In this document: positions 1-64,000 of the stretch, one piece after another
Layout: each line of letters begins with the position of its first letter
How positions within the stretch are numbered: the stretch's first letter is position 1
DNA from: an uncultured Alphaproteobacteria bacterium
Lineage (GTDB): Bacteria; Pseudomonadota; Alphaproteobacteria; Rhodobacterales; Rhodobacteraceae
Direction of reading: 5' to 3'
Assembly (NCBI GenBank): GCA_902619165.1
Contig: CACNDI010000005.1
Span: forward strand, 1 to 64,000
Length of the DNA stretch: 64,000 bases
Translations under genes and position numbers: made by a program
Notes under the pieces: generated by a model
Told to the model about the DNA's origin: nothing
Database searches by the model: none
Seen by the model: only the letters and a program-made list of their open reading frames with translations

Positions 1-548
1 TCCCCTTTTTCAATTGGTAAATCTTCCAAAGCGGAACCCATACTGTCATTCCATCGATTGAGAAAGCCAAACAATGCAATTACGCCCATAATTTCGACAA
101 TATCATTATCATTCCAATAATTTTTTAATTGAGACGCTTCTTTTTCTGTAACTTTGTTAGGAACAGATGCCGCTGCCAAAGCGAAGTCGAGGGCAGATTT
201 TTCTGCATTTGAAAAAGCTGAAGAATTTGCATAATTCCAAACTTCTTCTAATCTTTTCTTTGTAGAGCCGAAGCGCTCAGCTCCTAAAATAGTATGAGCT
301 TGGCAATAAAGGCACCCTGAGGCAAAACTTGTTACATATCCGATAAGTCGCTTAAACTCTGGAGTAACTTTCCCTTTGCATTCCATTACAGCCTTATTGA
401 GATCTGTAAATGCATTGGCTATTTTTGGGTGATAACTCATAGTTTTAACTGAGCTCGGTATAACACCAAGCGGTCCTTTAAAGAACTGAATCTTTTCTAA
501 TAGACCTGGGTCAATATCATTTTCATTCAGTGGTTTTACAATTTCCAT
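1..548 (-). CDS. AhpD-like / carboxymuconolactone decarboxylase-family protein (3' end cut by window)
   Basis: About 182 residues are visible; the C-terminus lies outside the window. The CxxC pair with a following histidine (C79, C82, H85, in GCLYCQAHT) is the redox centre of the AhpD / peroxidase-related CMD family, which reduces peroxides or recycles oxidised partners in the cytoplasm. Two ATG codons are adjacent (551 and 548). A strong GGAGG lies upstream, and the 548 start gives the better spacing (about 5 nt). It is divergent from the sugar locus to the right. The exact substrate cannot be read from sequence. Confidence 0.82.
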   Translation of the reverse strand, partial: MEIVKPLNENDIDPGLLEKIQFFKGPLGVIPSSVKTMSYHPKIANAFTDLNKAVMECKGKVTPEFKRLIGYVTSFASGCLYCQAHTILGAERFGSTKKRLEEVWNYANSSAFSNAEKSALDFALAAASVPNKVTEKEASQLKNYWNDNDIVEIMGVIALFGFLNRWNDSMGSALEDLPIEKG

Positions 549-775
549 CATTTCCTCCAAGTGTCACGTCATGAGATGTTTTCAAAAAAATTATTTCAGA
601 ATTAATTAAAAATAGCACTAAATTAAAAACGTCATTATTTGTTAAATATGCTGAATACTTACGATTGATATATGATCACCGGCTTGCATATTTTAAGGCC
701 AGAAAATTTAGCACTACGTTATTTTTCAATTTTATTTGATTGCAATATTGTCAACTAGGAAATTTGAAAATAGGT

Positions 776-820
776 TCCCCTCATACATAGGTTTGGGTTT
801 ATATTGGGAGTATGAGGGGA
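776..820. repeat. Perfect 11-bp inverted repeat in the divergent intergenic region
   Basis: TCCCCTCATAC (776-786) is repeated as its exact reverse complement GTATGAGGGGA (810-820), with a 23-nt loop. No T-run follows, so it is not a terminator. The right arm contains GAGGGG, a Shine-Dalgarno-like element 5 nt before an ATG at 825, so in RNA the hairpin would cover that site. It could equally be a DNA operator. The rest of the 410-bp gap (549-961) shows only promoter-like sequence. Confidence 0.6.
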
Positions 821-824
821 CTAG

Positions 825-920
825 ATGGCTGCAAAACACATGCCATTACTCACAATAACACATATCTTTTGGAAAAAAAATCATAGTTTTTTACCATCTA
901 AGGTTACTTTTCTCTTATAA
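825..920 (+). CDS. Possible short leader ORF (31 aa)
   Basis: An ATG at 825 opens a 31-codon frame beginning MAAKHMPLL and ending TAA at 918-920. It is preceded at good spacing by GAGGGG, which is part of the right arm of the 776-820 inverted repeat. It lies 41 bp before the aminotransferase start. No family is recognised. It may be a chance frame. The reason to list it is the strong ribosome-binding site locked inside a perfect hairpin. Confidence 0.25.
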   Translation: MAAKHMPLLTITHIFWKKNHSFLPSKVTFLL

Positions 921-921
921 T
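891..921 (+). promoter_or_regulatory. Candidate promoter for the aminotransferase operon
   Basis: A perfect -10 TATAAT at 916-921 lies 40 bp before the TTG start of the aminotransferase. The best -35 candidate is TTACCA at 891-896, with a slightly long 19-bp spacer, so only the -10 is convincing. Confidence 0.3.
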
Positions 922-961
922 ATAGATTATTAATATGTTTTCATGAAAGCAGGAGTTAAAT

Positions 962-2101
962 TTGCCCGGATTTGAGGTTATCGACGAAAAAGAAAAAAAA
1001 GCAATTTCCAGGATCTTTGATGAGGGCAAAGTTTTCTTTGCTCATGGTTTTGATAAAAAAAGGAAGCATTATCATGTTAGAGAGTTTGAACAAAAGTTGA
1101 AAAACATTTTCAGCCCAAAAATGGCTGACGTTTTATGCGTTTCATCTGGTACGGCTGCAATTAAAGTGGCTCTCAAAGCTCTCGGTATTGGAAAAGGTGA
1201 TGAGGTTATAACTCAGTCCTTTAATTTTATTGCAACTGTTGAAGCGATTGTAGACACTGGTGCAAATGTTGTTTTTACCGATATCGATGATACTTTGAAT
1301 ATGTGTCCCAAAAATTTAGAAAGTTTAATATCTAAAAAAACAAAAGCTATAATTCCTGTTCATATGCTAGGGGTACCAGCAGATATGATATTAATTAACA
1401 GGATTGGCAAAAGAAATAAAATTCCAATAGTTGAGGATGCATGCGAAGCAATCGGGGCCAAGGTTGTAGGCAAATATGTTGGAGGCTTGAGTGAATTTGG
1501 TGTTTTTAGTTTCGACTTTGGTAAAATGATTACAACTGGTGAAGGTGGAGCTCTGTTTTCCAAGAAGAAAAGTGATGGAAAAAATGCTAGAATGTATCAT
1601 GATCATGGCCACAAAAATATTCCTAGTCTGCCAAGAGGGTTAGATCATGCTGGAATGATTGGGTTTAATTACAGAATGACAGAAATGAGTGGAGCATTTG
1701 GCAAAGTCCAGCTAAAAAAATTCCCGAGTATTTTAGGAGACTCGAAAAAGAGATACCACGCCCTCGAAAAATTTATAAACCACAAAGAAATACAATTTAG
1801 ACATGTTACTCCAGGGAGCGAGCCCAATTATGATACTTTTGTGATATCTATAGAAAATAAAAAACTACGTAATAAAGTAATTAGTTTACTAAACAAAGCT
1901 GGCTTTGGTACAAAAAATTTACCTGATGCTTTTAACTGGCATTGTGCATATTTTTGGGAACATATTGATAAAAACATTAGGAATAAAGAGGTAAAAAGTA
2001 GCTATGATAGATTGCGTAAATGTGTTGCCATTCCGATTTTAGTATCCAGGTCAATTAAAGATTACAAAAATATTGCCAGTGATATCAATGAATGCTCTTA
2101 A
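962..2101 (+). CDS. DegT/DnrJ/EryC1/StrS-family PLP aminotransferase, KdnA-like
   Basis: 379 aa, the normal length for the sugar aminotransferase (DegT) fold. The PLP lysine is K188 in SFDFGK followed by TTGEGG; the N-terminal SSGTAA and the VEDACEAIG segments are the cofactor-binding motifs. The N-terminus MPGFE, the FAHGFD segment and the DHGH motif resemble, from memory, KdnA, which aminates C8 of Kdo in Shewanella. The start is TTG at 962 with AGGAG 6-7 nt upstream; no in-frame ATG lies nearby. The cytidylyltransferase gene overlaps its 3' end, so they form an operon. It probably aminates a keto-sugar of the nonulosonate pathway; the substrate is inferred. Confidence 0.88.
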   Translation: MPGFEVIDEKEKKAISRIFDEGKVFFAHGFDKKRKHYHVREFEQKLKNIFSPKMADVLCVSSGTAAIKVALKALGIGKGDEVITQSFNFIATVEAIVDTGANVVFTDIDDTLNMCPKNLESLISKKTKAIIPVHMLGVPADMILINRIGKRNKIPIVEDACEAIGAKVVGKYVGGLSEFGVFSFDFGKMITTGEGGALFSKKKSDGKNARMYHDHGHKNIPSLPRGLDHAGMIGFNYRMTEMSGAFGKVQLKKFPSILGDSKKRYHALEKFINHKEIQFRHVTPGSEPNYDTFVISIENKKLRNKVISLLNKAGFGTKNLPDAFNWHCAYFWEHIDKNIRNKEVKSSYDRLRKCVAIPILVSRSIKDYKNIASDINECS

Positions 2102-2888
2102 TGAAAATTTAGTTATAGTTATTCCCGCTCGCAAAAACTCCAAAAGGCTAAAAAATAAAAACTTTAAGAATTTTTTTGGGTTTCCTTTATTTGAGTGGAG
2201 TTTGGCTGCGGGGTCATTTCTAAAACAACAGCTCAGTGGGTTAGGAGAAATTTCAGTGGTTTGCACCAGTGATGATGATCGGATCTTAGATTTAGTAAAA
2301 AAGAAATATTCATCTAGTATTCTAGCAGTTCGAAGAAAGCCAGAGCTTTCTGATGACAATGCAATTCTATCCGATGTCATATTTGATTGTATTTACAAGC
2401 TAGCTGAGAGACACGTGATCCCTTTAGATGACTACCTATCTGGGAGCTTTATATTATTGCAACCGACATCACCTATTAGACTAAAGGATGATTTAGTCTC
2501 TTTTTGTAGACAAATTAAGAACTTAGGGAATAATCTTTCTATGGTGTCTGTTAATAAAAACTACAGTGAAATAAAAGATATCTATGAGATAATTAAATTT
2601 AGTGAAGCAACATCAGACTTTTTATTAGGTCACATTGGTAAAAAATTGCTTAAAGTGCAGGACATTAAAAAACATAGCGAGTCAGCTTTCGTAGATGGAA
2701 GTTTGTATATAGGTTTGATATCGATACTAAGAGAAGAAGGCTTCATGCCTGCGGCCAAGACCTTAGCTTTTCCTCTTTCGATTAAGCGCTCAATAGATAT
2801 TGATACGGAGGAGGAGTTTGACGAAGCGTTAGTGTTGATCAAAGAGCTGCAAAATTTGGGAATAGAGTATGTATCCCCAAAGATATGA
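2088..2888 (+). CDS. Acylneuraminate cytidylyltransferase (NeuA-like)
   Basis: Forms a CMP-nonulosonic acid from CTP and the free sugar acid. Motifs typical of NeuA rather than KdsB are visible: the nucleotide-binding loop IPARKNSKRLKNKN (residues 12-25), LLQPTSPIR (about 123-131) and DIDTEEEF near the C-terminus. From the ATG at 2088 it has 266 aa, close to family length; an in-frame TTG at 2073 is the only longer option. It overlaps the aminotransferase by 14 bp and the next gene by 20 bp, so translation is probably coupled. NeuB and NeuC homologues lie close by on the other strand. Sugar specificity cannot be told. Confidence 0.85.
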   Translation: MNALNENLVIVIPARKNSKRLKNKNFKNFFGFPLFEWSLAAGSFLKQQLSGLGEISVVCTSDDDRILDLVKKKYSSSILAVRRKPELSDDNAILSDVIFDCIYKLAERHVIPLDDYLSGSFILLQPTSPIRLKDDLVSFCRQIKNLGNNLSMVSVNKNYSEIKDIYEIIKFSEATSDFLLGHIGKKLLKVQDIKKHSESAFVDGSLYIGLISILREEGFMPAAKTLAFPLSIKRSIDIDTEEEFDEALVLIKELQNLGIEYVSPKI

Positions 2889-4413
2889 TTTAGCGATTGT
2901 AGGTGCTGGAACAGCTGGTCTCGAGATAGCAAAAAATGCAAGTAGGTCAGGTTTAAAAGTGTGTTTAATAGAGCAGGGGTACTCAGAGGGTAAAAGTTAT
3001 CTAAATAAAATACCATTATTATCAGGAAAATTACTCCAAAATGATAAACACTGTTTAAGCTTTATCTCCAAGAAACAAGCTGGCTTAGGAGATAGAGAAT
3101 TGCCTATTCTTCAGGGAATTGGTTTTGGGGGTTCAAGCTTAATCAATGGGAATGTCTCATACTTAGGTTTCGAGAAACGTTTTGGAGAGGTTTTTTCTTT
3201 TTGGCCAAAAAATATGTTCCAGAGAGTTAAGAAGCACATATATAATAATACAAATTTTTCGTATAATAGAGAGTACGGTTATTCAGACGAACTAACAAAT
3301 ATTTTTTGTGAGACCCTTAACAATATTGCAGTTCCTGAGGTTGCGGATTTAGATGATTTTATAGAAGGATGGGCAAAAATTCATCTTAATATACAGGAAT
3401 CAAAGAGATATAATTTTTCAAATGATTTCAAAGAAAATGCAAAACACAAAAACATTGAAAAGCTATCAAACACACGTGCTATTAAGATCTTCTTTAAAGA
3501 CAACTACGCTTCAGGCGTTGAGTGCGAAAATTTAACAACCAAGGCCAAAATTATTGTTAATGCAAAGAAAATTATTCTTTCGGCAGGCACAATATTTTCA
3601 CCTTTAATTCTGATGCGGTCAGGGATTGGAGACCCAAAAAACGTTTATAAAGCCGGCGTTCCTACAATGATCCATCAAGAACATGTAGGAAAACATTTAA
3701 AAGATCACGCAAATTTCAGGATTGAATTTGATTGTATTGGGTTCGATACGCTTAACCAAAAAACTCGTGGGTTGAAATTATTTTTTGAATTTGTCAAATA
3801 TATCACGGCAAATAATTCGATCTTTAAAAGTCCAGGTGCCACTCTCGCCTGGAATAGATCAAGTTTTAATAAGAAAGCAAGTATAAACAACTTGGTAAGG
3901 TATCATCTGGTGCATTTTACACAAGAAAGAAGCTTGCTATCGTCCAAGGGCATTAGATTTCAAAAAGATCAGCGAGCATCGCTGGGTTGCTTTCAAGTTT
4001 TTCCGAGATCAGAAGGATCTATCTCTTTTAAAAATAAGAATAAGATACAAATTGATCCCAACTATTTGTCGAACAAATATGACATAGAGCTTACTTGCAA
4101 AGCTTTTCGAAGCGCTATCGATCTCTTGCAAAAAGCAGGCTTTGCTAAAAGTGGAAAAGATTTTATTGATGATGATATAAAAAGAAATATCGGGTCAGAA
4201 ACGTTTTCTGGATACCATCTGATAGGAACTAATAGAATGAGCAAAAATAAAAATAGTGGGGTAGTTGATGAAAGTTTTAAAGTATTTGGGACCAACAATC
4301 TTTATGTGTGTGACGCCTCGATATTTCCAGATTTCGTTTCAACACATCAATATTTGCCTACTTTAGCAGCTAGTAAGATTTTTTGTTTGAAACAGGGGTT
4401 TCTCAATGATTAG
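2869..4413 (+). CDS. GMC-family FAD-dependent oxidoreductase
   Basis: 514 aa. The N-terminal FAD-binding GAGTAG motif is at residues 12-17. A GIGFGGSSLINGN segment near residue 85 matches the second GMC signature region. The C-terminal GMC domain has H450 in YHLIGTNRM, DASIFP near 481 and H493 in the active-site region. Members oxidise primary or secondary alcohols of sugars, choline and similar compounds. The gene overlaps neuA by 20 bp and forms the third gene of the operon. That suggests it makes a keto-sugar for the first-gene aminotransferase (inference). The 3' end overlaps the convergent neuC homologue by 11 bp. Confidence 0.87.
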   Translation: MYPQRYDLAIVGAGTAGLEIAKNASRSGLKVCLIEQGYSEGKSYLNKIPLLSGKLLQNDKHCLSFISKKQAGLGDRELPILQGIGFGGSSLINGNVSYLGFEKRFGEVFSFWPKNMFQRVKKHIYNNTNFSYNREYGYSDELTNIFCETLNNIAVPEVADLDDFIEGWAKIHLNIQESKRYNFSNDFKENAKHKNIEKLSNTRAIKIFFKDNYASGVECENLTTKAKIIVNAKKIILSAGTIFSPLILMRSGIGDPKNVYKAGVPTMIHQEHVGKHLKDHANFRIEFDCIGFDTLNQKTRGLKLFFEFVKYITANNSIFKSPGATLAWNRSSFNKKASINNLVRYHLVHFTQERSLLSSKGIRFQKDQRASLGCFQVFPRSEGSISFKNKNKIQIDPNYLSNKYDIELTCKAFRSAIDLLQKAGFAKSGKDFIDDDIKRNIGSETFSGYHLIGTNRMSKNKNSGVVDESFKVFGTNNLYVCDASIFPDFVSTHQYLPTLAASKIFCLKQGFLND

Positions 4414-5527
4414 AAGTCTCAAAAAATGTTTTCTGTAAATTTAATTCCCAAATTTTTTTTTCGTTTAAAATCTTTGAAAACTTTTTTGCCGATTGACCGG
4501 TCCCAAAACTATTATCAGGCTCAAACCGCTTACCCCATTGGTTTTCAACTAGCTTGTCAAGTTGTCCATTTTTAAATACATCAAAGTTTTTTATACTTTT
4601 TGCTGCACCCCTTTTAAATTGGCGAGAGCCGATGTTTATTGAAGAAATCCCAAGAAAAGGAGCTTCTCGAACGCCCGCTGAACTATTTCCTATAATAACT
4701 TTAGAATGTTTTAGTAATGTCGAAAAATATGCAAATCTCATAGAAGGTATTTGTTTGAAATTAGATTTGGGTAATTTTCCAATTGTCTTAAAAATTATTT
4801 CACATCCTGGATCATTATTTGGCGCAATAACTACGAAGTTCTTTTTTGTTTTCTTTAACGCATCACAACAAAATTGGATTTCTTTCTTTAAACTCTCTAA
4901 CTCTGAAGTAACCGAATGAAAAATGAAAATTCCATAGTCATCCCAATCGATATCATAGTAATTCAAGACTTCATTTAGTGGAATTGAATTTCTTGCTTTA
5001 TGTGCATCAAGTTCTGGAGACCCCAGAACAAAAACCCTATCGGGATGCTCTCCAAGTTTTGTAACGCGCTTTTTTGCTGATTTTGAACTTACAAAGTGGA
5101 CTGTGCATAACTTTGAATTACAGTGACGATATACTTCATCTATGGTTCCTGACACTTCTCCTCCTTCGATGTGTGCGCTTCTTATGTTCTTTGTTGCACA
5201 AACAAGAGAGGCAGCGACTGCTTCAATTCTATCGCCATGAATCAAAACAAGATCAGGTCTCAAGCGGCTTACATATTCAGAAATTCCAGTGATGGTTTGA
5301 GAAAGGATTTTGTCTGGTGGATCTCCTTCCATCTGATTAACAAATTCAAATCTCGTAATGTTTTTCATTCTTGAAACTTCTATACTAGTAAGTCCATACT
5401 TCTCTAGAAGGTGCATGCCAGTGACAAAAAAATAAATTCCAAATCCCGCTGATTTTGCGCTTGATGCTAATGGTTCGAGTTTACCGAAGTCAGCTCTGGT
5501 GCCTGTTATGAATAGCAGTTTTTTCAC
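4403..5527 (-). CDS. neuC: UDP-N-acetylglucosamine 2-epimerase (hydrolysing), NeuC/LegG-like
   Basis: 374 aa with the family N-terminus FITGTRADFGKL (residues 6-17), HIEGGEVSGT in the middle and IGNSSAGVREAP in the C-terminal half, all hallmarks of hydrolysing UDP-GlcNAc 2-epimerases. The reaction gives ManNAc (or a bacillosamine-derived analogue) plus UDP, the first step of nonulosonate synthesis. It lies 10 bp downstream of the NeuB homologue on the same strand and converges on the GMC gene. Neuraminate and legionaminate versions are not separable by eye. Confidence 0.9.
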   Translation of the reverse strand: MKKLLFITGTRADFGKLEPLASSAKSAGFGIYFFVTGMHLLEKYGLTSIEVSRMKNITRFEFVNQMEGDPPDKILSQTITGISEYVSRLRPDLVLIHGDRIEAVAASLVCATKNIRSAHIEGGEVSGTIDEVYRHCNSKLCTVHFVSSKSAKKRVTKLGEHPDRVFVLGSPELDAHKARNSIPLNEVLNYYDIDWDDYGIFIFHSVTSELESLKKEIQFCCDALKKTKKNFVVIAPNNDPGCEIIFKTIGKLPKSNFKQIPSMRFAYFSTLLKHSKVIIGNSSAGVREAPFLGISSINIGSRQFKRGAAKSIKNFDVFKNGQLDKLVENQWGKRFEPDNSFGTGQSAKKFSKILNEKKIWELNLQKTFFETSNH

Positions 5528-5537
5528 ATTAATCTCT

Positions 5538-6566
5538 TTATTCCAAATCTGACCACTTTATCTGAGTATTTTTAGCGATGTCTCGTTTTAAGGTTTTCCC
5601 TAAAACTTTTTCAAATTCGAAAGCAGGTATTTCTCCATTTCCTGGTCTTCTGGCCCAGATATTTTGCCTATCAATAGTATCACCTTTTTTTAGATTTTTA
5701 TCGCTAACAATGGAAGATCGTGCAAATTTATAAACATCTTTTTCCACGTTGGCTATAAACTTTCCTCTATCCCTTGAATGAGCTATTTCCTTGCTTTTTT
5801 TAATAAGGTGCTCGAGCTCATCTGGGTCCATTGAACAGGAAATGTCGGGTCCTTGTCGATCTTTGGTGTCAGTAAAGTGTTTTTCAATAATTGTTGCACC
5901 TAATGCAACAGCTGCTAAAGCCATTGTTGGTCCAATTGAATGATCTGAAAAACCTATCTCGGCATTAGGGAACTTATTAGATAGTTGTTGCAAGCTACCA
6001 AGCGCTATATCTTCTGGTGGGCAGGGATAAATATTTGTACATTCTAAAAGTGCATATTCAATATTGTTGTTCTCAAAAATTTCTACAGGCTTTTCCACCG
6101 ACAATAAGTTTTGCATTCCAGTGGAAAGAATAATTGGCTTTCCAAAATTTGCTATATGCTCAAGTAAGAGAAGATTATCACACTCTCCAGAGCCAATCTT
6201 AAAAGCGGGTACATTAATATCATTTAAAAAATCTGCAGCTGATCTTGAAAAAGGAGTGGAGATATAAATCATTCCTAAATCTTCCACTATCCTCTTCAAT
6301 TTAATTTCTTCATCTTTGGTTAAGGAACATTTTTCCATTACATCCCATATAGAAACATCCGCGTTAGGGGGCATAATTTTTTTTGCGTCAGGCGTCATTT
6401 CATCATCAAGAAAGTGTGTTTGATGTTTAATTACTTCACAGCCTCTTTCAGCAGCTATTTTAACCATTTGCTCTGCAACCAACAAATCACCCCCATGATT
6501 TATACCCAATTCGGCAATGATGAGAGGAACTTCTTTAGAGCTGATAGTCCTGTTTTTTATTTTCAA
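5538..6566 (-). CDS. neuB: N-acetylneuraminate / nonulosonate synthase (NeuB-like)
   Basis: 342 aa. The N-terminal TIM-barrel condensing domain starts IIAELGINHGG and carries the family motifs KIGSGE and LSTGMQ. The last about 60 residues form a SAF (antifreeze-like) domain, as in NeuB/LegI/PseI. It condenses PEP with an N-acetyl-hexosamine to a nine-carbon acid. The start appears to be TTG at 6566; no good ATG is available and the ribosome site is weak. With neuC it forms a two-gene minus-strand unit. No legionaminic acetyltransferase or dehydratase gene is in the window, so a Neu5Ac-type route is plausible but not shown. Confidence 0.9.
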   Translation of the reverse strand: MKIKNRTISSKEVPLIIAELGINHGGDLLVAEQMVKIAAERGCEVIKHQTHFLDDEMTPDAKKIMPPNADVSIWDVMEKCSLTKDEEIKLKRIVEDLGMIYISTPFSRSAADFLNDINVPAFKIGSGECDNLLLLEHIANFGKPIILSTGMQNLLSVEKPVEIFENNNIEYALLECTNIYPCPPEDIALGSLQQLSNKFPNAEIGFSDHSIGPTMALAAVALGATIIEKHFTDTKDRQGPDISCSMDPDELEHLIKKSKEIAHSRDRGKFIANVEKDVYKFARSSIVSDKNLKKGDTIDRQNIWARRPGNGEIPAFEFEKVLGKTLKRDIAKNTQIKWSDLE

Positions 6567-6667
6567 AATTTTTAAGCCTATCTTTTAAAATAATGAGTGA
6601 GTAAAATGTTATTGCTCAATTAATATGCAAGCAATGCTTTAATAGGTTAATTTTTTTGAGGTGTCGA

Positions 6668-8039
6668 TTGAAATTTAGTTTGAAAAAAAAAATCTTTGCC
6701 TCAATTGTTTTCAATCTTTATCAGCTTCTTTGGTATTTATTTTTGCCGTTTGCATTATTGTATTTCTTCTATCGTTCTATAAAAGAACCAGGATATGCCT
6801 CTAATCTTACAGAGAGATTAAGTTTTTACAGAAAAGATTTTAAAGGAGCCTGTTGGTGTCACGCAGTATCTTTAGGAGAATTTAGAGCAGCACGCCCAAT
6901 TTTTAAAAAACTTCTACTGAATGGAGAAAAACTATTAATTACCACGCTGACTTTATCTGGCAAAAGTGCTGCCCAGCAGGAATATCGTCAAGAAATAAAG
7001 GAAGGTAAAGTGTTAATCGTTTACGCTCCACTTGAAATAAAGTTCATGTTCAAAAGATTCCTTAAGAATTTTCAGCCAGGGTGCTGTATAATTCTTGAGT
7101 GTGATTTATGGCCAGTAATGATCACGACCACTTACAAGAGCCAAACCCCTCTAATATTTGCGCAGGCTCAATATCCTGAAAAAGGGTTCATTAGAGATAA
7201 AAAATTCCCTTTTCTGAAAGCTAGTCTAATTGAGAAATTCGATTTAATTTTATCTAAATCTGAAAGACATAAAAAAAAGATTTGAGTATTTTGGGGCTAA
7301 AAATGTTTTTATTATGGGAGATGCTAGATTTGAACAAAAGGTTCCTTCACATCAAATTGTTGCAGCTTCGAAACTAAAAAAAATTGCTTTTAAGAAATAT
7401 TTTACGATTTGTTTTGCCAGTATTGGAAAGCAGGAATTTACAATAATCAGTGAAATAATAAGGGACCTACATGCGAAGTATAAGGATATTTTTTTTATAC
7501 TAGTTCCCAGACACCCTAATGATTTTTACAAATATAAGATTTTGTTTGAAGACAGTTCAATTAAAGTAAAACCACGCAGTGAAATGGTAGAGATCAAGTC
7601 AGATTTTAAAATTTGCGATGAAAAGAAAATCAAACACTTAAATAATTTTAGTCTGTTGTGGGGTGATAGCCTTGGAGAATTAAATTTTTATATGGCAATG
7701 TCTGATCTAGTTTTTATGGGTGACTCTTTAAACAAGGAAGGATCGCATAACATAATTGAGCCTTTTGCTTTACAAAAGCCTGTTTTAGTGGGCCCAAGTA
7801 TTTGGGGCATAGAATATCCAGCATTAGAAGCACTAGATGTCGGTATTTTGAAAAAAATTAGTGGGCAAAAAGAGCTAGCGGCTGCTCTGGTTTCAGCTTA
7901 TCACAATAAAAAAAATAACAGCTTTAATGAAAGTCAGGTAAAAAATATTAAAAACTTTTACAAGAGCAACCAAGGAGCTTCTGACCTATTTATGGATCAA
8001 ATGTTCAACAACAAGTTTCTGGAATTAAATAATAATTAA
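6668..8039 (+). pseudogene. waaA: 3-deoxy-D-manno-octulosonate (Kdo) transferase, WaaA/KdtA-like, frameshifted at an A8 run
   Basis: Two adjacent frames make one GT30 protein of about 457 aa. The first (TTG 6668 after GAGGTG, to TGA 7285) holds the membrane anchor and the HAVSLGE catalytic segment. The second (from about 7280 to 8039) holds the UDP-glycosyltransferase-like half with VPRHP and GPSIWG. Frame 1 stops just after eight As (7271-7278). Removing one A gives an uninterrupted join reading SERHKKRFEYFGAKNVF, which matches the family. So this is a +1 shift at a homopolymer: a sequencing error, a recent mutation or a slippage site. WaaA moves Kdo from CMP-Kdo to lipid A; beside NulO genes it may use another acidic sugar. 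Confidence 0.8.
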
Positions 8040-8040
8040 G

Positions 8041-9210
8041 CTAATATTCAACTTGATTTTTTTCTTCATTGGGTAAGTAAGTTAGTGAAACTATTGATAT
8101 AAGAGCCAACGCCCCGACTAATAAAAATGCAAAGTAATAACTTTGGGTTAAATCAAATATAGCCCCCGCTACGATAGGTCCTGTTACCGAGCCTATTGCG
8201 CCAAAAAATGTTATTTTTCCAAAGATAGTACCGAGATTTTTTAGACCAAAATTTTCAGCAATAATAAAAGGAGCTATTGTAAAGTGTCCACCGTGTGAGA
8301 ATCCATATAGAAAAAGGAGAATATAAATAAAAAGAATATTTTCTGTGAAAGGTATAGTGACTAGCGCGATAGTCATTGGCAATAGACAAACTATATAAGT
8401 TTTTTTGCCCCCGAGTCTATCTGCTAAAACGCCAATAGAAAGTCTTCCAAAAATACTCGAAAAACCTATTATTGATAGAAGTAAAGCACTGTCCTTCAAA
8501 GATAATCCTACATTTAGACCATGTGCTGCAATGTGTGTCATAGTGGTGAACATAGCAAAGAAAATACAAAACTGACAGAAAGCCAAAAGGTTAAAAACTT
8601 TTTTGTCCAAAACCTCAAGATTAGTGTCATCACTAACTAATTTTTTGTTTGATGTATTTGGAGTTGACATTAATGTTGCAGCCAATACTAATCCGATGCT
8701 TGCTACAATGCCGAGATAAAATGTGGCCGTGCGCCAACCGAAGCTGATTATTAAAAAAGCCATGAGAGGAGGCATAACCATTTGTCCCATTGCAGTCCCT
8801 ATCTTAGCAATAGAAGTCATTAGCCCTCTTTTGGACTCAAACCATTTTGCAATAGTTGATAATGTCGAGATATCGTGGGTGCTAAGACCAATCCCAATAA
8901 AGAAAATAAATATCAAAAATAAATGCCAGACCTCACTGGATTTAGAAAAAAGGATAAAACCGATCCCAAAAATGAATCCATTGACCCCCAATACAATTTT
9001 TGGTCCAAGTCGGTCATTTAAATATCCTCCTAGTATCGCAAAGATGCCCCATGCCAGCCAACCGGCAGCTCCAATTGATGATAGTATCGTTCTTGACCAA
9101 CCAAACTCTTTTTCTAGTTCGGTCATAAGCACTCCATAGGTGAATAACATTCCAACGATTATGAATTGCGTAAGGAATGAACCTACAACTACGTTTACTT
9201 TTTTTATCAT
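8041..9210 (-). CDS. MFS transporter, oxalate/formate-antiporter (OFA)-like
   Basis: 389 aa with about 12 hydrophobic membrane segments in two halves joined by a charged loop near residue 195. The first loop GGYLNDRLGPKIV matches the MFS DRxG motif. The WFESKRGLMTSIAKIGTAMGQ region resembles the monocarboxylate/OFA branch, which moves small organic anions across the inner membrane. It is divergent from the SDR gene and meets the waaA-like gene tail to tail with only one base between them. The substrate is unknown. Confidence 0.85.
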   Translation of the reverse strand: MIKKVNVVVGSFLTQFIIVGMLFTYGVLMTELEKEFGWSRTILSSIGAAGWLAWGIFAILGGYLNDRLGPKIVLGVNGFIFGIGFILFSKSSEVWHLFLIFIFFIGIGLSTHDISTLSTIAKWFESKRGLMTSIAKIGTAMGQMVMPPLMAFLIISFGWRTATFYLGIVASIGLVLAATLMSTPNTSNKKLVSDDTNLEVLDKKVFNLLAFCQFCIFFAMFTTMTHIAAHGLNVGLSLKDSALLLSIIGFSSIFGRLSIGVLADRLGGKKTYIVCLLPMTIALVTIPFTENILFIYILLFLYGFSHGGHFTIAPFIIAENFGLKNLGTIFGKITFFGAIGSVTGPIVAGAIFDLTQSYYFAFLLVGALALISIVSLTYLPNEEKNQVEY

Positions 9211-9330
9211 TTCTAAATCAGACCTATCGAAAAAGACCCAGCACGTTTCGATTAATTTTATTTGTTGATGATGCTAGAGAGACTGTTAAAATGCTATAAA
9301 CTTACTCTATTTGATGTTTTGGTGAAAAAA

Positions 9331-10125
9331 ATGCAAGAAAAAAAAGTGTGTTTAGTAATCGGTGCTGGAGCCGGCATTGGTGTGAATGTTGCAAAAAAAT
9401 TTGCAATCTCTGGTTACCATGCAGTGATTTCAAGGAGGACTAATCGAGAAGGTTTAGATAATTCAGTTGCAAACATTGAGAAGGAAGGGGGTAGGGCAAC
9501 AGGTTTTTTAATCAATGCAATTGAAGAAAATTCTTTAGAAAATCTTATTGAAAACGTCGAAGAGAGTATTGGCCCGATTAGCGTTGCAGTTTTTAATTTA
9601 GGATCTCAGATAGGTAATAGATCGCTATTTGAAACTTCTGATAAGGTATTTGAACGAGGCTGGAGAATGGCTACATTAGCTCTTTTTCGCACGGCCAAGA
9701 AGCTTTTTCCTTATATGGAAAAAAGGGGAGGAGGCACTCTTTTAGTAACTTCATCTACAGCAGCTGTCAGGGGCAATAAGGGGCAACATTCTCATGCTGC
9801 TTCTATGGGAGGACGACGTATGCTTTGCCAGACCCTAAACGCTGAGTTTTCAAGTAAAGGAATACATACGACACATATTATCATTGATGGAGCTGTTGAT
9901 GCCCCCGACACGCTAGGAAAAATGCTGGGTGAAGAAGCCTATCAAGCATTGCGAAAGGAAAAAGGCTTGGGAAAAGACGGTTTATTGTTGCCTGATAAAA
10001 TAGCTGAGACATATTATCATCTTGCTGACCAACATAGGTCAGCCTGGACACATGAAATTGATCTTAGAGCCTACAATGATGATCCCTGGTGGAACACGCC
10101 AAGAAATATAGCTAATAGTATCTAA
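9331..10125 (+). CDS. Atypical short-chain dehydrogenase/reductase (SDR) family protein
   Basis: 264 aa from the ATG at 9331 (GGTGA upstream); a longer frame from 9262 adds 23 residues that do not look like SDR. The Rossmann start VIGAGAGIG replaces the usual TGxxxGIG. The catalytic YxxxK is not present: the aligned segment reads HSHAASMGGRRM. Downstream VIIDGAVD fits the SDR fold. Similar SDRs without the tyrosine are known and their activity is uncertain. It converges with a thioesterase gene with a 4-bp overlap. Confidence 0.8.
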   Translation: MQEKKVCLVIGAGAGIGVNVAKKFAISGYHAVISRRTNREGLDNSVANIEKEGGRATGFLINAIEENSLENLIENVEESIGPISVAVFNLGSQIGNRSLFETSDKVFERGWRMATLALFRTAKKLFPYMEKRGGGTLLVTSSTAAVRGNKGQHSHAASMGGRRMLCQTLNAEFSSKGIHTTHIIIDGAVDAPDTLGKMLGEEAYQALRKEKGLGKDGLLLPDKIAETYYHLADQHRSAWTHEIDLRAYNDDPWWNTPRNIANSI

Positions 10126-10574
10126 TCAATCACTTTGTAAGGTTTTGGTGTGAACCACGAGCTATCTTGAGCTATTTCATTATGATAAAGGGACATTTGC
10201 TGAGTTCCTGAAGATACTGTGACATTGTTTTGGATTAATTGACATTGGGTAAACGCAAAATTCTTTCCCTCGCGGAGGATTGAGGCTTCTGTTGTTACCT
10301 TGCCAGGGCGACATGGGTTTAAATATTGTATATTTAAACCTAAAGTTAGCCCAGTGGTATAGCCTTTATGGATTAGATCGACCACGAAAAACATTGAAGC
10401 GTCTAAAATAAAGGAGACAGTTCCTCCGTGCGCTATTGTTCCCCTAGTATGACAAAACTCAATTGGTATATACCAATCGACTTTAACAGTTTTGTTTTTT
10501 GTATTTAGTTCGGTAACGCAAGGTTCAAGTCTTTCTTGTATTTTAGCATATCTAATCTCTAAAGGGTCTGTCAT
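10122..10574 (-). CDS. PaaI-type hotdog thioesterase family protein
   Basis: 150 aa, a single hotdog domain. The stretch from GTIAHGGTVSFILDASM (about residues 45-61) is the active-site helix with the HGG signature of PaaI/YbgC-like acyl-CoA thioesterases, followed by the LGLNIQYLNPCRPG strand. It probably hydrolyses acyl- or aryl-CoA in the cytoplasm. It is tail to tail with the SDR gene and divergent from the GDPD gene. Confidence 0.8.
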   Translation of the reverse strand: MTDPLEIRYAKIQERLEPCVTELNTKNKTVKVDWYIPIEFCHTRGTIAHGGTVSFILDASMFFVVDLIHKGYTTGLTLGLNIQYLNPCRPGKVTTEASILREGKNFAFTQCQLIQNNVTVSSGTQQMSLYHNEIAQDSSWFTPKPYKVID

Positions 10575-10640
10575 TTTTCACAACTACTTATTTTTGTATT
10601 ACTATCAAATATGAACATGATAAAAATAAAAAATATATAA

Positions 10641-11411
10641 ATGTGCAAGCAAATTTTTACACCAATAGCTCATAGAGGAGGTACCGAGGTAGCTTTTGAA
10701 AATACTTTTGAAGCGTTTGCTGATGCCTATGCGCTAGGTTATAGATGGCTCGAAACGGATGTGCAAATTTCCAAAGATGGATTTCTATACGCAATTCATG
10801 ATAATAATTTAAAGAGGACTGCTGGAATTAATATTAATATTGATAAGCTTAACTCTGAGGACTTAGATCAAATATTAATAAGCGGTAAACATAGGATCCC
10901 CAGGCTTGATTTATTGCTACGAAAATTTAATGACGTTACCTTTAACCTTGATGCTAAAAACATACATGCTGCTAAAGCCCTAGTAAACCTTCTAAATAAT
11001 GATAAATCCTTTCGAAACCTTTGTTTGGGTTCGTTTAGCCATAAAACGATGAATTATATGAGAGAGTTTTTGAAAAGAGATCTCCCAATGTCCTTTAGTA
11101 AATGGGAAGTATTCTCACTGATCTTGGACATTAAATTCAATAAAAACGCGAAATACAATGCTAGCTATCTTCAGATTCCGAAGAGCTATTTGGGCTATAA
11201 GCTCATATCAAAAAAATTGTTAGACTACTGCAAAAAAAATGGAATAAAGGTACATGTTTGGACAATTAATAAGAGGAACGATATGGAGAGTCTTATCGGG
11301 ATGGGAGTGGATGGCATAATGACTGATAATTGTCGAACTCTCTTAGATGCGACGAGGAAATATAGATTTGTCGATAAGGAAATAGTTTTAGAACCTTTTT
11401 CAATCTCTTAA
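10641..11411 (+). CDS. Glycerophosphodiester phosphodiesterase family protein
   Basis: 256 aa. Catalytic features of the GDPD TIM barrel are visible near the N-terminus: HRGG with the following ENT, LETDV (metal-binding Glu and Asp) and the IHDN histidine. The C-terminal VHVWTINK and GVDGIMTD segments are also family marks. It hydrolyses glycerophosphodiesters to glycerol-3-phosphate and an alcohol. No signal peptide is seen, so it is likely cytoplasmic, UgpQ-like. It stands alone between a divergent thioesterase and an MFS gene; no ugp transporter is nearby. Confidence 0.88.
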   Translation: MCKQIFTPIAHRGGTEVAFENTFEAFADAYALGYRWLETDVQISKDGFLYAIHDNNLKRTAGININIDKLNSEDLDQILISGKHRIPRLDLLLRKFNDVTFNLDAKNIHAAKALVNLLNNDKSFRNLCLGSFSHKTMNYMREFLKRDLPMSFSKWEVFSLILDIKFNKNAKYNASYLQIPKSYLGYKLISKKLLDYCKKNGIKVHVWTINKRNDMESLIGMGVDGIMTDNCRTLLDATRKYRFVDKEIVLEPFSIS

Positions 11412-11485
11412 ATATATTCGGTAATATGAAAATAGTTAATTTGTTGTTCTCTTTCAAGCCATAATAAACTTACAGAAAAAATATT

Positions 11486-12676
11486 TTGCAAACAAAAAAT
11501 CCTTCAATAATCGCTCTATCTACAGCTTCTGCTGTCTCTGTGACTGGTCTAGCTTTTATCAGCCCTGTAATTTTACTAATAAAAGATCATTATAACGTTA
11601 GTTCAAATGAAGTTCAGTTAACCATAACTATTTATCTTGTAGCTATCTGTATTTCTCAGGTTTTTTGGGGGCCTTTGTCCGATTTAATTGGAAGACGCAT
11701 AGTGTTAATAATCGGAGCTATTCTTTTTTCATTAGGTGGAATTTTAGCATCTTTAAATTTAGCTTTTGAGGTGTTTGTATTTTTTAGATTTTTGCAGGGA
11801 ATTGGTGCTGCGGCTTGTCTTTCAATGCCAAGAGTAATGTTGACTGAAAGCTATGGAGTAAAAAAAGCAGCAGCTAAAATGTCGATTTTATTGGCTTCTA
11901 TGGCTATTTTCCCAATCCTTAGTGCTGCTTTTGGTGGCTTGATTGGTGAGAATTATGGATGGCAAGTAAACTTTTTAACTCTATTTATCTTTGGTTCTCT
12001 TGTTTTTTTACTAAATTTCATCCATTCGCCTGAAACAATTAAAGATAAAAAAAAGTGCCTCACTTTGAGGGCAACATTTATAGATTTTAGATACTTATTT
12101 AAACAAAGTTCTTATCTTTATTTTGCAGGTGTCTCCTCCATTCAAGCTGCTTTTTTCTTTTCAATGGCCGGTTTTATGCCTTATCAATTTGAGCGCTTGG
12201 GCGCGTCACCGACCGAGTTTGGGCTTTGGTTTTCTTTAACCAGCATAGGTTATATTATCGGAAATTTACTTAGCAACTGGTATTCAAACCGGTTAGGTCT
12301 AGAGCAGTTTTCCCTTATAGGATGTTCTTGGTGTTTATTGTCGGTTATTTTAATGTTTTTATCGGAAATACCGGTAATTAGCTACCCACTAACACTTGCT
12401 TCTGCTTGTTTTTTGTTTGGATTAGGGAATGGGCTTATTTTAGCAAACGTGTTAGTTCTAGCACTTTCATCTGTCGAACAAAAACGTGTAGCCTCTGCAA
12501 GTGGAATTTTAGGTGCTATGCAGATGTTTTGCGGTGCGATTTTAGGAAGTTTGATAGTGCTTCTGGGAGGAGATAAGCAGTTTTGGGTCGCATTAACGAT
12601 TGTTTCAATTCTTAGTATGGTTTCTATACTATGTTGTTACCGTGGAGGGCTCTGGTCAAAAACCATGAAACCTTAA
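11486..12676 (+). CDS. MFS drug-resistance transporter, Bcr/CflA family
   Basis: 396 aa with about 12 membrane segments. The loop after TM2, GPLSDLIGRRIVLIIGA, is the MFS motif A in the form seen in Bcr/CflA multidrug efflux proteins. The RFLQGIGAAACLSMPRV segment is motif B (Arg in TM4). The start appears to be TTG at 11486, with a weak ribosome site. It is a single gene between GDPD and the serine hydrolase. Its substrate is not predictable. Confidence 0.83.
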   Translation: MQTKNPSIIALSTASAVSVTGLAFISPVILLIKDHYNVSSNEVQLTITIYLVAICISQVFWGPLSDLIGRRIVLIIGAILFSLGGILASLNLAFEVFVFFRFLQGIGAAACLSMPRVMLTESYGVKKAAAKMSILLASMAIFPILSAAFGGLIGENYGWQVNFLTLFIFGSLVFLLNFIHSPETIKDKKKCLTLRATFIDFRYLFKQSSYLYFAGVSSIQAAFFFSMAGFMPYQFERLGASPTEFGLWFSLTSIGYIIGNLLSNWYSNRLGLEQFSLIGCSWCLLSVILMFLSEIPVISYPLTLASACFLFGLGNGLILANVLVLALSSVEQKRVASASGILGAMQMFCGAILGSLIVLLGGDKQFWVALTIVSILSMVSILCCYRGGLWSKTMKP

Positions 12677-12738
12677 AATTAATTTATTTGTGAAGCTAAT
12701 CGACAAGAGATATATATAAATTCTTAAAGGAATAGGCG

Positions 12739-13929
12739 ATGACTAAATTGAATTTAAATGATGAAAAACTTAAAGCGTGGATGGATAGTTATGTAAAGAA
12801 AAGTAGGTTTAATGGGTGTTCTTTAAGTATAGCAGATATAGAGGGTAATACTCTTCTAGACCTTGCTAGCGGTCACGCCGACAAAGACAAAACTAAAGAA
12901 TTTAATTCACAATCCATAGTGAGAATTTTTTCGATGACGAAGGCTATCGTTTCGACATGTCTGCTTCAATTAACTTATGACAAAAAGATAAATCTTGAAG
13001 ATACATTAGACCATTATTTTGATAATTACTCCGATTGCTATGCTCTTATTAAAAATGCGAAAAATGTTTCTGAAATTGAAAAGACAAAAGCACCTTCTAT
13101 TTATCAATTACTTAATCATACTTCAGGATTATCTTATTTTTTTAATGATGATTTAATCGGGAAGGAATATTTAAAGCAAAATCTTACGGCTACTCCTGAT
13201 AACGATAATCTTTCGGTTTTCGTAGAAAAGATATCTAGTTTACCTTTAGCCTTTAAGCCTGGTACAGAATGGAATTATTCCGTCGGGATTGATATTGCTG
13301 GGCGATTAATTGAGATAATTTCGGGTGAGCCCCTGGATGCTTATATAAGGAAAAATTTATTCGATTTACTGGATATGAAAGACACTCAATTTTTTCTGCC
13401 AAAGACAAAAGTTGATCGTTTTACAGATTGTTTTTTTTACAATGAGATGCATGAGAATTTTTTACCTCTGGTTAAGCAATATGAAAATTTCAATTATCAA
13501 AAAGATCAAGTAACAAATTTCTCTGGTGGATCAGGACTTTTATCGACCGGTCGTGATTATCTTAAATTTGCAAGTCTTTTGCTTAATAGCGGGAAACATA
13601 ATAACACAAGAATCTTTGACAACGATGTTATAAGTAGCATTAGAGTAAATTCATTAGATCAAGATATAGCATCGATCGGTGTAGAAACTTTTGCACAGAT
13701 GCCAACAATAGGCATGGGCCATAGCCTGGCAGGTAGCGTAATTACTAACCCCCATCCAGATTTCACCAGTAATCTTGGAGATTTCGGTTGGGGCGGCATG
13801 GCAAGTAATTATTTTTGGATTGACTTTAAAAAAGGGTACACGGCGGTGTTTATGACCCAATTGTTGCCGTCTGCTTCTTATCCCAATAGAAAAGAACTTA
13901 AAAAATTAGTTCATCAGTCTTTGCATTGA
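12739..13929 (+). CDS. Serine hydrolase, class C beta-lactamase / esterase family
   Basis: 396 aa with the catalytic SxxK at S65-K68 (SMTK) and the second-motif tyrosine at Y180 (YSV in place of YxN). A GWGG-containing C-terminal segment stands where the KTG motif occurs. No signal peptide is seen, so an esterase or carboxypeptidase-like role is more likely than antibiotic hydrolysis. The start ATG follows AAAGGA at suitable spacing. Two hairpins and a T-run terminator lie downstream. Confidence 0.85.
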   Translation: MTKLNLNDEKLKAWMDSYVKKSRFNGCSLSIADIEGNTLLDLASGHADKDKTKEFNSQSIVRIFSMTKAIVSTCLLQLTYDKKINLEDTLDHYFDNYSDCYALIKNAKNVSEIEKTKAPSIYQLLNHTSGLSYFFNDDLIGKEYLKQNLTATPDNDNLSVFVEKISSLPLAFKPGTEWNYSVGIDIAGRLIEIISGEPLDAYIRKNLFDLLDMKDTQFFLPKTKVDRFTDCFFYNEMHENFLPLVKQYENFNYQKDQVTNFSGGSGLLSTGRDYLKFASLLLNSGKHNNTRIFDNDVISSIRVNSLDQDIASIGVETFAQMPTIGMGHSLAGSVITNPHPDFTSNLGDFGWGGMASNYFWIDFKKGYTAVFMTQLLPSASYPNRKELKKLVHQSLH

Positions 13930-13935
13930 TAGCAT

Positions 13936-14058
13936 AGCGGTATTGCAAAAATGCATGTTGTGAATGCAAAGATCCAGAAGTAGAAAATAAGCAGTTGCTA
14001 ACGTCTGCTAGCAACATTCCTCCCTTCACTGGGCCGTATTAATTGCGGCCTTTTTTTT
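13936..14058 (+). ncRNA. Candidate small RNA ending in an intrinsic terminator
   Basis: The gap after the serine hydrolase holds a perfect 7-bp hairpin (GTTGCTA 13994-14000 with TAGCAAC 14009-14015), a single-stranded TCCTCCC (about 14019-14025) and then the terminator hairpin. A CCUCC-type anti-Shine-Dalgarno stretch between two stems is a layout seen in several alphaproteobacterial trans-acting sRNAs. No convincing promoter was found, so it could also be a processed 3' UTR or simply the gene's terminator region. Confidence 0.3.
14032..14058 (+). terminator. Rho-independent terminator
   Basis: The stem GGCCG (14032-14036) / CGGCC (14046-14050), loop of 9 nt, is followed directly by eight Ts (14051-14058). 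It ends transcription from the serine-hydrolase gene or the small RNA candidate. Confidence 0.85.
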
Positions 14059-14106
14059 CGTTTAATTTCAAAAATTGTAGTTTACTATAGACTGAATGGG
14101 GTCCAA

Positions 14107-14268
14107 ATGGTTAGATTCATGCTTAAATTAATCGGAGCATCGTTTTTGGTGCTTTGGTGGCTAATATCAGGTTTTTTGAAAAAAATACTGGATGTCTTAA
14201 AATTAATTGCAAGGATTAAGAAAATATTTGTTAGTCAAAAAGAAAATTCTAAAGGGGGAGATAGATGA
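14107..14268 (+). CDS. 53-aa single-pass membrane protein, coupled to acyl-CoA dehydrogenase
   Basis: The ATG at 14107 opens a 53-codon frame beginning MVRFMLKLIG. One hydrophobic segment (about residues 5-24, with LWW) is followed by a lysine-rich amphipathic tail. The stop TGA overlaps the ATG of the acyl-CoA dehydrogenase (ATGA), and the dehydrogenase ribosome site AAAGGGGGAG lies inside its last codons, so translation is probably coupled. It starts about 50 bp after the terminator. No family is recognised; it may tether or modulate the neighbouring enzyme. Confidence 0.6.
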   Translation: MVRFMLKLIGASFLVLWWLISGFLKKILDVLKLIARIKKIFVSQKENSKGGDR

Positions 14269-15437
14269 TGAAGGATATAAATTTCAAACAGTCTGAGGAT
14301 GCATTATTTCTCGAAGAAGAACACATTATCTTAAAAGAACAGATTAAAAAATTCGTTGAAAATGAAGTAAAACCGAAAGCTACAAAATGGGAAGTGGATG
14401 GCTTTATACCAAGAGAAGTTTTTAAACATATGGGAGCTCTAGGGTTTTTAGGCATTACTTATCCTACTGAATTTGGTGGGTCCGACATGGATGTTCGGGG
14501 TAGTGTGGTTTTTGCTGAAGAACTCGGCAAGTCAACATTTTCTGGCTTTGCAATAGCTTCTTTAGTGCATACTGATATGGCTTCAGTTCATTTATTAAAT
14601 GCCGGTAATATAGAGCAAAAGGAAAAGTATCTTGGCGATATAATTTTAGGAAATAAAATATCTTGCGTTGCGGTAACAGAACCACATGCTGGGTCTGATG
14701 TAAAAAATATAAGAACGAAGGCTCAAAAAGTCGGAAGTAAATATATCATCAATGGATCGAAAATTTTTATTACGAATGGAGTTCATGCTGATATATATTT
14801 TGTTGCAGCAAAAACTAGTGATGGATTGCAGCAATCAAGCAATATAACAATGTTTATTGTAAGAAAGAATAACCCCGGGCTGATTATAAATAAGCAGTTA
14901 GATAAGCACGGGTGGAGGTGTTCAGATACTGCGGAACTTTTTTTTCAGGACTGTGAGGTAGAGGAAGCCGATGTGCTAGGGACTCTAAATAAAGGCTTTT
15001 ACGCAATTATGCAAAACTTTCAGAATGAGAGATTAGTTATGGGTTCAATGGCTATGGGTGAGGCACAAGCTGCTATTGATACCACTGTAGATTATGTTAA
15101 AAATAGAGATGCTTTTGGTGGGAAGTTATGGGAAAAACAGACGGTTAGACATAAGCTTGCGGAACTCCAATCAAAAGTGACTGCTGCACGCTACATGGTA
15201 TATGGTGTTGCCAATAAAGTCAGGCTTGGGATCGATGTGATAAAAGAAGTATCAATGATTAAAGTTCTTTGTGGAGAGCTAGTTAACGAAGTAATGTATG
15301 CTTGTCTTCAGTTACACGGTGGAACTGGATACATGACAGGGACGGATATTGAAAGATTAACTAGAGATGCTAGAGCTCAATCGATTGGAGGAGGTGCTAC
15401 CGAGGTTATGTTGGAAGAGGTAGCCAAGCGTATGTAG
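14265..15437 (+). CDS. Acyl-CoA dehydrogenase family protein
   Basis: 390 aa with the three ACAD domains. VTEPHAGSD (about residues 144-152) and the LHGGTGYM / RDARAQSIGGG C-terminal motifs are clear. The usual catalytic Glu after GGxGY is missing (the segment reads GGTGYMTGTD). Instead E255 in NERLVMG aligns with the helix-G glutamate used by isovaleryl-CoA and long-chain enzymes. It introduces a trans-2 double bond into acyl-CoA using FAD. Two ATGs are adjacent (14265 and 14268) after a very strong AAAGGGGGAG. A crotonase gene converges on it, fitting fatty or branched-chain acid breakdown. Confidence 0.9.
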   Translation: MMKDINFKQSEDALFLEEEHIILKEQIKKFVENEVKPKATKWEVDGFIPREVFKHMGALGFLGITYPTEFGGSDMDVRGSVVFAEELGKSTFSGFAIASLVHTDMASVHLLNAGNIEQKEKYLGDIILGNKISCVAVTEPHAGSDVKNIRTKAQKVGSKYIINGSKIFITNGVHADIYFVAAKTSDGLQQSSNITMFIVRKNNPGLIINKQLDKHGWRCSDTAELFFQDCEVEEADVLGTLNKGFYAIMQNFQNERLVMGSMAMGEAQAAIDTTVDYVKNRDAFGGKLWEKQTVRHKLAELQSKVTAARYMVYGVANKVRLGIDVIKEVSMIKVLCGELVNEVMYACLQLHGGTGYMTGTDIERLTRDARAQSIGGGATEVMLEEVAKRM

Positions 15438-15452
15438 CAAAGTCATAATGGT

Positions 15453-16196
15453 TTATTTGAAGAATTCCCCTTTTAGGTTTCCATAAGCTAAACTAAAAAT
15501 ATCTTGATCATTGTAAGAAGTGGCTTTAGCAAGTGCATTCGAATGATTGTTTACGCTCTCTTTAGTCAAGATAAAAGGCAAACGTGGCATTTTTGTTGTT
15601 TTTTTAGCGAGATTAATTGTTTCCAGCTCGAGTTTGCTTGTACTTAAATAGCTGTCGATTAGCCCCCAATCTTTTGCGGTTGAAGAGTTTAGTTTTTCTG
15701 CCACTAGCAGAAGCCTTTTTGTTTTTGCAGGACCTATTAAAGCAATTAACCTAGGTACTGATCCCCAGCTCATATTTAACCCTCTCTCAACTTCCGGTAC
15801 ATAAAATTTTGCTGCCGTTTCAGCAAGTCTCAAGTCACATGAGATAGCAAGAGCAACTCCACCTCCCACGCACCATCCCCTAATTTTACATACGGTTAGA
15901 CAGCTAAGCTTTTCCCACGCATCACACATGATCTTTCCAAGTTGAAAGTAATTTCTGTTCTCTTCAAAACCAAGCTTTTTAAGCCTTAAAAACTCTTTAT
16001 CCTTTAAATCAAAGCCAAAAGAAAAATTTTGTTTGCCTCCAGACAAAATGATTGCCATCAAATTATTATTTTTGCCTAGATTGTTGGCAACCTCTGTTAG
16101 CTTCCGAATAACATCCAGCGACAAAAGGTTTGAATGCTTTCCGCTATCAAATGAAACAGAGACTATTTTATCCGTTATAAACTCAACGTTAACCAT
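15453..16196 (-). CDS. Enoyl-CoA hydratase/isomerase (crotonase) family protein
   Basis: 247 aa from the ATG at 16196; an in-frame ATG at 16214 adds six residues. The oxyanion-hole segments FGFDLKD and GWCVGGGVALAISCDLRLA are typical of crotonases. Glu in the EVERGLNMSWGSVPRL region corresponds to the active-site helix. It acts on CoA thioesters in the cytoplasm. The reaction (hydratase, isomerase or hydrolase) cannot be fixed from sequence. It is tail to tail with the acyl-CoA dehydrogenase. Confidence 0.82.
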   Translation of the reverse strand: MVNVEFITDKIVSVSFDSGKHSNLLSLDVIRKLTEVANNLGKNNNLMAIILSGGKQNFSFGFDLKDKEFLRLKKLGFEENRNYFQLGKIMCDAWEKLSCLTVCKIRGWCVGGGVALAISCDLRLAETAAKFYVPEVERGLNMSWGSVPRLIALIGPAKTKRLLLVAEKLNSSTAKDWGLIDSYLSTSKLELETINLAKKTTKMPRLPFILTKESVNNHSNALAKATSYNDQDIFSLAYGNLKGEFFK

Positions 16197-16363
16197 CAAT
16201 CCGATAATAAACATTTTTTCAGATAAATAAATTATATTTGACTATTAGATTTAATAATCTGACTTTAAATTTTAGGTTTTAAAAATTAAGCCTCTTAATA
16301 AAAATAAATAATCGATAGCTTTCTCGTTTTGTTGGTGTATCCTTTTGGAAAAGAGGTTTTCTT

Positions 16364-17158
16364 ATGGACGTGATATTTCATGGTGTGCGAGGATCAACTC
16401 CTACTGCTGACCAAAATTTTCTAAAGTATGGCGGAAGCACGACCTGCACTGAAATACTTCATGAACAATTTCAAATTATTTTTGATGCCGGAACAGGCTT
16501 TCAAAATGTAACGATACTAAAAGATCGTCCTACATATTTGATTTTCTCTCATTTTCATTATGACCATATTCAAGGCTTGCCTTTCAATCATCAGATTTTT
16601 GACCCCTCCAATAAAGTAACAATTTCTTCTGGGCTAGTAAAAGCAAATGAGTTGAGAGAAGTGTTTGTAAGAGCTTTCCAACCGATGTATTTTCCAATTC
16701 CATTGGTAGACACTCTAAAAAATTTAAAGTTTGTGGAATTTGATTTGATTATGGCTGATCTTGAGCATCTATGTTCTTTAAGTACCATAGAGTTAAATCA
16801 CCCGGGGGGAGCTGCCGGATATATTGTTGAAAAAGATAAGAAAAAAGTATGTGTTTTTCTTGATCACGAGTATGGGCAGGAACCACTTATTGATGATCAG
16901 CTTATTAGTAGCGCTACAGATAGTGACCTAGTTGTATGGGATGGAATGTTTTTAGATGAAGAACTTCCGCCCAAAAAAGGCTGGGGACATTCTAGTATTG
17001 AGCAGGGAATTACTTTCTCCGAAAAAACTGCCTGCAAAAACTTAGCCATAGCCCATCATGCGCCAAGTAGAAGTGACGAGCAACTTAACGAGCACTCTAA
17101 TAATCTATCAAGCGACAAGGTTTTTTTTGCCCATCAGGGCTTGTCCCACTCGGTGTGA
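16364..17158 (+). CDS. MBL-fold metallohydrolase
   Basis: 264 aa. The metal-binding signature HxHxDH is at H63, H65, D67 and H68 (SHFHYDHIQG). An early GVRGSTP and GGSTTC region plus later HPGGA, FLDHE and HHAPSRSD segments are typical of the RNase Z / cyclic-phosphodiesterase-like MBL branch. A clear AAAGAGG precedes the ATG. It is directly followed by a stand-alone cyclic-nucleotide-binding domain gene, which hints at nucleotide signalling or a shared stress role; the substrate is unknown. Confidence 0.82.
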   Translation: MDVIFHGVRGSTPTADQNFLKYGGSTTCTEILHEQFQIIFDAGTGFQNVTILKDRPTYLIFSHFHYDHIQGLPFNHQIFDPSNKVTISSGLVKANELREVFVRAFQPMYFPIPLVDTLKNLKFVEFDLIMADLEHLCSLSTIELNHPGGAAGYIVEKDKKKVCVFLDHEYGQEPLIDDQLISSATDSDLVVWDGMFLDEELPPKKGWGHSSIEQGITFSEKTACKNLAIAHHAPSRSDEQLNEHSNNLSSDKVFFAHQGLSHSV

Positions 17159-17171
17159 AATAAGTAATAAG

Positions 17172-17510
17172 ATGAAAAAGTTAGATTATAAGGCCGGTCA
17201 ATATATTTTCAAAGCAGGAGATAAAGGCAAAGAAATCTTTTTACTCATGTCAGGAGATGTTGGTATTTTTTTGCCAACAAATGATACCAAGGATCCAAAT
17301 TTTAAAGTTGGAGAGAATGAAGTTTTTGGAGAAATGGGCGTTATTGAACACAAACCCAGAATGGCTAGTGCACGCTGTATGTCAGATGCCACTGTAATTG
17401 CCTTGTCTGAAAGTGAATTTGAGGCAAGAGTTGAGAAAGCAGATCCTTTTATCAGAGCCCTGTTAAGAATACTCTCTCAGACAGTAAGAAATTTGCAGGA
17501 TAAAAAATGA
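17172..17510 (+). CDS. Stand-alone cyclic nucleotide-binding (CRP/cNMP) domain protein
   Basis: 112 aa from the ATG at 17172, forming one cNMP-binding beta barrel. It has a GDKGKEIFLLMSGDVGIF strand pair and the FGEMGVIEHKPRMASARC phosphate-binding cassette (GE...R). No helix-turn-helix follows, so it is not a transcription factor by itself. It starts 14 bp after the MBL gene and overlaps the following lipoprotein gene by 4 bp (ATGA). Ligand and partner are unknown; the MBL enzyme is the natural candidate. Confidence 0.83.
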   Translation: MKKLDYKAGQYIFKAGDKGKEIFLLMSGDVGIFLPTNDTKDPNFKVGENEVFGEMGVIEHKPRMASARCMSDATVIALSESEFEARVEKADPFIRALLRILSQTVRNLQDKK

Positions 17511-17716
17511 TTTTTAAAAATGCTGGGAGAATAGTTTTATTTACTATTTTCATACCGTTAATATTTGTTGGTTGTCAGTCAACCGTAGACCAGCTTACTA
17601 TTTCTACTTGTAAGGTGGTAGAAACAAATGTTGCGAAATGCAGTCAGCTGATAGCTGATGATATTTCTGATAAAAATGCAAATACACTGTCGGCCGTCAA
17701 CGAGGGTGACTTGTAA
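17507..17716 (+). CDS. Small lipoprotein
   Basis: 69 aa with a basic N-terminus, a hydrophobic core and a lipobox ending FVGC near residue 23. The mature part is about 47 residues with two further cysteines. Its ATG overlaps the stop of the cNMP-domain gene and YjbQ starts 10 bp after it, so it is in a tight operon. No family is recognised. It is expected to be lipid-anchored in the inner or outer membrane. Confidence 0.65.
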   Translation: MIFKNAGRIVLFTIFIPLIFVGCQSTVDQLTISTCKVVETNVAKCSQLIADDISDKNANTLSAVNEGDL

Positions 17717-17726
17717 ATTTTAGTTC

Positions 17727-18140
17727 ATGAATATTATAGAGCAATTAAGTTTTAAGACTGATGGGTATCAAATTGTAAATATCACCGAGAACATTCAGGA
17801 GTTAGTTCAACGCCATGAATTTAAAAAAGGTTTGGTGAATTTATCGATTTTGCACACAAGTGCATCTCTTACCGTTCAAGAGAATGCATCCAAAGATGTT
17901 TTAAAAGATATAAGTGCTTTTTTAAGTAATTTAGCACCAGAATCTGCAAATTATCTTCATGACGTGGAGGGAGCAGACGATATGCCTGCGCATTTGAAAA
18001 CATTGATTACAAATACTAACTTAACGGTGTCTGTAGTTTCAAATAAATTGGTGCTTGGGGTCTGGCAGGGAATATATCTGTGCGAGTGGCGCAAGTTTGG
18101 TCGAACTAGATCTATAACCGTTCACTTGCTAGGTGAATAG
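17727..18140 (+). CDS. YjbQ family protein (UPF0047, secondary thiamine-phosphate synthase-like)
   Basis: 137 aa, full length for the family. Conserved features are LHTSASLTVQEN (about residues 42-53), the LHDVEGADDMPAHLK stretch and the C-terminal LGVWQGIYLCEWR. The histidines in these motifs form the metal/phosphate site. Some members show weak thiamine-phosphate synthase activity; the true role is unsettled. It is the last gene of the MBL-cNMP-lipoprotein run. Confidence 0.9.
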   Translation: MNIIEQLSFKTDGYQIVNITENIQELVQRHEFKKGLVNLSILHTSASLTVQENASKDVLKDISAFLSNLAPESANYLHDVEGADDMPAHLKTLITNTNLTVSVVSNKLVLGVWQGIYLCEWRKFGRTRSITVHLLGE

Positions 18141-18172
18141 AAAGATAATAATAAAAACATCCTAGAAAAAAC

Positions 18173-18200
18173 TTGACAATATGGATAGACATAATAGGAA
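18173..18200 (+). promoter_or_regulatory. Candidate promoter of rplU-rpmA
   Basis: A consensus -35 TTGACA at 18173-18178 is followed, after a 16-bp spacer, by TAGGAA at 18195-18200 as a weak -10. It lies 26 bp before the rplU start codon. Confidence 0.4.
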
Positions 18201-18225
18201 TATGTCATAATTTTGAAAGTAGAAA

Positions 18226-18810
18226 ATGTACGCAATTATAGAAACCGGTGGTAAACAGTACAAGGTACAAAAAAACGATATTTTGGCGGTAGAAAAGCTG
18301 TCTGCCAAAGGTGGAGATAGAGTACAGTTTAACACGGTACTTTTAACCGGAGGAGAACAAGTCAGAGTTGGTGACCCTCTGGTCAAAGGAGCAGGGGTTC
18401 AGGCTACCGTTATCGATCAAATAAAAGACAAGAAAGTTATCTCATTCGTTAAGAGACGTAGGAAAAGTTCCTCTAAGAGTAAGAAAGGCCATAGGCAGCA
18501 GATTACCCTGCTAAAAATAACCGATATATTGGAGTCTGGGGCTGATAAAACCAATATTCAAGAGGCAAAGTCAGGAAAGGGTCTTAAAATTGACTATTCC
18601 GCAAAAGTGAATATCAGTAACAAGGCTGAAAGGGTGATAGAGTCGGTGAAGGCCAAGCCAGCAAAAAAGACACCAGTGAAAAAAGAGCTAAAAGCACAAA
18701 AAGAAACTAAGGCAGTGAAAACAGCTAGTGTGGCCGCAGATAAGAAAAAAAAGGACACTACTAAAAAGTCAACCGCGGTTAAAAAGGAAGTTAAGAAAAA
18801 ATCAACTTAG
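18226..18810 (+). CDS. rplU: 50S ribosomal protein L21 with long lysine-rich C-terminal tail
   Basis: 194 aa. Residues 1-103 are a normal L21 (MYAIIETGGKQYKV start, RRRKSSSKSKKGHRQ near residues 78-91, then the LLKITDI end of the core). Residues 104-194 are an extension rich in Lys, Ala and Thr with repeated PAKK/PVKK-like units. C-terminal extensions on L21 are common in alphaproteobacteria. L21 binds 23S rRNA. rpmA follows after 31 bp, the standard pairing. Confidence 0.96.
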   Translation: MYAIIETGGKQYKVQKNDILAVEKLSAKGGDRVQFNTVLLTGGEQVRVGDPLVKGAGVQATVIDQIKDKKVISFVKRRRKSSSKSKKGHRQQITLLKITDILESGADKTNIQEAKSGKGLKIDYSAKVNISNKAERVIESVKAKPAKKTPVKKELKAQKETKAVKTASVAADKKKKDTTKKSTAVKKEVKKKST

Positions 18811-18841
18811 GCTGAGGCCAGGTGATTATTAGGAGAACGTT

Positions 18842-19111
18842 ATGGCACATAAAAAAGCTGGTGGATCATCAAGAAACGGAAGAGATTCTGCTGGACGCAG
18901 ACTCGGAGTAAAAAAATATGGTGGAGAAGTTGTGTCATCAGGCAACATTATCGTTAGACAGAGAGGGACGAGGTGGTTTCCTGGAGAGAACGTGGGAATG
19001 GGCAAAGACCACACTTTATTTGCTTTAAAGGATGGTAAAGTAAAATTTTCTAAGGGCTTTAAAAAGCGAAAGTTCATTTCTGTAGAAGAGACGGTCGCAG
19101 CTGCTGAGTAG
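18842..19111 (+). CDS. rpmA: 50S ribosomal protein L27
   Basis: 89 aa, normal length. The N-terminus [16 protein letters not shown] reaches the peptidyl-transferase centre, and the [21 protein letters not shown] region is highly conserved. Its ATG is preceded by TAGGAGAACGTT, a strong ribosome site. It is co-transcribed with rplU, with a LysE transporter and obgE downstream. Confidence 0.97.
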
Positions 19112-19124
19112 ATTTGGGTCTGAG

Positions 19125-19715
19125 TTGATTTCAGATTATATCGGTCTCATCTTCTTTGTTATGGCAATGGTAGGCTCTCCTGGGCCAGCGAATATTATCC
19201 TTTTTGCGCTGGGCTGTACCCAGCGGTTTAGGGTCTCTATCCCATTCATATTAAGTGTTGTATTATCTAAGCAACTTATAATTTGGCCAATTGGATTTAG
19301 CCTGCTCCTAATAAATGATCTGATAGACCGGTATTCAAGCATAATGATGATATTATCGATAATTTTTATCTCTTGGATAGGCTACAAGATTATTCTTATG
19401 GATCTATCGGTAAAGAAAAAGTCAACTTTATGGGCTCCAAAGTTTTATCACGGGTTGCTTGTTCATCCATTAAATCCGAAGGCGTGGATGATGATTACGC
19501 TAGCGTTTACAGCTTTCCAGAGCCAAGGGGTATCGACTGAAACAATCCCGGCTATAGCTATAACGTTTCTACTAATACAGTTAATTTTTCATTCTGCTTG
19601 GTTCTGGTTTGGTTCTCTAGTCAGACAAGCAGATCTATCAGAAAAAAATAGTCGAATTGTAAAAATAGCTCTATTGATTAGCCTCATAGCGAGTATTGTA
19701 TTTTCATACTACTAA
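19125..19715 (+). CDS. LysE/RhtB-family amino-acid exporter
   Basis: 196 aa with five to six membrane segments. GSPGPANIILFALG near residue 17 is the LysE-family signature, and NPKAWMM is the second. The start seems to be TTG at 19125, 13 bp after rpmA. Family members export amino acids or their analogues. It is inserted between rpmA and obgE, where other alphaproteobacteria often have short genes such as acetyltransferases. Confidence 0.83.
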   Translation: MISDYIGLIFFVMAMVGSPGPANIILFALGCTQRFRVSIPFILSVVLSKQLIIWPIGFSLLLINDLIDRYSSIMMILSIIFISWIGYKIILMDLSVKKKSTLWAPKFYHGLLVHPLNPKAWMMITLAFTAFQSQGVSTETIPAIAITFLLIQLIFHSAWFWFGSLVRQADLSEKNSRIVKIALLISLIASIVFSYY

Positions 19716-19760
19716 CTTTTAAAATGCAACTTTTTAATTAACCGAAAGCTACTTTTACTT

Positions 19761-20798
19761 ATGCAATTTATTGATTTGGCACTTATACACATCAGATCTG
19801 GAACTGGTGGATCAGGTTGTACAAGTTTTCGTCGTGAGAAATTTATTGAATTTGGTGGCCCTGATGGCGGTGACGGAGGAAAAGGGGGCGATGTTGTTGT
19901 GAGAGCGATCTCGGATCTCAATACTTTAATAGACTTTAAATACAAGAGACACTATTTCGCTAAGAACGGTAGGCCTGGTATGGGACAAAATAAAACGGGA
20001 GCAAATGGGGAAGATGTGGTTCTAAACGTTCCGATAGGAACTGAGGTGCTTTTAGAAAATAAGACAACAGTTTTGGTCGATTTAGTGAAAGAGGGACAAG
20101 AGCACGTGATAGCCGAGGGTGGAAATGGTGGTTGGGGAAATAGTAGATTTAAGTCATCAACTAATCAAGCTCCAAGGCAAGCTAATAAAGGACACTCAGG
20201 TTCTGAATTGATATTATGGCTAAGGCTAAAGTTGCTCGCTGACGTTGGTCTAGTAGGATTGCCAAATGTGGGCAAGTCTTCCCTTTTATCAGTTATGAGC
20301 AATGCTAAGCCAAAGATTGGTAATTTTGCGTTTACAACACTTAGTCCGAACTTAGGTATGGTCACTTATAAGAATGGCGACTTTATTTTAGCTGATATTC
20401 CAGGGGTTATAGAAGGAGCAAATATCGGAAAAGGTATTGGAATCCAGTTTCTTGGTCATATTGAACGATGTCAGGTTTTGGTTCACGTTTTAGATGTATC
20501 CTCAAATAACATTTTATCTGATTTTGAAACTACATTAAAGGAATTGAAAGAATACAAGAGCGATCTGGTGGAAAAAATTTACTGTGTCGTGCTTAATAAG
20601 GTAGACAGTATAAAAAGTAAGAAGTTGGAAAAAATAGTAAAAACTTTTAATAAGAAAGGTATTGAAGTAATACCTATTTCTACCTATTCGAGAGTTGGTA
20701 TTGATAAGTTAAAGGACAATTTGCTTGAGTTACTAAAAAAAAATAAAATTAAGGAAGCTAAGCCTAAAGGGAGGACTGAAAAATGGAGCCCGATTTAA
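19761..20798 (+). CDS. obgE: GTPase Obg/CgtA
   Basis: 345 aa. The glycine-rich Obg domain covers about residues 1-158 (FRREKFIEFGGPDGGDGGKGG). The G domain has G1 GLPNVGKSS at 166-174, DIPG (G3) and NKVD (G4). It acts in 50S assembly and stress control. Its stop lies 16 bp inside proB, and the ribosome site of proB (GGGAGG) is within the obgE end. Confidence 0.97.
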   Translation: MQFIDLALIHIRSGTGGSGCTSFRREKFIEFGGPDGGDGGKGGDVVVRAISDLNTLIDFKYKRHYFAKNGRPGMGQNKTGANGEDVVLNVPIGTEVLLENKTTVLVDLVKEGQEHVIAEGGNGGWGNSRFKSSTNQAPRQANKGHSGSELILWLRLKLLADVGLVGLPNVGKSSLLSVMSNAKPKIGNFAFTTLSPNLGMVTYKNGDFILADIPGVIEGANIGKGIGIQFLGHIERCQVLVHVLDVSSNNILSDFETTLKELKEYKSDLVEKIYCVVLNKVDSIKSKKLEKIVKTFNKKGIEVIPISTYSRVGIDKLKDNLLELLKKNKIKEAKPKGRTEKWSPI

Positions 20799-21928
20799 AT
20801 AAAATTAGTCCTGACATTGAAAAAATATATCAGCAATCAAAGTCGATTGTCATAAAAGTTGGCTCATCTTTGCTAGTTGAGGATAAACTTGGTGCAATCA
20901 AAAAAGAGTGGTTCGCGTCTTTCATTGAGGATGTTATCGATTTACGAAAAAAGGGAAAAACCGTAATTATCGTTTCTTCGGGTGCAATAAATTTGGGAAG
21001 AAAAATTCTTAATCTTAGAGCAAACGAATTAACTTTGGAACAGGAACAAGCAGCCGCATCCGTTGGACAGATTGAACTCTCAAAGGAATATCAAGAGCAT
21101 TTTAAATTAAAGGGCCTTATATGTTCACAGGTACTTATTACCTTAGATGATTTCACAAATCGTAGAAGATATTTAAATTGTAAATCAACGCTAAAAACGT
21201 TACTGGCATTTGGAGTAATACCCATTGTTAATGAGAATGACACTGTTGCAACTGATGAAATACGATACGGAGATAACGATAGATTGGCTGCACAGGTTGC
21301 GTCTATATGTGAGTCGGACCTGTTAATACTGCTCTCCGATATTGACGGTCTGTATAGCGAGTCACCAAAAAAAAGTAAGAATGCAGTGCATATTCCATTT
21401 ATAAATGAGATCACAGAAGAAATTGAACTAATGGCAGGGGGACCAGAAAACGATTTTTCACATGGAGGAATGAAGACAAAAATTGAAGCAGCTAAAGTCA
21501 CTACTTCGGTAGGCTGTAACTTAATTATCGCTGATGGCCAAAATCGTAATCCAATAAATGATATCTCTAAACGGAAAGCAACATGGTTTCTAGCTTCTCA
21601 AAGCGTAAAAGCTGCAAGAAAAAAATGGATCCTAAATATGAAATCGCAAGGTGAAATAGTAATAGATTTTAAGGCGGAAAAAGCATTAAAATCGGGAAAC
21701 TCGTTATTGCCAGTGGGCGCAAAGAAATGTATTGGCTCTTTTACAAGAGGAGATGTAGTCACTGTTAAGGGAGAAGACGGTCAGATAATAGCTAAAGGGT
21801 TAGTCTCATTTAATCAGATGGAAACAGAAAAAATACTTGGTCTTAAGTCTGAGGAGATATCCGGTGCATTAGGTTATAATCGAAAACCAGAGCTCATCCA
21901 CAGAGATAACATGGCATTCTTTAGTTAG
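20783..21928 (+). CDS. proB: Glutamate 5-kinase
   Basis: 381 aa: N-terminal amino-acid kinase domain (IKVGSSLL, VSSGAINLG, NENDTVATDEIRYGDNDRLAA, SDIDGLY) and a C-terminal PUA domain from about residue 285. It phosphorylates glutamate in the first step of proline synthesis. It overlaps obgE by 16 bp and proA follows after 13 bp; the obgE-proB-proA order is common in alphaproteobacteria. Confidence 0.96.
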   Translation: MEPDLNKISPDIEKIYQQSKSIVIKVGSSLLVEDKLGAIKKEWFASFIEDVIDLRKKGKTVIIVSSGAINLGRKILNLRANELTLEQEQAAASVGQIELSKEYQEHFKLKGLICSQVLITLDDFTNRRRYLNCKSTLKTLLAFGVIPIVNENDTVATDEIRYGDNDRLAAQVASICESDLLILLSDIDGLYSESPKKSKNAVHIPFINEITEEIELMAGGPENDFSHGGMKTKIEAAKVTTSVGCNLIIADGQNRNPINDISKRKATWFLASQSVKAARKKWILNMKSQGEIVIDFKAEKALKSGNSLLPVGAKKCIGSFTRGDVVTVKGEDGQIIAKGLVSFNQMETEKILGLKSEEISGALGYNRKPELIHRDNMAFFS

Positions 21929-21941
21929 GGAAAATTAAATA

Positions 21942-23195
21942 ATGAGTAACAATTTTAAAATATTAGAGGTTGGAAAAAAAGCGCATAGCGCTGCTTTGGC
22001 TCTCTCTGAAATTTCAGACGCAGTTATTAGTGAAACTTTGGTATTGTTTTCAAGCTTTATTCAAAAACATAAAGACCAGATACTGAAAGCAAATGACGAA
22101 GATGTTCAGCTAGCTATTCTCAATAATTCAAGCAAAGCATTTATAGATAGATTGAGGCTGGATGATGATAGAATTAATTCTTTGCAGAATGTAATGGTGG
22201 ACGTAGCCAAACAAAAATCCCCGGTGGACCAAATTTTAGAGACAAAAATACGTCCAAATGGCTTGGAGATTAGTAAGGTCACCACTCCAATTGGTGTGAT
22301 TGGCGTAATTTTTGAGAGTAGACCAAATGTTTTTTGTGATGCCGCAGCCCTTTGTCTCAAGTCAAAAAACGCATCTATTTTAAAACCAGGCTCTGATGCA
22401 TTAAAAACTGTAAAAGCATTATACGATCTTCTTGCCATGGCTTTGTTGGAGATGGAAATGCCGGAAAATTGTGTTCAAATACTCAGTTCTGGCAGTAGAG
22501 AGGAAGTAAAGTTATTAGTTAATATGACAGATTATGTTGATGTAGTTATACCGAGGGGAGGGCGGAGCTTGGTTGAATTTATAAAAAGCGAGGCAAAAGT
22601 TCCTGTGTTTGCCCATCTAGAAGGTATAGTTCACATTTATGTTCATAAAAAAGCAGATCTTGAGATAGCAAAGAAAGTAGTGCAAAACTCTAAGTCAAGG
22701 AGACCAGGTATCTGTGGAGCCGTGGAGACGCTCTTGATTGACAAAGAATTCTACAACAACCAAGGCAACAAGCTCATAGATTTCCTAATTGCTAATGGAA
22801 TAGAAATACGTGCAGATAAGGCATTATTTAAAAATAAATTCATTGTAAGTGTTTCTGATAGCGACTACGGACATGAATTTCTAGAAAATATTTTAGCTGT
22901 TAAGGTAGTAAAAGACATCGATGCTGCTATTTCACATATTAGAAACTTTGGATCAAATCATACGGACTGCATATTAACCGAAGATAAATCTGCCAGTAAT
23001 TTATTTTTTAAAAAGCTTGATAGCTCAATTCTTTTATGCAATGCGTCTACGCAATTTGCTGATGGAGGAGAATTTGGTTTTGGAGCAGAAATTGGTATTT
23101 CCACTAATAAACTGCATGCTCGAGGTCCGATAGGTGCCCAACATTTAGTTTCATTCCAATATCATGTAAATGGGAATGGAGCGTTAAGGCCTTAA
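21942..23195 (+). CDS. proA: Glutamate-5-semialdehyde dehydrogenase (gamma-glutamyl phosphate reductase)
   Basis: 417 aa, normal length. VIFESRPNVFCDA and the catalytic cysteine C258 in RRPGICGAVETLL are the family signatures. The C-terminal FADGGEFGFGAEIGISTNKLHARGP is the ProA-specific stretch. It reduces glutamyl-5-phosphate with NADPH. It forms the last gene of this operon and meets the DUF882 gene tail to tail with 8 bp between. Confidence 0.96.
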   Translation: MSNNFKILEVGKKAHSAALALSEISDAVISETLVLFSSFIQKHKDQILKANDEDVQLAILNNSSKAFIDRLRLDDDRINSLQNVMVDVAKQKSPVDQILETKIRPNGLEISKVTTPIGVIGVIFESRPNVFCDAAALCLKSKNASILKPGSDALKTVKALYDLLAMALLEMEMPENCVQILSSGSREEVKLLVNMTDYVDVVIPRGGRSLVEFIKSEAKVPVFAHLEGIVHIYVHKKADLEIAKKVVQNSKSRRPGICGAVETLLIDKEFYNNQGNKLIDFLIANGIEIRADKALFKNKFIVSVSDSDYGHEFLENILAVKVVKDIDAAISHIRNFGSNHTDCILTEDKSASNLFFKKLDSSILLCNASTQFADGGEFGFGAEIGISTNKLHARGPIGAQHLVSFQYHVNGNGALRP

Positions 23196-23203
23196 ATTAG
23201 AAA

Positions 23204-23758
23204 CTAAGAAGTCCAAGTTCTGAATGGACCCGAGTCAATATGAACAAATCCGGATCGTGCATACCTACCTACTCCACCTGTCTTAAAACTTTTCGCTGCC
23301 CTACTGATTTTATCGGTAGACCGTGTTCTCATTCTTATATCGGCAGCCATCGCTTTAACATGATATGAATTTTGTGCAACGCCGTCTGTCATTCTTGAAA
23401 GCATTTTGTTGGTTTTACTAGTTCTATACCCCGATAAAAGATAGAATGGCTCTGAGCTATCAAGAAGCCCCTGTGTTGCAGATAAAATATCTATGTTTGC
23501 AGGATCATACGACCTAACCTTGTTTTGTCTCCAATCTCTCATAAAGTAGTCTATTTCTTTCAAAGCGTCGCGAACATATGAACCCTCTATCCAGTATACA
23601 GAGTTTATGAATTCTCCTGTGTTAAAATTCCGGAACCTTATCTTACGTATATCACCAGCGCCCCTCAAAAAACCTGGAGCTTTAGCTAAAACAGGCGCTG
23701 CCACCACAATAGATGCAGTAGACACAAAAGAAGTAAGCAAAGTCCTTCTTGTTATCAT
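23204..23758 (-). CDS. DUF882 / YcbK-like peptidase M15-fold exported protein
   Basis: 184 aa from the ATG at 23758 (an in-frame ATG at 23800 adds 14 residues). The N-terminus ITRRTLLTSF is a twin-arginine signal followed by an alanine-rich hydrophobic stretch. The C-terminal domain has SGYRT, a HVKAMAADIR segment (His, Asp metal ligands) and FVHIDSGPFR, the metal triad of the M15/DUF882 fold that trims peptidoglycan cross-links. It is divergent from an L,D-transpeptidase gene, a pairing common in alphaproteobacteria. Confidence 0.88.
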   Translation of the reverse strand: MITRRTLLTSFVSTASIVVAAPVLAKAPGFLRGAGDIRKIRFRNFNTGEFINSVYWIEGSYVRDALKEIDYFMRDWRQNKVRSYDPANIDILSATQGLLDSSEPFYLLSGYRTSKTNKMLSRMTDGVAQNSYHVKAMAADIRMRTRSTDKISRAAKSFKTGGVGRYARSGFVHIDSGPFRTWTS

Positions 23759-23880
23759 ACCTGTTTCGCCTCGAATTATGTTCTTTTCTTTATACGACAT
23801 ATTTATTACACGATATAGGAAAAAATAAAAGATAAACTTTCGAATCAGTAGAATATTTTGTAAAAACGCTTATCTTAGTC

Positions 23881-23938
23881 ATAGCCGTAATCATACTGTG
23901 TTAATAATTTGACGGCTATAGTGTATCATGTCAAATTT
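23881..23938 (+). promoter_or_regulatory. Two overlapping inverted repeats upstream of the L,D-transpeptidase
   Basis: ATAGCCGT (23881-23888) pairs with ACGGCTAT (23912-23919). AATTTGAC (23906-23913) pairs with GTCAAATT (23930-23937) and is followed by more Ts. They share bases at 23912-23913, so in RNA only one could form. TTGACG at 23909-23914 also looks like a -35 element. It may be a promoter with operators or an attenuator-like switch 35 bp before the start codon. Confidence 0.35.
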
Positions 23939-23972
23939 TTAACACAAGGATCAAAACTATTAAAGGTGAAAT

Positions 23973-25625
23973 ATGTTTTTCGATAAAATAAGATCACTTG
24001 ATTCTAAAAAGAGATTTTTTTTCGACGAATGCTTTTTGTCAAAGATCATGTGTGTCTTGGTAATCTTAAGTACATATGCCTTCGAAGCTTTTTCGCAAGA
24101 AAATCAGAAAAAAAAAGATTTACAGAGAGCTTCATTAGAGTTAGCACTGTCCGAATTTTATGTAGCTGAAAATCCAATTCACTTATTTTATTTCAAAAGA
24201 GAGTTTGAGCCATTTTGGATCGGAAATCAAAAGAAATTACAAAGCCTCAGAACTATCATTGGAGAGGCAGAGTTTCACGGGCTACCTTCCTCGAGGTACC
24301 CGCTTGACGAGCTAAGTCAAGCTATACATGAAAGGGATCCATCTCAACAGGCAAAACTTGAGCTTATGGCAACAGAGGCCTTTTTGTTGTTTGCGCAAGA
24401 TATTTCAGGGGGTATTCTGAACCCCAATATGATAGATGCTAATATCAACGTCTCGCCACGGAGAAAAGACACAGATGAGCTATTAGCGGCGCTAACGGAT
24501 AGTCTAAACATAAATTTATTTTTTCGGAATCTTTTCCCAAAATCACATGAATATATGCGTTTGCGAGATGAGTTGAAAAACCTAAGAGAGGCCTCACTTG
24601 ATGGGTCTTGGGGAGACCTTGTACCAACAGACGCTGTGCTAGCGTTAGGAATGACACATGATAATGTGCCTTTTCTTCGAAAAAGATTAAGCAAAATGGG
24701 TTACCCGGTATACGAAGTGAATTCAAGGCTATTTGATGAGAAATTGAATGTATCGGTGAAGAGATTTCAAGAGTATCACGGTTTAAACCCCGACGGTGTA
24801 TTCGGAAAAAGGAGTATTGAAGCTATAAACGTTCCTGCTGAAACTAGATTAATGCAGGTAATTGTTAATTTGGAAAGGATGAGATGGAATAATCAAGATC
24901 GAGGAGCGGAATACGTTTTGGTTAACCAGCCAAACTTTCAAGCATATTTCAAATCGGGAAACGAAAAAGTTTGGCAATCACGAGTAGTAATTGGCCTGCC
25001 TAGTAATCAAACAGCAGAATTTAACGATACTATGACCCATATGGTTGTAAATCCTACATGGCACGTTCCAAAGAGTATAGCGGTCGAAGAGTACCTTCCG
25101 TTGATTCAAAGTGACCCCAACTTTTTGACCGATAATGAAATGGTTTTAATGGTTAGGGGTACAGATACTATAATTGATTCAAATTTAATTGATATGCAGG
25201 CGTTTACACCCGATAACTTTCCATTCCTTATCAAACAAATACCTAGCAACATTAATGCTTTGGGACTTGTTAAATTTATGTTTCCAAATAAGTTTAGTAT
25301 CTACATGCATGATACTCCCATGAAAGATTTGTTTTTCAAAGACGAGAGGACATTCAGTCATGGTTGTATAAGGTTACAAGAACCCTTTCAATTCGCATAC
25401 TCTCTACTGCGAGACCAAGAGATCGATCCGGAAAGCAAATTTCAAGAAGTTCTTGAAAAAGCAGAAGAAACTTACATTAATTTATCAAGAAAAATTCCTG
25501 TTTACATTACCTATCGTACGGCGTTCTTTGATGAATTTGGTCAAATACATTACAGGGCGGATATTTACGGAAGAGATGCTCTTGTTTATATGGCTTTAGT
25601 TGATGCAGGAGTATCAATTTATTAA
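23973..25625 (+). CDS. L,D-transpeptidase (YcbB/LdtD-like, murein-linking)
   Basis: 550 aa. An N-terminal signal or membrane segment sits around residues 24-44. A scaffold region follows, then a peptidoglycan-binding (PG_binding_1) domain at about 230-290 (RLSKMGYPV...FQEYHGLNPDGVFG). The YkuD catalytic domain ends with H463-G-C465 in FSHGCIRLQEP. It forms 3-3 cross-links in periplasmic murein. AAAGGTGA precedes the ATG. The divergent DUF882 gene supports a cell-wall role. Confidence 0.92.
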   Translation: MFFDKIRSLDSKKRFFFDECFLSKIMCVLVILSTYAFEAFSQENQKKKDLQRASLELALSEFYVAENPIHLFYFKREFEPFWIGNQKKLQSLRTIIGEAEFHGLPSSRYPLDELSQAIHERDPSQQAKLELMATEAFLLFAQDISGGILNPNMIDANINVSPRRKDTDELLAALTDSLNINLFFRNLFPKSHEYMRLRDELKNLREASLDGSWGDLVPTDAVLALGMTHDNVPFLRKRLSKMGYPVYEVNSRLFDEKLNVSVKRFQEYHGLNPDGVFGKRSIEAINVPAETRLMQVIVNLERMRWNNQDRGAEYVLVNQPNFQAYFKSGNEKVWQSRVVIGLPSNQTAEFNDTMTHMVVNPTWHVPKSIAVEEYLPLIQSDPNFLTDNEMVLMVRGTDTIIDSNLIDMQAFTPDNFPFLIKQIPSNINALGLVKFMFPNKFSIYMHDTPMKDLFFKDERTFSHGCIRLQEPFQFAYSLLRDQEIDPESKFQEVLEKAEETYINLSRKIPVYITYRTAFFDEFGQIHYRADIYGRDALVYMALVDAGVSIY

Positions 25626-25661
25626 TAACCTTTCTAAAATTTTGGATTAAAATCGTATAAA

Positions 25662-26714
25662 GTGCTTACCCTCAGAGATATTTCTAGCCAAATTGGTGGC
25701 ACCTTAGTAGGCAATCCTGAATTATTAGTCGCTGGACCAAGCGAACCAAAGTTTGCAAGTGAGCAGCAATTAGCAATGGCACTTAGCAACAAATACATTA
25801 ACGAAATTGGGCTGGGCAGAGCAAAAGCAGCTCTATTCACTAAACAGGTGGACTGGAGAGCCTTAAAATTGGAGGGAGCAATTTTCCTTAATAAGGGCAA
25901 GGCAGCATTGTACGAGGTAAATAAAGTATTTCATAGTCACCCAAAATGTGTAGAAGGTGTAAGTCAAAGCGCGTTCTTAGATGACTCAGCAAGAATAGGG
26001 AAAAATGTAAATATTGGTCCATTTACATATGTAGGACCCAATTGTGTAATTGGTGATAATGTGACTATTTTTTCTAATGTTACAGTAATGAATAATGTAA
26101 TTATTGATGATGAAACAATTCTCCATTCTGGAGTTAGGGTTTTAGAAAATGTCATAATAGGTAAGAATGTCATATGCAATTCAAACGTTGTTATTGGAAG
26201 TGATGGCTTCTCATTTGTATCAGACACAGGTGAAGGTGTCGAAAAAGTGATGTTATCTAGGTCTGACGAAGTAAAAATGAGCCTAAAAAATTACCTCAAA
26301 GTCGAAAGTTTAGGTTCCGTAGAGATACACGATAATGTAGAGATAGGTGCCAATTGCTGTATAGATAGAGGCACAATAGCCAATACGATCATTGGAGAAG
26401 GCACTAAATTAGATAATCTGGTTCACATAGCTCACAATGTTCAGCTAGGTAAGAATTGCTTAATTTGTGGTCAAGTAGGAATAGCTGGATCTGCAAAAGT
26501 AGGTGATAGGGTGGTTATGGGGGGACAGTCAGGAGTAGGTGATAACATAGAGGTTGGATCGGATGTAATTCTGGCTGGCAAAACTGGTTTATCAGTTAAT
26601 GCAAAGCCGAACCAGTTTCTGATGGGTAATCCTGCTATGTTGAAAAGTAGAAACATAGCGTCCTATATGGCATTTAGAAGGTTACCAAAAATAATAAAAT
26701 TGTTGAAAAAATAA
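25662..26714 (+). CDS. lpxD: UDP-3-O-acylglucosamine N-acyltransferase
   Basis: 350 aa. The N-terminal uridine-binding domain covers about residues 1-100. A left-handed beta helix of hexapeptide repeats follows (many I/V-G-x-x-V/A units), with the catalytic histidine motif at H255/H258 in [11 protein letters not shown]. It adds the second hydroxyacyl chain to UDP-acyl-GlcN in lipid A synthesis, using acyl-ACP. The start is GTG at 25662. An ACP gene and a ketoacyl synthase gene follow. lpxA, lpxB and fabZ are not in the window. Confidence 0.94.
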
Positions 26715-26771
26715 TTCAGTAATATAGCGTGACATATATCTTTCAAATTCCTGTGTTATAGGACCTCTATA

Positions 26772-27032
26772 ATGGAAAATATAGAAGAAAAAGTTTTAGA
26801 GTTGGTAGGAAAACAAACGGGTATCGATGCAAAGCAAATTACTCTTGATAGAAAGTTTGAAGATCTAAATTTAGACTCTGTGGCCATTGTTGAATTGGTT
26901 TTTTCATTGGAAGAAACATTTGATATATCAATTCCCTTTGAGGGTTTAGATGAAAGTGAGATAAAAAAGCGTTTTTACACAGTATCAACCCTTACTGATT
27001 ACCTAAAAGATCTTTTGCAAAAAAATGCGTAG
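26772..27032 (+). CDS. Acyl carrier protein (non-AcpP type)
   Basis: 86 aa, four-helix ACP with the phosphopantetheine serine S36 in NLDSVAIVE (the usual DSL is DSV here). The acidic helix II after it is conserved. The sequence differs from house-keeping AcpP, and a KAS gene follows after 23 bp. Together they look like a dedicated carrier and elongating enzyme, possibly for a special lipid A or membrane acyl chain (inference from lpxD next door). Confidence 0.87.
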   Translation: MENIEEKVLELVGKQTGIDAKQITLDRKFEDLNLDSVAIVELVFSLEETFDISIPFEGLDESEIKKRFYTVSTLTDYLKDLLQKNA

Positions 27033-27055
27033 GTCCTTTTTTTTAATAAATTTTT

Positions 27056-28279
27056 ATGACTAACAGAGTGGTAATAACAGGAATGGGGGGTGTTTCATCT
27101 ATTGGAATGTCAGTGCCTGAAATATATAATAGCTTGAGAGAAGGGAAGCCTGGAATTGGCCAACTTGAGTTTCCAGATATAACAAGGCTAAAAGTAAAAA
27201 CTGGCGGACAAATAAAAAACTTTGATCCAAGTAAGCATTTTGAATTGAAGCAAGTTGGCAGGACGGATCGATTTTCCCAATTTGCTTTGCTGGCTGCTAA
27301 AGAAGCAATAACGAACGCGGGGCTAGAAAATTGTAAACTAGAGTGGCCAGAAAATGCCGGTGTAATTTTGGGCTCTTCTATTGGTGGTATCGAAACTATA
27401 AATCATAGCTATAAACAGGTTTTTGAGAAAGGGCATAATAGGCTGCACCCACTTACTATACCAAAAATAATGAATAACTCAGCAACTAGTTTGATCTCAA
27501 TTGAATATCATATACAGGGACCAAGTTTTACTGTTTCTTCTGCTTGTTCTTCTGCAAACCATGCTATGGGAATTGCTTATGAAACTATTAAATTAGGAAA
27601 ATCCAAAATTCTTATTACTGGTGGAAGCGAGAGTTTTCTAAGCTTTGGAGGAATTAAACCTTGGGAAAGTTTAAGAGTTTTATCTCAAAGCAAGTGTCGT
27701 CCTTTTTCCAGAGGAAGAGATGGTCTCGTTCATGGTGAGGGTGCCGGTATCTTTGTATTTGAAAGCTTGGCCTCTGCAAAAAAAAGAAAAGCAGATATCA
27801 TTGCGGAAGTAGTGGGGTTTGCAATGTCTTCAGACGCATCTGATCTCATAAAACCTAATAATATTGGTCCCCAAAAAGCTCTTGAAGGCGTATTAAAAGA
27901 TGCAATGATAAATAAAACAGATGTCACCTATATAAATGCACATGGTACTGGTACTATGTTGAATGACAAAATGGAAAGTGAAGCAATTAACAAAGTATTC
28001 GGTAGACATTCTAGATCTATTAAAGTCTCTTCTACTAAAGCTATGCATGGTCATCTAATAGGCGCGACAGCAGCAATCGAACTACTGGCTTGCACGCTTG
28101 CATTAAACGAAAACGTTATCCCTCCAACTATAAATTATTTAGGTTTAGATCCTGCTTGCGATCTTGATGTAGTTCCAAATTATTCTCAAGAATTAAAAAG
28201 TGTTGACGTTGTCCTTAACAATTCTTTTGCGTTTGGTGGCATGAACGCAGTGTTAGCGCTTAAAAAATATTCAAATTAG
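27056..28279 (+). CDS. Beta-ketoacyl-ACP synthase II family protein (FabF-like)
   Basis: 407 aa, normal KAS I/II length. The catalytic Cys-His-His triad is visible: C164 (SSACSSANH), H296 (NAHGTGT) and H333 (KAMHGHLIGA). It elongates acyl-ACP by decarboxylative condensation with malonyl-ACP. The paired upstream ACP suggests it works on that carrier. The stop codon lies inside a small terminator hairpin shared with the convergent gene. Confidence 0.92.
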   Translation: MTNRVVITGMGGVSSIGMSVPEIYNSLREGKPGIGQLEFPDITRLKVKTGGQIKNFDPSKHFELKQVGRTDRFSQFALLAAKEAITNAGLENCKLEWPENAGVILGSSIGGIETINHSYKQVFEKGHNRLHPLTIPKIMNNSATSLISIEYHIQGPSFTVSSACSSANHAMGIAYETIKLGKSKILITGGSESFLSFGGIKPWESLRVLSQSKCRPFSRGRDGLVHGEGAGIFVFESLASAKKRKADIIAEVVGFAMSSDASDLIKPNNIGPQKALEGVLKDAMINKTDVTYINAHGTGTMLNDKMESEAINKVFGRHSRSIKVSSTKAMHGHLIGATAAIELLACTLALNENVIPPTINYLGLDPACDLDVVPNYSQELKSVDVVLNNSFAFGGMNAVLALKKYSN

Positions 28280-28297
28280 GCACTAGCCTAGCTTTTT
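28277..28297. terminator. Terminator between the convergent KAS and CorC-like genes
   Basis: The stem TAGGC (28277-28281) / GCCTA (28286-28290) with a 4-nt loop is followed by GCTTTTT on the plus strand. A-rich sequence precedes it, so it may work weakly in the other direction too. Both genes' stop codons lie in the stem. Confidence 0.5.
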
Positions 28298-29572
28298 AAT
28301 TTTTATTTTTGTTATACGATTTCCTTTTCTCTTTAATATTTCATACCGAAATCCATTAAAAATAAAAACTTGTTTTTCAGAGGGTATTGACTGAGCTTCA
28401 TGTATAACAAGACCCGCAACCGTGTTAGCTTCCTCATCAGGGATATTCCAGTCTCTTTGTCTATTAAGATCTCTTATAGTCATATTCCCTTCAACTATTA
28501 ATGAGTTATCATTAAGCTCCTTTACCTGTTGTTCAATCACATCGTGCTCATCACTAATTTGACCTACTATTTCTTCTAAAATATCCTCTAACGTTATGAG
28601 CCCTCGAAGGTCACCATACTCATCCACTACTAGTGCAAAGTGTGATTTTCTTTTTAAGAATTGTTTCATTTGTTGATCAAGAGTAGTGGTCTCTGGAACA
28701 AAATAAGGCTTCATTGCAACCTCAAGAATATTTATATCATTTACGTTCAATCTTCTTGTAGACTGCCCAAGCGCAAATCCCTTGAATGATCTTAAGACAT
28801 CCTTTGCATGAAGTACCCCAATCACATTTTCCGGGTTGTCTTCATAGATTGGAAGTCTGGTGTAAGGAGAATTTAGACACTTCTCAAAGATCTCATTAGG
28901 GGAACTATTAGTGCTTATCATTTCGATTTGACTGCGATGTAACATTATCTCTTCTACTTCTCGATTGCCAAGGTCCAAAGCTCCAAGAAGAATATCTCTA
29001 GCTTCTTTCTGCACAGCCCCTTCAGAGTGATGAAGCGATATAGCGCCTGCTATTTCCTCGGTTGCCATTTCTTCAATGTTATCTTCAGACTTAACTCCAA
29101 AAACGTTGAAAGTAATTTTTACAAAAAATCTAATTGCTTTAATAAAAGGAGTAAAGGCAAATACAAAGAATCTGACTAAACCTGCAACCTTTATTGAAAC
29201 ACCTTCTGGGTTGGTAATCGCGTAAGTTTTGGGCATAATTTCGGCAAAGACTAATATTAGAAAGGTCATAGTAAATGTAGCTATAATGACACCATTCTCT
29301 TGAAATAAGGATGTAAAAAGAGAAGTTGCAAGAGAGGTTGCAAGAATATTTACTAAATTATTTCCTAATAACAATGCTCCCAGCAAGCTCTCTCCATTTT
29401 CTTTTAAAGCTAATGCTCTTGTTGCCATTTTTGAACCCTTAGCTTTCAGTGCAGTTAGTTTGGCTTTACTTGCTCCTGTGAGAGCTGTTTCAGATCCAGA
29501 GAAAAAAGCCGAAATAATTAGCAGGCCAGCAATTGAGATTGATACTAACCAAAAATTCGTGTCAATAAGCAT
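28283..29572 (-). CDS. HlyC/CorC-family (CNNM-like) membrane protein with CBS domains
   Basis: 429 aa. The N-terminal DUF21/CNNM membrane domain covers about residues 1-170 with four hydrophobic segments. A CBS pair follows (about 210-330; HRSQIEMI, GVLHAKDVL, VVDEYGDLRGLITLEDILEEIVG) and then a C-terminal CorC_HlyC domain. The family is linked to Mg2+/Co2+ export, although older names say hemolysin. It is the first minus-strand gene in a run with xerD. Confidence 0.9.
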   Translation of the reverse strand: MLIDTNFWLVSISIAGLLIISAFFSGSETALTGASKAKLTALKAKGSKMATRALALKENGESLLGALLLGNNLVNILATSLATSLFTSLFQENGVIIATFTMTFLILVFAEIMPKTYAITNPEGVSIKVAGLVRFFVFAFTPFIKAIRFFVKITFNVFGVKSEDNIEEMATEEIAGAISLHHSEGAVQKEARDILLGALDLGNREVEEIMLHRSQIEMISTNSSPNEIFEKCLNSPYTRLPIYEDNPENVIGVLHAKDVLRSFKGFALGQSTRRLNVNDINILEVAMKPYFVPETTTLDQQMKQFLKRKSHFALVVDEYGDLRGLITLEDILEEIVGQISDEHDVIEQQVKELNDNSLIVEGNMTIRDLNRQRDWNIPDEEANTVAGLVIHEAQSIPSEKQVFIFNGFRYEILKRKGNRITKIKIKKLG

Positions 29573-29606
29573 AATTTAGTCCTTTCCTACATACTTACAT
29601 ATATGT

Positions 29607-30536
29607 TTATAAGTTTTTAAAATCTTTTTTAGCAAAAGGGTGATTTTCTTGAACACTCTTTATCATTTTTTCATCTAGAATATGGGTATAAATTTCAGTG
29701 GTGCTAAGGTTTTTGTGACCAAGTAGGGTTTGTATAACTCTTAGGTCGGCGCCATTTGACAATAAATGGGATGCGAATGCATGTCGGATTTTGTGTGGAG
29801 AAACGTAACGCGAGTTTAGTCCCGCAAATTTTGCAATTTTCTTAATAATCAAGAAAAATCTCTCTCTATTCAAATAGCCATTTTTTGATCTTGAAGGAAA
29901 TAAAAAATCACTTTCATAAAACGCTATGTTTGTTTTTTTTAACTCAACCAAATATTTTTTAATCGCTGATATGGCTAATTTACTAATCGGAACCATACGT
30001 TCTTTATTTCCTTTACCTTTAATTAATATTATTTCTGGCGTACCAATAAAAAGCGATTTTCGTAGTGAAACGAGTTCACTAACTCTCATCCCACTTGCGT
30101 ACAGGATTTCAATCAAAGCTTTGTTTCTTGTTTTTTCAAGCTTATTTTTTCCCACTTTGCTAGCAGAGTTCAATATTCTTAGTACCTCCTCTTCAGATAA
30201 AAAGCCGGGTATTTTTTTTGCTTTTTTAAAGTTTTTGATATCCTCACATGGGTTTCGATCAAGCAAACCTTCCTTTATTAAAAATTTAAAAAATTGTTTT
30301 ATAGTAGACAATCTCCTAGCGATAGTGCTATCCGCAAAGTGTCGTTCTCTTTGATTTTGGAAAAATTTGTTAATATCATCTTTTCTAAGTGTTTCAACAC
30401 TTAAGTTTTGGTCGTTTATAAACGTAAAAAAAATTTTTAGATCTGCTCTGTATGAAGACGCCGTATTAAAGCTCATATTTTTTTCAGTTACCAGACTTAG
30501 TAAAAAGTCAGATGATATATTATCGACATTTTTCAT
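29607..30536 (-). CDS. xerD: Tyrosine recombinase XerD
   Basis: 309 aa. N-terminal SAM-like DNA-binding domain, then the catalytic domain with R151 (ASGMRVSE), H248-x-x-R251 (PHKIRHAFA), H274 (LLGHKNLSTT) and nucleophile Y283 (EIYTHI). It resolves chromosome dimers at dif with XerC. Its position by aroK/aroB on the core chromosome supports XerD rather than an island integrase. Its start overlaps the stop of the upstream exported protein gene by 4 bp. Confidence 0.92.
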   Translation of the reverse strand: MKNVDNISSDFLLSLVTEKNMSFNTASSYRADLKIFFTFINDQNLSVETLRKDDINKFFQNQRERHFADSTIARRLSTIKQFFKFLIKEGLLDRNPCEDIKNFKKAKKIPGFLSEEEVLRILNSASKVGKNKLEKTRNKALIEILYASGMRVSELVSLRKSLFIGTPEIILIKGKGNKERMVPISKLAISAIKKYLVELKKTNIAFYESDFLFPSRSKNGYLNRERFFLIIKKIAKFAGLNSRYVSPHKIRHAFASHLLSNGADLRVIQTLLGHKNLSTTEIYTHILDEKMIKSVQENHPFAKKDFKNL

Positions 30537-32122
30537 ATGTTACGAACCAATTTTTTTAAGGTATTTAAAGCTATTAGCTCGACCGAAATTTCGTTCACTA
30601 GATCAATAAGTCCAATTTTTGTAAGCATACTTAAGCTCAGTTTCACCTCTTCAAACTCAGTTGAAGGGCCATTTTCTAACAGATTTAAACTTTCTAATAG
30701 AATTAATCCCTTTTCCATTTGAGCATCAAGGTTTCTATTTGTAGGAAAACTTTTTTTAATTATTTCTACGTTTAGCTTTTTTATTAACTCGCAGAGTCTG
30801 GTGTCTGTTTCACGTTTTATGAACACCTTTTTTTTAATATCTATCAAACAGTTGACATCAGGATTACTTGACTCCTGCACAAAAAACTCACTGGTCATGC
30901 CATCAGTTAGACTGAGTAGAGCAATGGCCAGATCTTTCAGTCTTTTGTCATCAGAATAATTAAAGTTTTTTAGTTCATCTACGTATTCATTAGAAAAATG
31001 TACTAGTAATTTTTTTTTTTGAAATACCTTTGTAGCTTGTTTTAGAGCTAAAAGTTTTCTGTGTTCACTATCGCTGTTAAAAGCCTGCTCTAATTGCATT
31101 ACAGCTATTATTGCATCATTAAGGTTCTCACCGTCTTCAATTCGGCTTGATCTGTATAAGCTAAATAAAGTATTTGCGTTGACTACGTACTTTGATGCTA
31201 ATTGCTCCATAGACTTAATTCGCATTTTGGGGGGAATGCCCGATAGACTAAATGCATATGCGTATTTGTTTGGCAGAATGTCAGAGGGTATTAATTCTTT
31301 CTTGCCATGCATAAGATAAAAGCTTGTCGGACTTAGATTATGAATCTCGATATTATAGAGGCTATGAGTTTCGATGTCTGGATCTAAATAATTTAATAAT
31401 AATTTTTTTTCTTTATCATCAAATTGCTCCAAAGATGAACCCACGGTAAAAGCTAAGGTGGCTGCTTGCCAGTCGTTTTTTCTGACCAAGCATATTATCT
31501 TAAATTGAAGCATTCCCTCAAAGTTTGGGTATTTATTCGCTATATCACAAGTTTTTGACAGTCTTCCGTTCAGATATGCAACTTGAATTTTTCTCTTCAT
31601 TAGTTCAACCGACGGTTCTTTAATATAATTTAGGATTTCTTCTGCTTCATCAATCGCACCCAAATTGATAAGTTGATCAATACGTGACAATAGGAATAAA
31701 TACCCCATATTCTTTACTCCTATGGAGTTTAAAGGAGGCTTTGCGTCTACAAGTAGAAGTCTTTTAAAGATTTTATTTGTGCTGGTTAAAGTAAGATTAG
31801 GCATACTTATTAGCTTTTCCGAAAGCGCTCTTTCGCTTGAGTTACTCCATAGATCACTTGGAAACTTAGTGCTTTCGATTGAAATTAACCCTATTCCATT
31901 TACGTTTAGTGCATCCAGAAAATTTTCTTCGACATTTTCTTCATCTAAAAAGGATTTTGACGATTTAGATATTACTGACGCCTTCTCCGTAAGGCTGTAT
32001 TCTTTAGTCGCATTTCCATGCTTACTTTCTTCTGAATATGCTTTAGAGAAAATTACCACCGAGGCTAAAAAAAATAAGAAAAAAGCCTTAATTTGTTGAT
32101 TAGCCATCGATATTGACTTCAA
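30533..32122 (-). CDS. Exported alpha-helical protein of unknown function (529 aa)
   Basis: A hydrophobic segment of about 15 residues (AFFLFFLASVVIF) and a cut site near KAYS form a signal peptide, so the protein is periplasmic or secreted. The remainder is rich in Leu/Glu helices with repeat-like pairs (for example LLSRIDQLINLGAIDEAEEIL), suggesting TPR-type helical hairpins. The start is TTG 32122 (AGGTGA upstream) or ATG 32107. It overlaps xerD by 4 bp and is probably co-transcribed. I do not recognise the family. Confidence 0.75.
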   Translation of the reverse strand: MKSISMANQQIKAFFLFFLASVVIFSKAYSEESKHGNATKEYSLTEKASVISKSSKSFLDEENVEENFLDALNVNGIGLISIESTKFPSDLWSNSSERALSEKLISMPNLTLTSTNKIFKRLLLVDAKPPLNSIGVKNMGYLFLLSRIDQLINLGAIDEAEEILNYIKEPSVELMKRKIQVAYLNGRLSKTCDIANKYPNFEGMLQFKIICLVRKNDWQAATLAFTVGSSLEQFDDKEKKLLLNYLDPDIETHSLYNIEIHNLSPTSFYLMHGKKELIPSDILPNKYAYAFSLSGIPPKMRIKSMEQLASKYVVNANTLFSLYRSSRIEDGENLNDAIIAVMQLEQAFNSDSEHRKLLALKQATKVFQKKKLLVHFSNEYVDELKNFNYSDDKRLKDLAIALLSLTDGMTSEFFVQESSNPDVNCLIDIKKKVFIKRETDTRLCELIKKLNVEIIKKSFPTNRNLDAQMEKGLILLESLNLLENGPSTEFEEVKLSLSMLTKIGLIDLVNEISVELIALNTLKKLVRNI

Positions 32123-32176
32123 TAATTACTTCACCTTTGGGGGGGTCTTGTTCGATAAGCAAATATAATAAAAAAG

Positions 32177-32207
32177 TTGAAAAAAAAATAATTATCGAAC
32201 CTATAAT
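32177..32207 (+). promoter_or_regulatory. Candidate promoter of aroK-aroB
   Basis: TTGAAA (32177-32182) and a perfect TATAAT (32202-32207) are separated by 19 bp in the 221-bp divergent gap. The spacer is 2 bp longer than ideal, and the start codon is 137 bp away. Confidence 0.3.
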
Positions 32208-32343
32208 ATAGTATTTTCGCAATCTTTATTTGTCCTCACTAAAGCATAACTCTTTTTAAATGTAAGTTTTTACACCAATTTACATTTTACTTGTTATATA
32301 AAACAAATAATTTCAAATTTTATACAGTAAATGAATTTATGCA

Positions 32344-32880
32344 ATGAAACAAATTTTATCTAAATCAATAGTGCTTATAGGTTTAATGGGCAGCGGGAAG
32401 AGCGCCATTGGTAAAATGCTTTCTGAAAGAATGGGTGTCTCACTATCGGATACCGACAAAATTATTGAAAAGGAAGTTGGTAAAACCATTTATGAAATTT
32501 TTAATGACCAGGGTGAAAAATACTTTAGGCAACTTGAAGAAAAAGTGGTGGGTAGAGTATTAGATGAAACTGCACACATTATTTCAACAGGTGGCGGATC
32601 AATCTTATCTTCTAAAACAAGGCACGCGATTAAATCAAAATCTTTTTCTATTTGGGTTCAATGTAATGTTGATATTATATCAAAGCGTATTCTCCACCAG
32701 GAAAAACGACCCCTTTTAAAGAGTAAAAGTATAGTAGATACCCTAATCAAAAAGAATAATGAGCGAATTAAGTTTTATAGACAAGCAGATAGTCATATTG
32801 TCAATGAAAGCTCTAATATAAAAATTACTGTAGAGGCAATAGTCCAAGATCTATTGCTGAAAAAGGTGGTAAATAAATAA
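32344..32880 (+). CDS. aroK: Shikimate kinase
   Basis: 178 aa with the Walker A loop GLMGSGKS (residues 13-20), the SDTDKIIE shikimate-binding Asp, STGGGS and the LID-region RPLL. It phosphorylates shikimate at the 3-OH for chorismate synthesis. aroB starts on the last base of its stop codon (TAATG), so the pair is translationally coupled. Confidence 0.95.
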   Translation: MKQILSKSIVLIGLMGSGKSAIGKMLSERMGVSLSDTDKIIEKEVGKTIYEIFNDQGEKYFRQLEEKVVGRVLDETAHIISTGGGSILSSKTRHAIKSKSFSIWVQCNVDIISKRILHQEKRPLLKSKSIVDTLIKKNNERIKFYRQADSHIVNESSNIKITVEAIVQDLLLKKVVNK

Positions 32881-33992
32881 TGATACGTAAAAAGTCTATA
32901 AGCATTCGCTCTAAAAAAACTACTTACGATATCTTGTTAGGTAAAAATCTTTTAAAAGAGAACAATAACAATCTTCAATTAATGTTAGCAGATAAGAAAA
33001 TCGCTATAATTTCTGATGAAACTGTGCACAATTTACAATACGAAAATTTTTTAAATCAAATAAGCGGTCTAAAAGTTGATCTTCACTTGTTTTTAATAGA
33101 ACCAGGTGAACCCTCGAAAAACTGGCATGTTCTGAAACAACTTCTCAATTGGCTAACTGAGCTAAATTTTGATAGGACAGATTATGTTGTCGCTTTTGGT
33201 GGAGGAGTAGTTGGAGATCTAGTATCTTTAGCTGCAAGTTTATTTCGTAGAGGTATAAATTTAATTCAAGTTCCGACAACCTTACTATCTCAAGTAGATA
33301 GTTCGGTAGGAGGCAAAACAGCGATAAATAATGGGCCAGCAAAAAACTCTATTGGAACGTTTTATCATCCTAAAGTTGTTTTTTGTGATACATCTTTTCT
33401 AAGCACCTTGCCGGAAAGAGCGTTTCTTGCAGGATATGCAGAGGTGTTAAAAATGGCTCTTGTTTTTGACAATGATTTTTACAATTTTTTGATAGAAAAC
33501 CAGGAGCTCATATCATTGAGAGACGAGGCCACTTTGTTACACATCATCGACAAATCTCTTGAATTAAAAAGCAAGGTTGTAGAAATCGATGAAACCGAGC
33601 AAGGAGATAGAGCACTCTTAAATTTTGGTCATACCTTTGGACATGCTTTAGAAACGTATTTTAACTACTCGGAAAAATTATTACATGGAGAAGCAGTCTC
33701 CCTTGGAATAGTTCTTGCTGCTCGTTTTTCTAACCAAGAAGGTTATTTGAGTGAATGCAAACTTGAGAATATAGACGATCACTTGCGTTTTATGAAACTT
33801 CCTACCGTAACAACTCATATTCATAATGGTAAGCTGGACATAGTAAAACTGCTGACATTTATGAAACAAGACAAAAAGGTAGTTGGCGACAATATTAACT
33901 TGATTTTATTAAAAGATATAGGTAATGGCTTTATTGAAAGAAACGTATCTTTTCAAAAATTAGAAAAATTTTTACAAGTTCAATTAAGTTAG
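32880..33992 (+). CDS. aroB: 3-dehydroquinate synthase
   Basis: 370 aa, normal length. The NAD-binding GGGVVGDLVSLAAS, the QVPTTLLSQVDSSVGGKTAIN stretch (metal and substrate site) and the later FGHTFGHALE histidines are all present. It converts DAHP to 3-dehydroquinate. It follows aroK directly, with an efflux gene pair 3 bp downstream, which is not its usual partner. Confidence 0.96.
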   Translation: MIRKKSISIRSKKTTYDILLGKNLLKENNNNLQLMLADKKIAIISDETVHNLQYENFLNQISGLKVDLHLFLIEPGEPSKNWHVLKQLLNWLTELNFDRTDYVVAFGGGVVGDLVSLAASLFRRGINLIQVPTTLLSQVDSSVGGKTAINNGPAKNSIGTFYHPKVVFCDTSFLSTLPERAFLAGYAEVLKMALVFDNDFYNFLIENQELISLRDEATLLHIIDKSLELKSKVVEIDETEQGDRALLNFGHTFGHALETYFNYSEKLLHGEAVSLGIVLAARFSNQEGYLSECKLENIDDHLRFMKLPTVTTHIHNGKLDIVKLLTFMKQDKKVVGDNINLILLKDIGNGFIERNVSFQKLEKFLQVQLS

Positions 33993-33995
33993 AGA

Positions 33996-35114
33996 ATGGT
34001 TACCAAGCTCCATATTGATTTTAATAAACCGCTAAAGCAAAAAGAAAGATTATTATCAATCTTTTTGTCTAGGAAAGCTGTAGCGGGATTTATTATTTTA
34101 ATAGTAGCTATTTGGATGGTTCCAGGTTTATTTGTTGAAAATAAAGAAAGAAGTGAGGCAATAAACCGAGATGATACTGAAAAGGTATTTGTAGTATCCG
34201 CTCAAAAAGTACAAAACCGCGATACCTATAAGGTAGTTAGAGCTAGTGGCGTGCTTAAACCAATATTTGAAGTTGATGTCTTAAGTAAGAAAGACGGGGA
34301 AGTAAAAGAAATAGTAAAACATCGTGGGCAGTTGGTTGAAAAAAATGATGTCATACTCGAAATAGATAAGGGAACCATTCTGGAACAGCTAGAGGCTGGA
34401 GAGGCCGCCTTGCGACTGGAAGAGAAAAACCACTCAATAACTGAAAGTCTATCGAAGAAAGATATGACATCAGAATTGAATTTGGTTAGGGCTGAGGTCT
34501 CTTTGACGCGAGCAAAAGCAGATATTGCCAATTTGCGAAATAATCTTAAAAACAGCACTGTTGTTGCGGGTATTGGTGGAGTGCTGGAGTTGTTAAGTGT
34601 TGAGGCCGGTCAATTTGTCAAAAAAAATCAAAATATTGGAAAAATAATCGACCTTTCAAAAATGGTGTTGTTTGCACCGGTGGCTCAAACAGATGTCGGT
34701 AAAATATCGCTAAGTGATGAAGTCGTAATCAATGTAACTGGGGTCGGAAACAGAAGGGGTGTGGTGAAACGTATAGCTTCTTCAGCCAGTGAGGCGACCC
34801 GAACATTCATTGTTGAAATTGAAATAACTAATGCAGACATGTCTTTGAAGGCTGGAATGAGTGCAGAGGTTGGCATTTTAGTTGAGAAGGTCCAGGCTTT
34901 TTCAATATCTCCTGCGCACTTAGCAATTGGAGAAGATGGGTCTTTAAAGGTAAAAACAGTAAGAAATAATATAGTTTTTGAGAATGATGTTTCATTGGTG
35001 AGAACCTCAGGTAATTTTGCTTTAGTTTCTGGGTTGCTAGATAATGATATCGTTTTAACAAATGGTCAGGCTTTTGTAAGCCCTGGCGACGAAATAGAGT
35101 ATAAAATTAATTGA
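33996..35114 (+). CDS. RND efflux periplasmic adaptor (membrane fusion protein)
   Basis: 372 aa. One N-terminal membrane segment lies around residues 27-45. A lipoyl-like domain follows (KDGEVKEIVKHRGQLVEKND), then a short coiled-coil hairpin, the second lipoyl half (VAGIGGVLELLSVEAGQFV) and beta-barrel and MP domains. It bridges the RND pump to an outer-membrane channel. It starts 3 bp after aroB and 9 bp before the RND gene. No TolC-like gene is nearby. Confidence 0.9.
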   Translation: MVTKLHIDFNKPLKQKERLLSIFLSRKAVAGFIILIVAIWMVPGLFVENKERSEAINRDDTEKVFVVSAQKVQNRDTYKVVRASGVLKPIFEVDVLSKKDGEVKEIVKHRGQLVEKNDVILEIDKGTILEQLEAGEAALRLEEKNHSITESLSKKDMTSELNLVRAEVSLTRAKADIANLRNNLKNSTVVAGIGGVLELLSVEAGQFVKKNQNIGKIIDLSKMVLFAPVAQTDVGKISLSDEVVINVTGVGNRRGVVKRIASSASEATRTFIVEIEITNADMSLKAGMSAEVGILVEKVQAFSISPAHLAIGEDGSLKVKTVRNNIVFENDVSLVRTSGNFALVSGLLDNDIVLTNGQAFVSPGDEIEYKIN

Positions 35115-35123
35115 GAATAAAAC

Positions 35124-38100
35124 ATGAAATCAATAATTGAAGGCTGCTTTAAAAGACCTGGTGCCGTAATTTTGGCCTTAATATTGATCTTCTTTTCAGG
35201 TATTAATGCATTCTTATCTATACCTAAAGAAGCATCACCAGACGTAGAAATTCCTGTTGCATATGTTAGTGTAGCGTACGAAGGTATATCTCCTTCTGAT
35301 GCAGAAAAGTTGTTAACTAAGCCACTTGAAAAACAGCTCAAAACAGTTGCAGGACTAAAAAAAATGACGTCAGCGGCGACGGAAGGTTATACATCCATAA
35401 CGGTTGAGTTTGATCCAGGTGAGGATATAGACCTTGTTTTAGAGGACGTACGGCAAGCTGTCGATGATGCAAAAAAAGATTTACCAAAAAATGCAGAAGA
35501 ACCAAAGGTAACAGAAATAAGTTTGGCACTATTCCCAATCTTGTCCGTATCTTTGTCAGGAAATGTTCCAGAGTCTTCACTGATAAACATAGCAAATAAT
35601 ATAAAAGAAAAAGTTGAAAGTGTAGCCGGTGTTCTAGAGGTAGAAGTGGGTGGTGACAGAAAAGAGGTCATAGAAATACTTATTGATGCTAGTTCTATAG
35701 AATCTTACGGTATAAACCCACAAAACGTTATTGGATTGGTGGCGGCTAACAACCAATTAGTAACCGCAGGTGCTATTGAAAATGAAAATGGTAGATTGGT
35801 TGTAAAAGTACCTGGGGTTGTTGAAACATTAGATGAACTTTTTGCAATGCCTATAAAAATTGCGGACGGCACCAATATAAATTTTGGTGATATTGCGATT
35901 ATAAGAAGAACTTTTGAAGATAAGAAAAGTTGGTCCAGAGTCAATGGTAAACCAGCTGTCGTTTTAGATATAAAAAAGAGAGTAGGATCGAATATAATCG
36001 ACGTAGTAGATGCCTCAAAAAAGGTTATTTCTGAGGAAGTGTCTAACATTCCAGGAAATATAAATGTCGATTATCTGTTTGACGAATCTAAGTCTGTCAG
36101 AAATTTACTTAATGATTTAGGTAACAACGTTTTCGCTGCAGTTTTAATCGTCTTGGTAATAATAGTGCTGGCATTAGGAATAAAAAATGCTCTTTTAATT
36201 GGGTTTGCGATACCGAGCAGTTTTCTTCTTGGTTTTATCATTTTGAGCTACTTTGGGGTAACTATGAATATAATCGTCTTATTTTCTCTCATACTGGTAG
36301 CAGGTATACTGGTAGATGGAGTTATCGTTACGACAGAGTATGCTGACCGAAAAATATCTTTGGGCCATGATAGAAGAGCTGCTTACTTGGAGGGTTCGGT
36401 AAGAATGTCGTGGCCTATAATAGCCTCTACAGTAACTACTTTGATGGTCTTTTTTCCTTTATTGGTTTGGCCTGGTATCGTTGGTCAATTTATGAAATAT
36501 TTGCCAATAACAATGATTGTCGTTTTGTCAGCATCTCTTTTAATGGCCCTGATATTCATTCCAATATTGGGAAGCTTTCTCGGAAAAATTTCAACTGACA
36601 AAAGAGCCAAAACAACGCCTCCAAAACTTTATAAAAATATTCTTAAAATCTCAGTAACACGACCGATACTTTCGATTTTTTTGGTGGGTTTATTGATAGT
36701 GGGATCTTACTCGGCATATTTTTCTGCTAAATTAGGGGTTCAATTTTTCCCAGATATTGAACCAGAGCAAGCAGTTGTTCAAATTCTTTCAAGGGGTGAC
36801 CTGTCTGCTTCAGAAAAAAATTCTTTAGTGAAAGATACAGAGGCTTCAATTTCTAATTTAAATGGCGTAGATATAAATTTTGCTAAAACGGGACCTGATG
36901 GCAGGACTAAAGATCTAGTAGGTTCGGTGCGAACCATTTTCTCTGATTGGGATGAACGTGAAACAGCCGCTAATTTGATGGAGAGCATGAGAGGGAGTGT
37001 TAAATTTTTAGAAGGCGCTAACATAAATATAGTAGCGCAGAAGGAAGGCCCGGGAGGTCAAGGAAAGCCAGTAAGAATTGAAATTACAGGCACTGACTTT
37101 GATCAATTGAACAAAGCGTTATTTGTTATTAGACAGAAAATGAACAAAATAGAGGGTTTTATTGATATTTCAGATAACTTGCCGTCTCCAGGCTTAGAAT
37201 GGAATTTAAATATCGATAGAGAAATAGCCGCTAGACATGGTGTTACAGTTGCAAGTTTGGGCACAATGGTAAAGTTACTAACCAAAGGAGTTAAGGTTTC
37301 AGATTACAGGCCGGACGATACAGACGAAGAGCTTGAGGTGTTTTTGAGATATATAAAGTCTGAACGAAATTTAGATAGACTGCAGGAGTTAAGAGTTCCT
37401 ACATCCGACGGGAGATATGTCCCGTTGTCCGTATTTGCTGAACTTACGCCAGAAAAAAAGGGAGGTACCATATCTCGTTTAGATGGAAACAGACTTCGAT
37501 CTATCGAAGCAAATGTGAAGGAAGGAATGCAAGCACCGTTTTTAATTGAAAAACTTAAGAGTGAAATAGAGAATGTAACTTTCCCAAAAAGTGTGAGTGT
37601 AAACTTTGCAGGTGAAGATGAAGATATCAAGGAAACTCAGGCTTTTCTTGGGCAATCCCTAGTCTTCTCTCTAGTGTTAATGTCAATTGTTTTAATGATC
37701 CAATTTAATTCAGCATGGCAAACTATCGTAACGATGTCCGCAATCATTTTATCAACGGGCGGAATTTTTCTGTTACTCTTCTTGACTGAAAGACCTTTTG
37801 GTGTCGTCATGTCGATGCTTGGTCTGATTGCACTTGCAGGTATTGTTGTAAATAATAATATTGTTTTGATTGACACCTTTAATGAATATAGAAGAAAAGG
37901 ACATAATCATAGAGAAGCTGCTTACATGGCAGGACTTACAAGGTTTAGACCCGTTATACTGACAGCTATTACGACGATATTAGGCCTTGTTCCGATGGTT
38001 TTCAGTCTAACCATAAGATTTTCTGAACGAGATGTACTTGTTGGAGCTCCTTCTTCTCAGTGGTGGGTCGATCTCTCTAGTACAATTGCTGGAGGGCTGA

Positions 38101-38234
38101 CTTTTGCTACGTTCCTCACGCTAATAGCCACCCCAGCCTTGCTGGTGATCGGAAGGACATCAGTTTTCTCAATAAAAGATAAATTAGTCACCCTTTTAAA
38201 AACAAAGCTTAGTACAAAACCTGTTTCAACTTAG
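35124..38234 (+). CDS. RND-family efflux permease (AcrB/MdtB/CusA-like superfamily)
   Basis: 1036 aa, normal HAE-RND length. The typical layout is TM1, periplasmic porter domain (DVEIPVAYVSVAYEGISPSDAE), TM2-6 from about residue 335, a second TM7 plus porter domain, and TM8-12 from about 850. The central GILVDGVIVTTEYADR is motif D region. Substrates cannot be told. The stop overlaps the convergent C1-operon gene by 4 bp. Confidence 0.93.
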   Translation: MKSIIEGCFKRPGAVILALILIFFSGINAFLSIPKEASPDVEIPVAYVSVAYEGISPSDAEKLLTKPLEKQLKTVAGLKKMTSAATEGYTSITVEFDPGEDIDLVLEDVRQAVDDAKKDLPKNAEEPKVTEISLALFPILSVSLSGNVPESSLINIANNIKEKVESVAGVLEVEVGGDRKEVIEILIDASSIESYGINPQNVIGLVAANNQLVTAGAIENENGRLVVKVPGVVETLDELFAMPIKIADGTNINFGDIAIIRRTFEDKKSWSRVNGKPAVVLDIKKRVGSNIIDVVDASKKVISEEVSNIPGNINVDYLFDESKSVRNLLNDLGNNVFAAVLIVLVIIVLALGIKNALLIGFAIPSSFLLGFIILSYFGVTMNIIVLFSLILVAGILVDGVIVTTEYADRKISLGHDRRAAYLEGSVRMSWPIIASTVTTLMVFFPLLVWPGIVGQFMKYLPITMIVVLSASLLMALIFIPILGSFLGKISTDKRAKTTPPKLYKNILKISVTRPILSIFLVGLLIVGSYSAYFSAKLGVQFFPDIEPEQAVVQILSRGDLSASEKNSLVKDTEASISNLNGVDINFAKTGPDGRTKDLVGSVRTIFSDWDERETAANLMESMRGSVKFLEGANINIVAQKEGPGGQGKPVRIEITGTDFDQLNKALFVIRQKMNKIEGFIDISDNLPSPGLEWNLNIDREIAARHGVTVASLGTMVKLLTKGVKVSDYRPDDTDEELEVFLRYIKSERNLDRLQELRVPTSDGRYVPLSVFAELTPEKKGGTISRLDGNRLRSIEANVKEGMQAPFLIEKLKSEIENVTFPKSVSVNFAGEDEDIKETQAFLGQSLVFSLVLMSIVLMIQFNSAWQTIVTMSAIILSTGGIFLLLFLTERPFGVVMSMLGLIALAGIVVNNNIVLIDTFNEYRRKGHNHREAAYMAGLTRFRPVILTAITTILGLVPMVFSLTIRFSERDVLVGAPSSQWWVDLSSTIAGGLTFATFLTLIATPALLVIGRTSVFSIKDKLVTLLKTKLSTKPVST

Positions 38235-40246
38235 CGATGCCTTCTCTGCCTTTTTTGATTAAAGTTCACGTTTGGTAGTTCTTTAAACTTAAAAAGCTCT
38301 GGATGGGTAGAGCTGTTGTTAGGAAAGGAAGAGCCTTCTATAAAGTGTTTTTGAAAACTCGGCTCAACAGCAGTTTCAATTTTATGGACTTTTCTTACGA
38401 GCGAAGAGATTTCTCTCCTGGAACTTACATCTAAAAGAGCGATTATAGCTCCAGCTCCTGCCGAGTTCCCGCTCGCCACAATTTGGCTGACTTGCGCATC
38501 AGGTACTAAACCAATAATTAAAGCATGTTCGGCAGATATCTGTGAGCCAAAAGCGCCTGCTAGAAAAATACTATCTATTCTGTTAACTCTGCTTTTTTCT
38601 AACAAAATTTTGCAGCTTGCATGGAGGGCTGCTTTAGCGAGTTGAATTGCTCTTACATCCATGTTGGTTATAGATAATGAAACTTTGTTATCACTATATA
38701 AGAGATAGGAATTTGTTCTTTCAAAACTAGTGCACCTATTTGAACCAGTTTGTGCCGCTGAACCAATTAATCCATTAGCATCTAGTAGCCCAGCTAAACG
38801 CATTTCTGCGACTGCTTCTATAATTCCAGATCCACAAATACCCGTTACTCCAACCCCAGATATGTTTTCTGAAAATCCTTCTTCATTAGACCATTGCTCA
38901 CAACCTATAACTTTAAAACGTGGTTCTTTGGTGATTGGATCTATACGAACTCGTTCAACAGCACCAGGTGCTGCTCTTTGACCTGCTGAAATCTGTGCCC
39001 CTTCAAGTGCTGGACCAGTTGGGCAAGAACAAGCAAAAATTTCCTCGCCTTTGGCTAGAAGTATTTCGGCGTTAGTTCCAATGTCTATTAAAAGAGTAGT
39101 GGTATCTTTTAACTTTTGTGGCTGCTCTGCTATCAAAACAGATGCAGCGTCTGCACCAACGTGTCCTCCAATGCATGGCACGGTATAAACATAGCTTTCC
39201 GGATTTAGAATTATACCTATATCTTTTGATTTTATAGTGAGGCTGTCTGAAAACACTAGAGGAAATGGGGCTTGGCCCAGTTCCTTCGGATTAATCCCAA
39301 GAAGAAGATGGTGCATAATGGGATTAGCAACAAAAACAATTTCAAAAACGCTATCTAGTTTGATCTCATGTTTTTCTGCAATTTTTCTTGTAAGCTCATT
39401 TATACCCTGTATGACTGAGTTATTTAACGTCGCTAAACCTTTTTCTTCCATCATACAATATGAAACTCTGCTCATGACGTCTTCACCATACCTTATCTGT
39501 GGATTCATTATACCCATACTGCCAACAATCTTCCCTGAGTTTAAATCACAAAGAGTGGCTGCAATTGAGGTTGAACCTAAATCAATTGCTACCCCAAATG
39601 CTGGTATCTCGGAATATCCAGAGTGAATGTCTACAATTTCTGGAACAGTGTTTTCTTTATAATATAGTAAAACCGTAATTCCCCAATTACCTCTCCTCAA
39701 TGTCTCCTGTAAATCTTTGAGAACACGAACACTGCATGTAACCCCTTGAATACTCCAATCATCCTTCAAACTAATTTTTAGGCGTTCAAAGTCGCTCTCA
39801 AGAGAGTCAAGTTGTGGCTCAGAGACTTGAACATAAAAGGCTTTTACCGACGAATTAAGAGAGAAATCGCGCAAACTGGTTTCTTTTTTTATAATTTGTT
39901 TATGAATTTGACTATCCTCAGGAACATCTACCACTAAATCACCGAGAATTTTTGTTTGGCATCCAAGCCTTCTCTCTTCAGATAAATGAAATTTATTTCT
40001 ATAGACGATCTCAGTTTCGTTTCTTTCTGACACGCTTGTTTCTTTCGAACGAATATTTAATTTGTTAAATTCTCCAAAAGTAAGCTCTACCTGACATTTT
40101 GAGCACCTGCCCCGCGCACCACAGATGCTGTTTAAGTCTACAGAAAGTTTTTGGGCAGCCTCAAGTATAGTTGTTCCTTTTTTTACGCGCCCCCTTATTC
40201 CTGAGGGTGTAAATACGATAGTCGCTAAAGAATTTCTGGTTTCCAT
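38231..40246 (-). CDS. Corrinoid-activation protein: [2Fe-2S] ferredoxin plus ASKHA ATPase domain (RACo/DUF4445-like)
   Basis: 671 aa. The N-terminal ferredoxin domain has four iron ligands C42, C48, C51 and C96. A linker follows, then an ASKHA-type domain with GVAIDLGSTSIAATL (near residue 220), the LLIDIGTNAEILLA phosphate loop and FLAGAFGSQ. RACo/RamA-like proteins reduce Co(II) corrinoids back to Co(I) using ATP, allowing methyl transfer. It is the last gene of a four-gene operon with methyl-THF enzymes. The C-terminus ends in an unusual basic stretch (KRQRRHR). Confidence 0.9.
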   Translation of the reverse strand: METRNSLATIVFTPSGIRGRVKKGTTILEAAQKLSVDLNSICGARGRCSKCQVELTFGEFNKLNIRSKETSVSERNETEIVYRNKFHLSEERRLGCQTKILGDLVVDVPEDSQIHKQIIKKETSLRDFSLNSSVKAFYVQVSEPQLDSLESDFERLKISLKDDWSIQGVTCSVRVLKDLQETLRRGNWGITVLLYYKENTVPEIVDIHSGYSEIPAFGVAIDLGSTSIAATLCDLNSGKIVGSMGIMNPQIRYGEDVMSRVSYCMMEEKGLATLNNSVIQGINELTRKIAEKHEIKLDSVFEIVFVANPIMHHLLLGINPKELGQAPFPLVFSDSLTIKSKDIGIILNPESYVYTVPCIGGHVGADAASVLIAEQPQKLKDTTTLLIDIGTNAEILLAKGEEIFACSCPTGPALEGAQISAGQRAAPGAVERVRIDPITKEPRFKVIGCEQWSNEEGFSENISGVGVTGICGSGIIEAVAEMRLAGLLDANGLIGSAAQTGSNRCTSFERTNSYLLYSDNKVSLSITNMDVRAIQLAKAALHASCKILLEKSRVNRIDSIFLAGAFGSQISAEHALIIGLVPDAQVSQIVASGNSAGAGAIIALLDVSSRREISSLVRKVHKIETAVEPSFQKHFIEGSSFPNNSSTHPELFKFKELPNVNFNQKRQRRHR

Positions 40247-40255
40247 TTAATAATC

Positions 40256-41170
40256 TTATACTCTTTGCCGACGTCTTCTTGAAGTTCTCGTTCCCGTGGC
40301 CCCGTCTTCCACAACTCTATTACTTCTGATCCAGTTTGCCCCATTAGGATCATGGTTCATTAAAAAGTCTGCAGACCTTATGGCATTAATTTCATTTTCA
40401 TTAGTAGGATTCATTATCGCACTTGTTAGACCAGAACAAATAGCCATTGACAAATAAGAAGCATTAATTCCATGTCTATTAGGCAGTCCAAAAGAAATAT
40501 TAGATGCTCCACAAGTTGAGTTAACGCCTATTTCACGAAGTTTTTTAACTAAGTCAAAAACTTGCAAACCAGCAGTCGCCATAGCACCAATAGGCATAAC
40601 CAAAGGATCTACAACAATATCGCTCTTGGGTATTCCATAATCAGCTGCTCTATTAATTATTTTTTTTGCTACTTGAAAACGTACTTCTGGATTTTCAGAT
40701 ATTCCTGTATCGTCGTTAGATATCGCAACAACGGGTACATTATACTTTTTGACTAGTGGAAGAATTGTCTCCAATCTCTCTTCTTCGCCCGTAACTGAAT
40801 TAAGAAGAGGACGTCCCTTTGCCGCCTCGAGTCCAGCTTCTAAAGCAGCAGGTACGGAACTATCTATACAAATTGGAACATCTGTCAAACTTTGAACTAA
40901 GTTAATTAATTTTTTAATTAACGGTGGTTCTGTTATATTTGGGTCAGGGTTATCATTATAAACAACACCAGCATTTACATCGAGGATATGAGCACCACAA
41001 TTAACTTGATTGAGTGCGTCCTTTTCTACAGTAGAAAAATCCTCGTTTTGTAGCTCTAGTGAAAGCTTTTTCCTTCCTGTAGGATTTATTCTTTCTCCAA
41101 TAATACAAAAAGGTTCATCAAATCCAATTTTTACCGTTTTGGATAATGACTCAATTATTGTGACACTCAT
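40256..41170 (-). CDS. Methyltetrahydrofolate:corrinoid methyltransferase (pterin-binding MeTr)
   Basis: 304 aa, one pterin-binding TIM barrel. IIGERINPTGRKK near residue 22, the LDVNAGV strand, CIDSSVPAALEAGL and NSVTGEEERLE are family motifs shared with MetH and AcsE. It moves a methyl group between a corrinoid protein and THF. The last 9 residues are SRRRRQRV-like, an Arg-rich tail not part of the barrel. It lies 9 bp from the ASKHA gene and 8 bp from the reductase gene. Confidence 0.9.
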   Translation of the reverse strand: MSVTIIESLSKTVKIGFDEPFCIIGERINPTGRKKLSLELQNEDFSTVEKDALNQVNCGAHILDVNAGVVYNDNPDPNITEPPLIKKLINLVQSLTDVPICIDSSVPAALEAGLEAAKGRPLLNSVTGEEERLETILPLVKKYNVPVVAISNDDTGISENPEVRFQVAKKIINRAADYGIPKSDIVVDPLVMPIGAMATAGLQVFDLVKKLREIGVNSTCGASNISFGLPNRHGINASYLSMAICSGLTSAIMNPTNENEINAIRSADFLMNHDPNGANWIRSNRVVEDGATGTRTSRRRRQRV

Positions 41171-41178
41171 TTTTCCTC

Positions 41179-42039
41179 CTAAGCGGGTACATCCATATTT
41201 CTTGCAAAAGTTGCACTTGCTTCTATTCCTCCCAAAGGGAAAAAATGCAACGAGTGTACATTTCTAAAAAGCTTATTTTTTTTGTATGAATTTAAAGTAT
41301 CGACCATCTCTGTTGGTTCAAAAGGTAATAATAGTTTAGTTAAATCCTTAGCTCTATTTTTTAAGACTGATATTGAGGGTCCAACTCCACACGTAATCGC
41401 GTACTTAATTAGGGTTTGCAGTCTTGTTGGTCCAGCCAGGCCTAAGCTTATCGGTAAATCAATTTGTTCTCTTTCCAGTACTTTTAACCATTCTATGACA
41501 GGTTGAAGATCGAAACAAAATTGCGTGGTTATTCCAATTTTCAATTTTGTTTTTAGTGCAAATTTTTGCTTTGCCTTAAGGGCGTTAATAGTTTTTTCTA
41601 GAGTCCCATCTTTATCAATGTCTTTATTACCCTCTGGATGGCCTGCAATTTGAATTTTTTTAAATGCATGTTTTTCAAAGATCCCCGTTTCTAACATTTG
41701 AATGGAATTAAATAGCTCTCCTTTTGGGTTTTTCCCATTTCCTGCGAGCAATAAACTTTGATTAACGCCTAAAGACGAATACTCTTTAACCCAATCTTCA
41801 AGTTCACCTGTATTATGGATAATTCTTGCCGGGATATGAGGCATTGGGGCCATTCCCTCAGATATTAATCTTTTACAGGTAAAAACCATTTCTTCGATCG
41901 GTGTGTCTTCTAAATGCGCCACATAAACTGTTGTTTTCTTTGGCAGTATTCTTCGGAAGTCATCAATTTTTTTTGCTGTTCTAGGCATAACCTCTATTGA
42001 AAAAGTCGTGGGGTCATTTGTTAAGATTTTTGTGTCCAT
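41179..42039 (-). CDS. Methylenetetrahydrofolate reductase family protein (MetF-like)
   Basis: 286 aa. The fold and length fit MetF-type reductases, with an FSIEVMPRTAKKI start (MetF motif), LLLAGNGKNPKG near residue 95 and the AGHPEGN motif. It interconverts 5-methyl-THF and 5,10-methylene-THF. In this operon it would oxidise methyl-THF made by demethylation. It belongs to a divergent branch and lacks the strong similarity of the biosynthetic MetF. Its ATG overlaps the previous stop by one base. Confidence 0.85.
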   Translation of the reverse strand: MDTKILTNDPTTFSIEVMPRTAKKIDDFRRILPKKTTVYVAHLEDTPIEEMVFTCKRLISEGMAPMPHIPARIIHNTGELEDWVKEYSSLGVNQSLLLAGNGKNPKGELFNSIQMLETGIFEKHAFKKIQIAGHPEGNKDIDKDGTLEKTINALKAKQKFALKTKLKIGITTQFCFDLQPVIEWLKVLEREQIDLPISLGLAGPTRLQTLIKYAITCGVGPSISVLKNRAKDLTKLLLPFEPTEMVDTLNSYKKNKLFRNVHSLHFFPLGGIEASATFARNMDVPA

Positions 42040-42341
42040 TAAGATAATCCCCCATTTTCAATAAGATCATTTAATTTCTTATTGTCATAGTCAACTTCAA
42101 ATCTTTTATTCTCTTTGCTAATTATATCTTCTGACGATCCTTCACATAATATGGGAGTAGTTTTTCTCCATTCCTTTAAATAAGAATCTATATCAGTAAA
42201 ATTTAGTTTCATAGCGCACTTATCGATGGCTTTCTCGAAGCGATCAGGCAGTTTTACTTTTTTTGCTTTACGCCCTTTGCCTACAATAAATTGAGCAGGA
42301 ATATCTCTCCAGAAAATATAAACAACTTGCTGAGAAGGCAT
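42039..42341 (-). CDS. Virulence-factor-domain small protein of the C1 operon
   Basis: 100 aa. A YIFWRDIPAQ motif at residues 8-17, a lysine-rich stretch (GKGRKAKKVKLPDRF) and a conserved acidic C-terminal half match the small protein annotated as virulence factor (Pfam Virulence_fact) in alphaproteobacteria. In those genomes it travels with the MetF-like, MeTr and ASKHA genes, so its role is probably in corrinoid methyl transfer rather than virulence (inference). It is the first gene of this operon. Confidence 0.8.
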   Translation of the reverse strand: MPSQQVVYIFWRDIPAQFIVGKGRKAKKVKLPDRFEKAIDKCAMKLNFTDIDSYLKEWRKTTPILCEGSSEDIISKENKRFEVDYDNKKLNDLIENGGLS

Positions 42342-42380
42342 CTATTTTTATCCCTGTAAAAAGTTTTTATTGAGTTATAA

Positions 42381-42413
42381 GTTGCTTAATCATATAAGCA
42401 ACTACATGTTGCT
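42381..42413. promoter_or_regulatory. Nested palindromes, operator-like, between C1 operon and rlmE
   Basis: GTTGCTT (42381-42387) and AAGCAAC (42396-42402) form one perfect dyad. AGCAAC (42397-42402) with GTTGCT (42408-42413) forms a second. The three alternating half sites in the 110-bp divergent gap look like a multi-site operator. The same GTTGCT-N10-AGCAAC spacing recurs at 13994-14015. Confidence 0.4.
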
Positions 42414-42451
42414 ATAAAAGTTTATTTTTTTCCACTTGTTTTTAAAAAAAG

Positions 42452-43111
42452 ATGAGAAATTTGAAGGTAAAAGTAAAGTCTGCTAAAGGAAGACCTATTT
42501 CCTCTACAAGGTGGCTTCAGAGACAACTTAATGATCCTTTTGTAAAAGAGGCAAAATTGAAAGGATTTAGATCTCGTTCAGCCTTTAAATTAATAGAAAT
42601 TAATAATAAATTTAATTTACTTAAAAAAGGACATAATGTTTTAGATTTGGGATGCGCTCCGGGTGGGTGGTGTCAAGTGGCTGCTCAAAAGGTAGGTGTG
42701 AAAACCTCTGGAGAGCTCGTTGTTGGACTGGACCTAAAGTCATGTGAACCAATTGTGGGAGTTAAATTTGTTGAAATAGATTTTTTGGATGAAACGCAAT
42801 TTTTGGAGTTTGAAAATTCCTTAGATACAAAATTTAATGTGATCCTTTCTGATATGGCTCCAAACTCTACAGGTCATAAAAAAACCGACAACCTTCAGAT
42901 TATGGCGCTTGTTGAGGCCGCATCAGACTTTGCTGTTAAATATTTAAAACAAGATGGGTGTTTTGTAGCGAAGGTATTAGATGCTGGTCCAGGTCCAGAT
43001 ATTCAAAGACTGGTTAACAAAAAATTTGAAAAAGTAATTAATTTTAAGCCCAAAGCCAGTAGATCCGACTCTTCAGAGAGATACTTAGTCGCTATTGGGT
43101 ATAAACAATAA
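42452..43111 (+). CDS. rlmE: 23S rRNA (uridine-2'-O-)methyltransferase RlmE (FtsJ/RrmJ)
   Basis: 219 aa. The SAM motif VLDLGCAPGGW lies near residue 65. The catalytic K-D-K-E set fits FRSRSAFKLIEI (Lys), ILSDMAPNSTGHKKTDN (Asp), FVAKVL (Lys) and SSERYLV (Glu). It methylates U2552 of 23S rRNA. It is divergent from the C1 operon and starts 12 bp before guaB. Confidence 0.94.
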   Translation: MRNLKVKVKSAKGRPISSTRWLQRQLNDPFVKEAKLKGFRSRSAFKLIEINNKFNLLKKGHNVLDLGCAPGGWCQVAAQKVGVKTSGELVVGLDLKSCEPIVGVKFVEIDFLDETQFLEFENSLDTKFNVILSDMAPNSTGHKKTDNLQIMALVEAASDFAVKYLKQDGCFVAKVLDAGPGPDIQRLVNKKFEKVINFKPKASRSDSSERYLVAIGYKQ

Positions 43112-43122
43112 GGATAAATGAA

Positions 43123-44577
43123 ATGCAAATAAAGGAGGCCTTAACGTTTGATGACATATTGCTAGTACCTAATCAGTCAAATATCTTGCCAAATGAGGCA
43201 GATACTCAGACCCTGATAACGAGTAGCATCTCTCTTAATAGCCCAATTATGTCATCAGCTATGGATACTGTAACCGAGTCAAGAATGGCAATCGCTCTGG
43301 CTCAATATGGGGGAATAGGAGTTATTCATAGGAATTTAAAGATAAAAGAACAGGTTGCTTGCGTTAATGACGTTAAGAGATTTGAAAGTGCTATTGTCTA
43401 TAACCCGATAACGTTGAGAGAAAATCAAAAATTGAGTGACGCTAAGGATCTACAAAAGAAATTGAACATTACTGGTTTTCCGGTAGTGAATGAAAAAAAT
43501 ATTTTAAAAGGTATTCTAACAAATAGGGATATGAGGTTTGTGGAAAATTTAGAAACCCCAGTTAGTGAAATGATGACTGACACTAATTTGGCAATCGTTA
43601 ATGAGCCTGTGAATAACAAAAAAGCACGATCAATTTTGTCTGAACGCAGAATAGAAAAACTTTTAATCATAAATAAACATAACGAATTGGTTGGCTTGAT
43701 GACTGTTAAAGATCTTGAGAATTCTGTATTAAACCCTCTTGCAACAAAGGACTCACTAGGTAGGCTAAGGGTTGGCGCAGCTTCAACAGTTGGTCAGAAG
43801 GGACTTCAGCGGTCAATGGCTCTAATTGAAGCTGGAGCGGACTTGATCGTAATTGATACTGCTCATGGACATTCTTCTCATGTACTGAAATCAGTGGAGG
43901 AGCTTAGAAACAAATTTCCAGATATTGATATTGTAGCAGGAAATGTTGCAACTAAGGAAGCAACAAGAGCACTTATTAAAGTAGGGGCTGACGCAGTGAA
44001 GGTAGGCATTGGTCCTGGCTCAATCTGTACGACTAGAATAGTAGCGGGTGTAGGAGTTCCCCAATTTACGGCTCTCCTTGAGTGTGCTGAAGAAGCTGAT
44101 AAGCATGGCAAGGTTATAATAGCTGATGGTGGAATTAAGTATTCAGGTGATTTTGCTAAGGCTATAGCTGCGGGTGCTTCATGTGTAATGGTGGGGTCAC
44201 TATTAGCTGGCACAGATGAAGCACCGGGAGAAGTATTATATTACCAAGGAAGAAGCGTTAAAAACTATCGTGGAATGGGCTCTGTCGGAGCTATGGCAAG
44301 AGGATCGGCTGATCGATACTTTCAAAAGGAGGTTGAAGCCGACAAACTTATCCCGGAGGGAATAGAAGGTCACGTGCCGTATAAAGGACCTGTAGGGAAA
44401 GTTCTTCATCAGCTTCTTGGAGGCCTTAAGGCTGCAATGGGTTATACTGGAAATCAGACAATCGACTCTATGAGAAAAAATTGTTCATTTGTCAAGATAA
44501 CAAATGCTGGGCTTCGAGAAAGTCATGTTCATGACGTGAGTATAACGAGACAAGCCCCAAATTACTTTTCAAGTTGA
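43123..44577 (+). CDS. guaB: Inosine-5'-monophosphate dehydrogenase
   Basis: 484 aa. TIM barrel with a CBS pair inserted at about residues 90-205. Catalytic C302 lies in [15 protein letters not shown], and the flap [10 protein letters not shown] (Arg-Tyr region) follows. It oxidises IMP to XMP with NAD in guanine nucleotide synthesis. The next gene starts one base after the stop; guaB followed by an rRNA C5-methyltransferase is a common alphaproteobacterial order. Confidence 0.97.
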
Positions 44578-44578
44578 A

Positions 44579-45784
44579 ATGAGACAGGACGCTCGAGCTA
44601 ATGCAGCTATCTCAATCTTAGATAACTTTTTAGTTGGTCAAAACCTTAACACTATTCTTTTAAGGTGGGCAAAAAATAATCGGTATGCGGGATCTAGTGA
44701 CAGAGAGGCTATACGAAATATAGTTTTTGATGTTCTTAGGATGAAAAAGACATTGACATCAGTGTTAGAGAAAGAAAAACAACCTATAAATGGTAGAGCT
44801 CTTGTTTTTCTCCATTCAGTTTTTTATGCGCTAAATTTAAATGATATTTTTACTGGGCGAGAATATGGCCCCGAAAAACTTACTATTTTTGAAAAAGAGT
44901 TTTCAAAAATTTCAAAGGAAAATATTAATGGATGTTTTGGGATTACTGATAATATTCCTGGTTTTTTGATAGATGAATTTAAGAGGTCTCTTGGAAAAAA
45001 GTTTGAAAAAGTCATGCGTTTATTGGAAAAGCGAGCTCCAATTTCAATACGTGTTAATCCTCTAAAGTCAGATATTTCATCATTATTAGAGTGTCTATCG
45101 TTAGAAGGAATAGAGGGAAAAAAATCTAAAAGAGTAAGGTATGGAATAGATATTATTGGCAACCCCCGTCGTCTTACGCAAATACAAGCTTTCAAAGATG
45201 GATGTTTTGAGGTGCAAGACCTTCACTCGCAGAAAATAATCGAAGACTTGCCGTTGAATGAGCATACAAAGATTTTAGATTATTGTGCAGGCGCAGGCGG
45301 AAAAATACTAAGCATTGCATGCTCATTAAAAGGAAATGGAAAATTTTATATCCACGATATCGATGAAAGAAAGTTAAAAGAGGCTAATTTAAGGGCTGAG
45401 AGAGCGGGGGTAAAATTTAAAAGGCTTGAAGCCAAAAATTTGCAAAAGTACTGCTGTAGCTTTGATTACATTATAGCCGATGTGCCCTGCAGTGGATCTG
45501 GGGCGTGGAGAAGAAATCCTCAGCAAAAATGGAGAATTACTGCCGAGTCGTTGAATGAAATTTTAACTAGGCAAACTGTGATTTTAGACGAGGCTAAAGA
45601 TCTTTTAAAAAAAAATGGATATATTTATTATATAACTTGTTCTCTTTTAAAAATAGAAAATGAGGAAGTTATACAAAAGTTTTTAATCGATAATAAATAT
45701 TTTAGACTTGTTAACAAAAAAAACGTAACAATTGATAATTATGGAGATGGTTTTTTTTGCGCTGTATTGCAAAAGAAAAATTAA
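44579..45784 (+). CDS. rsmB: RsmB-type rRNA (cytosine-C5)-methyltransferase
   Basis: 401 aa. The N-terminal NusB-like helical domain covers about residues 1-130. The methyltransferase domain has FEVQDLHSQ, ILDYCAGAGGK (SAM loop), the catalytic Cys in ADVPCSGSGAWRRNP and the second Cys in YYITCS. It methylates 16S rRNA cytosine (C967 in E. coli). It lies one base after guaB. Confidence 0.88.
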   Translation: MRQDARANAAISILDNFLVGQNLNTILLRWAKNNRYAGSSDREAIRNIVFDVLRMKKTLTSVLEKEKQPINGRALVFLHSVFYALNLNDIFTGREYGPEKLTIFEKEFSKISKENINGCFGITDNIPGFLIDEFKRSLGKKFEKVMRLLEKRAPISIRVNPLKSDISSLLECLSLEGIEGKKSKRVRYGIDIIGNPRRLTQIQAFKDGCFEVQDLHSQKIIEDLPLNEHTKILDYCAGAGGKILSIACSLKGNGKFYIHDIDERKLKEANLRAERAGVKFKRLEAKNLQKYCCSFDYIIADVPCSGSGAWRRNPQQKWRITAESLNEILTRQTVILDEAKDLLKKNGYIYYITCSLLKIENEEVIQKFLIDNKYFRLVNKKNVTIDNYGDGFFCAVLQKKN

Positions 45785-45818
45785 AGTTGATATTAAATTT
45801 CTTTGTGTTAGATTATAG

Positions 45819-45833
45819 GAACAAAATAAGAAC
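45819..45833 (+). promoter_or_regulatory. LexA (SOS) box of recA, alphaproteobacterial type
   Basis: The direct repeat GAAC (45819-45822), N7, GAAC (45830-45833) matches the established alphaproteobacterial LexA target GAAC-N7-GAAC exactly. It lies about 60 bp upstream of the recA start. Confidence 0.85.
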
Positions 45834-45892
45834 ACTTTAACAAATAAAGTAGCTGTTTCACACTATATATGATAAAACAAGGGATTCTGTAC

Positions 45893-46954
45893 ATGGAAAA
45901 TTTAATAAATATCTCAGAAAGAAAAAATATGGATAAAGATAAAGCCTTGGACACCGCATTAGCTCAAATTGAAAGAAGTTTTGGTAAAGGATCAATCATG
46001 AAACTTGGGCAAGACAATCCAGTTATGGATATAGAAGCGGTATCTACTGGTTCTATTGGGTTAGACGTGGCTTTGGGCATTGGTGGGCTTCCTAAAGGAA
46101 GAATTATTGAGGTTTATGGGCCAGAAAGTTCAGGAAAAACAACCTTAGCTCTCCACGTGATCGCTCAGGAGCAAAAAAATGGTGGTATTTGTGCATTTGT
46201 TGATGCAGAGCATGCTCTTGATCCAAGTTACGCTAAAAAACTGGGCGTTAATTTGGATGATTTGCTTATCTCTCAACCTGATGCAGGTGAGCAAGCTTTA
46301 GAAATAACTGAAACACTTGTTAGATCTGGTGCTGTGTCTGTTGTCGTAGTAGATAGTGTAGCGGCATTGACACCTAGATCTGAATTGGAAGGCGATATGG
46401 GGGATGCCCAAGTGGGTGCTCAAGCTAGGTTGATGAGTCAGGCAATGCGCAAGCTTACTGGGTCAATTAGTAGATCTAACTGCATGGTAATTTTTATAAA
46501 TCAGATCAGAATGAAAATAGGCGTAATGTTTGGGAGTCCAGAAACAACAACAGGTGGAAATGCACTAAAATTCTATTCCTCGGTAAGGTTGGATATTCGT
46601 AGAATTGGTGCATTAAAAGATAGAGATGAAATCGTAGGAAATTCTACAAGGGTAAAGGTTGTTAAAAATAAAGTTGCACCACCTTTTAAACAAGTTGAAT
46701 TTGATATTATGTATGGAGAAGGCATTTCAAAGACAGGCGAAATTATAGATCTTGGCGTAAAAGAGGGAATAATTGAAAAATCGGGCGCTTGGTTCTCTTA
46801 TGGAGATGAACGTATAGGACAAGGCAGAGAAAATGCAAAAGTGTATCTAAAGGAAAACGAAAATATTTGTAATGAAATAGAAGAAAAGATAAGAAAATCT
46901 TACAGTATCAATGATGACGAAATTGTAGGAGAGGCACAAGATCAAGCTGAGTAA
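45893..46954 (+). CDS. recA: Recombinase RecA
   Basis: 353 aa from the ATG at 45893; ATGs at 45869 and 45929 are also in frame, but the chosen start gives the usual short tail before [15 protein letters not shown]. Walker [10 protein letters not shown] is at about 76-84, with [25 protein letters not shown] (Walker B) and loop L2 [14 protein letters not shown]. It promotes strand exchange and LexA cleavage. A LexA box lies upstream. Confidence 0.96.
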
Positions 46955-47030
46955 ATTTTGTTATTATAGAGTTTAAAAAGTTTTAAAAAGCTGTATGTTA
47001 GGATCAGTAAAAAACTACTTTGGATTACTG

Positions 47031-49682
47031 ATGCTTTTAAAAGATATAAGGGAAACATTTGTTGATTTTTTTAAGTTAAATGATCACCAAATAATTAAAA
47101 GTTCATCTCTTGTGCCAGATAACGATCCAACCCTGATGTTTACAAATTCAGGAATGGTACAATTCAAGAATTTTTTTACCGGTATTGAAAAATCTAAAGT
47201 AAAGACAGCGGTTACATCTCAAAAATGTGTGCGTGCAGGTGGAAAGCATAATGATTTAGATAACGTTGGTTATACAGCGAGGCACCATACTTTTTTCGAA
47301 ATGCTTGGCAACTTTTCCTTCGGGGATTATTTCAAGGAAGAAGCAATAAGTCTGGCATGGCAGTTATTAACAAAAGAATTCAAGTTACCTAAAGAAAAAT
47401 TACTAGTAACTGTTTTTCATGAGGATTTCGAGGCGATAAATCTTTGGAAAAAATGTGCTAATCTCTCAGAGGATAAAATCATTAAAATCTCTACGAGTGA
47501 TAATTTTTGGAGTATGGGTCCTGTAGGGCCTTGCGGACCTTGTTCAGAGATTTTTTATGATCATGGCCCATCTGTTTCAGGCGGTCCTCCTGGATCTGCT
47601 GATGAAGATGGTGATCGTTTTGTAGAAATCTGGAATCTTGTTTTTATGCAATATGAGCAAATGCCTGATGGCACAAGGATAGATTTGCCAAAACCATCTA
47701 TTGATACTGGAATGGGTTTGGAAAGAATTGCAGCAGTTTTACAAGGAAAGCATGATAACTACGACACTGACCTATTTAAAAAGCTTATTGAGAAATCTGC
47801 TGAATATTCTAATACAGATCCGTATGGGAATAAGAATATTCATCATAGGGTAATATCGGATCATTTAAGATCTGCTTCGTTTTTGATTGCTGATGGCGTT
47901 ATGCCCTCTAATGAGGGTAGAGGGTATGTGCTTAGAAGGATTATGAGACGAGCCATGAGGCATTGCCACTTATTGGGTTGTGAAGAACCTCATCTTTACA
48001 AAATTTTCCCGTCTCTACTGCAGCAAATGGGCGATGCTTTCCCTGAACTTATTGAGAGAAAAAGCCTTATCGAAAATACTCTGAAGGAAGAAGAGACACG
48101 TTTCAAACTTACTTTGGATAGGGGCTTGAAATTATTAAATGAGGAGCTTGCTATCCTCGAAGATAAAAAACTTTTTTCTGGCGAGGTAGCTTTCAAATTA
48201 TACGACACTTATGGGTTCCCATTAGACTTAACAGAAGATGTTTTAAGAGAAAGTAATAAAAGAGTAGATATAGAAACATTTGACAAGAAGATGAAAGAGC
48301 AGCGTGATAAGGCTCGCGCATCTTGGATTGGATCGGGAGATGAGTCTGAGGAAAAAATATGGGCTGATTTAAGATCGAAAGAAGATGCTACAGAATTTCT
48401 AGGTTATGAAAGGGAGAGAAGTCAGGGCCTGATTACCAAGATTATTCAAGACGGAAAATATATAGAAAAATTATCTCAAGATGAAATTGGCATTATAGTT
48501 ATGAACCAGACTTGCTTTTATGGGGAGTCTGGAGGTCAGGTAGGAGATCAAGGACAAATACGAGGCATTAGTGGATTAGGTAAAGTGACAGATACAAAGA
48601 GGGTAGGACAAATTTTTGTACACTTTGTTGAGGTGCAGAAAGGTTATTTTGAGGTAGGAAATAATTTAGAACAGCTTATAAATACTGATCTAAGGCTTGA
48701 TATTAAAAGAAATCACTCCGGAACCCACTTGGTTCATGAAGCGCTTAGAAGAATAGTAGGAGAACATGTTGCTCAGAGAGGCTCTCTTAATAATGCTGAT
48801 CGGCTTAGGTTTGACTTTAGTCATGATAAACCTGTTACAGAGGAACAGATCTTTCTAGTCGAGCAGTTGGTTAATAAGCACATTAGGGAAAATACTTCAG
48901 TTATTACTGAAATAATGCAATTAGAGAGTGCAAAACAACAAGGAGCAAGGGCTTTGTTTGGTGAAAAGTATGGTGACGATGTAAGAGTTGTTAAAATGTC
49001 GCCAGAAGATGAAAATCATTTCTCAATAGAATTATGTGGTGGTACTCATGTTGAGTCTACTGGTGATATTGGATTTTTGAAAATTATAGGAGAGAGTGCT
49101 TCGTCATCTGGAGTACGTAGGCTAGAAGCGGTTACAGGAAAAAAAGTTGTAGACTTTATCGAAAACATCCAAGTGGTGAATAACAGAGTTTCGTCTCTTC
49201 TAAATGTAAGTATAGAAAATTTAGCTGATAGAGTTAATAGTCTTTTGGAGGAGAAAAAAAGGCTAGAGCAAAAGAATGCTGAGCTAAATAGAGCTCTGAT
49301 TAGTGGCGAGGGAGAACAAAAAAGTGAAAACCTCGAAAAGATAGGAAAAAATATAACTTTTTCTGGAAAGGTTGTTAAAGACATACCTAACAAGGACTTA
49401 AGGACGTTTGTAGATAATATTAAGAAACAAAATAAAAATGTAATTGCCGTACTTTTATCAAAAGTTGGTACCAAGGTACAGATAGCAGTGGGAATTTCTG
49501 ACACCCTAGTTGAAAAGGTCTCAGCAGTTGATCTAGTTAAAATTTTATCCTCAAAAACAGGAGGCAAGGGCGGTGGAGGCAGACCTGATTTTGCTCAAGG
49601 CGGAGGTACTCTCCCCGATCAGGCTGATCAAGCTTTATTGCACTTGAAATCATATTTAATTGGCACTCTATCTAGTGATTAA
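47031..49682 (+). CDS. alaS: Alanine--tRNA ligase
   Basis: 883 aa from the ATG at 47031; the frame is open for 12 more codons from 46995, but the family starts at IRETFVDFF. Class II catalytic core is N-terminal. The editing domain has the zinc ligands [11 protein letters not shown] and CGGTHVES. The C-Ala domain ends with the [16 protein letters not shown] loop. recA then alaS is a conserved alphaproteobacterial order. The stop overlaps the convergent icd by 4 bp. Confidence 0.96.
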
Positions 49683-50902
49683 ATGTTAATTTTAGATAAT
49701 TTATTTTCTAGATTTGTGTTAACCTTTTCAAGGAATCCTTCTGTTGACAACCACTTTTGGTCTTCACCAACAAGAATTGCAAGATCTTTAGTCATATCAC
49801 CCTTTTCTACTGTCTCAATCACTACTTTTTCGAGAGCTTCTGCAAAAGTAGCTAACTGTGAGTTTTCGTCAAGCTTCGCTCTGTGTTTAAGACCACCGCT
49901 CCAAGCGTATATCGAAGCTATGGAGTTTGTTGACGTTGCTTCTCCCCTTTGATGAGCCCTAAAGTGTCTTGTAACAGTGCCATGGGCTGCTTCTGCCTCT
50001 ACTATTTTTCCATCGGGAGTCATTAATTGGCTCGTCATAAGACCAAGAGATCCAAAACCCTGCGCAACGGTATCAGACTGCACATCTCCATCATAGTTTT
50101 TGCAAGCCCATACAAAACCTCCAGACCATTTCAGGGCGCATGCAACCATATCATCAATTAATCTATGCTCATAAATTATTCCGGCTTTTTTGAATTGAGA
50201 CTCGAATTCTTTTTCATATATTTCCTGAAAGAGGTCTTTAAATCTTCCATCGTAAGTTTTCATAATCGTGTTTTTGGTTGAGAGATAAACGTCCCAATTC
50301 ATTTTCAAGCCATAATTCATTGAAGCTCTAGCAAAATCAATAATGGATTGGTCCAAATTATACATTCCCATGGCTATTCCAGATGATGGTGCATCGAACA
50401 CTTCATGCTCAATTTGTTTCCCATCTTCGCCAACAAACTTCATAATTAATTTTCCTTTTCCAGGAAACTTAAAATCGGTAGCTTTGTACTGGTCACCGTA
50501 AGCATGTCTGCCAACAATTATTGGCTTTGTCCATCCTGGTACCAAGCGGGGCACATTGTTACAAATTATTGGTGCTCTGAAGACTACACCCCCTAAAATA
50601 TTTCTGATAGTTCCATTAGGAGATTTCCACATTTTCTTTAAATTAAACTCTTCAACTCTTGCTTCGTCTGGTGTAATGGTCGCGCATTTTACAGCAACTC
50701 CGTGCTTAAGCGTTGCGTGTGCTGCTTGAATTGTAACATTGTCATCTGTTCGATCTCTTTCTTCTATACCAAGGTCATAATATTCTAAGGGAATGTCTAA
50801 GTAAGGAAGTATTAATTTATTTTTAATGAAATTCCATATAATCCTGGTCATTTCGTCGCCATCCATTTCGACAACGGTGTTTTCTACTTTTATTTTAGAC
50901 AT
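49679..50902 (-). CDS. icd: Isocitrate dehydrogenase (NADP+)
   Basis: 407 aa, matching the eukaryotic-like dimeric NADP-IDH type found in alphaproteobacteria. [12 protein letters not shown] at the N-terminus, [13 protein letters not shown] (isocitrate-binding Ser) and the NYDGDVQSD stretch (metal-binding Asp) are conserved. It makes 2-oxoglutarate in the TCA cycle. It is tail to tail with alaS; the alaS-icd neighbourhood is frequent in Rhodobacterales. Confidence 0.96.
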
Positions 50903-51019
50903 TGATTTACTCTTTCAATTTAAACTTTAGAATGGTATTTGGTTAAGGTTTATGGGAATCTTAATCGGTGTTCAACTGTTTTTTCTTCTATATTTAAGAA
51001 ATATTCGGTAGTTTTAAAT

Positions 51020-51763
51020 GTGGAAAATTTAATACAAAAGTTAAATCCAGTCTTCATACTGGTAAATCCTCAAATGGCAGAAAATATCGGTGCAGCGGCG
51101 AGGGCGATGCTAAATTTTGGTTTCTTAAACTTGAGACTAGTAAGGCCTAGAGAAAATCATCTCTCCGATAGAGCATTAGCGATGGCCGCAGGTGCAGGTA
51201 GGGTTCTTGATCAGGCTCAAATTTTTGAAAATGTAGCAGATGCTTGCAAGGATCTAAATGAAGTTTTAGCGACCAGTGCTCGCGATAGATATAAGTATAA
51301 GGATGTCATAGACCCAATAATGGGGTGTAATACTATTTTTCAAAGCTGTATCAGTGGATTTAAAGTGGGCATTCTGTTTGGCGGCGAAAGATCAGGCCTA
51401 TCTAACGAAGATTTATTTTTGGCTAAAAAACTTATCAGAATACCATCCAACCCTATTTTTAGTTCTCTAAACCTTGCTCAGAGTGTTTTGTTAATATCAT
51501 ATCAACTAAATGTTTGTTCTCTCAAAAAAAATGCAAAGGCTTCTCATAATAATGTACCAATATCAAAAGCTAATTATGAAGAAATGCAGGCTTTTACTAC
51601 GAAATTAGAAATCGAATTGGATAAAAAAAATTTTTTTTATCCAGAAGGTAAAAAGAAAAGAATGAAGACTAGGTTAAGAAAACTAATTTATGGCCTCGAA
51701 TTGAACAAAGAAGACGTTAAGATTTTTCATGGAGTTTTAAAGGCTCTTATAAAAAAGAACTAG
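51020..51763 (+). CDS. trmJ: TrmJ-like tRNA (cytidine/uridine-32-2'-O-)methyltransferase
   Basis: 247 aa from the GTG at 51020; the frame is open to a TTG at 50939, but the family begins close to FILVNPQMAENIGAAARAM. SPOUT-fold knot motifs: GAAARAMLNFG, LFGGERSGLSNEDL and the C-terminal SSLNLAQSVLLISYQL. It 2'-O-methylates position 32 of tRNAs. It is divergent from icd and upstream of ctaA. Confidence 0.87.
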   Translation: MENLIQKLNPVFILVNPQMAENIGAAARAMLNFGFLNLRLVRPRENHLSDRALAMAAGAGRVLDQAQIFENVADACKDLNEVLATSARDRYKYKDVIDPIMGCNTIFQSCISGFKVGILFGGERSGLSNEDLFLAKKLIRIPSNPIFSSLNLAQSVLLISYQLNVCSLKKNAKASHNNVPISKANYEEMQAFTTKLEIELDKKNFFYPEGKKKRMKTRLRKLIYGLELNKEDVKIFHGVLKALIKKN

Positions 51764-51836
51764 ATTTCATTGAGTTATTTTCTTTTCTGTGTTTTTGAAC
51801 TAATTTATAACTAAAAGAAATACAAGAATTCGATTT

Positions 51837-52961
51837 ATGACTAAAAGTAGAAAATTATTCGAGGAGATAGACGAAAGATCAGATAATAATAAAGCAAGCT
51901 CAATAGAAACATTTTCTATTGAACAATCGTCCTGGTTAAGCATCTGGCTTTGGACACTATTGGTATCTCTAATAAGTCTTATATTGGTAGGAGGTTGGAC
52001 TCGTTTAACGGACTCTGGCCTCTCTATAGTTGAGTGGAAACCTATAACTGGCATGATTCCCCCTTTCAACTCCGAAGGATGGATTGTTGAGTTTGAAAAG
52101 TACAAAAGCATTCCAGAATTTAAATTAGTTAATTTCGACATAACCATGGACGAATTTAAATTTATCTATTGGTGGGAGTGGGGACATAGACAGTTAGCGA
52201 GGTTTATAGGACTTGTTTGGTTTGTGGGATTTCTTATATTATGGATAAGGCGGCAAATACCCGAGAGATGGACTCTTTATTTTTTTGGTATAGGGTTACT
52301 CGGTGCTTTGCAGGCATTTTTGGGATGGTGGATGGTATCTTCCGGATTAGATGGGCAAGTAGTAGATGTTTTTTCATATAGATTGGCTATCCACTTAACT
52401 ATGGCGTTTATTATCCTCGCTCTAATATTTTGGGCTATTTTGTTTCACTCTGGAAATTCAGCAAAGATGTTTGAGTCTAGAAGACACCGGAATAAAGTTT
52501 CTGTAAATATTTTAGCTGGACTAGGTGTACTATGTTATGTTCAGCTAGCGCTGGGAGCACTAGTTGCAGGTATCGATGCCGGAAGATCTTATAATGATTG
52601 GCCTTTAATGAATGGAAACTGGATACCGGTAGATTTGTTCGAGTATGAGCCTTTTATGACCAATTTTTTTGAAAACCCCGGTCTTGTTCAATTTAACCAT
52701 CGATTGACTGCTTATTTACTTCTCATTGTGGTAAGTATCATTTGGTGGGTTAATAGAAGAAACCCTTATTTTAAAATAAGAGTAGCCGCTAATTACTTAA
52801 TGATTATCATTTTAGTTCAGATGTTTCTAGGAATTATTACCGTTTTGTATAGTGCACCTCTCTCACTTGCCAGCTTACATCAATTTACTGCAATTCTCTT
52901 TATACTTGCCTATATTAATTTGTTGTTTAAAACCTACTATCCAGTAAGCCAAAAAATTTAA
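51837..52961 (+). CDS. ctaA: Heme A synthase (CtaA/Cox15)
   Basis: 374 aa with about eight membrane helices. Heme-ligand histidines appear in WGHRQLARFIG, RLAIHLTMAF, FNHRLTAYLL and SLHQFTAILF, the four expected for the type found in alphaproteobacteria. GGWTRLTDSGLSIVEWKP is the family N-terminal motif. It oxidises heme O to heme A for cytochrome c oxidase in the inner membrane. No cox genes are in the window. Confidence 0.94.
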   Translation: MTKSRKLFEEIDERSDNNKASSIETFSIEQSSWLSIWLWTLLVSLISLILVGGWTRLTDSGLSIVEWKPITGMIPPFNSEGWIVEFEKYKSIPEFKLVNFDITMDEFKFIYWWEWGHRQLARFIGLVWFVGFLILWIRRQIPERWTLYFFGIGLLGALQAFLGWWMVSSGLDGQVVDVFSYRLAIHLTMAFIILALIFWAILFHSGNSAKMFESRRHRNKVSVNILAGLGVLCYVQLALGALVAGIDAGRSYNDWPLMNGNWIPVDLFEYEPFMTNFFENPGLVQFNHRLTAYLLLIVVSIIWWVNRRNPYFKIRVAANYLMIIILVQMFLGIITVLYSAPLSLASLHQFTAILFILAYINLLFKTYYPVSQKI

Positions 52962-52988
52962 TACTCAAAATTTTTTATTTATATTCAA

Positions 52989-53765
52989 TCAACTCTTTTT
53001 GTTGAGAAAATCGTTCATTCCCTGATTAGTTTCTTTATATAGCAAATTCTCGACTATGACATTAGATGCATAGGAATAGGCATGATCAATTTCCATCTCA
53101 GCTTGTTTATAGAATGCCTTTTTCCCAATCTTAACTGCTAGTGAGAGTTTTGATGCGATCTTTTCGGCTATTTCTAGAGAACAATTACCTAGATCTTTAC
53201 TGTTAGCCACCTTGTTGATTAGTCCTAACTTTTCTGCTTGGAATGGATCTAAAAAATCTCCGGTAGTGAGCATTTCAAATGCTTTTTTTCTGTTGATGTT
53301 TCTTGAAAGAGCGACCATAGGAGTTGAGCAAAAAAGCCCTATGTCTACTCCATTTACTCCAAAAGATGCTTCTTCCGACGCGACGGCAATATCACATGTC
53401 GCTACTAATTGACAACCCGCAGCTGCAGCTACTCCCTGTACTTCAGCTATTACAGGTTGCGGTAACTCTCGAATAAGCTTCATAACATAAGTGCATTTTG
53501 ACAATAATTTTTCAAAGTAAGCTTTGCCTCCATCGTTTTTAAGATTCCTTTTTTCCTGCATTTCCTTAAGGTCATGACCTGGGCAGAACGCTCTTCCTGA
53601 TGCTTTAATAATTACTGACTTAATCTTTTTAGATTTTTCAATTTCCTCCAAGTTTAACTTTAGAGCCTCTAGCATGGCCTCTGAAAGAGCATTTAAGTTT
53701 TTTGGCGAATTTAATGTTAAAATTGCTATTTCATTCTGATCTGATCTTAATAAAATTTCATTCAT
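52989..53765 (-). CDS. Enoyl-CoA hydratase family protein
   Basis: 258 aa crotonase. The oxyanion-hole segments FCPGHDLKEM (about residues 60-69) and GVAAAAGCQLVATCDIA (about 107-123) are clear. The region VNGVDIGLFCSTP corresponds to the catalytic loop, where the usual catalytic glutamates are not obvious. It is divergent from a PaaI thioesterase gene, with rplM-rpsI beyond; this order is typical of alphaproteobacteria. Confidence 0.87.
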   Translation of the reverse strand: MNEILLRSDQNEIAILTLNSPKNLNALSEAMLEALKLNLEEIEKSKKIKSVIIKASGRAFCPGHDLKEMQEKRNLKNDGGKAYFEKLLSKCTYVMKLIRELPQPVIAEVQGVAAAAGCQLVATCDIAVASEEASFGVNGVDIGLFCSTPMVALSRNINRKKAFEMLTTGDFLDPFQAEKLGLINKVANSKDLGNCSLEIAEKIASKLSLAVKIGKKAFYKQAEMEIDHAYSYASNVIVENLLYKETNQGMNDFLNKKS

Positions 53766-53855
53766 GTTTATTTTCCGCTATTAACTTGTGTTTCTTTAAA
53801 CAGTTTTAAGAGTATAATAAAACTATATATAAAATAATGAATAATGTGAACAAAA

Positions 53856-54263
53856 ATGAAAAGTGTTGAAGATTTAACAGCATATTTTGACAAAGTTTTT
53901 TTTCAAAAAGCCTCGAGGTTTGAGTTTTTGGAAATAGATGATGGACACTCACTTGTGAAGCTAAGTCCCATAGACCAAGATTTGAGACCGGGAAATACTG
54001 TCTCGGGACCGGTGATGTTTGAAATAGCAGATTGTGCATTTTATGCGGCGATTCTTTTTAAAGATCCTGACCCTATGTCAGTTACGGTAAATTGTTCAAT
54101 GAACTTTTTTAAAAGACCCAGCGTCAGCGATTTGTTTGCTAAAGCAACTATATTGAAATTCGGACAAAAGTTAGTAGTAGGAGAGGTGACAATATATTCC
54201 GGAAGTCTTAACGATAGTGTCGCACAGGCAATGATGACTTATGCTAGAGCCGTAAAAAAGTGA
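53856..54263 (+). CDS. PaaI-family hotdog thioesterase
   Basis: 135 aa single hotdog domain. LRPGNTVSGPVMFEIADCAFYAAIL (about residues 43-67) forms the central helix with an Asp in the catalytic position, followed by SVTVNCSMNFFKRP. It hydrolyses acyl-CoA thioesters. It stands 89 bp before rplM, a conserved alphaproteobacterial neighbour. Confidence 0.85.
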   Translation: MKSVEDLTAYFDKVFFQKASRFEFLEIDDGHSLVKLSPIDQDLRPGNTVSGPVMFEIADCAFYAAILFKDPDPMSVTVNCSMNFFKRPSVSDLFAKATILKFGQKLVVGEVTIYSGSLNDSVAQAMMTYARAVKK

Positions 54264-54352
54264 TTTTACTAAAAATAAAGAGAAACATGACACTTTGCTA
54301 TTGACCTAGGAAATTAATCGGTTAAAAGATAATACGATTTTAGGAAATTTTA

Positions 54353-54820
54353 ATGAAAACCTTTTCAATAAAGCCCTCTGAGATACAGAAAAAGTGGATT
54401 TTAATAGACGCTGATGGCTTAGTTTTGGGGCGCTTGGCCGCTAAGGTTGCCACCATCCTCAGAGGAAAAGAAAAGCCTACATATACCCCTCATATGGACA
54501 TGGGCGATAACGTAATAGTTATAAACGCTGAGAAGGTATATTTAACAGGAAATAAAAGAGATACCAAAACATATTATTGGCACACAGGCTATCCAGGCGG
54601 AATTAAATCTAGAGTAGCTAGTGATATGTTGGAAGGTAAGTTTCCCGAAAGAGTTATTGAAAAAGCGGTAAAACGCATGCTGCCAGGTGGTCCTTTATCG
54701 AGAAAGCAAATGACAAATTTGAGAATTTATAAGGGGCAAAATCATCCGCACGAAGGTCAAAGCCCAGAGATATTAAGTATAGGGGATATTAATAAAAAAA
54801 ATACTAGGAGAGTTAGATAA
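54353..54820 (+). CDS. rplM: 50S ribosomal protein L13
   Basis: 155 aa. [36 protein letters not shown] and [15 protein letters not shown] motifs are standard. A TTGACC at 54301-54306 could be a -35, but no well-spaced -10 is clear. rpsI begins on the last base of its stop (TAATG), the usual coupled pair. Confidence 0.97.
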
Positions 54821-55275
54821 TGGCTGAAGTTGAAGAAGTAGTAAGCACGCCAACTAGTGAAAATAATGAAAAGCCGAAACTCGATAGCCTAGGAAGAGCT
54901 TATTCCACTGGCAAAAGGAAAGATGCTGTAGCTAGAGTATGGATAAAGAAAGGCAGCGGTAAAATAACGGTTAACAAAAAACCAGTGAATGAATATTTTG
55001 CTCGCCCAACCCTGCAAATGATAATTCAACAGGCATTTTCGGTTGCTAGTGTAGAAAATCAATTTGACGTAATGGCCACTGTAAAAGGCGGAGGTCTTTC
55101 CGGGCAAGCAGGCGCTGTGAGACATGGATTATCAAAAGCTCTTACTCTGTTTGATGGAGAATTACGGGGAGCGCTAAAGACCGCAGGATTTCTAACTAGG
55201 GACAGTAGAATAGTTGAACGTAAAAAGTATGGTAAGCCCAAAGCTAGAAGATCTTTTCAGTTTTCGAAGCGCTGA
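54820..55275 (+). CDS. rpsI: 30S ribosomal protein S9
   Basis: 151 aa with about 20 N-terminal extra residues. [37 protein letters not shown] and the C-terminal [16 protein letters not shown] reach the P-site tRNA. The last six codons (FQFSKR plus stop) are duplicated 6 kb downstream at 61259-61279, with changes only at third positions. The 3' end therefore seems to serve as an insertion site. Confidence 0.97.
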
Positions 55276-55398
55276 TTTTTTCGCGCTACCGTTTTTAATA
55301 AAATCGTTATAAAAAAAGTACTTAGTAGTTTTAAAGTGCTTTTTTGTGAGTAACATTCTCGATAATCGCTTTATTTTATTGAAGGCGTTTGCTACGAT
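55258..55398. repeat. Direct repeat A: rpsI 3' end, terminator and 37-bp core (left junction)
   Basis: Positions 55258-55387 align, with almost no gaps, to 61262-61392 (repeat C), including CAG/CAA codon, the stop, CTTAGTAG at 55321-55328 and GAAGGCG at 55381-55387. Positions 55319-55398 also match repeat B; 55362-55398 (37 bp) is identical to 57659-57695. This is the attL-like left edge of the island. Confidence 0.8.
55313..55345 (+). terminator. Intrinsic terminator of rplM-rpsI
   Basis: The stem 55313-55323 pairs with 55334-55344 (one G-U pair), the loop is AGTAGTTTTA, and the 3' side ends in a run of Ts. It sits inside direct repeat A, so diverged copies B and C carry remnants of this terminator. 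Confidence 0.7.
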
Positions 55399-55535
55399 GG
55401 GAAACATAAAATAAATCACAGAGTCGTTGCAGACTAACACAAAATGCGATTGCAGGAAGAGCGTTGTTATTTTGCCTAAAGATTGGTTTTATGCTTGAAT
55501 GCTCAAGGGTAATTTTTTAGAGTTATTATGAGGCA

Positions 55536-56360
55536 ATGACAAATAAAAACGATAAGGTTATTGAAGAATTTGGCGAAGAGTGGATAAAATTTGACTACGG
55601 AAATATTGATAAAGATAGCCTTAGAAAAAATTTTAAACAATACTTTAGCATTTTCCCTTGGGATTTATTGCCAAAAAACGCTGTTGGCTTTGATATGGGG
55701 TGTGGCACCGGTAGATGGGCACAGTTCGTTGCTCCAAAAGTAAAAACATTAAATTGCGTGGAGCCGAGTGATGCGATTGACGTTGCAAAGAAAAACTTAA
55801 CGGTCCATACGAATGTGAAATTCTATAAGGAAACCACCGAAAATTGTAGTTTACGTCCTCGCTCTCAAGACTTTGGTTATTGTCTAGGTGTTTTGCATCA
55901 TATTCCTAATACACAAAAAGCACTTGAAGACTGCACAAAATTACTGAAACCCGGAGCCCCGATATTACTTTACCTATATTATAATTTTGAAAATAAACCA
56001 ATTTGGTTTAAGTCTATCTGGAAGCTAAGTGACTATATCCGGCGAATTGTTTCTATCTCTCCAAAGGCTATTAAACATCCTATATCATCTGTAATTGCGT
56101 TATTAATATATTTTCCAATCAGTCGATTAGCTTACGTATTTGAAAAAATGGGATTTAACGTAGAAAATATTCCTCTTTCCGATTATAGAGCGAAGCCCTT
56201 TTACCAATGCAAAAATGATGCGCTTGATAGATTTGGAACAAGGCTCGAGCAAAGATTTAGTAAGTCACAAATAACAGAAATGTTAATGAAAGCTGACTGT
56301 AAGAACGTCGAATTTTCAGCAGCTACACCCTATTGGTGCTGTATTGCGTTTAAAAAATAA
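55536..56360 (+). CDS. Class I SAM-dependent methyltransferase
   Basis: 274 aa. Motif I is FDMGCGTGRWAQF near residue 52, with an acidic motif II in CVEPSD and GVLHHIPNTQKALE near residue 125. A hydrophobic stretch near 185-200 (SSVIALLIYFPIS) suggests membrane contact, and the overall layout resembles methyltransferases of sugar or lipid-linked pathways. It is the first gene after repeat A. Substrate unknown. Confidence 0.8.
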   Translation: MTNKNDKVIEEFGEEWIKFDYGNIDKDSLRKNFKQYFSIFPWDLLPKNAVGFDMGCGTGRWAQFVAPKVKTLNCVEPSDAIDVAKKNLTVHTNVKFYKETTENCSLRPRSQDFGYCLGVLHHIPNTQKALEDCTKLLKPGAPILLYLYYNFENKPIWFKSIWKLSDYIRRIVSISPKAIKHPISSVIALLIYFPISRLAYVFEKMGFNVENIPLSDYRAKPFYQCKNDALDRFGTRLEQRFSKSQITEMLMKADCKNVEFSAATPYWCCIAFKK

Positions 56361-56438
56361 TTAGTAACATGTGCAGGTGCTCAGCATATTAAGTCCTGTA
56401 TTCCAGTAATAACACGGTATACAAAAAACATGCAGTAA

Positions 56439-56633
56439 ATGGTTATTAACACACCACAAAGTCCAACAAAACAAAAAGTAGAGCAAAGCTTATATTACTG
56501 GTGGGGGTATGCATTAACTCTAAATACTTGCTACACTAATTTATGTGCAAAAGTACAAGCTGAAAAAAATGCTAATAACGGTAAAGGCATGTACAAAGTT
56601 TATAACGACTTTGGTGATGTAAGATATGAATAA
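56439..56633 (+). CDS. Hypothetical 64-aa protein in the island
   Basis: The frame begins MVINTPQSPTKQKVE and is rich in aromatic and polar residues (YYWWGYALTLNTCY). No family is recognised. The ribosome site is weak, and the 3' end touches a decayed phage-type gene, so it may be a chance or decayed frame. Confidence 0.3.
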   Translation: MVINTPQSPTKQKVEQSLYYWWGYALTLNTCYTNLCAKVQAEKNANNGKGMYKVYNDFGDVRYE

Positions 56634-56807
56634 TGCGATGGATGCCTCTAAAGCCGCCAGCAGCGTTCTGACAGCCGTCATTGAGGGTGAACTAACTCTC
56701 CGATTGAAGGAAAACGTGTTATGGGGCTTATCGATAGTTACAGACGCACTCTGGAACTAACTGAGATAGAAGAGCGTTTGAGGGCGTCGGAGAGTAGTAA
56801 TGAGTAA
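56626..56807 (+). pseudogene. DUF5681-like (phage/mobile-element) gene remnant, frameshifted
   Basis: Frame one reads SKAASSVLTAVIEGELT; after a frame change near 56695-56700 the next frame reads PIEGKRVMGLIDSYRRTLE and on to ERLRAS, ending at TAA 56805-56807. Joined, this matches, from memory, the C-terminal pattern of DUF5681 proteins (GELTPxEA then a YxRTLExTExExRLxxLE-like helix), which occur in prophages and mobile elements. The N-terminal part is missing. GC is about 50%, well above the neighbours, a sign of transfer. Confidence 0.6.
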
Positions 56808-57386
56808 ACAGCAAGGTTTAAAAAGCACCAATCTAACAAAAATATTTATCTCTAGTGAAAATGAATTGTGGGAGTGGTTAGATGTGAACCACGTATCTGA
56901 ACAATCATTTCTATTAGTCACTCAGAAAAAAACAAATACAGAAAAATATGTAATTCGCAATGTCGTGTTGGACGCATTATTAGCCTATGGCTCGATTGAT
57001 GGACGGCGTTATGCATTGGACACAGACAGGACGATGCAGCTTATCTGCAAACGAAAACAGAAGGATTGGACAGATACTTACAGAAAAAGGGTTGAAAAGT
57101 TAATTGCAGAAGGAAAACTAAAAAAAGCGGGATTTGAGGCTATGAATCTAGCAAACATGGGACATGGCTAGCCAATCAAAACGTAGACAATTTAGAAGCA
57201 CCAACTGCTCTTCTTGATGCTTTGGATATGAAAACAGGCTTAGCTTGGTGGCAATCAGCAGCCCCTTCTTACCAAAGAAACGTTTAACGTTGGCTAAACT
57301 TAGCAAAAACCTATAAAACAAGGCTAAAACGAATTAATGAAATCGCAAACGCATGTCATAATGGTCAAAAAATAAAAAATCTATAA
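56800..57386 (+). pseudogene. YdeI/OmpD-associated (bacteriocin-protection) family pseudogene
   Basis: An intact 123-aa front part (56800-57171) has LLAYGSIDGRRYALD, DRTMQLICKRKQKDWTDTY and RVEKLIAEGKLKKAGFEA, which are YdeI-family motifs. The expected C-terminal half continues in another frame from about 57180 (LLDALDMKTGLAWWQSAAPS) and past an in-frame TAA at NV-stop-RWLNLAKTYKTR to 57386. So there is one frameshift and one stop in a gene that should be about 190 aa. The truncated front part could still be translated. Confidence 0.75.
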
Positions 57387-57438
57387 TTTTGAATACTGCT
57401 ATGGAAACTAAGCGAGAAAATAAGTTGGAGGCAGTAGC

Positions 57439-57612
57439 ATGAGTAACTTTAATGTAGATAAAATTTTAAAAGAACTAGCTGAAGAAAGAATGCAACTAAG
57501 CAAACATTCAATTAGCAACAGCGAGTGTATGAGCATAAATGATGATAACGCTGACTTTGATGAAGCAGTTTTAAATGAAACACTTAGTAAACTATATAAA
57601 ACAATTACTTAG
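57439..57612 (+). CDS. Small acidic 57-aa protein ending in repeat B
   Basis: An ATG at 57439 follows a strong GGAGG with 7-8 nt spacing. The protein begins MSNFNVDKILKELAEER and looks helical and charged. No family is recognised. Its stop TAG (57610-57612) lies within the CTTAGTAG of repeat B, so this repeat copy provides its terminator region, as repeat A does for rpsI. Confidence 0.5.
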   Translation: MSNFNVDKILKELAEERMQLSKHSISNSECMSINDDNADFDEAVLNETLSKLYKTIT

Positions 57613-57716
57613 TAGTTTTTAGTGCTTTTTTTGAATGCATGTTTGATGCACGTTTTTAATAATCGCTTTATTTTATTGAAGGCGTTTGCTACGATAATGC
57701 ACGTTTGATGCACGTT
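57606..57716. repeat. Repeat B: internal copy with flanking 20-bp repeats
   Basis: TACTTAGTAGTTTT at 57606-57619 and the 37 bp at 57659-57695 are identical to repeat A. Between and after them lie two 20-bp direct repeats (57635-57654 and 57697-57716) that differ at one position and bracket the core. The rpsI coding end is absent. The rest of the gap 57613-57828 holds nothing else recognisable. Confidence 0.75.
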
Positions 57717-57828
57717 ATCTTTTCAGATTCAAAAAAATGCATCTGCTTTTGTGTTCGAAGATTTAACTTGGTCGCTTCCATGGTAATATGAAGTCATGAA
57801 ACTCGGCACATATATGGAAAGATAAGGG

Positions 57829-58131
57829 ATGAAGCATTTTATATGCACTCACATATTTCATTCAGAGGAAACTAAGAAAGCGTATTTTAAAGATAATAAA
57901 GATATTACCTCTAAAGAGTGGTTTGCATCAGTTGAGGGAGAAAAAGTAAAGTGTATCCAGCATTGGCTAGGGGATCAGGATTTTTGGTTTTGTCATTGGA
58001 TCGCTGAGAGTGAAAATCAAATACACGAAAAGCTTGAAGCCGTAGGGGCCGATAAACTATTTCTTACTATGGCACAAGAGATGAGTGTTTATGCAACTTC
58101 GGATGTACCAGACAAAAAGCTTTATAGTTAA
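57829..58131 (+). CDS. Hypothetical 100-aa protein, possible DUF4242-like ferredoxin-fold
   Basis: An ATG with AAGGG close upstream. The sequence has an early HIFHSEETKKAYF stretch, a central CIQHWLGDQDFWFCHWIAE with His/Cys/Trp, and a short C-terminal helix. Length and the alternating beta/alpha pattern fit small alpha-beta barrel proteins; the family assignment is only a guess. It is the first gene after repeat B. Confidence 0.5.
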   Translation: MKHFICTHIFHSEETKKAYFKDNKDITSKEWFASVEGEKVKCIQHWLGDQDFWFCHWIAESENQIHEKLEAVGADKLFLTMAQEMSVYATSDVPDKKLYS

Positions 58132-58387
58132 CATTGATGCCAGTGAGAAAAACAGAAATGTGAAAGTTTTTTTTTTCAGAATTATGTCTTTTACTTCTAG
58201 TCAAAATCCAATTCAAAAGCTTGTGACAAAAACAACTGAAAACGAGAAAGCCAAAAGCCATTGAGTTAATCATCACTTGACGATGAAAAGTGTACGCATA
58301 AAAGCTAAGAAGTACGAACATCACTGCGAATTCTCCCCCTATTATCCATACCGTTACAAACGCAACCCGAAAAAATATTATTATCAA

Positions 58388-58764
58388 TCTGTCCACTATC
58401 GAGCCGTCTCGGTGTTTTACTTTTATCATTTCTCGCCAAACTTTTTTATCTTTCTTTAAATTGACATCAATAAACTCATTATATCTCTCACTTGCCGTAT
58501 ATGTTCCCCAATCACCTTTCATTGGATGAGAAAAATAAAGAAATCTTCTTTATCAAATATCTATTTTCCATCTATAAGTTCGAAACCTCTTGTTTTATCA
58601 TCTATTGAGCGTTGGTTCATTTTTTCTTTGTTCAGTACGGCAAGCTCATCGATACACATATAGTCTTCATGCATAACCTCATCCATCAAGTCCCAGTCTC
58701 GAGTTTCGCAATATTTTACAAAAATTTCGAAGCCTGTCATTTTGCTGTATTTTGTTTCAAACAA
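58388..58764 (-). pseudogene. SnoaL/NTF2-like protein, decayed (copy 1)
   Basis: The first part starts at ATG 58764: ETKYSKMTGFEIFVKY, then RDWDLMDEVMHEDYM, ending in a stop at 58561. The C-terminal half continues in other frames (KGDWGTYTASERYNEF, KVWREMIKVKHRDG) to about 58388. The order fits a SnoaL/NTF2-like cone fold of about 125 aa broken by a stop and a frameshift. A related decayed copy lies immediately upstream at 58834-59184. A long minus-strand frame from 58522 to 58067 is mostly out-of-gene read-through. Confidence 0.55.
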
Positions 58765-58833
58765 CAGTTCTTAATTAGACAGCACTTAACCTCTAAATCA
58801 TGCAAAAACGAGATGTGAGAAGTAATCTTTTCA

Positions 58834-59184
58834 TTAAACAATTTCTCTTTCGTTGCTTACTTCTCTCCAGATTTTATCCGCTCTCCATAGTTGAACTTGA
58901 GTTATTAAATACTTTTTGCCCTAAGTTATCGTTTCGTGTTCTAGAGCCATCATATTTCCATTTTCATATAGGAGCGTAATTTGTGTAGGATATAAATTGA
59001 GAGCAAGTAATTCTTTAACCATCTCAATCGCTTCCTCTCGCGTTTTCATTGTGTAGTCTTGTGCATACATGAATTCATCATGTAATAGCTAATGTATCCA
59101 ATCAATATCCCGTTTTATTGCAAAGGTGTTATAGATTTCAAACCTCGAAAGTTTGCCATACTTTGTATCTATTAAACTCGCCAT
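58834..59184 (-). pseudogene. SnoaL/NTF2-like protein, decayed (copy 2)
   Basis: From ATG 59184 a single frame of 116 codons is recognisable, with in-frame TAG codons after DIDWIH and after EHETIT. It reads IDTKYGKLSRFEIYN, LLHDEFMYAQDYTM and KIWREVSNEREI, and aligns with copy 1 (TKY-K--FEI, RD-D, H-D/E-Y/F-M, WRE). The two are a tandem paralogous pair, both inactivated. Function unknown. Confidence 0.55.
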
Positions 59185-59277
59185 TTAAAAACCTTCTTAC
59201 AACACATTTATAAAGTCCAGTTACTGAGCATCTACTTAAAACTGGACATGAGGAATTCTCTGTGGGATTTTTATTTT

Positions 59278-59778
59278 ATGCTACTCCAAACCAACCGACT
59301 AATCATCAAACACTTCAAAGATAGTGATATTTCAGATTGGGCAAAAATAGAGAGTGATGCTGACGTCAGACGCTTTGTTGATGGGAAAGTACTCTCTTTA
59401 AAAGAGGCTAGTGAATATGTAAAAATGAATATTCGACAATATCAAACACATGGCTACGGAAGATATGCAGTTCGATTAAAAGAAAACAGAAAACTTATTG
59501 GTATGTGTGGCTTTTTAAATGAACCGTATGGAATTGATTTTGGTTATCGCTACTCTAAAGATAGCTGGGGGCAAGGCTTGGGGTTCGAAGCGGCAAAAAA
59601 AGTATTTGAACATGGCTATTCAGAATTAAGATTAGAGAAGGTACTCGGGCTGACTGCAGAGCAGAATTTAGGTTCTATCCGAATTCTTGAAAAATTAGGT
59701 TTCAAGTTTGAAGAGAAATTTTTATTCAATGATGTAAAAGCCCTAAGGTACTCATTTACAAGAAACGAAATTCAATGA
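59278..59778 (+). CDS. GNAT-family N-acetyltransferase (RimJ/RimL-like)
   Basis: 166 aa from the ATG at 59278 (an upstream ATG at 59248 adds 10 residues). LLQTNRLIIKHFKDSDISDW at the start, GYRYSKDSWGQGLGFEAAK (acetyl-CoA pyrophosphate loop, Q/RxxGxG/A-like) and LTAEQNLGSIRILEKLGFK are typical of ribosomal-protein-type acetyltransferases. Intact in an otherwise decayed stretch. Substrate unknown. Confidence 0.85.
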   Translation: MLLQTNRLIIKHFKDSDISDWAKIESDADVRRFVDGKVLSLKEASEYVKMNIRQYQTHGYGRYAVRLKENRKLIGMCGFLNEPYGIDFGYRYSKDSWGQGLGFEAAKKVFEHGYSELRLEKVLGLTAEQNLGSIRILEKLGFKFEEKFLFNDVKALRYSFTRNEIQ

Positions 59779-59928
59779 GTAAATCTAACAATCTATTTTT
59801 AGAGTTTAGTGTTAGACGATGACTGATTGCATGCTTGTTTACCTGTTCACTGATATAAAAATTTGGAAATTAAGCTCAAGAAAAAATTACGTCAAAGTAT
59901 AAAATTGGGAAACATGTGAACAAATTTA

Positions 59929-60060
59929 CTACTCGTCTATATCTTCTGTTTTTTTCTTCTTATGCATTTCTTTTACTATAAGAGTCGCTATGACGCCGGC
60001 TCCAAAAGCACCAAGTATTGTCAGTTTTAAAATCTTTAATTTAACTAATGTATGTATCAT
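59929..60060 (-). CDS. Possible 43-aa membrane peptide
   Basis: A minus-strand ATG at 60060 gives a 43-residue frame. A hydrophobic segment with LGAFGAGVIATLIV is followed by a lysine-rich, then acidic tail. No clear ribosome site. Apart from this frame, the gap 59779-60404 holds only AT-rich sequence with small dyads. Confidence 0.3.
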   Translation of the reverse strand: MIHTLVKLKILKLTILGAFGAGVIATLIVKEMHKKKKTEDIDE

Positions 60061-60404
60061 GAAAGATAAATAGTTTGAAAAAACATATGTTCAATTTTAA
60101 AGTTTCTTTTCGTACCGTATCTCTATTTTGCTCCATTTTTCTTCCTTTTTTTATAGGTAATGCTACTAAGGTGATATGCTATGGAAGCTCTTAAATTCAG
60201 ATGAAGCTAAAGATGCTTTTGCAAGATTTCTGGGTAAAAAATCTGCATAATTTTTACAAAAGAAAACTCGAAAAATATTAGAAAATATTTTACTTGCTTC
60301 AGGTTTTGAGCAGTTGATTCTAATATATGTATTGCTGACTTAGCTATTTGCAGAAGTATGGGGTGGTTATAGACTTAAGAATGATGTAAATTGACTTAGA
60401 GAAA

Positions 60405-60704
60405 GTGAAAAATAAATTGAGCATCACAAGAACAGATATTTTTAACTTTAAGTCCAGAACAGAATGTGACAAGTACATTGCAAGCCATAAAGAATTTATG
60501 CAGACCTTAGAAGTTGAAGGGATACAGGAGATACATTGGGTACGCGCGACCCCAGAATCATTATTGATTTTTTCTATTCTAAAATCAAAGGAGCAAGCGG
60601 ATGCCATAAAAGGAATAGCAAATAAGTGGAGAGAACAGCACGACTTTGATATTCATGATACGCTTGTCTTTGATGGTGAATTAATAGATTCATTTAGAAA
60701 CTAG
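60405..60704 (+). CDS. Hypothetical 99-aa protein (tandem family, copy 1)
   Basis: The start is GTG 60405 or TTG 60417. The protein alternates strands and helices (DIFNFKSRTECDKYIASH, IQEIHWVRATPESLLIF, WREQHDFDIHDTLVFDGEL) in a way that suggests a dimeric alpha-beta barrel. No named family is recognised. A diverged and frameshifted second copy follows 14 bp later. Confidence 0.6.
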   Translation: MKNKLSITRTDIFNFKSRTECDKYIASHKEFMQTLEVEGIQEIHWVRATPESLLIFSILKSKEQADAIKGIANKWREQHDFDIHDTLVFDGELIDSFRN

Positions 60705-60718
60705 CTTAGGGGGCAAAG

Positions 60719-61011
60719 CTGAGTATTACAGTAACGAATATTTTTAACTTTAAGTCACAAACAGAATGTGAAAAATATATTTCTAGTCACAGAGATTTTA
60801 TTAAATCTTTAAAGTTTGAAGTAGAAGGAATTCAAGAAATCCATCGGGTAAGAGCTACACCTGTCTCTGTATTAACTTTTGCTATTGTGGATACAAAAAA
60901 AACTTTGAGACAATTAGTATCAAAGCAAATCAATGGAGAGAAAAATTTGCATTTGATATTCATGATATGCTCGTATTTGATGGTGATTTAACTGAGTCAG
61001 TAAGAAGGTAG
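60719..61011 (+). pseudogene. Hypothetical protein (tandem family, copy 2), frameshifted at an A8 run
   Basis: It starts LSIT (CTG at 60719 after AGGGGG; copy 1 has TTG at the matching place) and follows copy 1 closely (NIFNFKSQTECEKYISSH, VEGIQEIHRVRATP). At eight As (60895-60902) the frame is lost. The neighbouring frame continues with KANQWREKFAFDIHDMLVF to TAG at 61009-61011, aligning with the end of copy 1. One extra A would restore it. A rare CTG start or a lost start codon is a second defect. Confidence 0.65.
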
Positions 61012-61018
61012 CGGCAAA

Positions 61019-61183
61019 ATGGGATTAATGTCAGATAAAGTTAACTCATTCATTGTTCATATTCTTAGTAGGTACAATCTGTTTGTAGATATGATAAACG
61101 AGTACTGTAACGTAGGCATAAAACGGGCAGAAATGGGCGTAACCCACTTTTTTTTAAAAAAGTTGAAAATAAATCATGTTTAA
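61019..61183 (+). CDS. Hypothetical 54-aa protein
   Basis: An ATG at 61019 gives 54 residues starting MGLMSDKVNSFIVHI and ending THFFLKKLKINHV. It follows the tandem pair by 7 bp. Hydrophobic and helical; no family is recognised. An AAGG lies about 10 nt upstream, so the start is only moderately supported. Confidence 0.35.
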   Translation: MGLMSDKVNSFIVHILSRYNLFVDMINEYCNVGIKRAEMGVTHFFLKKLKINHV

Positions 61184-61261
61184 GCGACACGTGTCAAGAT
61201 ATGATGCATGTTTTAAAATTGTTCTTTAAATATTAATGGAATCAACAACTTGCAGTTGTTT

Positions 61262-61392
61262 CAATTTTCAAAGCGATGATTTTTTAGTTCTACATTTTAA
61301 AAAAATACACATTAAACAATTGCTTAGTAGTTTTTAAGTGATGTTTCTAGAAAGTCACATTTTCTAAATGCGCTTTATCTTATTGCATGGCG
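61262..61392. repeat. Direct repeat C: diverged copy of rpsI end plus terminator (right junction)
   Basis: The six codons before and including TGA (61259-61279) read TTT CAA TTT TCA AAG CGA TGA, which is FQFSKR-stop, the same peptide as the end of rpsI with all three differences silent. CTTAGTAG (61323-61330) and the GCGCTTTAT/TTATTG region follow at the same distances as in repeat A. This is the attR-like right edge. No gene is seen in the remaining gap to 61599. Confidence 0.8.
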
Positions 61393-61599
61393 AGTTAATT
61401 GAGACATTAAGACGACAAGAAAAGTGTTGCAATTTAGAACAAAGGTTTTTTCCGTTTAAGAATGATCGATATTAAAATGAATTGCAGGCTACCAATTAAA
61501 TTCGGTTTTGATGCTTACAAGCTTTATTTAATGACAAAAACATTAAAACTATTAGCATGTTAAAAATTATATGATCTATACTTGTTGTAGGGAAGTGTT

Positions 61600-62277
61600 A
61601 TGGAAGAGATAAAACTGTCAAAAAAAGGAAACGCCTTGCTAAAATTGTACGAAGAAATGGCAGCAAAAGGCGTAGATAGGGTAGATGGAACGAGAAAAGA
61701 AAAAGTCTATAATGATTTTCAACTAAGGAAATTTAGGCATATATGCAAACATCAAATCTCTAATGATAAAATAAAAACTGTTTTAGATTACGGTGGAGGA
61801 GGCTCAGATTGGGACGCTCCTGGGTTTGACCCAGGAACAAAACAGTCTGCAAAGCAGTTTTTCCAAATACAGAGCGTGCATACCTTTGAACCTGCAAGAG
61901 GTTTAATGGAAAAAAAGAAAGCTGACTGTGTGGTGTGTATGGATGTCCTCGAGCATATTTTTATTGAGGATATTCCAAAAGTTGTAAGCGAATTGTTTTC
62001 TCTTTCAAAAAAATTGCTAGTTGTTAATGTGGCATGTTATAAAGCCGCCGCTTTACTTCCAAATGGAGAAAATGCTCATATTACTGTTAGAGGTGCCGAC
62101 TGGTGGAAGGGAGTTTTCGATGTAATTTCAAGTAATTATAAAGATATTGAAGTATTTTTAATCTGTTCAAACACTTTTTCCTCAGGAGTAATTTTCAAAA
62201 GTTTCAAGTTTGGTGATTGGGCGTTAACGGAGGGGTATACAACCAACATGAGTTTTCAAACTTTTCAACCAAGCTGA
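61600..62277 (+). CDS. Class I SAM-dependent methyltransferase domain protein
   Basis: 225 aa. The motif VLDYGGGGSDW (near residue 64) is a variant SAM-binding loop, with VCMDVLEHIFIEDIPK near residue 111 as the post-I/IV region. AGGGAAG precedes the ATG. It is the first gene right of repeat C and is not similar to the methyltransferase after repeat A. Substrate unknown. Confidence 0.75.
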   Translation: MEEIKLSKKGNALLKLYEEMAAKGVDRVDGTRKEKVYNDFQLRKFRHICKHQISNDKIKTVLDYGGGGSDWDAPGFDPGTKQSAKQFFQIQSVHTFEPARGLMEKKKADCVVCMDVLEHIFIEDIPKVVSELFSLSKKLLVVNVACYKAAALLPNGENAHITVRGADWWKGVFDVISSNYKDIEVFLICSNTFSSGVIFKSFKFGDWALTEGYTTNMSFQTFQPS

Positions 62278-62385
62278 TTTAAAAGATTTTTCGTTCAGGA
62301 CAAAGTCTTTCATGTTTAATTTAACTTTTATGAAATTACAGCTTTTGTATGATAGTCTTATAAATAAATGGATTGGGAGCGTGTT

Positions 62386-63204
62386 ATGTCTGTAAGGGTT
62401 GAAAAAAACAAAGGAGTGTGGACGATAATTCATTCTCGTCCCGAGAGTAGAAATGCAATGGATCCATCAAGTGCTGATCAGTTAACAGATGCTTTTTTGG
62501 AATTTAATAATAGCAAAGATGGAAAAGTTGCAGTTTTTTGGGGCGAAGGAGGAGCTTTTTGTGCAGGATGGGATTTAAAATTTGCGTCAGCTTTGAATAA
62601 AGATGACCCTTTGAAAGCGCTAGACATTGATTTAGATGAAAAGGTTTCAAAAGATAATAATTTGCTACCCAGAGGACCTATGGGTCCGAGTCGTCTTAAC
62701 CTTAAAAAACCTGTGATTGGAGCAATAGCTGGACCAGCTGTAGCAGGTGGGATGGAATTAGCCTTATGGTGTGATTTCCGAGTAATGGAGGCATCCTCTT
62801 ATCTTGGAGTATATTGTAGAAGGTGGGGAATACCCTTGATAGATGGAGGTACCATAAGGTTACCAAGAATTGTTGGGCGTGGCCGCGCTTTGGAAATTAT
62901 TTTGACAGGACGGCAAGTTAAGGCAAAAGAGTGTTTGGCTTTGGGTCTTTGTGAATATATTGTCGAAAATGATCAATCCAGACAGAAAGCGGAGGAATTA
63001 GCACATCAGATTGCAAAGTTTCCTCAAATTTGCGTGCAGGCAGATAGAAGGTCAGTTTATGCTCAAGAAGGGCTTTCAATGATAGACGCGCTTAAGCAAG
63101 AATGGTTTAATGGGAAAAAAGCTTTATCAGAAGAGGGTTTAAATGGAGCTAAAAATTTCAAAAAAGGTTTTGGGAGGCATGGAGACTTCGACAAGCTGAG
63201 TTAA
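62386..63204 (+). CDS. Crotonase / enoyl-CoA hydratase-like protein
   Basis: 272 aa from the ATG at 62386, chosen because GGGAG lies 6 nt before it; an upstream ATG at 62368 has no such site. Oxyanion-hole segments GAFCAGWDLKFAS and GPAVAGGMELALWCDFRVM are clear, and the YCRRWGIPLIDGGTIRLPR loop follows. It precedes a class V aminotransferase by 87 bp. Reaction not fixed. Confidence 0.88.
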   Translation: MSVRVEKNKGVWTIIHSRPESRNAMDPSSADQLTDAFLEFNNSKDGKVAVFWGEGGAFCAGWDLKFASALNKDDPLKALDIDLDEKVSKDNNLLPRGPMGPSRLNLKKPVIGAIAGPAVAGGMELALWCDFRVMEASSYLGVYCRRWGIPLIDGGTIRLPRIVGRGRALEIILTGRQVKAKECLALGLCEYIVENDQSRQKAEELAHQIAKFPQICVQADRRSVYAQEGLSMIDALKQEWFNGKKALSEEGLNGAKNFKKGFGRHGDFDKLS

Positions 63205-63291
63205 GGAAAAAATATATAATTTTCTTAATTGCTAGAGATTAAAATTTTCTGATATATATCTTGTAATACATTAATAGGAGATTATCGAATT

Positions 63292-64000
63292 ATGGCGCTT
63301 TTACAGAATGTTGATCCAGACGGATTGTTTGAGTACTCTGTAGTATTTACAGACAGATCCTTAAATCATATGTCTCAAAACTTTCAGTTGGTGATGAGGA
63401 ATCTCTCTAAAAAACTAAAGCAAGTTTATGGGTCAGAAGGAGTAGCTCTTATTCCAGGTGGGGGTACGTTTGGAATGGAAGCGATAGCGAGGCAGTTTGC
63501 AAACGAACAAAATGTTCTTGTGATCAGAAATGGTTGGTTCAGTTTTCGCTGGAGTCAGATTTTTTCAAAGGGTAACATTACATCGGATGTTAAGGTTTTA
63601 AGCGCTTCACCAACTTTTGCAAATTTTCAAGCACCTTTTAAACCCGTACCCCTTGATGAAATAACACAATTCATTCATGAAAGTAAACCGTCCGTTGTTT
63701 TTGCACCACATGTGGAAACTTCGGCTGGAATTATTCTGCCGGATGAATATCTAAAGGGCATATCAAATGCTGTTCATTCTTATGGTGGTATATTTGTTTT
63801 AGATTGCGTCGCTTCAGGCGCAGCGTGGGTCGATATGAAAACCACTGGAGTTGATGTTTTATTAACTGCTCCCCAAAAAGGGTGGTCGGCATCACCCTGT
63901 GCAGGTGTTGTCATGCTCAGCGAAAATGCAATTAACGTGATGGAGAAAACTGAAAGCTCAAGCTTTAGCTGTGATTTAAAGAAATGGTTTGGAATTATGA
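63292..64000 (+). CDS. Class V PLP aminotransferase (alanine/serine-glyoxylate-like), 3' end outside window
   Basis: 236 residues are visible. LIPGGGTFGMEAIARQF (near residue 58), APHVETSAGI and VLDCVASGA are family motifs. The PLP lysine lies in LLTAPQKGWSASPCAG near residue 198. The family moves amino groups from alanine or serine to glyoxylate. AGGAG lies 11 nt upstream of the ATG. It is 87 bp downstream of the crotonase gene, so possibly in one unit. Confidence 0.88.
   Translation, partial: MALLQNVDPDGLFEYSVVFTDRSLNHMSQNFQLVMRNLSKKLKQVYGSEGVALIPGGGTFGMEAIARQFANEQNVLVIRNGWFSFRWSQIFSKGNITSDVKVLSASPTFANFQAPFKPVPLDEITQFIHESKPSVVFAPHVETSAGIILPDEYLKGISNAVHSYGGIFVLDCVASGAAWVDMKTTGVDVLLTAPQKGWSASPCAGVVMLSENAINVMEKTESSSFSCDLKKWFGIM

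Follow-up and report, generated by a model that had tools for sequence, protein, structure and literature searches.

Why does the 3' end of rpsI, which encodes ribosomal protein S9, recur downstream of the gene in the 64,000-nucleotide stretch of alphaproteobacterial DNA analyzed here (the window)? The initial annotation described one island between two such repeats. We found a tandem array with three units, the third copy having been overlooked, and mobile pieces appear to have been inserted successively at one spot behind rpsI.

Copies of the rpsI end in the window

The rpsI-end repeats lie at 55255-55450, 57595-57740 and 61259-61391, and each is the whole or a part of a unit of about 210 bp that consists of the rpsI 3' end, a terminator-like hairpin and short direct repeats. 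The left and right copies were identical at 107 of 136 aligned positions when gaps were allowed, and their local alignment scored 98, whereas none of 1000 first-order Markov resamples exceeded 43. The annotation had these two copies running in step over about 130 bp, and this is real: in its ungapped register 78 of 130 positions (60%) were identical, compared with at most 66 (mean 38) in 120 other ungapped registers. A whole-genome search gave the left/right match (74%, E 4e-16) and the third copy (57595-57695; 77% identity, E 3e-17), and the best remaining place in the genome had E 0.097. The third copy, in which the terminator region and the following block survive and the rpsI part is lost, scored 100 with the left copy (null maximum 37) and 53 with the right copy (null maximum 35). 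An alignment no better than random, which the annotation had named as evidence against itself, is not what we see, since the local scores exceed all resamples.

The right copy, TTTCAATTTTCAAAGCGATGA, encodes FQFSKR-stop, and the three codons in which it departs from rpsI are all synonymous, as had been stated. From this the annotation derived an origin in a functional S9 gene. The silent differences hold for the right copy, but internal copies in two relatives (G018 and G002) change a residue or lose the frame, suggesting that these behave as attachment cores and not as coding copies.

Features of the array

All features lie on the plus strand unless stated otherwise. The intact rpsI ORF (54820..55275) was found in 16 same-genus relatives, and its last 21 or so nucleotides make up the left att core (attL, TTTCAGTTTTCGAAGCGCTGA, 55255..55275), as judged from the sequence and the unit model. 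A terminator-like hairpin with a T run follows within the unit (55307..55349; -10.5 kcal/mol, z -3.7, 0 of 200 shuffles as good). The P' arm of unit 1 (55347..55450), seen in the alignment, has a diverged repeat block and a TCGCTTTATTTTATTGAAGGCGTTTG block; unit 1 matched positions 1-207 of the 209-position nhmmer model at E 4e-54, its own copy being among the 16 rows of that model. The arm stops near ATGCGAT, which precedes int in relatives. Module 1 carries a class I methyltransferase gene (55536..56360; Methyltransf_11) and a 123-aa ORF (56800..57171) with no Pfam or NCBIfam match.

Unit 2 (57595..57740), found by the repeat search and the unit model, retains a terminator remnant and a P' arm with GATGCACG-type repeats; its rpsI core is lost, and its hairpin did not stand out, 178 of 200 shuffles being as good. 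Module 2 encodes a 100-aa protein (57829..58131) whose cluster, c3, occurs in arrays of other genomes in either orientation, and a GNAT acetyltransferase (59248..59778; Acetyltransf_3) of one of the three largest cargo clusters in the relatives' arrays. Between them, on the minus strand, a 67-aa ORF (58561..58764) without a family match looks by eye like a SnoaL-type remnant. A gene of about 99 aa, placed in cluster c0, follows in two tandem copies (60405..61010), the second of which is frameshifted.

The sequence before the right core reads as a P arm (61203..61258) with one GATGCATG arm-type repeat and a predicted IHF site, the consensus AATCAACAACTTG at 61240-61252. The right att core (attR, 61259..61279), identified from the sequence and the unit model, bears FQFSKR-stop and is followed by a terminator-like hairpin and the decayed P' arm of unit 3 (61315..61391; model positions 4-147, E 2e-18). 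This hairpin was weaker (-6.1 kcal/mol, 10 of 200 shuffles as good). The annotation saw no integrase in the island, and rightly so: the only PF00589 match on the contig lies outside it (C5:29673-30203). The window's genome holds five PF00589 matches, this one included, and none of its sequence matched the relatives' rpsI integrase at E 0.001.

The unit and its cargo in the genus

Of 22 same-genus genomes, 18 carry the unit, in 30 places altogether; 29 of these are at rpsI and one is at a contig start. All matches to the unit model have the orientation of rpsI and lie downstream of it and, where the contig includes the right flank, before that flank. The variable region is bounded by conserved flanks, rplM-rpsI on the left and an enoyl-CoA hydratase gene on the right, and its length was 0.9-14.6 kb among the 13 contexts extending to the right flank. 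Gene content and order behind rpsI turn over among the relatives, as a direct comparison of the sequences indicates, and the cargo genes of their arrays lie in both orientations. That all relatives carry the same 6-kb block, which had been named as evidence against an insertion, proved false: none of 16 aligned over more than 2322 of 6325 bases, the contig ending before the right flank in four of them (G001, G009, G014 and G017).

The proposed comparison of related genomes at rpsI yielded differing cargo and states with and without an int element, but no wholly empty site among the same-genus genomes; the smallest region, in G008, retains one GNAT gene. G012 has the order rpsI-unit-c10-c11 without an int element, and such an element stands between rpsI and the c10-c11 module in G018 (7.4 kb), G014 (8.4 kb) and G004 (10.0 kb). 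In the module common to G012 and G018 the arms are 84-92% identical and the inside is 97-100% identical, so exchange between units by homologous recombination has probably contributed as well. For the G018 hairpin, 155 of 200 shuffles folded as well as the stretch tested, which starts inside the expected stem.

An integrase directly behind rpsI in relatives

A search for integrases in islands at the same place, as the annotation had proposed, was productive. An intact integrase lies directly behind rpsI in the three relatives with the int element, and four others have pieces at the locus (G013, G007, G002, and G009 with residues 1-35 up to the contig end); 15 of 22 genomes have neither an intact integrase of the rpsI kind nor a piece of it in their assembled sequence. 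The protein belongs to the tyrosine recombinase family (PF00589, 47.4 bits, cut-off 27.1). Its predicted structure, of middling confidence (mean pLDDT 73, pTM 0.46), has a strand-rich N-terminal part before the catalytic domain, and the fold matches include Cre, XerH, Tn1549 Int and lambda Int.

Among the best 80 of 362 integrase relatives there were 79 named loci; in 30 of these, rpsI precedes the integrase gene by no more than 2 kb in the same orientation, and in 24 the distance is 300 nt or less. In a tree with long branches, a single branch (support 93) separated the 30 rpsI-adjacent rows from 43 other rows, and none of 500 shuffles came out as low, although the rpsI-adjacent clade was favoured by this choice of relatives and by a query alignment made mainly from rpsI-adjacent members. 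These 30 loci include L097, whose title names a Nitrospinota MAG. Taken together, these data suggest that the relatives' integrase, which we observed directly and whose catalysis is presumed, probably puts the elements at rpsI.

The integrase alone found nothing in viral contigs, and its profile found at least 12 distant loci there, 11 at 23-31% identity and one at 52% over 48 residues. The best matches in 50,697 phage records covered at most 33% of the integrase, eight records matching part of the catalytic domain; 28 phage records had an rpsI match. One of six plasmid records matched over 81% of the integrase at 26% identity. A 26-base unit pattern was absent from the viral contigs searched.

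Attachment-site layout and elements with both ends

Most internal copies with a core add a second arm with an IHF-like site; this arm is absent at rpsI's own core. A strict search of 17 contexts gave repeat pairs that were all (17/17) spaced 11 bp, all of them in units or their P arms; none was in the window, where the repeats have diverged. Of 14 internal units, 3 had lost the core and were excluded; among the remaining 11, 7 had the IHF consensus no more than 45 nt ahead of the core, compared with 0 of 17 rpsI-side cores and a background of 17 occurrences in 252,769 bp of the same strand. Judged by these patterns, arm-type repeats and an IHF-like site are present around the core, and the unit plus the second arm is a predicted att layout of the lambda type. 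The repeats, units and arms are direct observations; binding of IHF is putative.

Eight elements with both ends were seen directly in other genera, with attR in 7 of 19 scanned loci and in L108. Six of the seven attR came from a search whose reverse-strand control gave no matches; the seventh, in L128, came from a relaxed pattern that lacked this control. Of the 12 loci without attR, 5 had less than 6 kb of downstream sequence and 7 were searched over about 30 kb. When 16 named genomes were searched with a strict core pattern (up to 3 mismatches), the rpsI end was found and no attR; the arm-plus-core search then found some attR, because the core of elements beyond the window's genus shares only about 10-13 bp. 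Restriction-modification or reverse-transcriptase genes are present in some of the elements from other genera, and HxH proteins occur in 6 of 7 listed elements; the four of these six that were scanned gave weak, below-cut-off matches, to PF23343 in three and PF03432 in one. No relaxase was among the Pfam matches of 20 genus cargo proteins. Eleven proteins compared with PHROGs matched integrases and unknown families, and for one L108 protein there were also weak matches, at E 0.013 to a minor head protein and at E 0.018 to a replication protein.

Discussion

The units, the rebuilt ends, the relatives' integrases and the both-ended elements together suggest that the window holds a decayed tandem array of small integrase-less modules. 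We put the probability at about 0.9 that this array was formed by integrative elements inserted by a tyrosine integrase recognizing the rpsI 3' end. The annotation's proposal of insertion there, with rebuilding of the gene end, gains support from the integrases at rpsI in relatives, integration itself being deduced. Each element would bring a lambda-type attP, in which the P arm has two short direct repeats and an IHF site, the core resembles the last codons of rpsI, and the P' arm comprises a terminator, two repeats, a promoter region and two further repeats running into int. Recombination at the core would restore the S9 reading frame and supply rpsI with an element-borne terminator, presumably active. 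The old rpsI end would shift downstream with its own neighbours, and repeated insertion would therefore stack elements in a presumed order. No such integrase was found in the window's genome. The window's modules hold a few, mainly metabolic genes, and any movement of theirs would require an integrase provided in trans. Excision, circles and transfer would also belong to this picture, which is drawn from DNA comparisons.

The same region might instead be a flexible island of the replacement type, its genes swapped by homologous recombination between conserved flanks or units, with the units as old scars serving as homology. The arms of G012 and G018, which diverge more than the genes between them, the many genomes without the integrase or a piece of it, and the coreless unit 2 all fit this account. 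Homologous exchange, however, needs neither conserved IHF-like sites nor spaced arm repeats, and the intact integrases directly behind rpsI, their rpsI-adjacent clade and the attL-attR elements elsewhere also argue against it, so that we regard it as unlikely.

An integron-like array of cassettes carrying attC sites, served by an integron integrase, is very improbable, even though small modules are shuffled among genomes with one-strand repeats between them: the integrase reached 26.4 bits against the TIGR02249 cut-off of 265, the module borders are units of about 210 bp with the rpsI 3' end and arms, and cargo genes lie in either orientation. Chance or a segmental duplication of the rpsI end with no mobile element, which the degraded middle and right copies might suggest, is hardly credible given local scores above all resamples, the unit in 18 of 22 genomes, and a second arm at internal copies and not at rpsI's own core.

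Returning to the tandem array of integrative elements, it suggests how streamlined bacteria hold and exchange small metabolic gene sets. The end of an essential conserved gene would serve as the landing site, incoming DNA repairing the gene and bringing a terminator. An integrase clade of several alphaproteobacterial groups tied to one target gene offers a marker for such islands, and the defence-type genes in some elements of other genera make the rpsI site also a place to seek defence genes. Movement of integrase-less modules by an integrase from elsewhere becomes testable. Tentatively, with the balance tilted slightly against, we propose cassette capture outside integrons: small integrase-less modules flanked by lambda-type att units would be gathered and shuffled at rpsI between cells or genomes by an integrase in trans, the arm-repeat dialects GAGTCACA and GATGCACG being specificity types and each insertion renewing the S9 gene end and terminator.

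The annotation knew of no described element at rpsI, which was mistaken, and the insertion site itself is not new. IMESag-rpsI and other streptococcal ICEs and IMEs use the 3' end of rpsI as their insertion site, and tandem insertions occur there as well (PMC5090054, PMC4701971, PMC5357655). As described there, they share with our array a tyrosine integrase (PF00589), the target, and tandem accretion with other and decayed elements. They differ in belonging to Firmicutes, and IMESag-rpsI encodes a relaxase and a mobilisation module, whereas most modules of the genus lack an integrase and carry mainly metabolic genes. The literature found on rpsI or S9 sites was mainly streptococcal; a rhizobia paper uses rpsI as a tree marker. 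The open-licence literature gave no paper on rpsI insertion in alphaproteobacteria.

The additive flexible genomic island fGI-2 of Ca. Methylopumilus, with its repeated tRNA-Lys 3' ends, is similar in its variable size, its gene 3'-end repeats marking insertions at one site and its streamlined aquatic host; its target is a tRNA gene and not a ribosomal protein gene, and the available text ties no integrase family or att arms to the repeats (PMC10872708).

Our array also has features in common with two systems from other settings. Tycheposons have a tyrosine recombinase, cargo genes and marine streamlined hosts, and thus resemble the rpsI array in recombinase type, cargo and host lifestyle; they target tRNA genes, not rpsI. 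In lambda attP the core lies between arm-type sites, with an IHF site. The rpsI elements resemble it in a core with arm-type repeats and an IHF-like site and, according to the structure model, in an integrase with an N-terminal part before the catalytic domain; they differ in target, in sequences and in the terminator-like hairpin inside the P' arm. Within the literature searched, and as far as our searches reach, what is new is the integrase clade, mainly alphaproteobacterial, together with the small modules that lack an integrase and are bounded by att sites.

A third repeat divides the island behind rpsI into two modules

The initial annotation described an integrase-less island of about 6 kb behind rpsI (54820-55275, encoding S9), bounded by two repeats of the rpsI 3' end. 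Both repeats are real, scoring well above chance in resampled local alignments, and they do mark both ends of the island. A third copy lies between them (57595-57740), and the island is therefore two modules. Module 1 (about 55.5-57.6 kb) carries a methyltransferase and small ORFs, and module 2 (57.8-61.2 kb) carries small genes, a GNAT gene and a tandem pair of ~99-aa genes. This pair (60405-61010) belongs to cargo cluster c0, which is widespread across relatives' arrays, and its second copy bears a frameshift. An ORF at 56800-57171, without match in Pfam and NCBIfam scans, resembles the N-terminal portion of a YdeI/OmpD-associated protein and is possibly a broken gene.

The repeated unit and its second arm

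We defined the unit by aligning 16 rpsI 3' ends from the genus, one of them from the window. The conserved ~209 bp run from the last seven rpsI codons (the core) through a terminator-like hairpin, two direct repeats and a conserved AT-rich block to two further direct repeats. In many of the aligned ends the unit closes with ATGCGATGG, the point at which the tyrosine integrase gene (int) begins in three relatives. A unit profile found extra copies, all in the same orientation, in nine genomes including the window's, besides weak pieces. A DNA search of 22 genomes placed the unit at 30 sites in 18 genomes, 29 of them at rpsI and one at a contig start (G021:C44:52-134; no rpsI was found in G021). 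Two further contigs (G001:C2 and G009:C29) end about 235-290 bp past rpsI, at the repeated unit; assemblies may break there, and arrays may thereby be under-counted.

In folding tests the window's left hairpin and that of L085, an integrase locus, were better than 200 of 200 shuffles and the window's right hairpin better than all but 10 of 200; the window's middle hairpin and a stretch taken from relative G018 did not outdo shuffles. Unit profile and folding show that the window's second unit lacks the core and that its third is degraded, and the window array as a whole is probably no longer mobile.

A second arm is present upstream of internal cores and absent upstream of rpsI's own core. It consists of a repeat pair, spaced 11 bp in several cases, then ...AATCAATAACTTGCAG or similar, then the core; the arm repeats take two forms, GAGTCACA and GATGCACG. 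Candidate IHF sites, matched to the IHF consensus (17 occurrences in all in 252,769 bp of searched strand), precede the core in 7 of 11 internal units that retain one, versus 0 of 17 rpsI-side cores. Judged from sequence, second arm, core and the rest of the unit are arranged like a lambda-type attP that is split at its core. The window's right copy carries the second arm at 61203-61258 and is therefore an attR-like end.

Turnover behind rpsI among relatives

The right flank was set at the methyltransferase gene (61600), or at the enoyl-CoA hydratase gene in contexts lacking the former. The stretch behind rpsI spans 0.9 to 14.6 kb in the 13 of 17 contexts that reach this flank, and the contexts hold common gene families in differing order and orientation. 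At most 2322 of the 6325 bases of the window island aligned in any of 16 relatives. The c10-c11 cargo module comes immediately after rpsI in G012; in G018, G014 and G004 an int element stands between the two. Its interior is 97-100% identical between G012 and G018 (eleven 100-column windows) versus 82.7% for rplM-rpsI, and the module was thus exchanged recently; its arms are only 84-92% alike, which shows that the borders were reworked, probably by homologous recombination. The exchange favours mobility of an integrase-less module, by whatever route.

Integrase and its remnants

PF00589 lies directly behind rpsI in G018, G004 and G014. The G018 integrase has 486 aa, and those of G004 and G014 are 97-98% identical to it, despite only about 81% identity in rplM-rpsI. 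A serine resolvase (cluster c14; PF00239 shown for one member) accompanies each of these three int elements. Pieces of it remain at the rpsI locus of G013 (residues 1-103) and of G007 and G002 (446-486), at a second unit of G007 (1-27) and at a contig end in G009 (1-35). The window's genome gave no match to the relatives' integrase.

The array most likely originated by integrase-driven insertion at the rpsI core. The integrase would insert an element there, rebuilding the S9 end and bringing a terminator; further insertions would repeatedly land nearest rpsI, and int would later be lost through deletion, as the integrase pieces in G013, G007 and G002 suggest.

The wider integrase family and its cargo

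Six of 295 genomes of the family match the integrase at E 1e-20 or better, in seven places: rpsI lies just upstream in L071, L073 and L074, the L072 match starts at a contig end, and L075-L077 have no rpsI within the ~1.5 kb taken either side. A profile scan across named genomes yielded 362 relatives; the best 80 were retained as 79 loci. In 30 of these 79, rpsI precedes the integrase gene on the same strand at a distance of up to 2 kb, and in 24 at up to 300 nt. The rpsI-adjacent loci include Ruegeria, Yoonia, Marivivens, Phaeovulum, Shimia, Sulfitobacter, Pseudorhodobacter and Novosphingobium, MAGs of Caulobacteraceae and Azospirillum, and one titled Nitrospinota (L097). In a tree of 78 integrases, which has long branches and five unlabelled rows, one branch (support 93) parts 30 rpsI-adjacent from 43 other rows; 0 of 500 shuffles did as well. 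By eye, the loci show one shared order behind rpsI: ~45 nt, a hairpin with a T run, then paired repeats. Most also have a promoter-like TTGAC stretch and more repeats ahead of int. L089, L092, L095, L096 and L128 have an extra 0.5-1.8 kb between rpsI and int, with ORFs of 104 aa (L089), 375 aa (L095) and 211 aa (L128); other elements have int at once.

Searching 19 loci for arm plus core revealed attR in 5 of them initially, and in one more once nine loci were extended to about 30 kb; that of L128 was seen with a relaxed pattern and that of L108 by core. The shortest element (L108) measures 2.8 kb and the longest (L093/L172) 15.7 kb. All seven listed elements encode an int of ~495-505 aa, five a second protein of ~190-210 aa (a tyrosine recombinase in L085, the others assigned by eye), and six (L085, L095, L089, L088, L128, L108) a small HxH-motif protein. 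Some of these HxH proteins weakly resemble HUH proteins, either Reps or relaxases. Among the cargo are a BstXI-type restriction enzyme and its methylase in L085, a type ISP enzyme in L082 and, in a Ruegeria atlantica rpsI element, a reverse transcriptase (RVT_1, at cut-off; L095:12228-14045, minus strand). In the arrays of this genus, families seen among the cargo clusters include GST, DSBA-like, cupin, GFA, ABM, FkbM, ECH and GNAT, and a SnoaL_3-like protein slightly below cut-off; other clusters have no assigned family.

Comparison with known elements

We found no publication on rpsI elements in alphaproteobacteria in the open-licence literature. The initial annotation knew of no described element that uses rpsI; this does not stand, because streptococcal ICEs/IMEs are described that occupy the rpsI 3' end and accrete in tandem (PMC5090054, PMC4701971, PMC5357655). 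Aquatic bacteria are likewise known to have additive islands, in which tRNA ends are repeated (PMC10872708).
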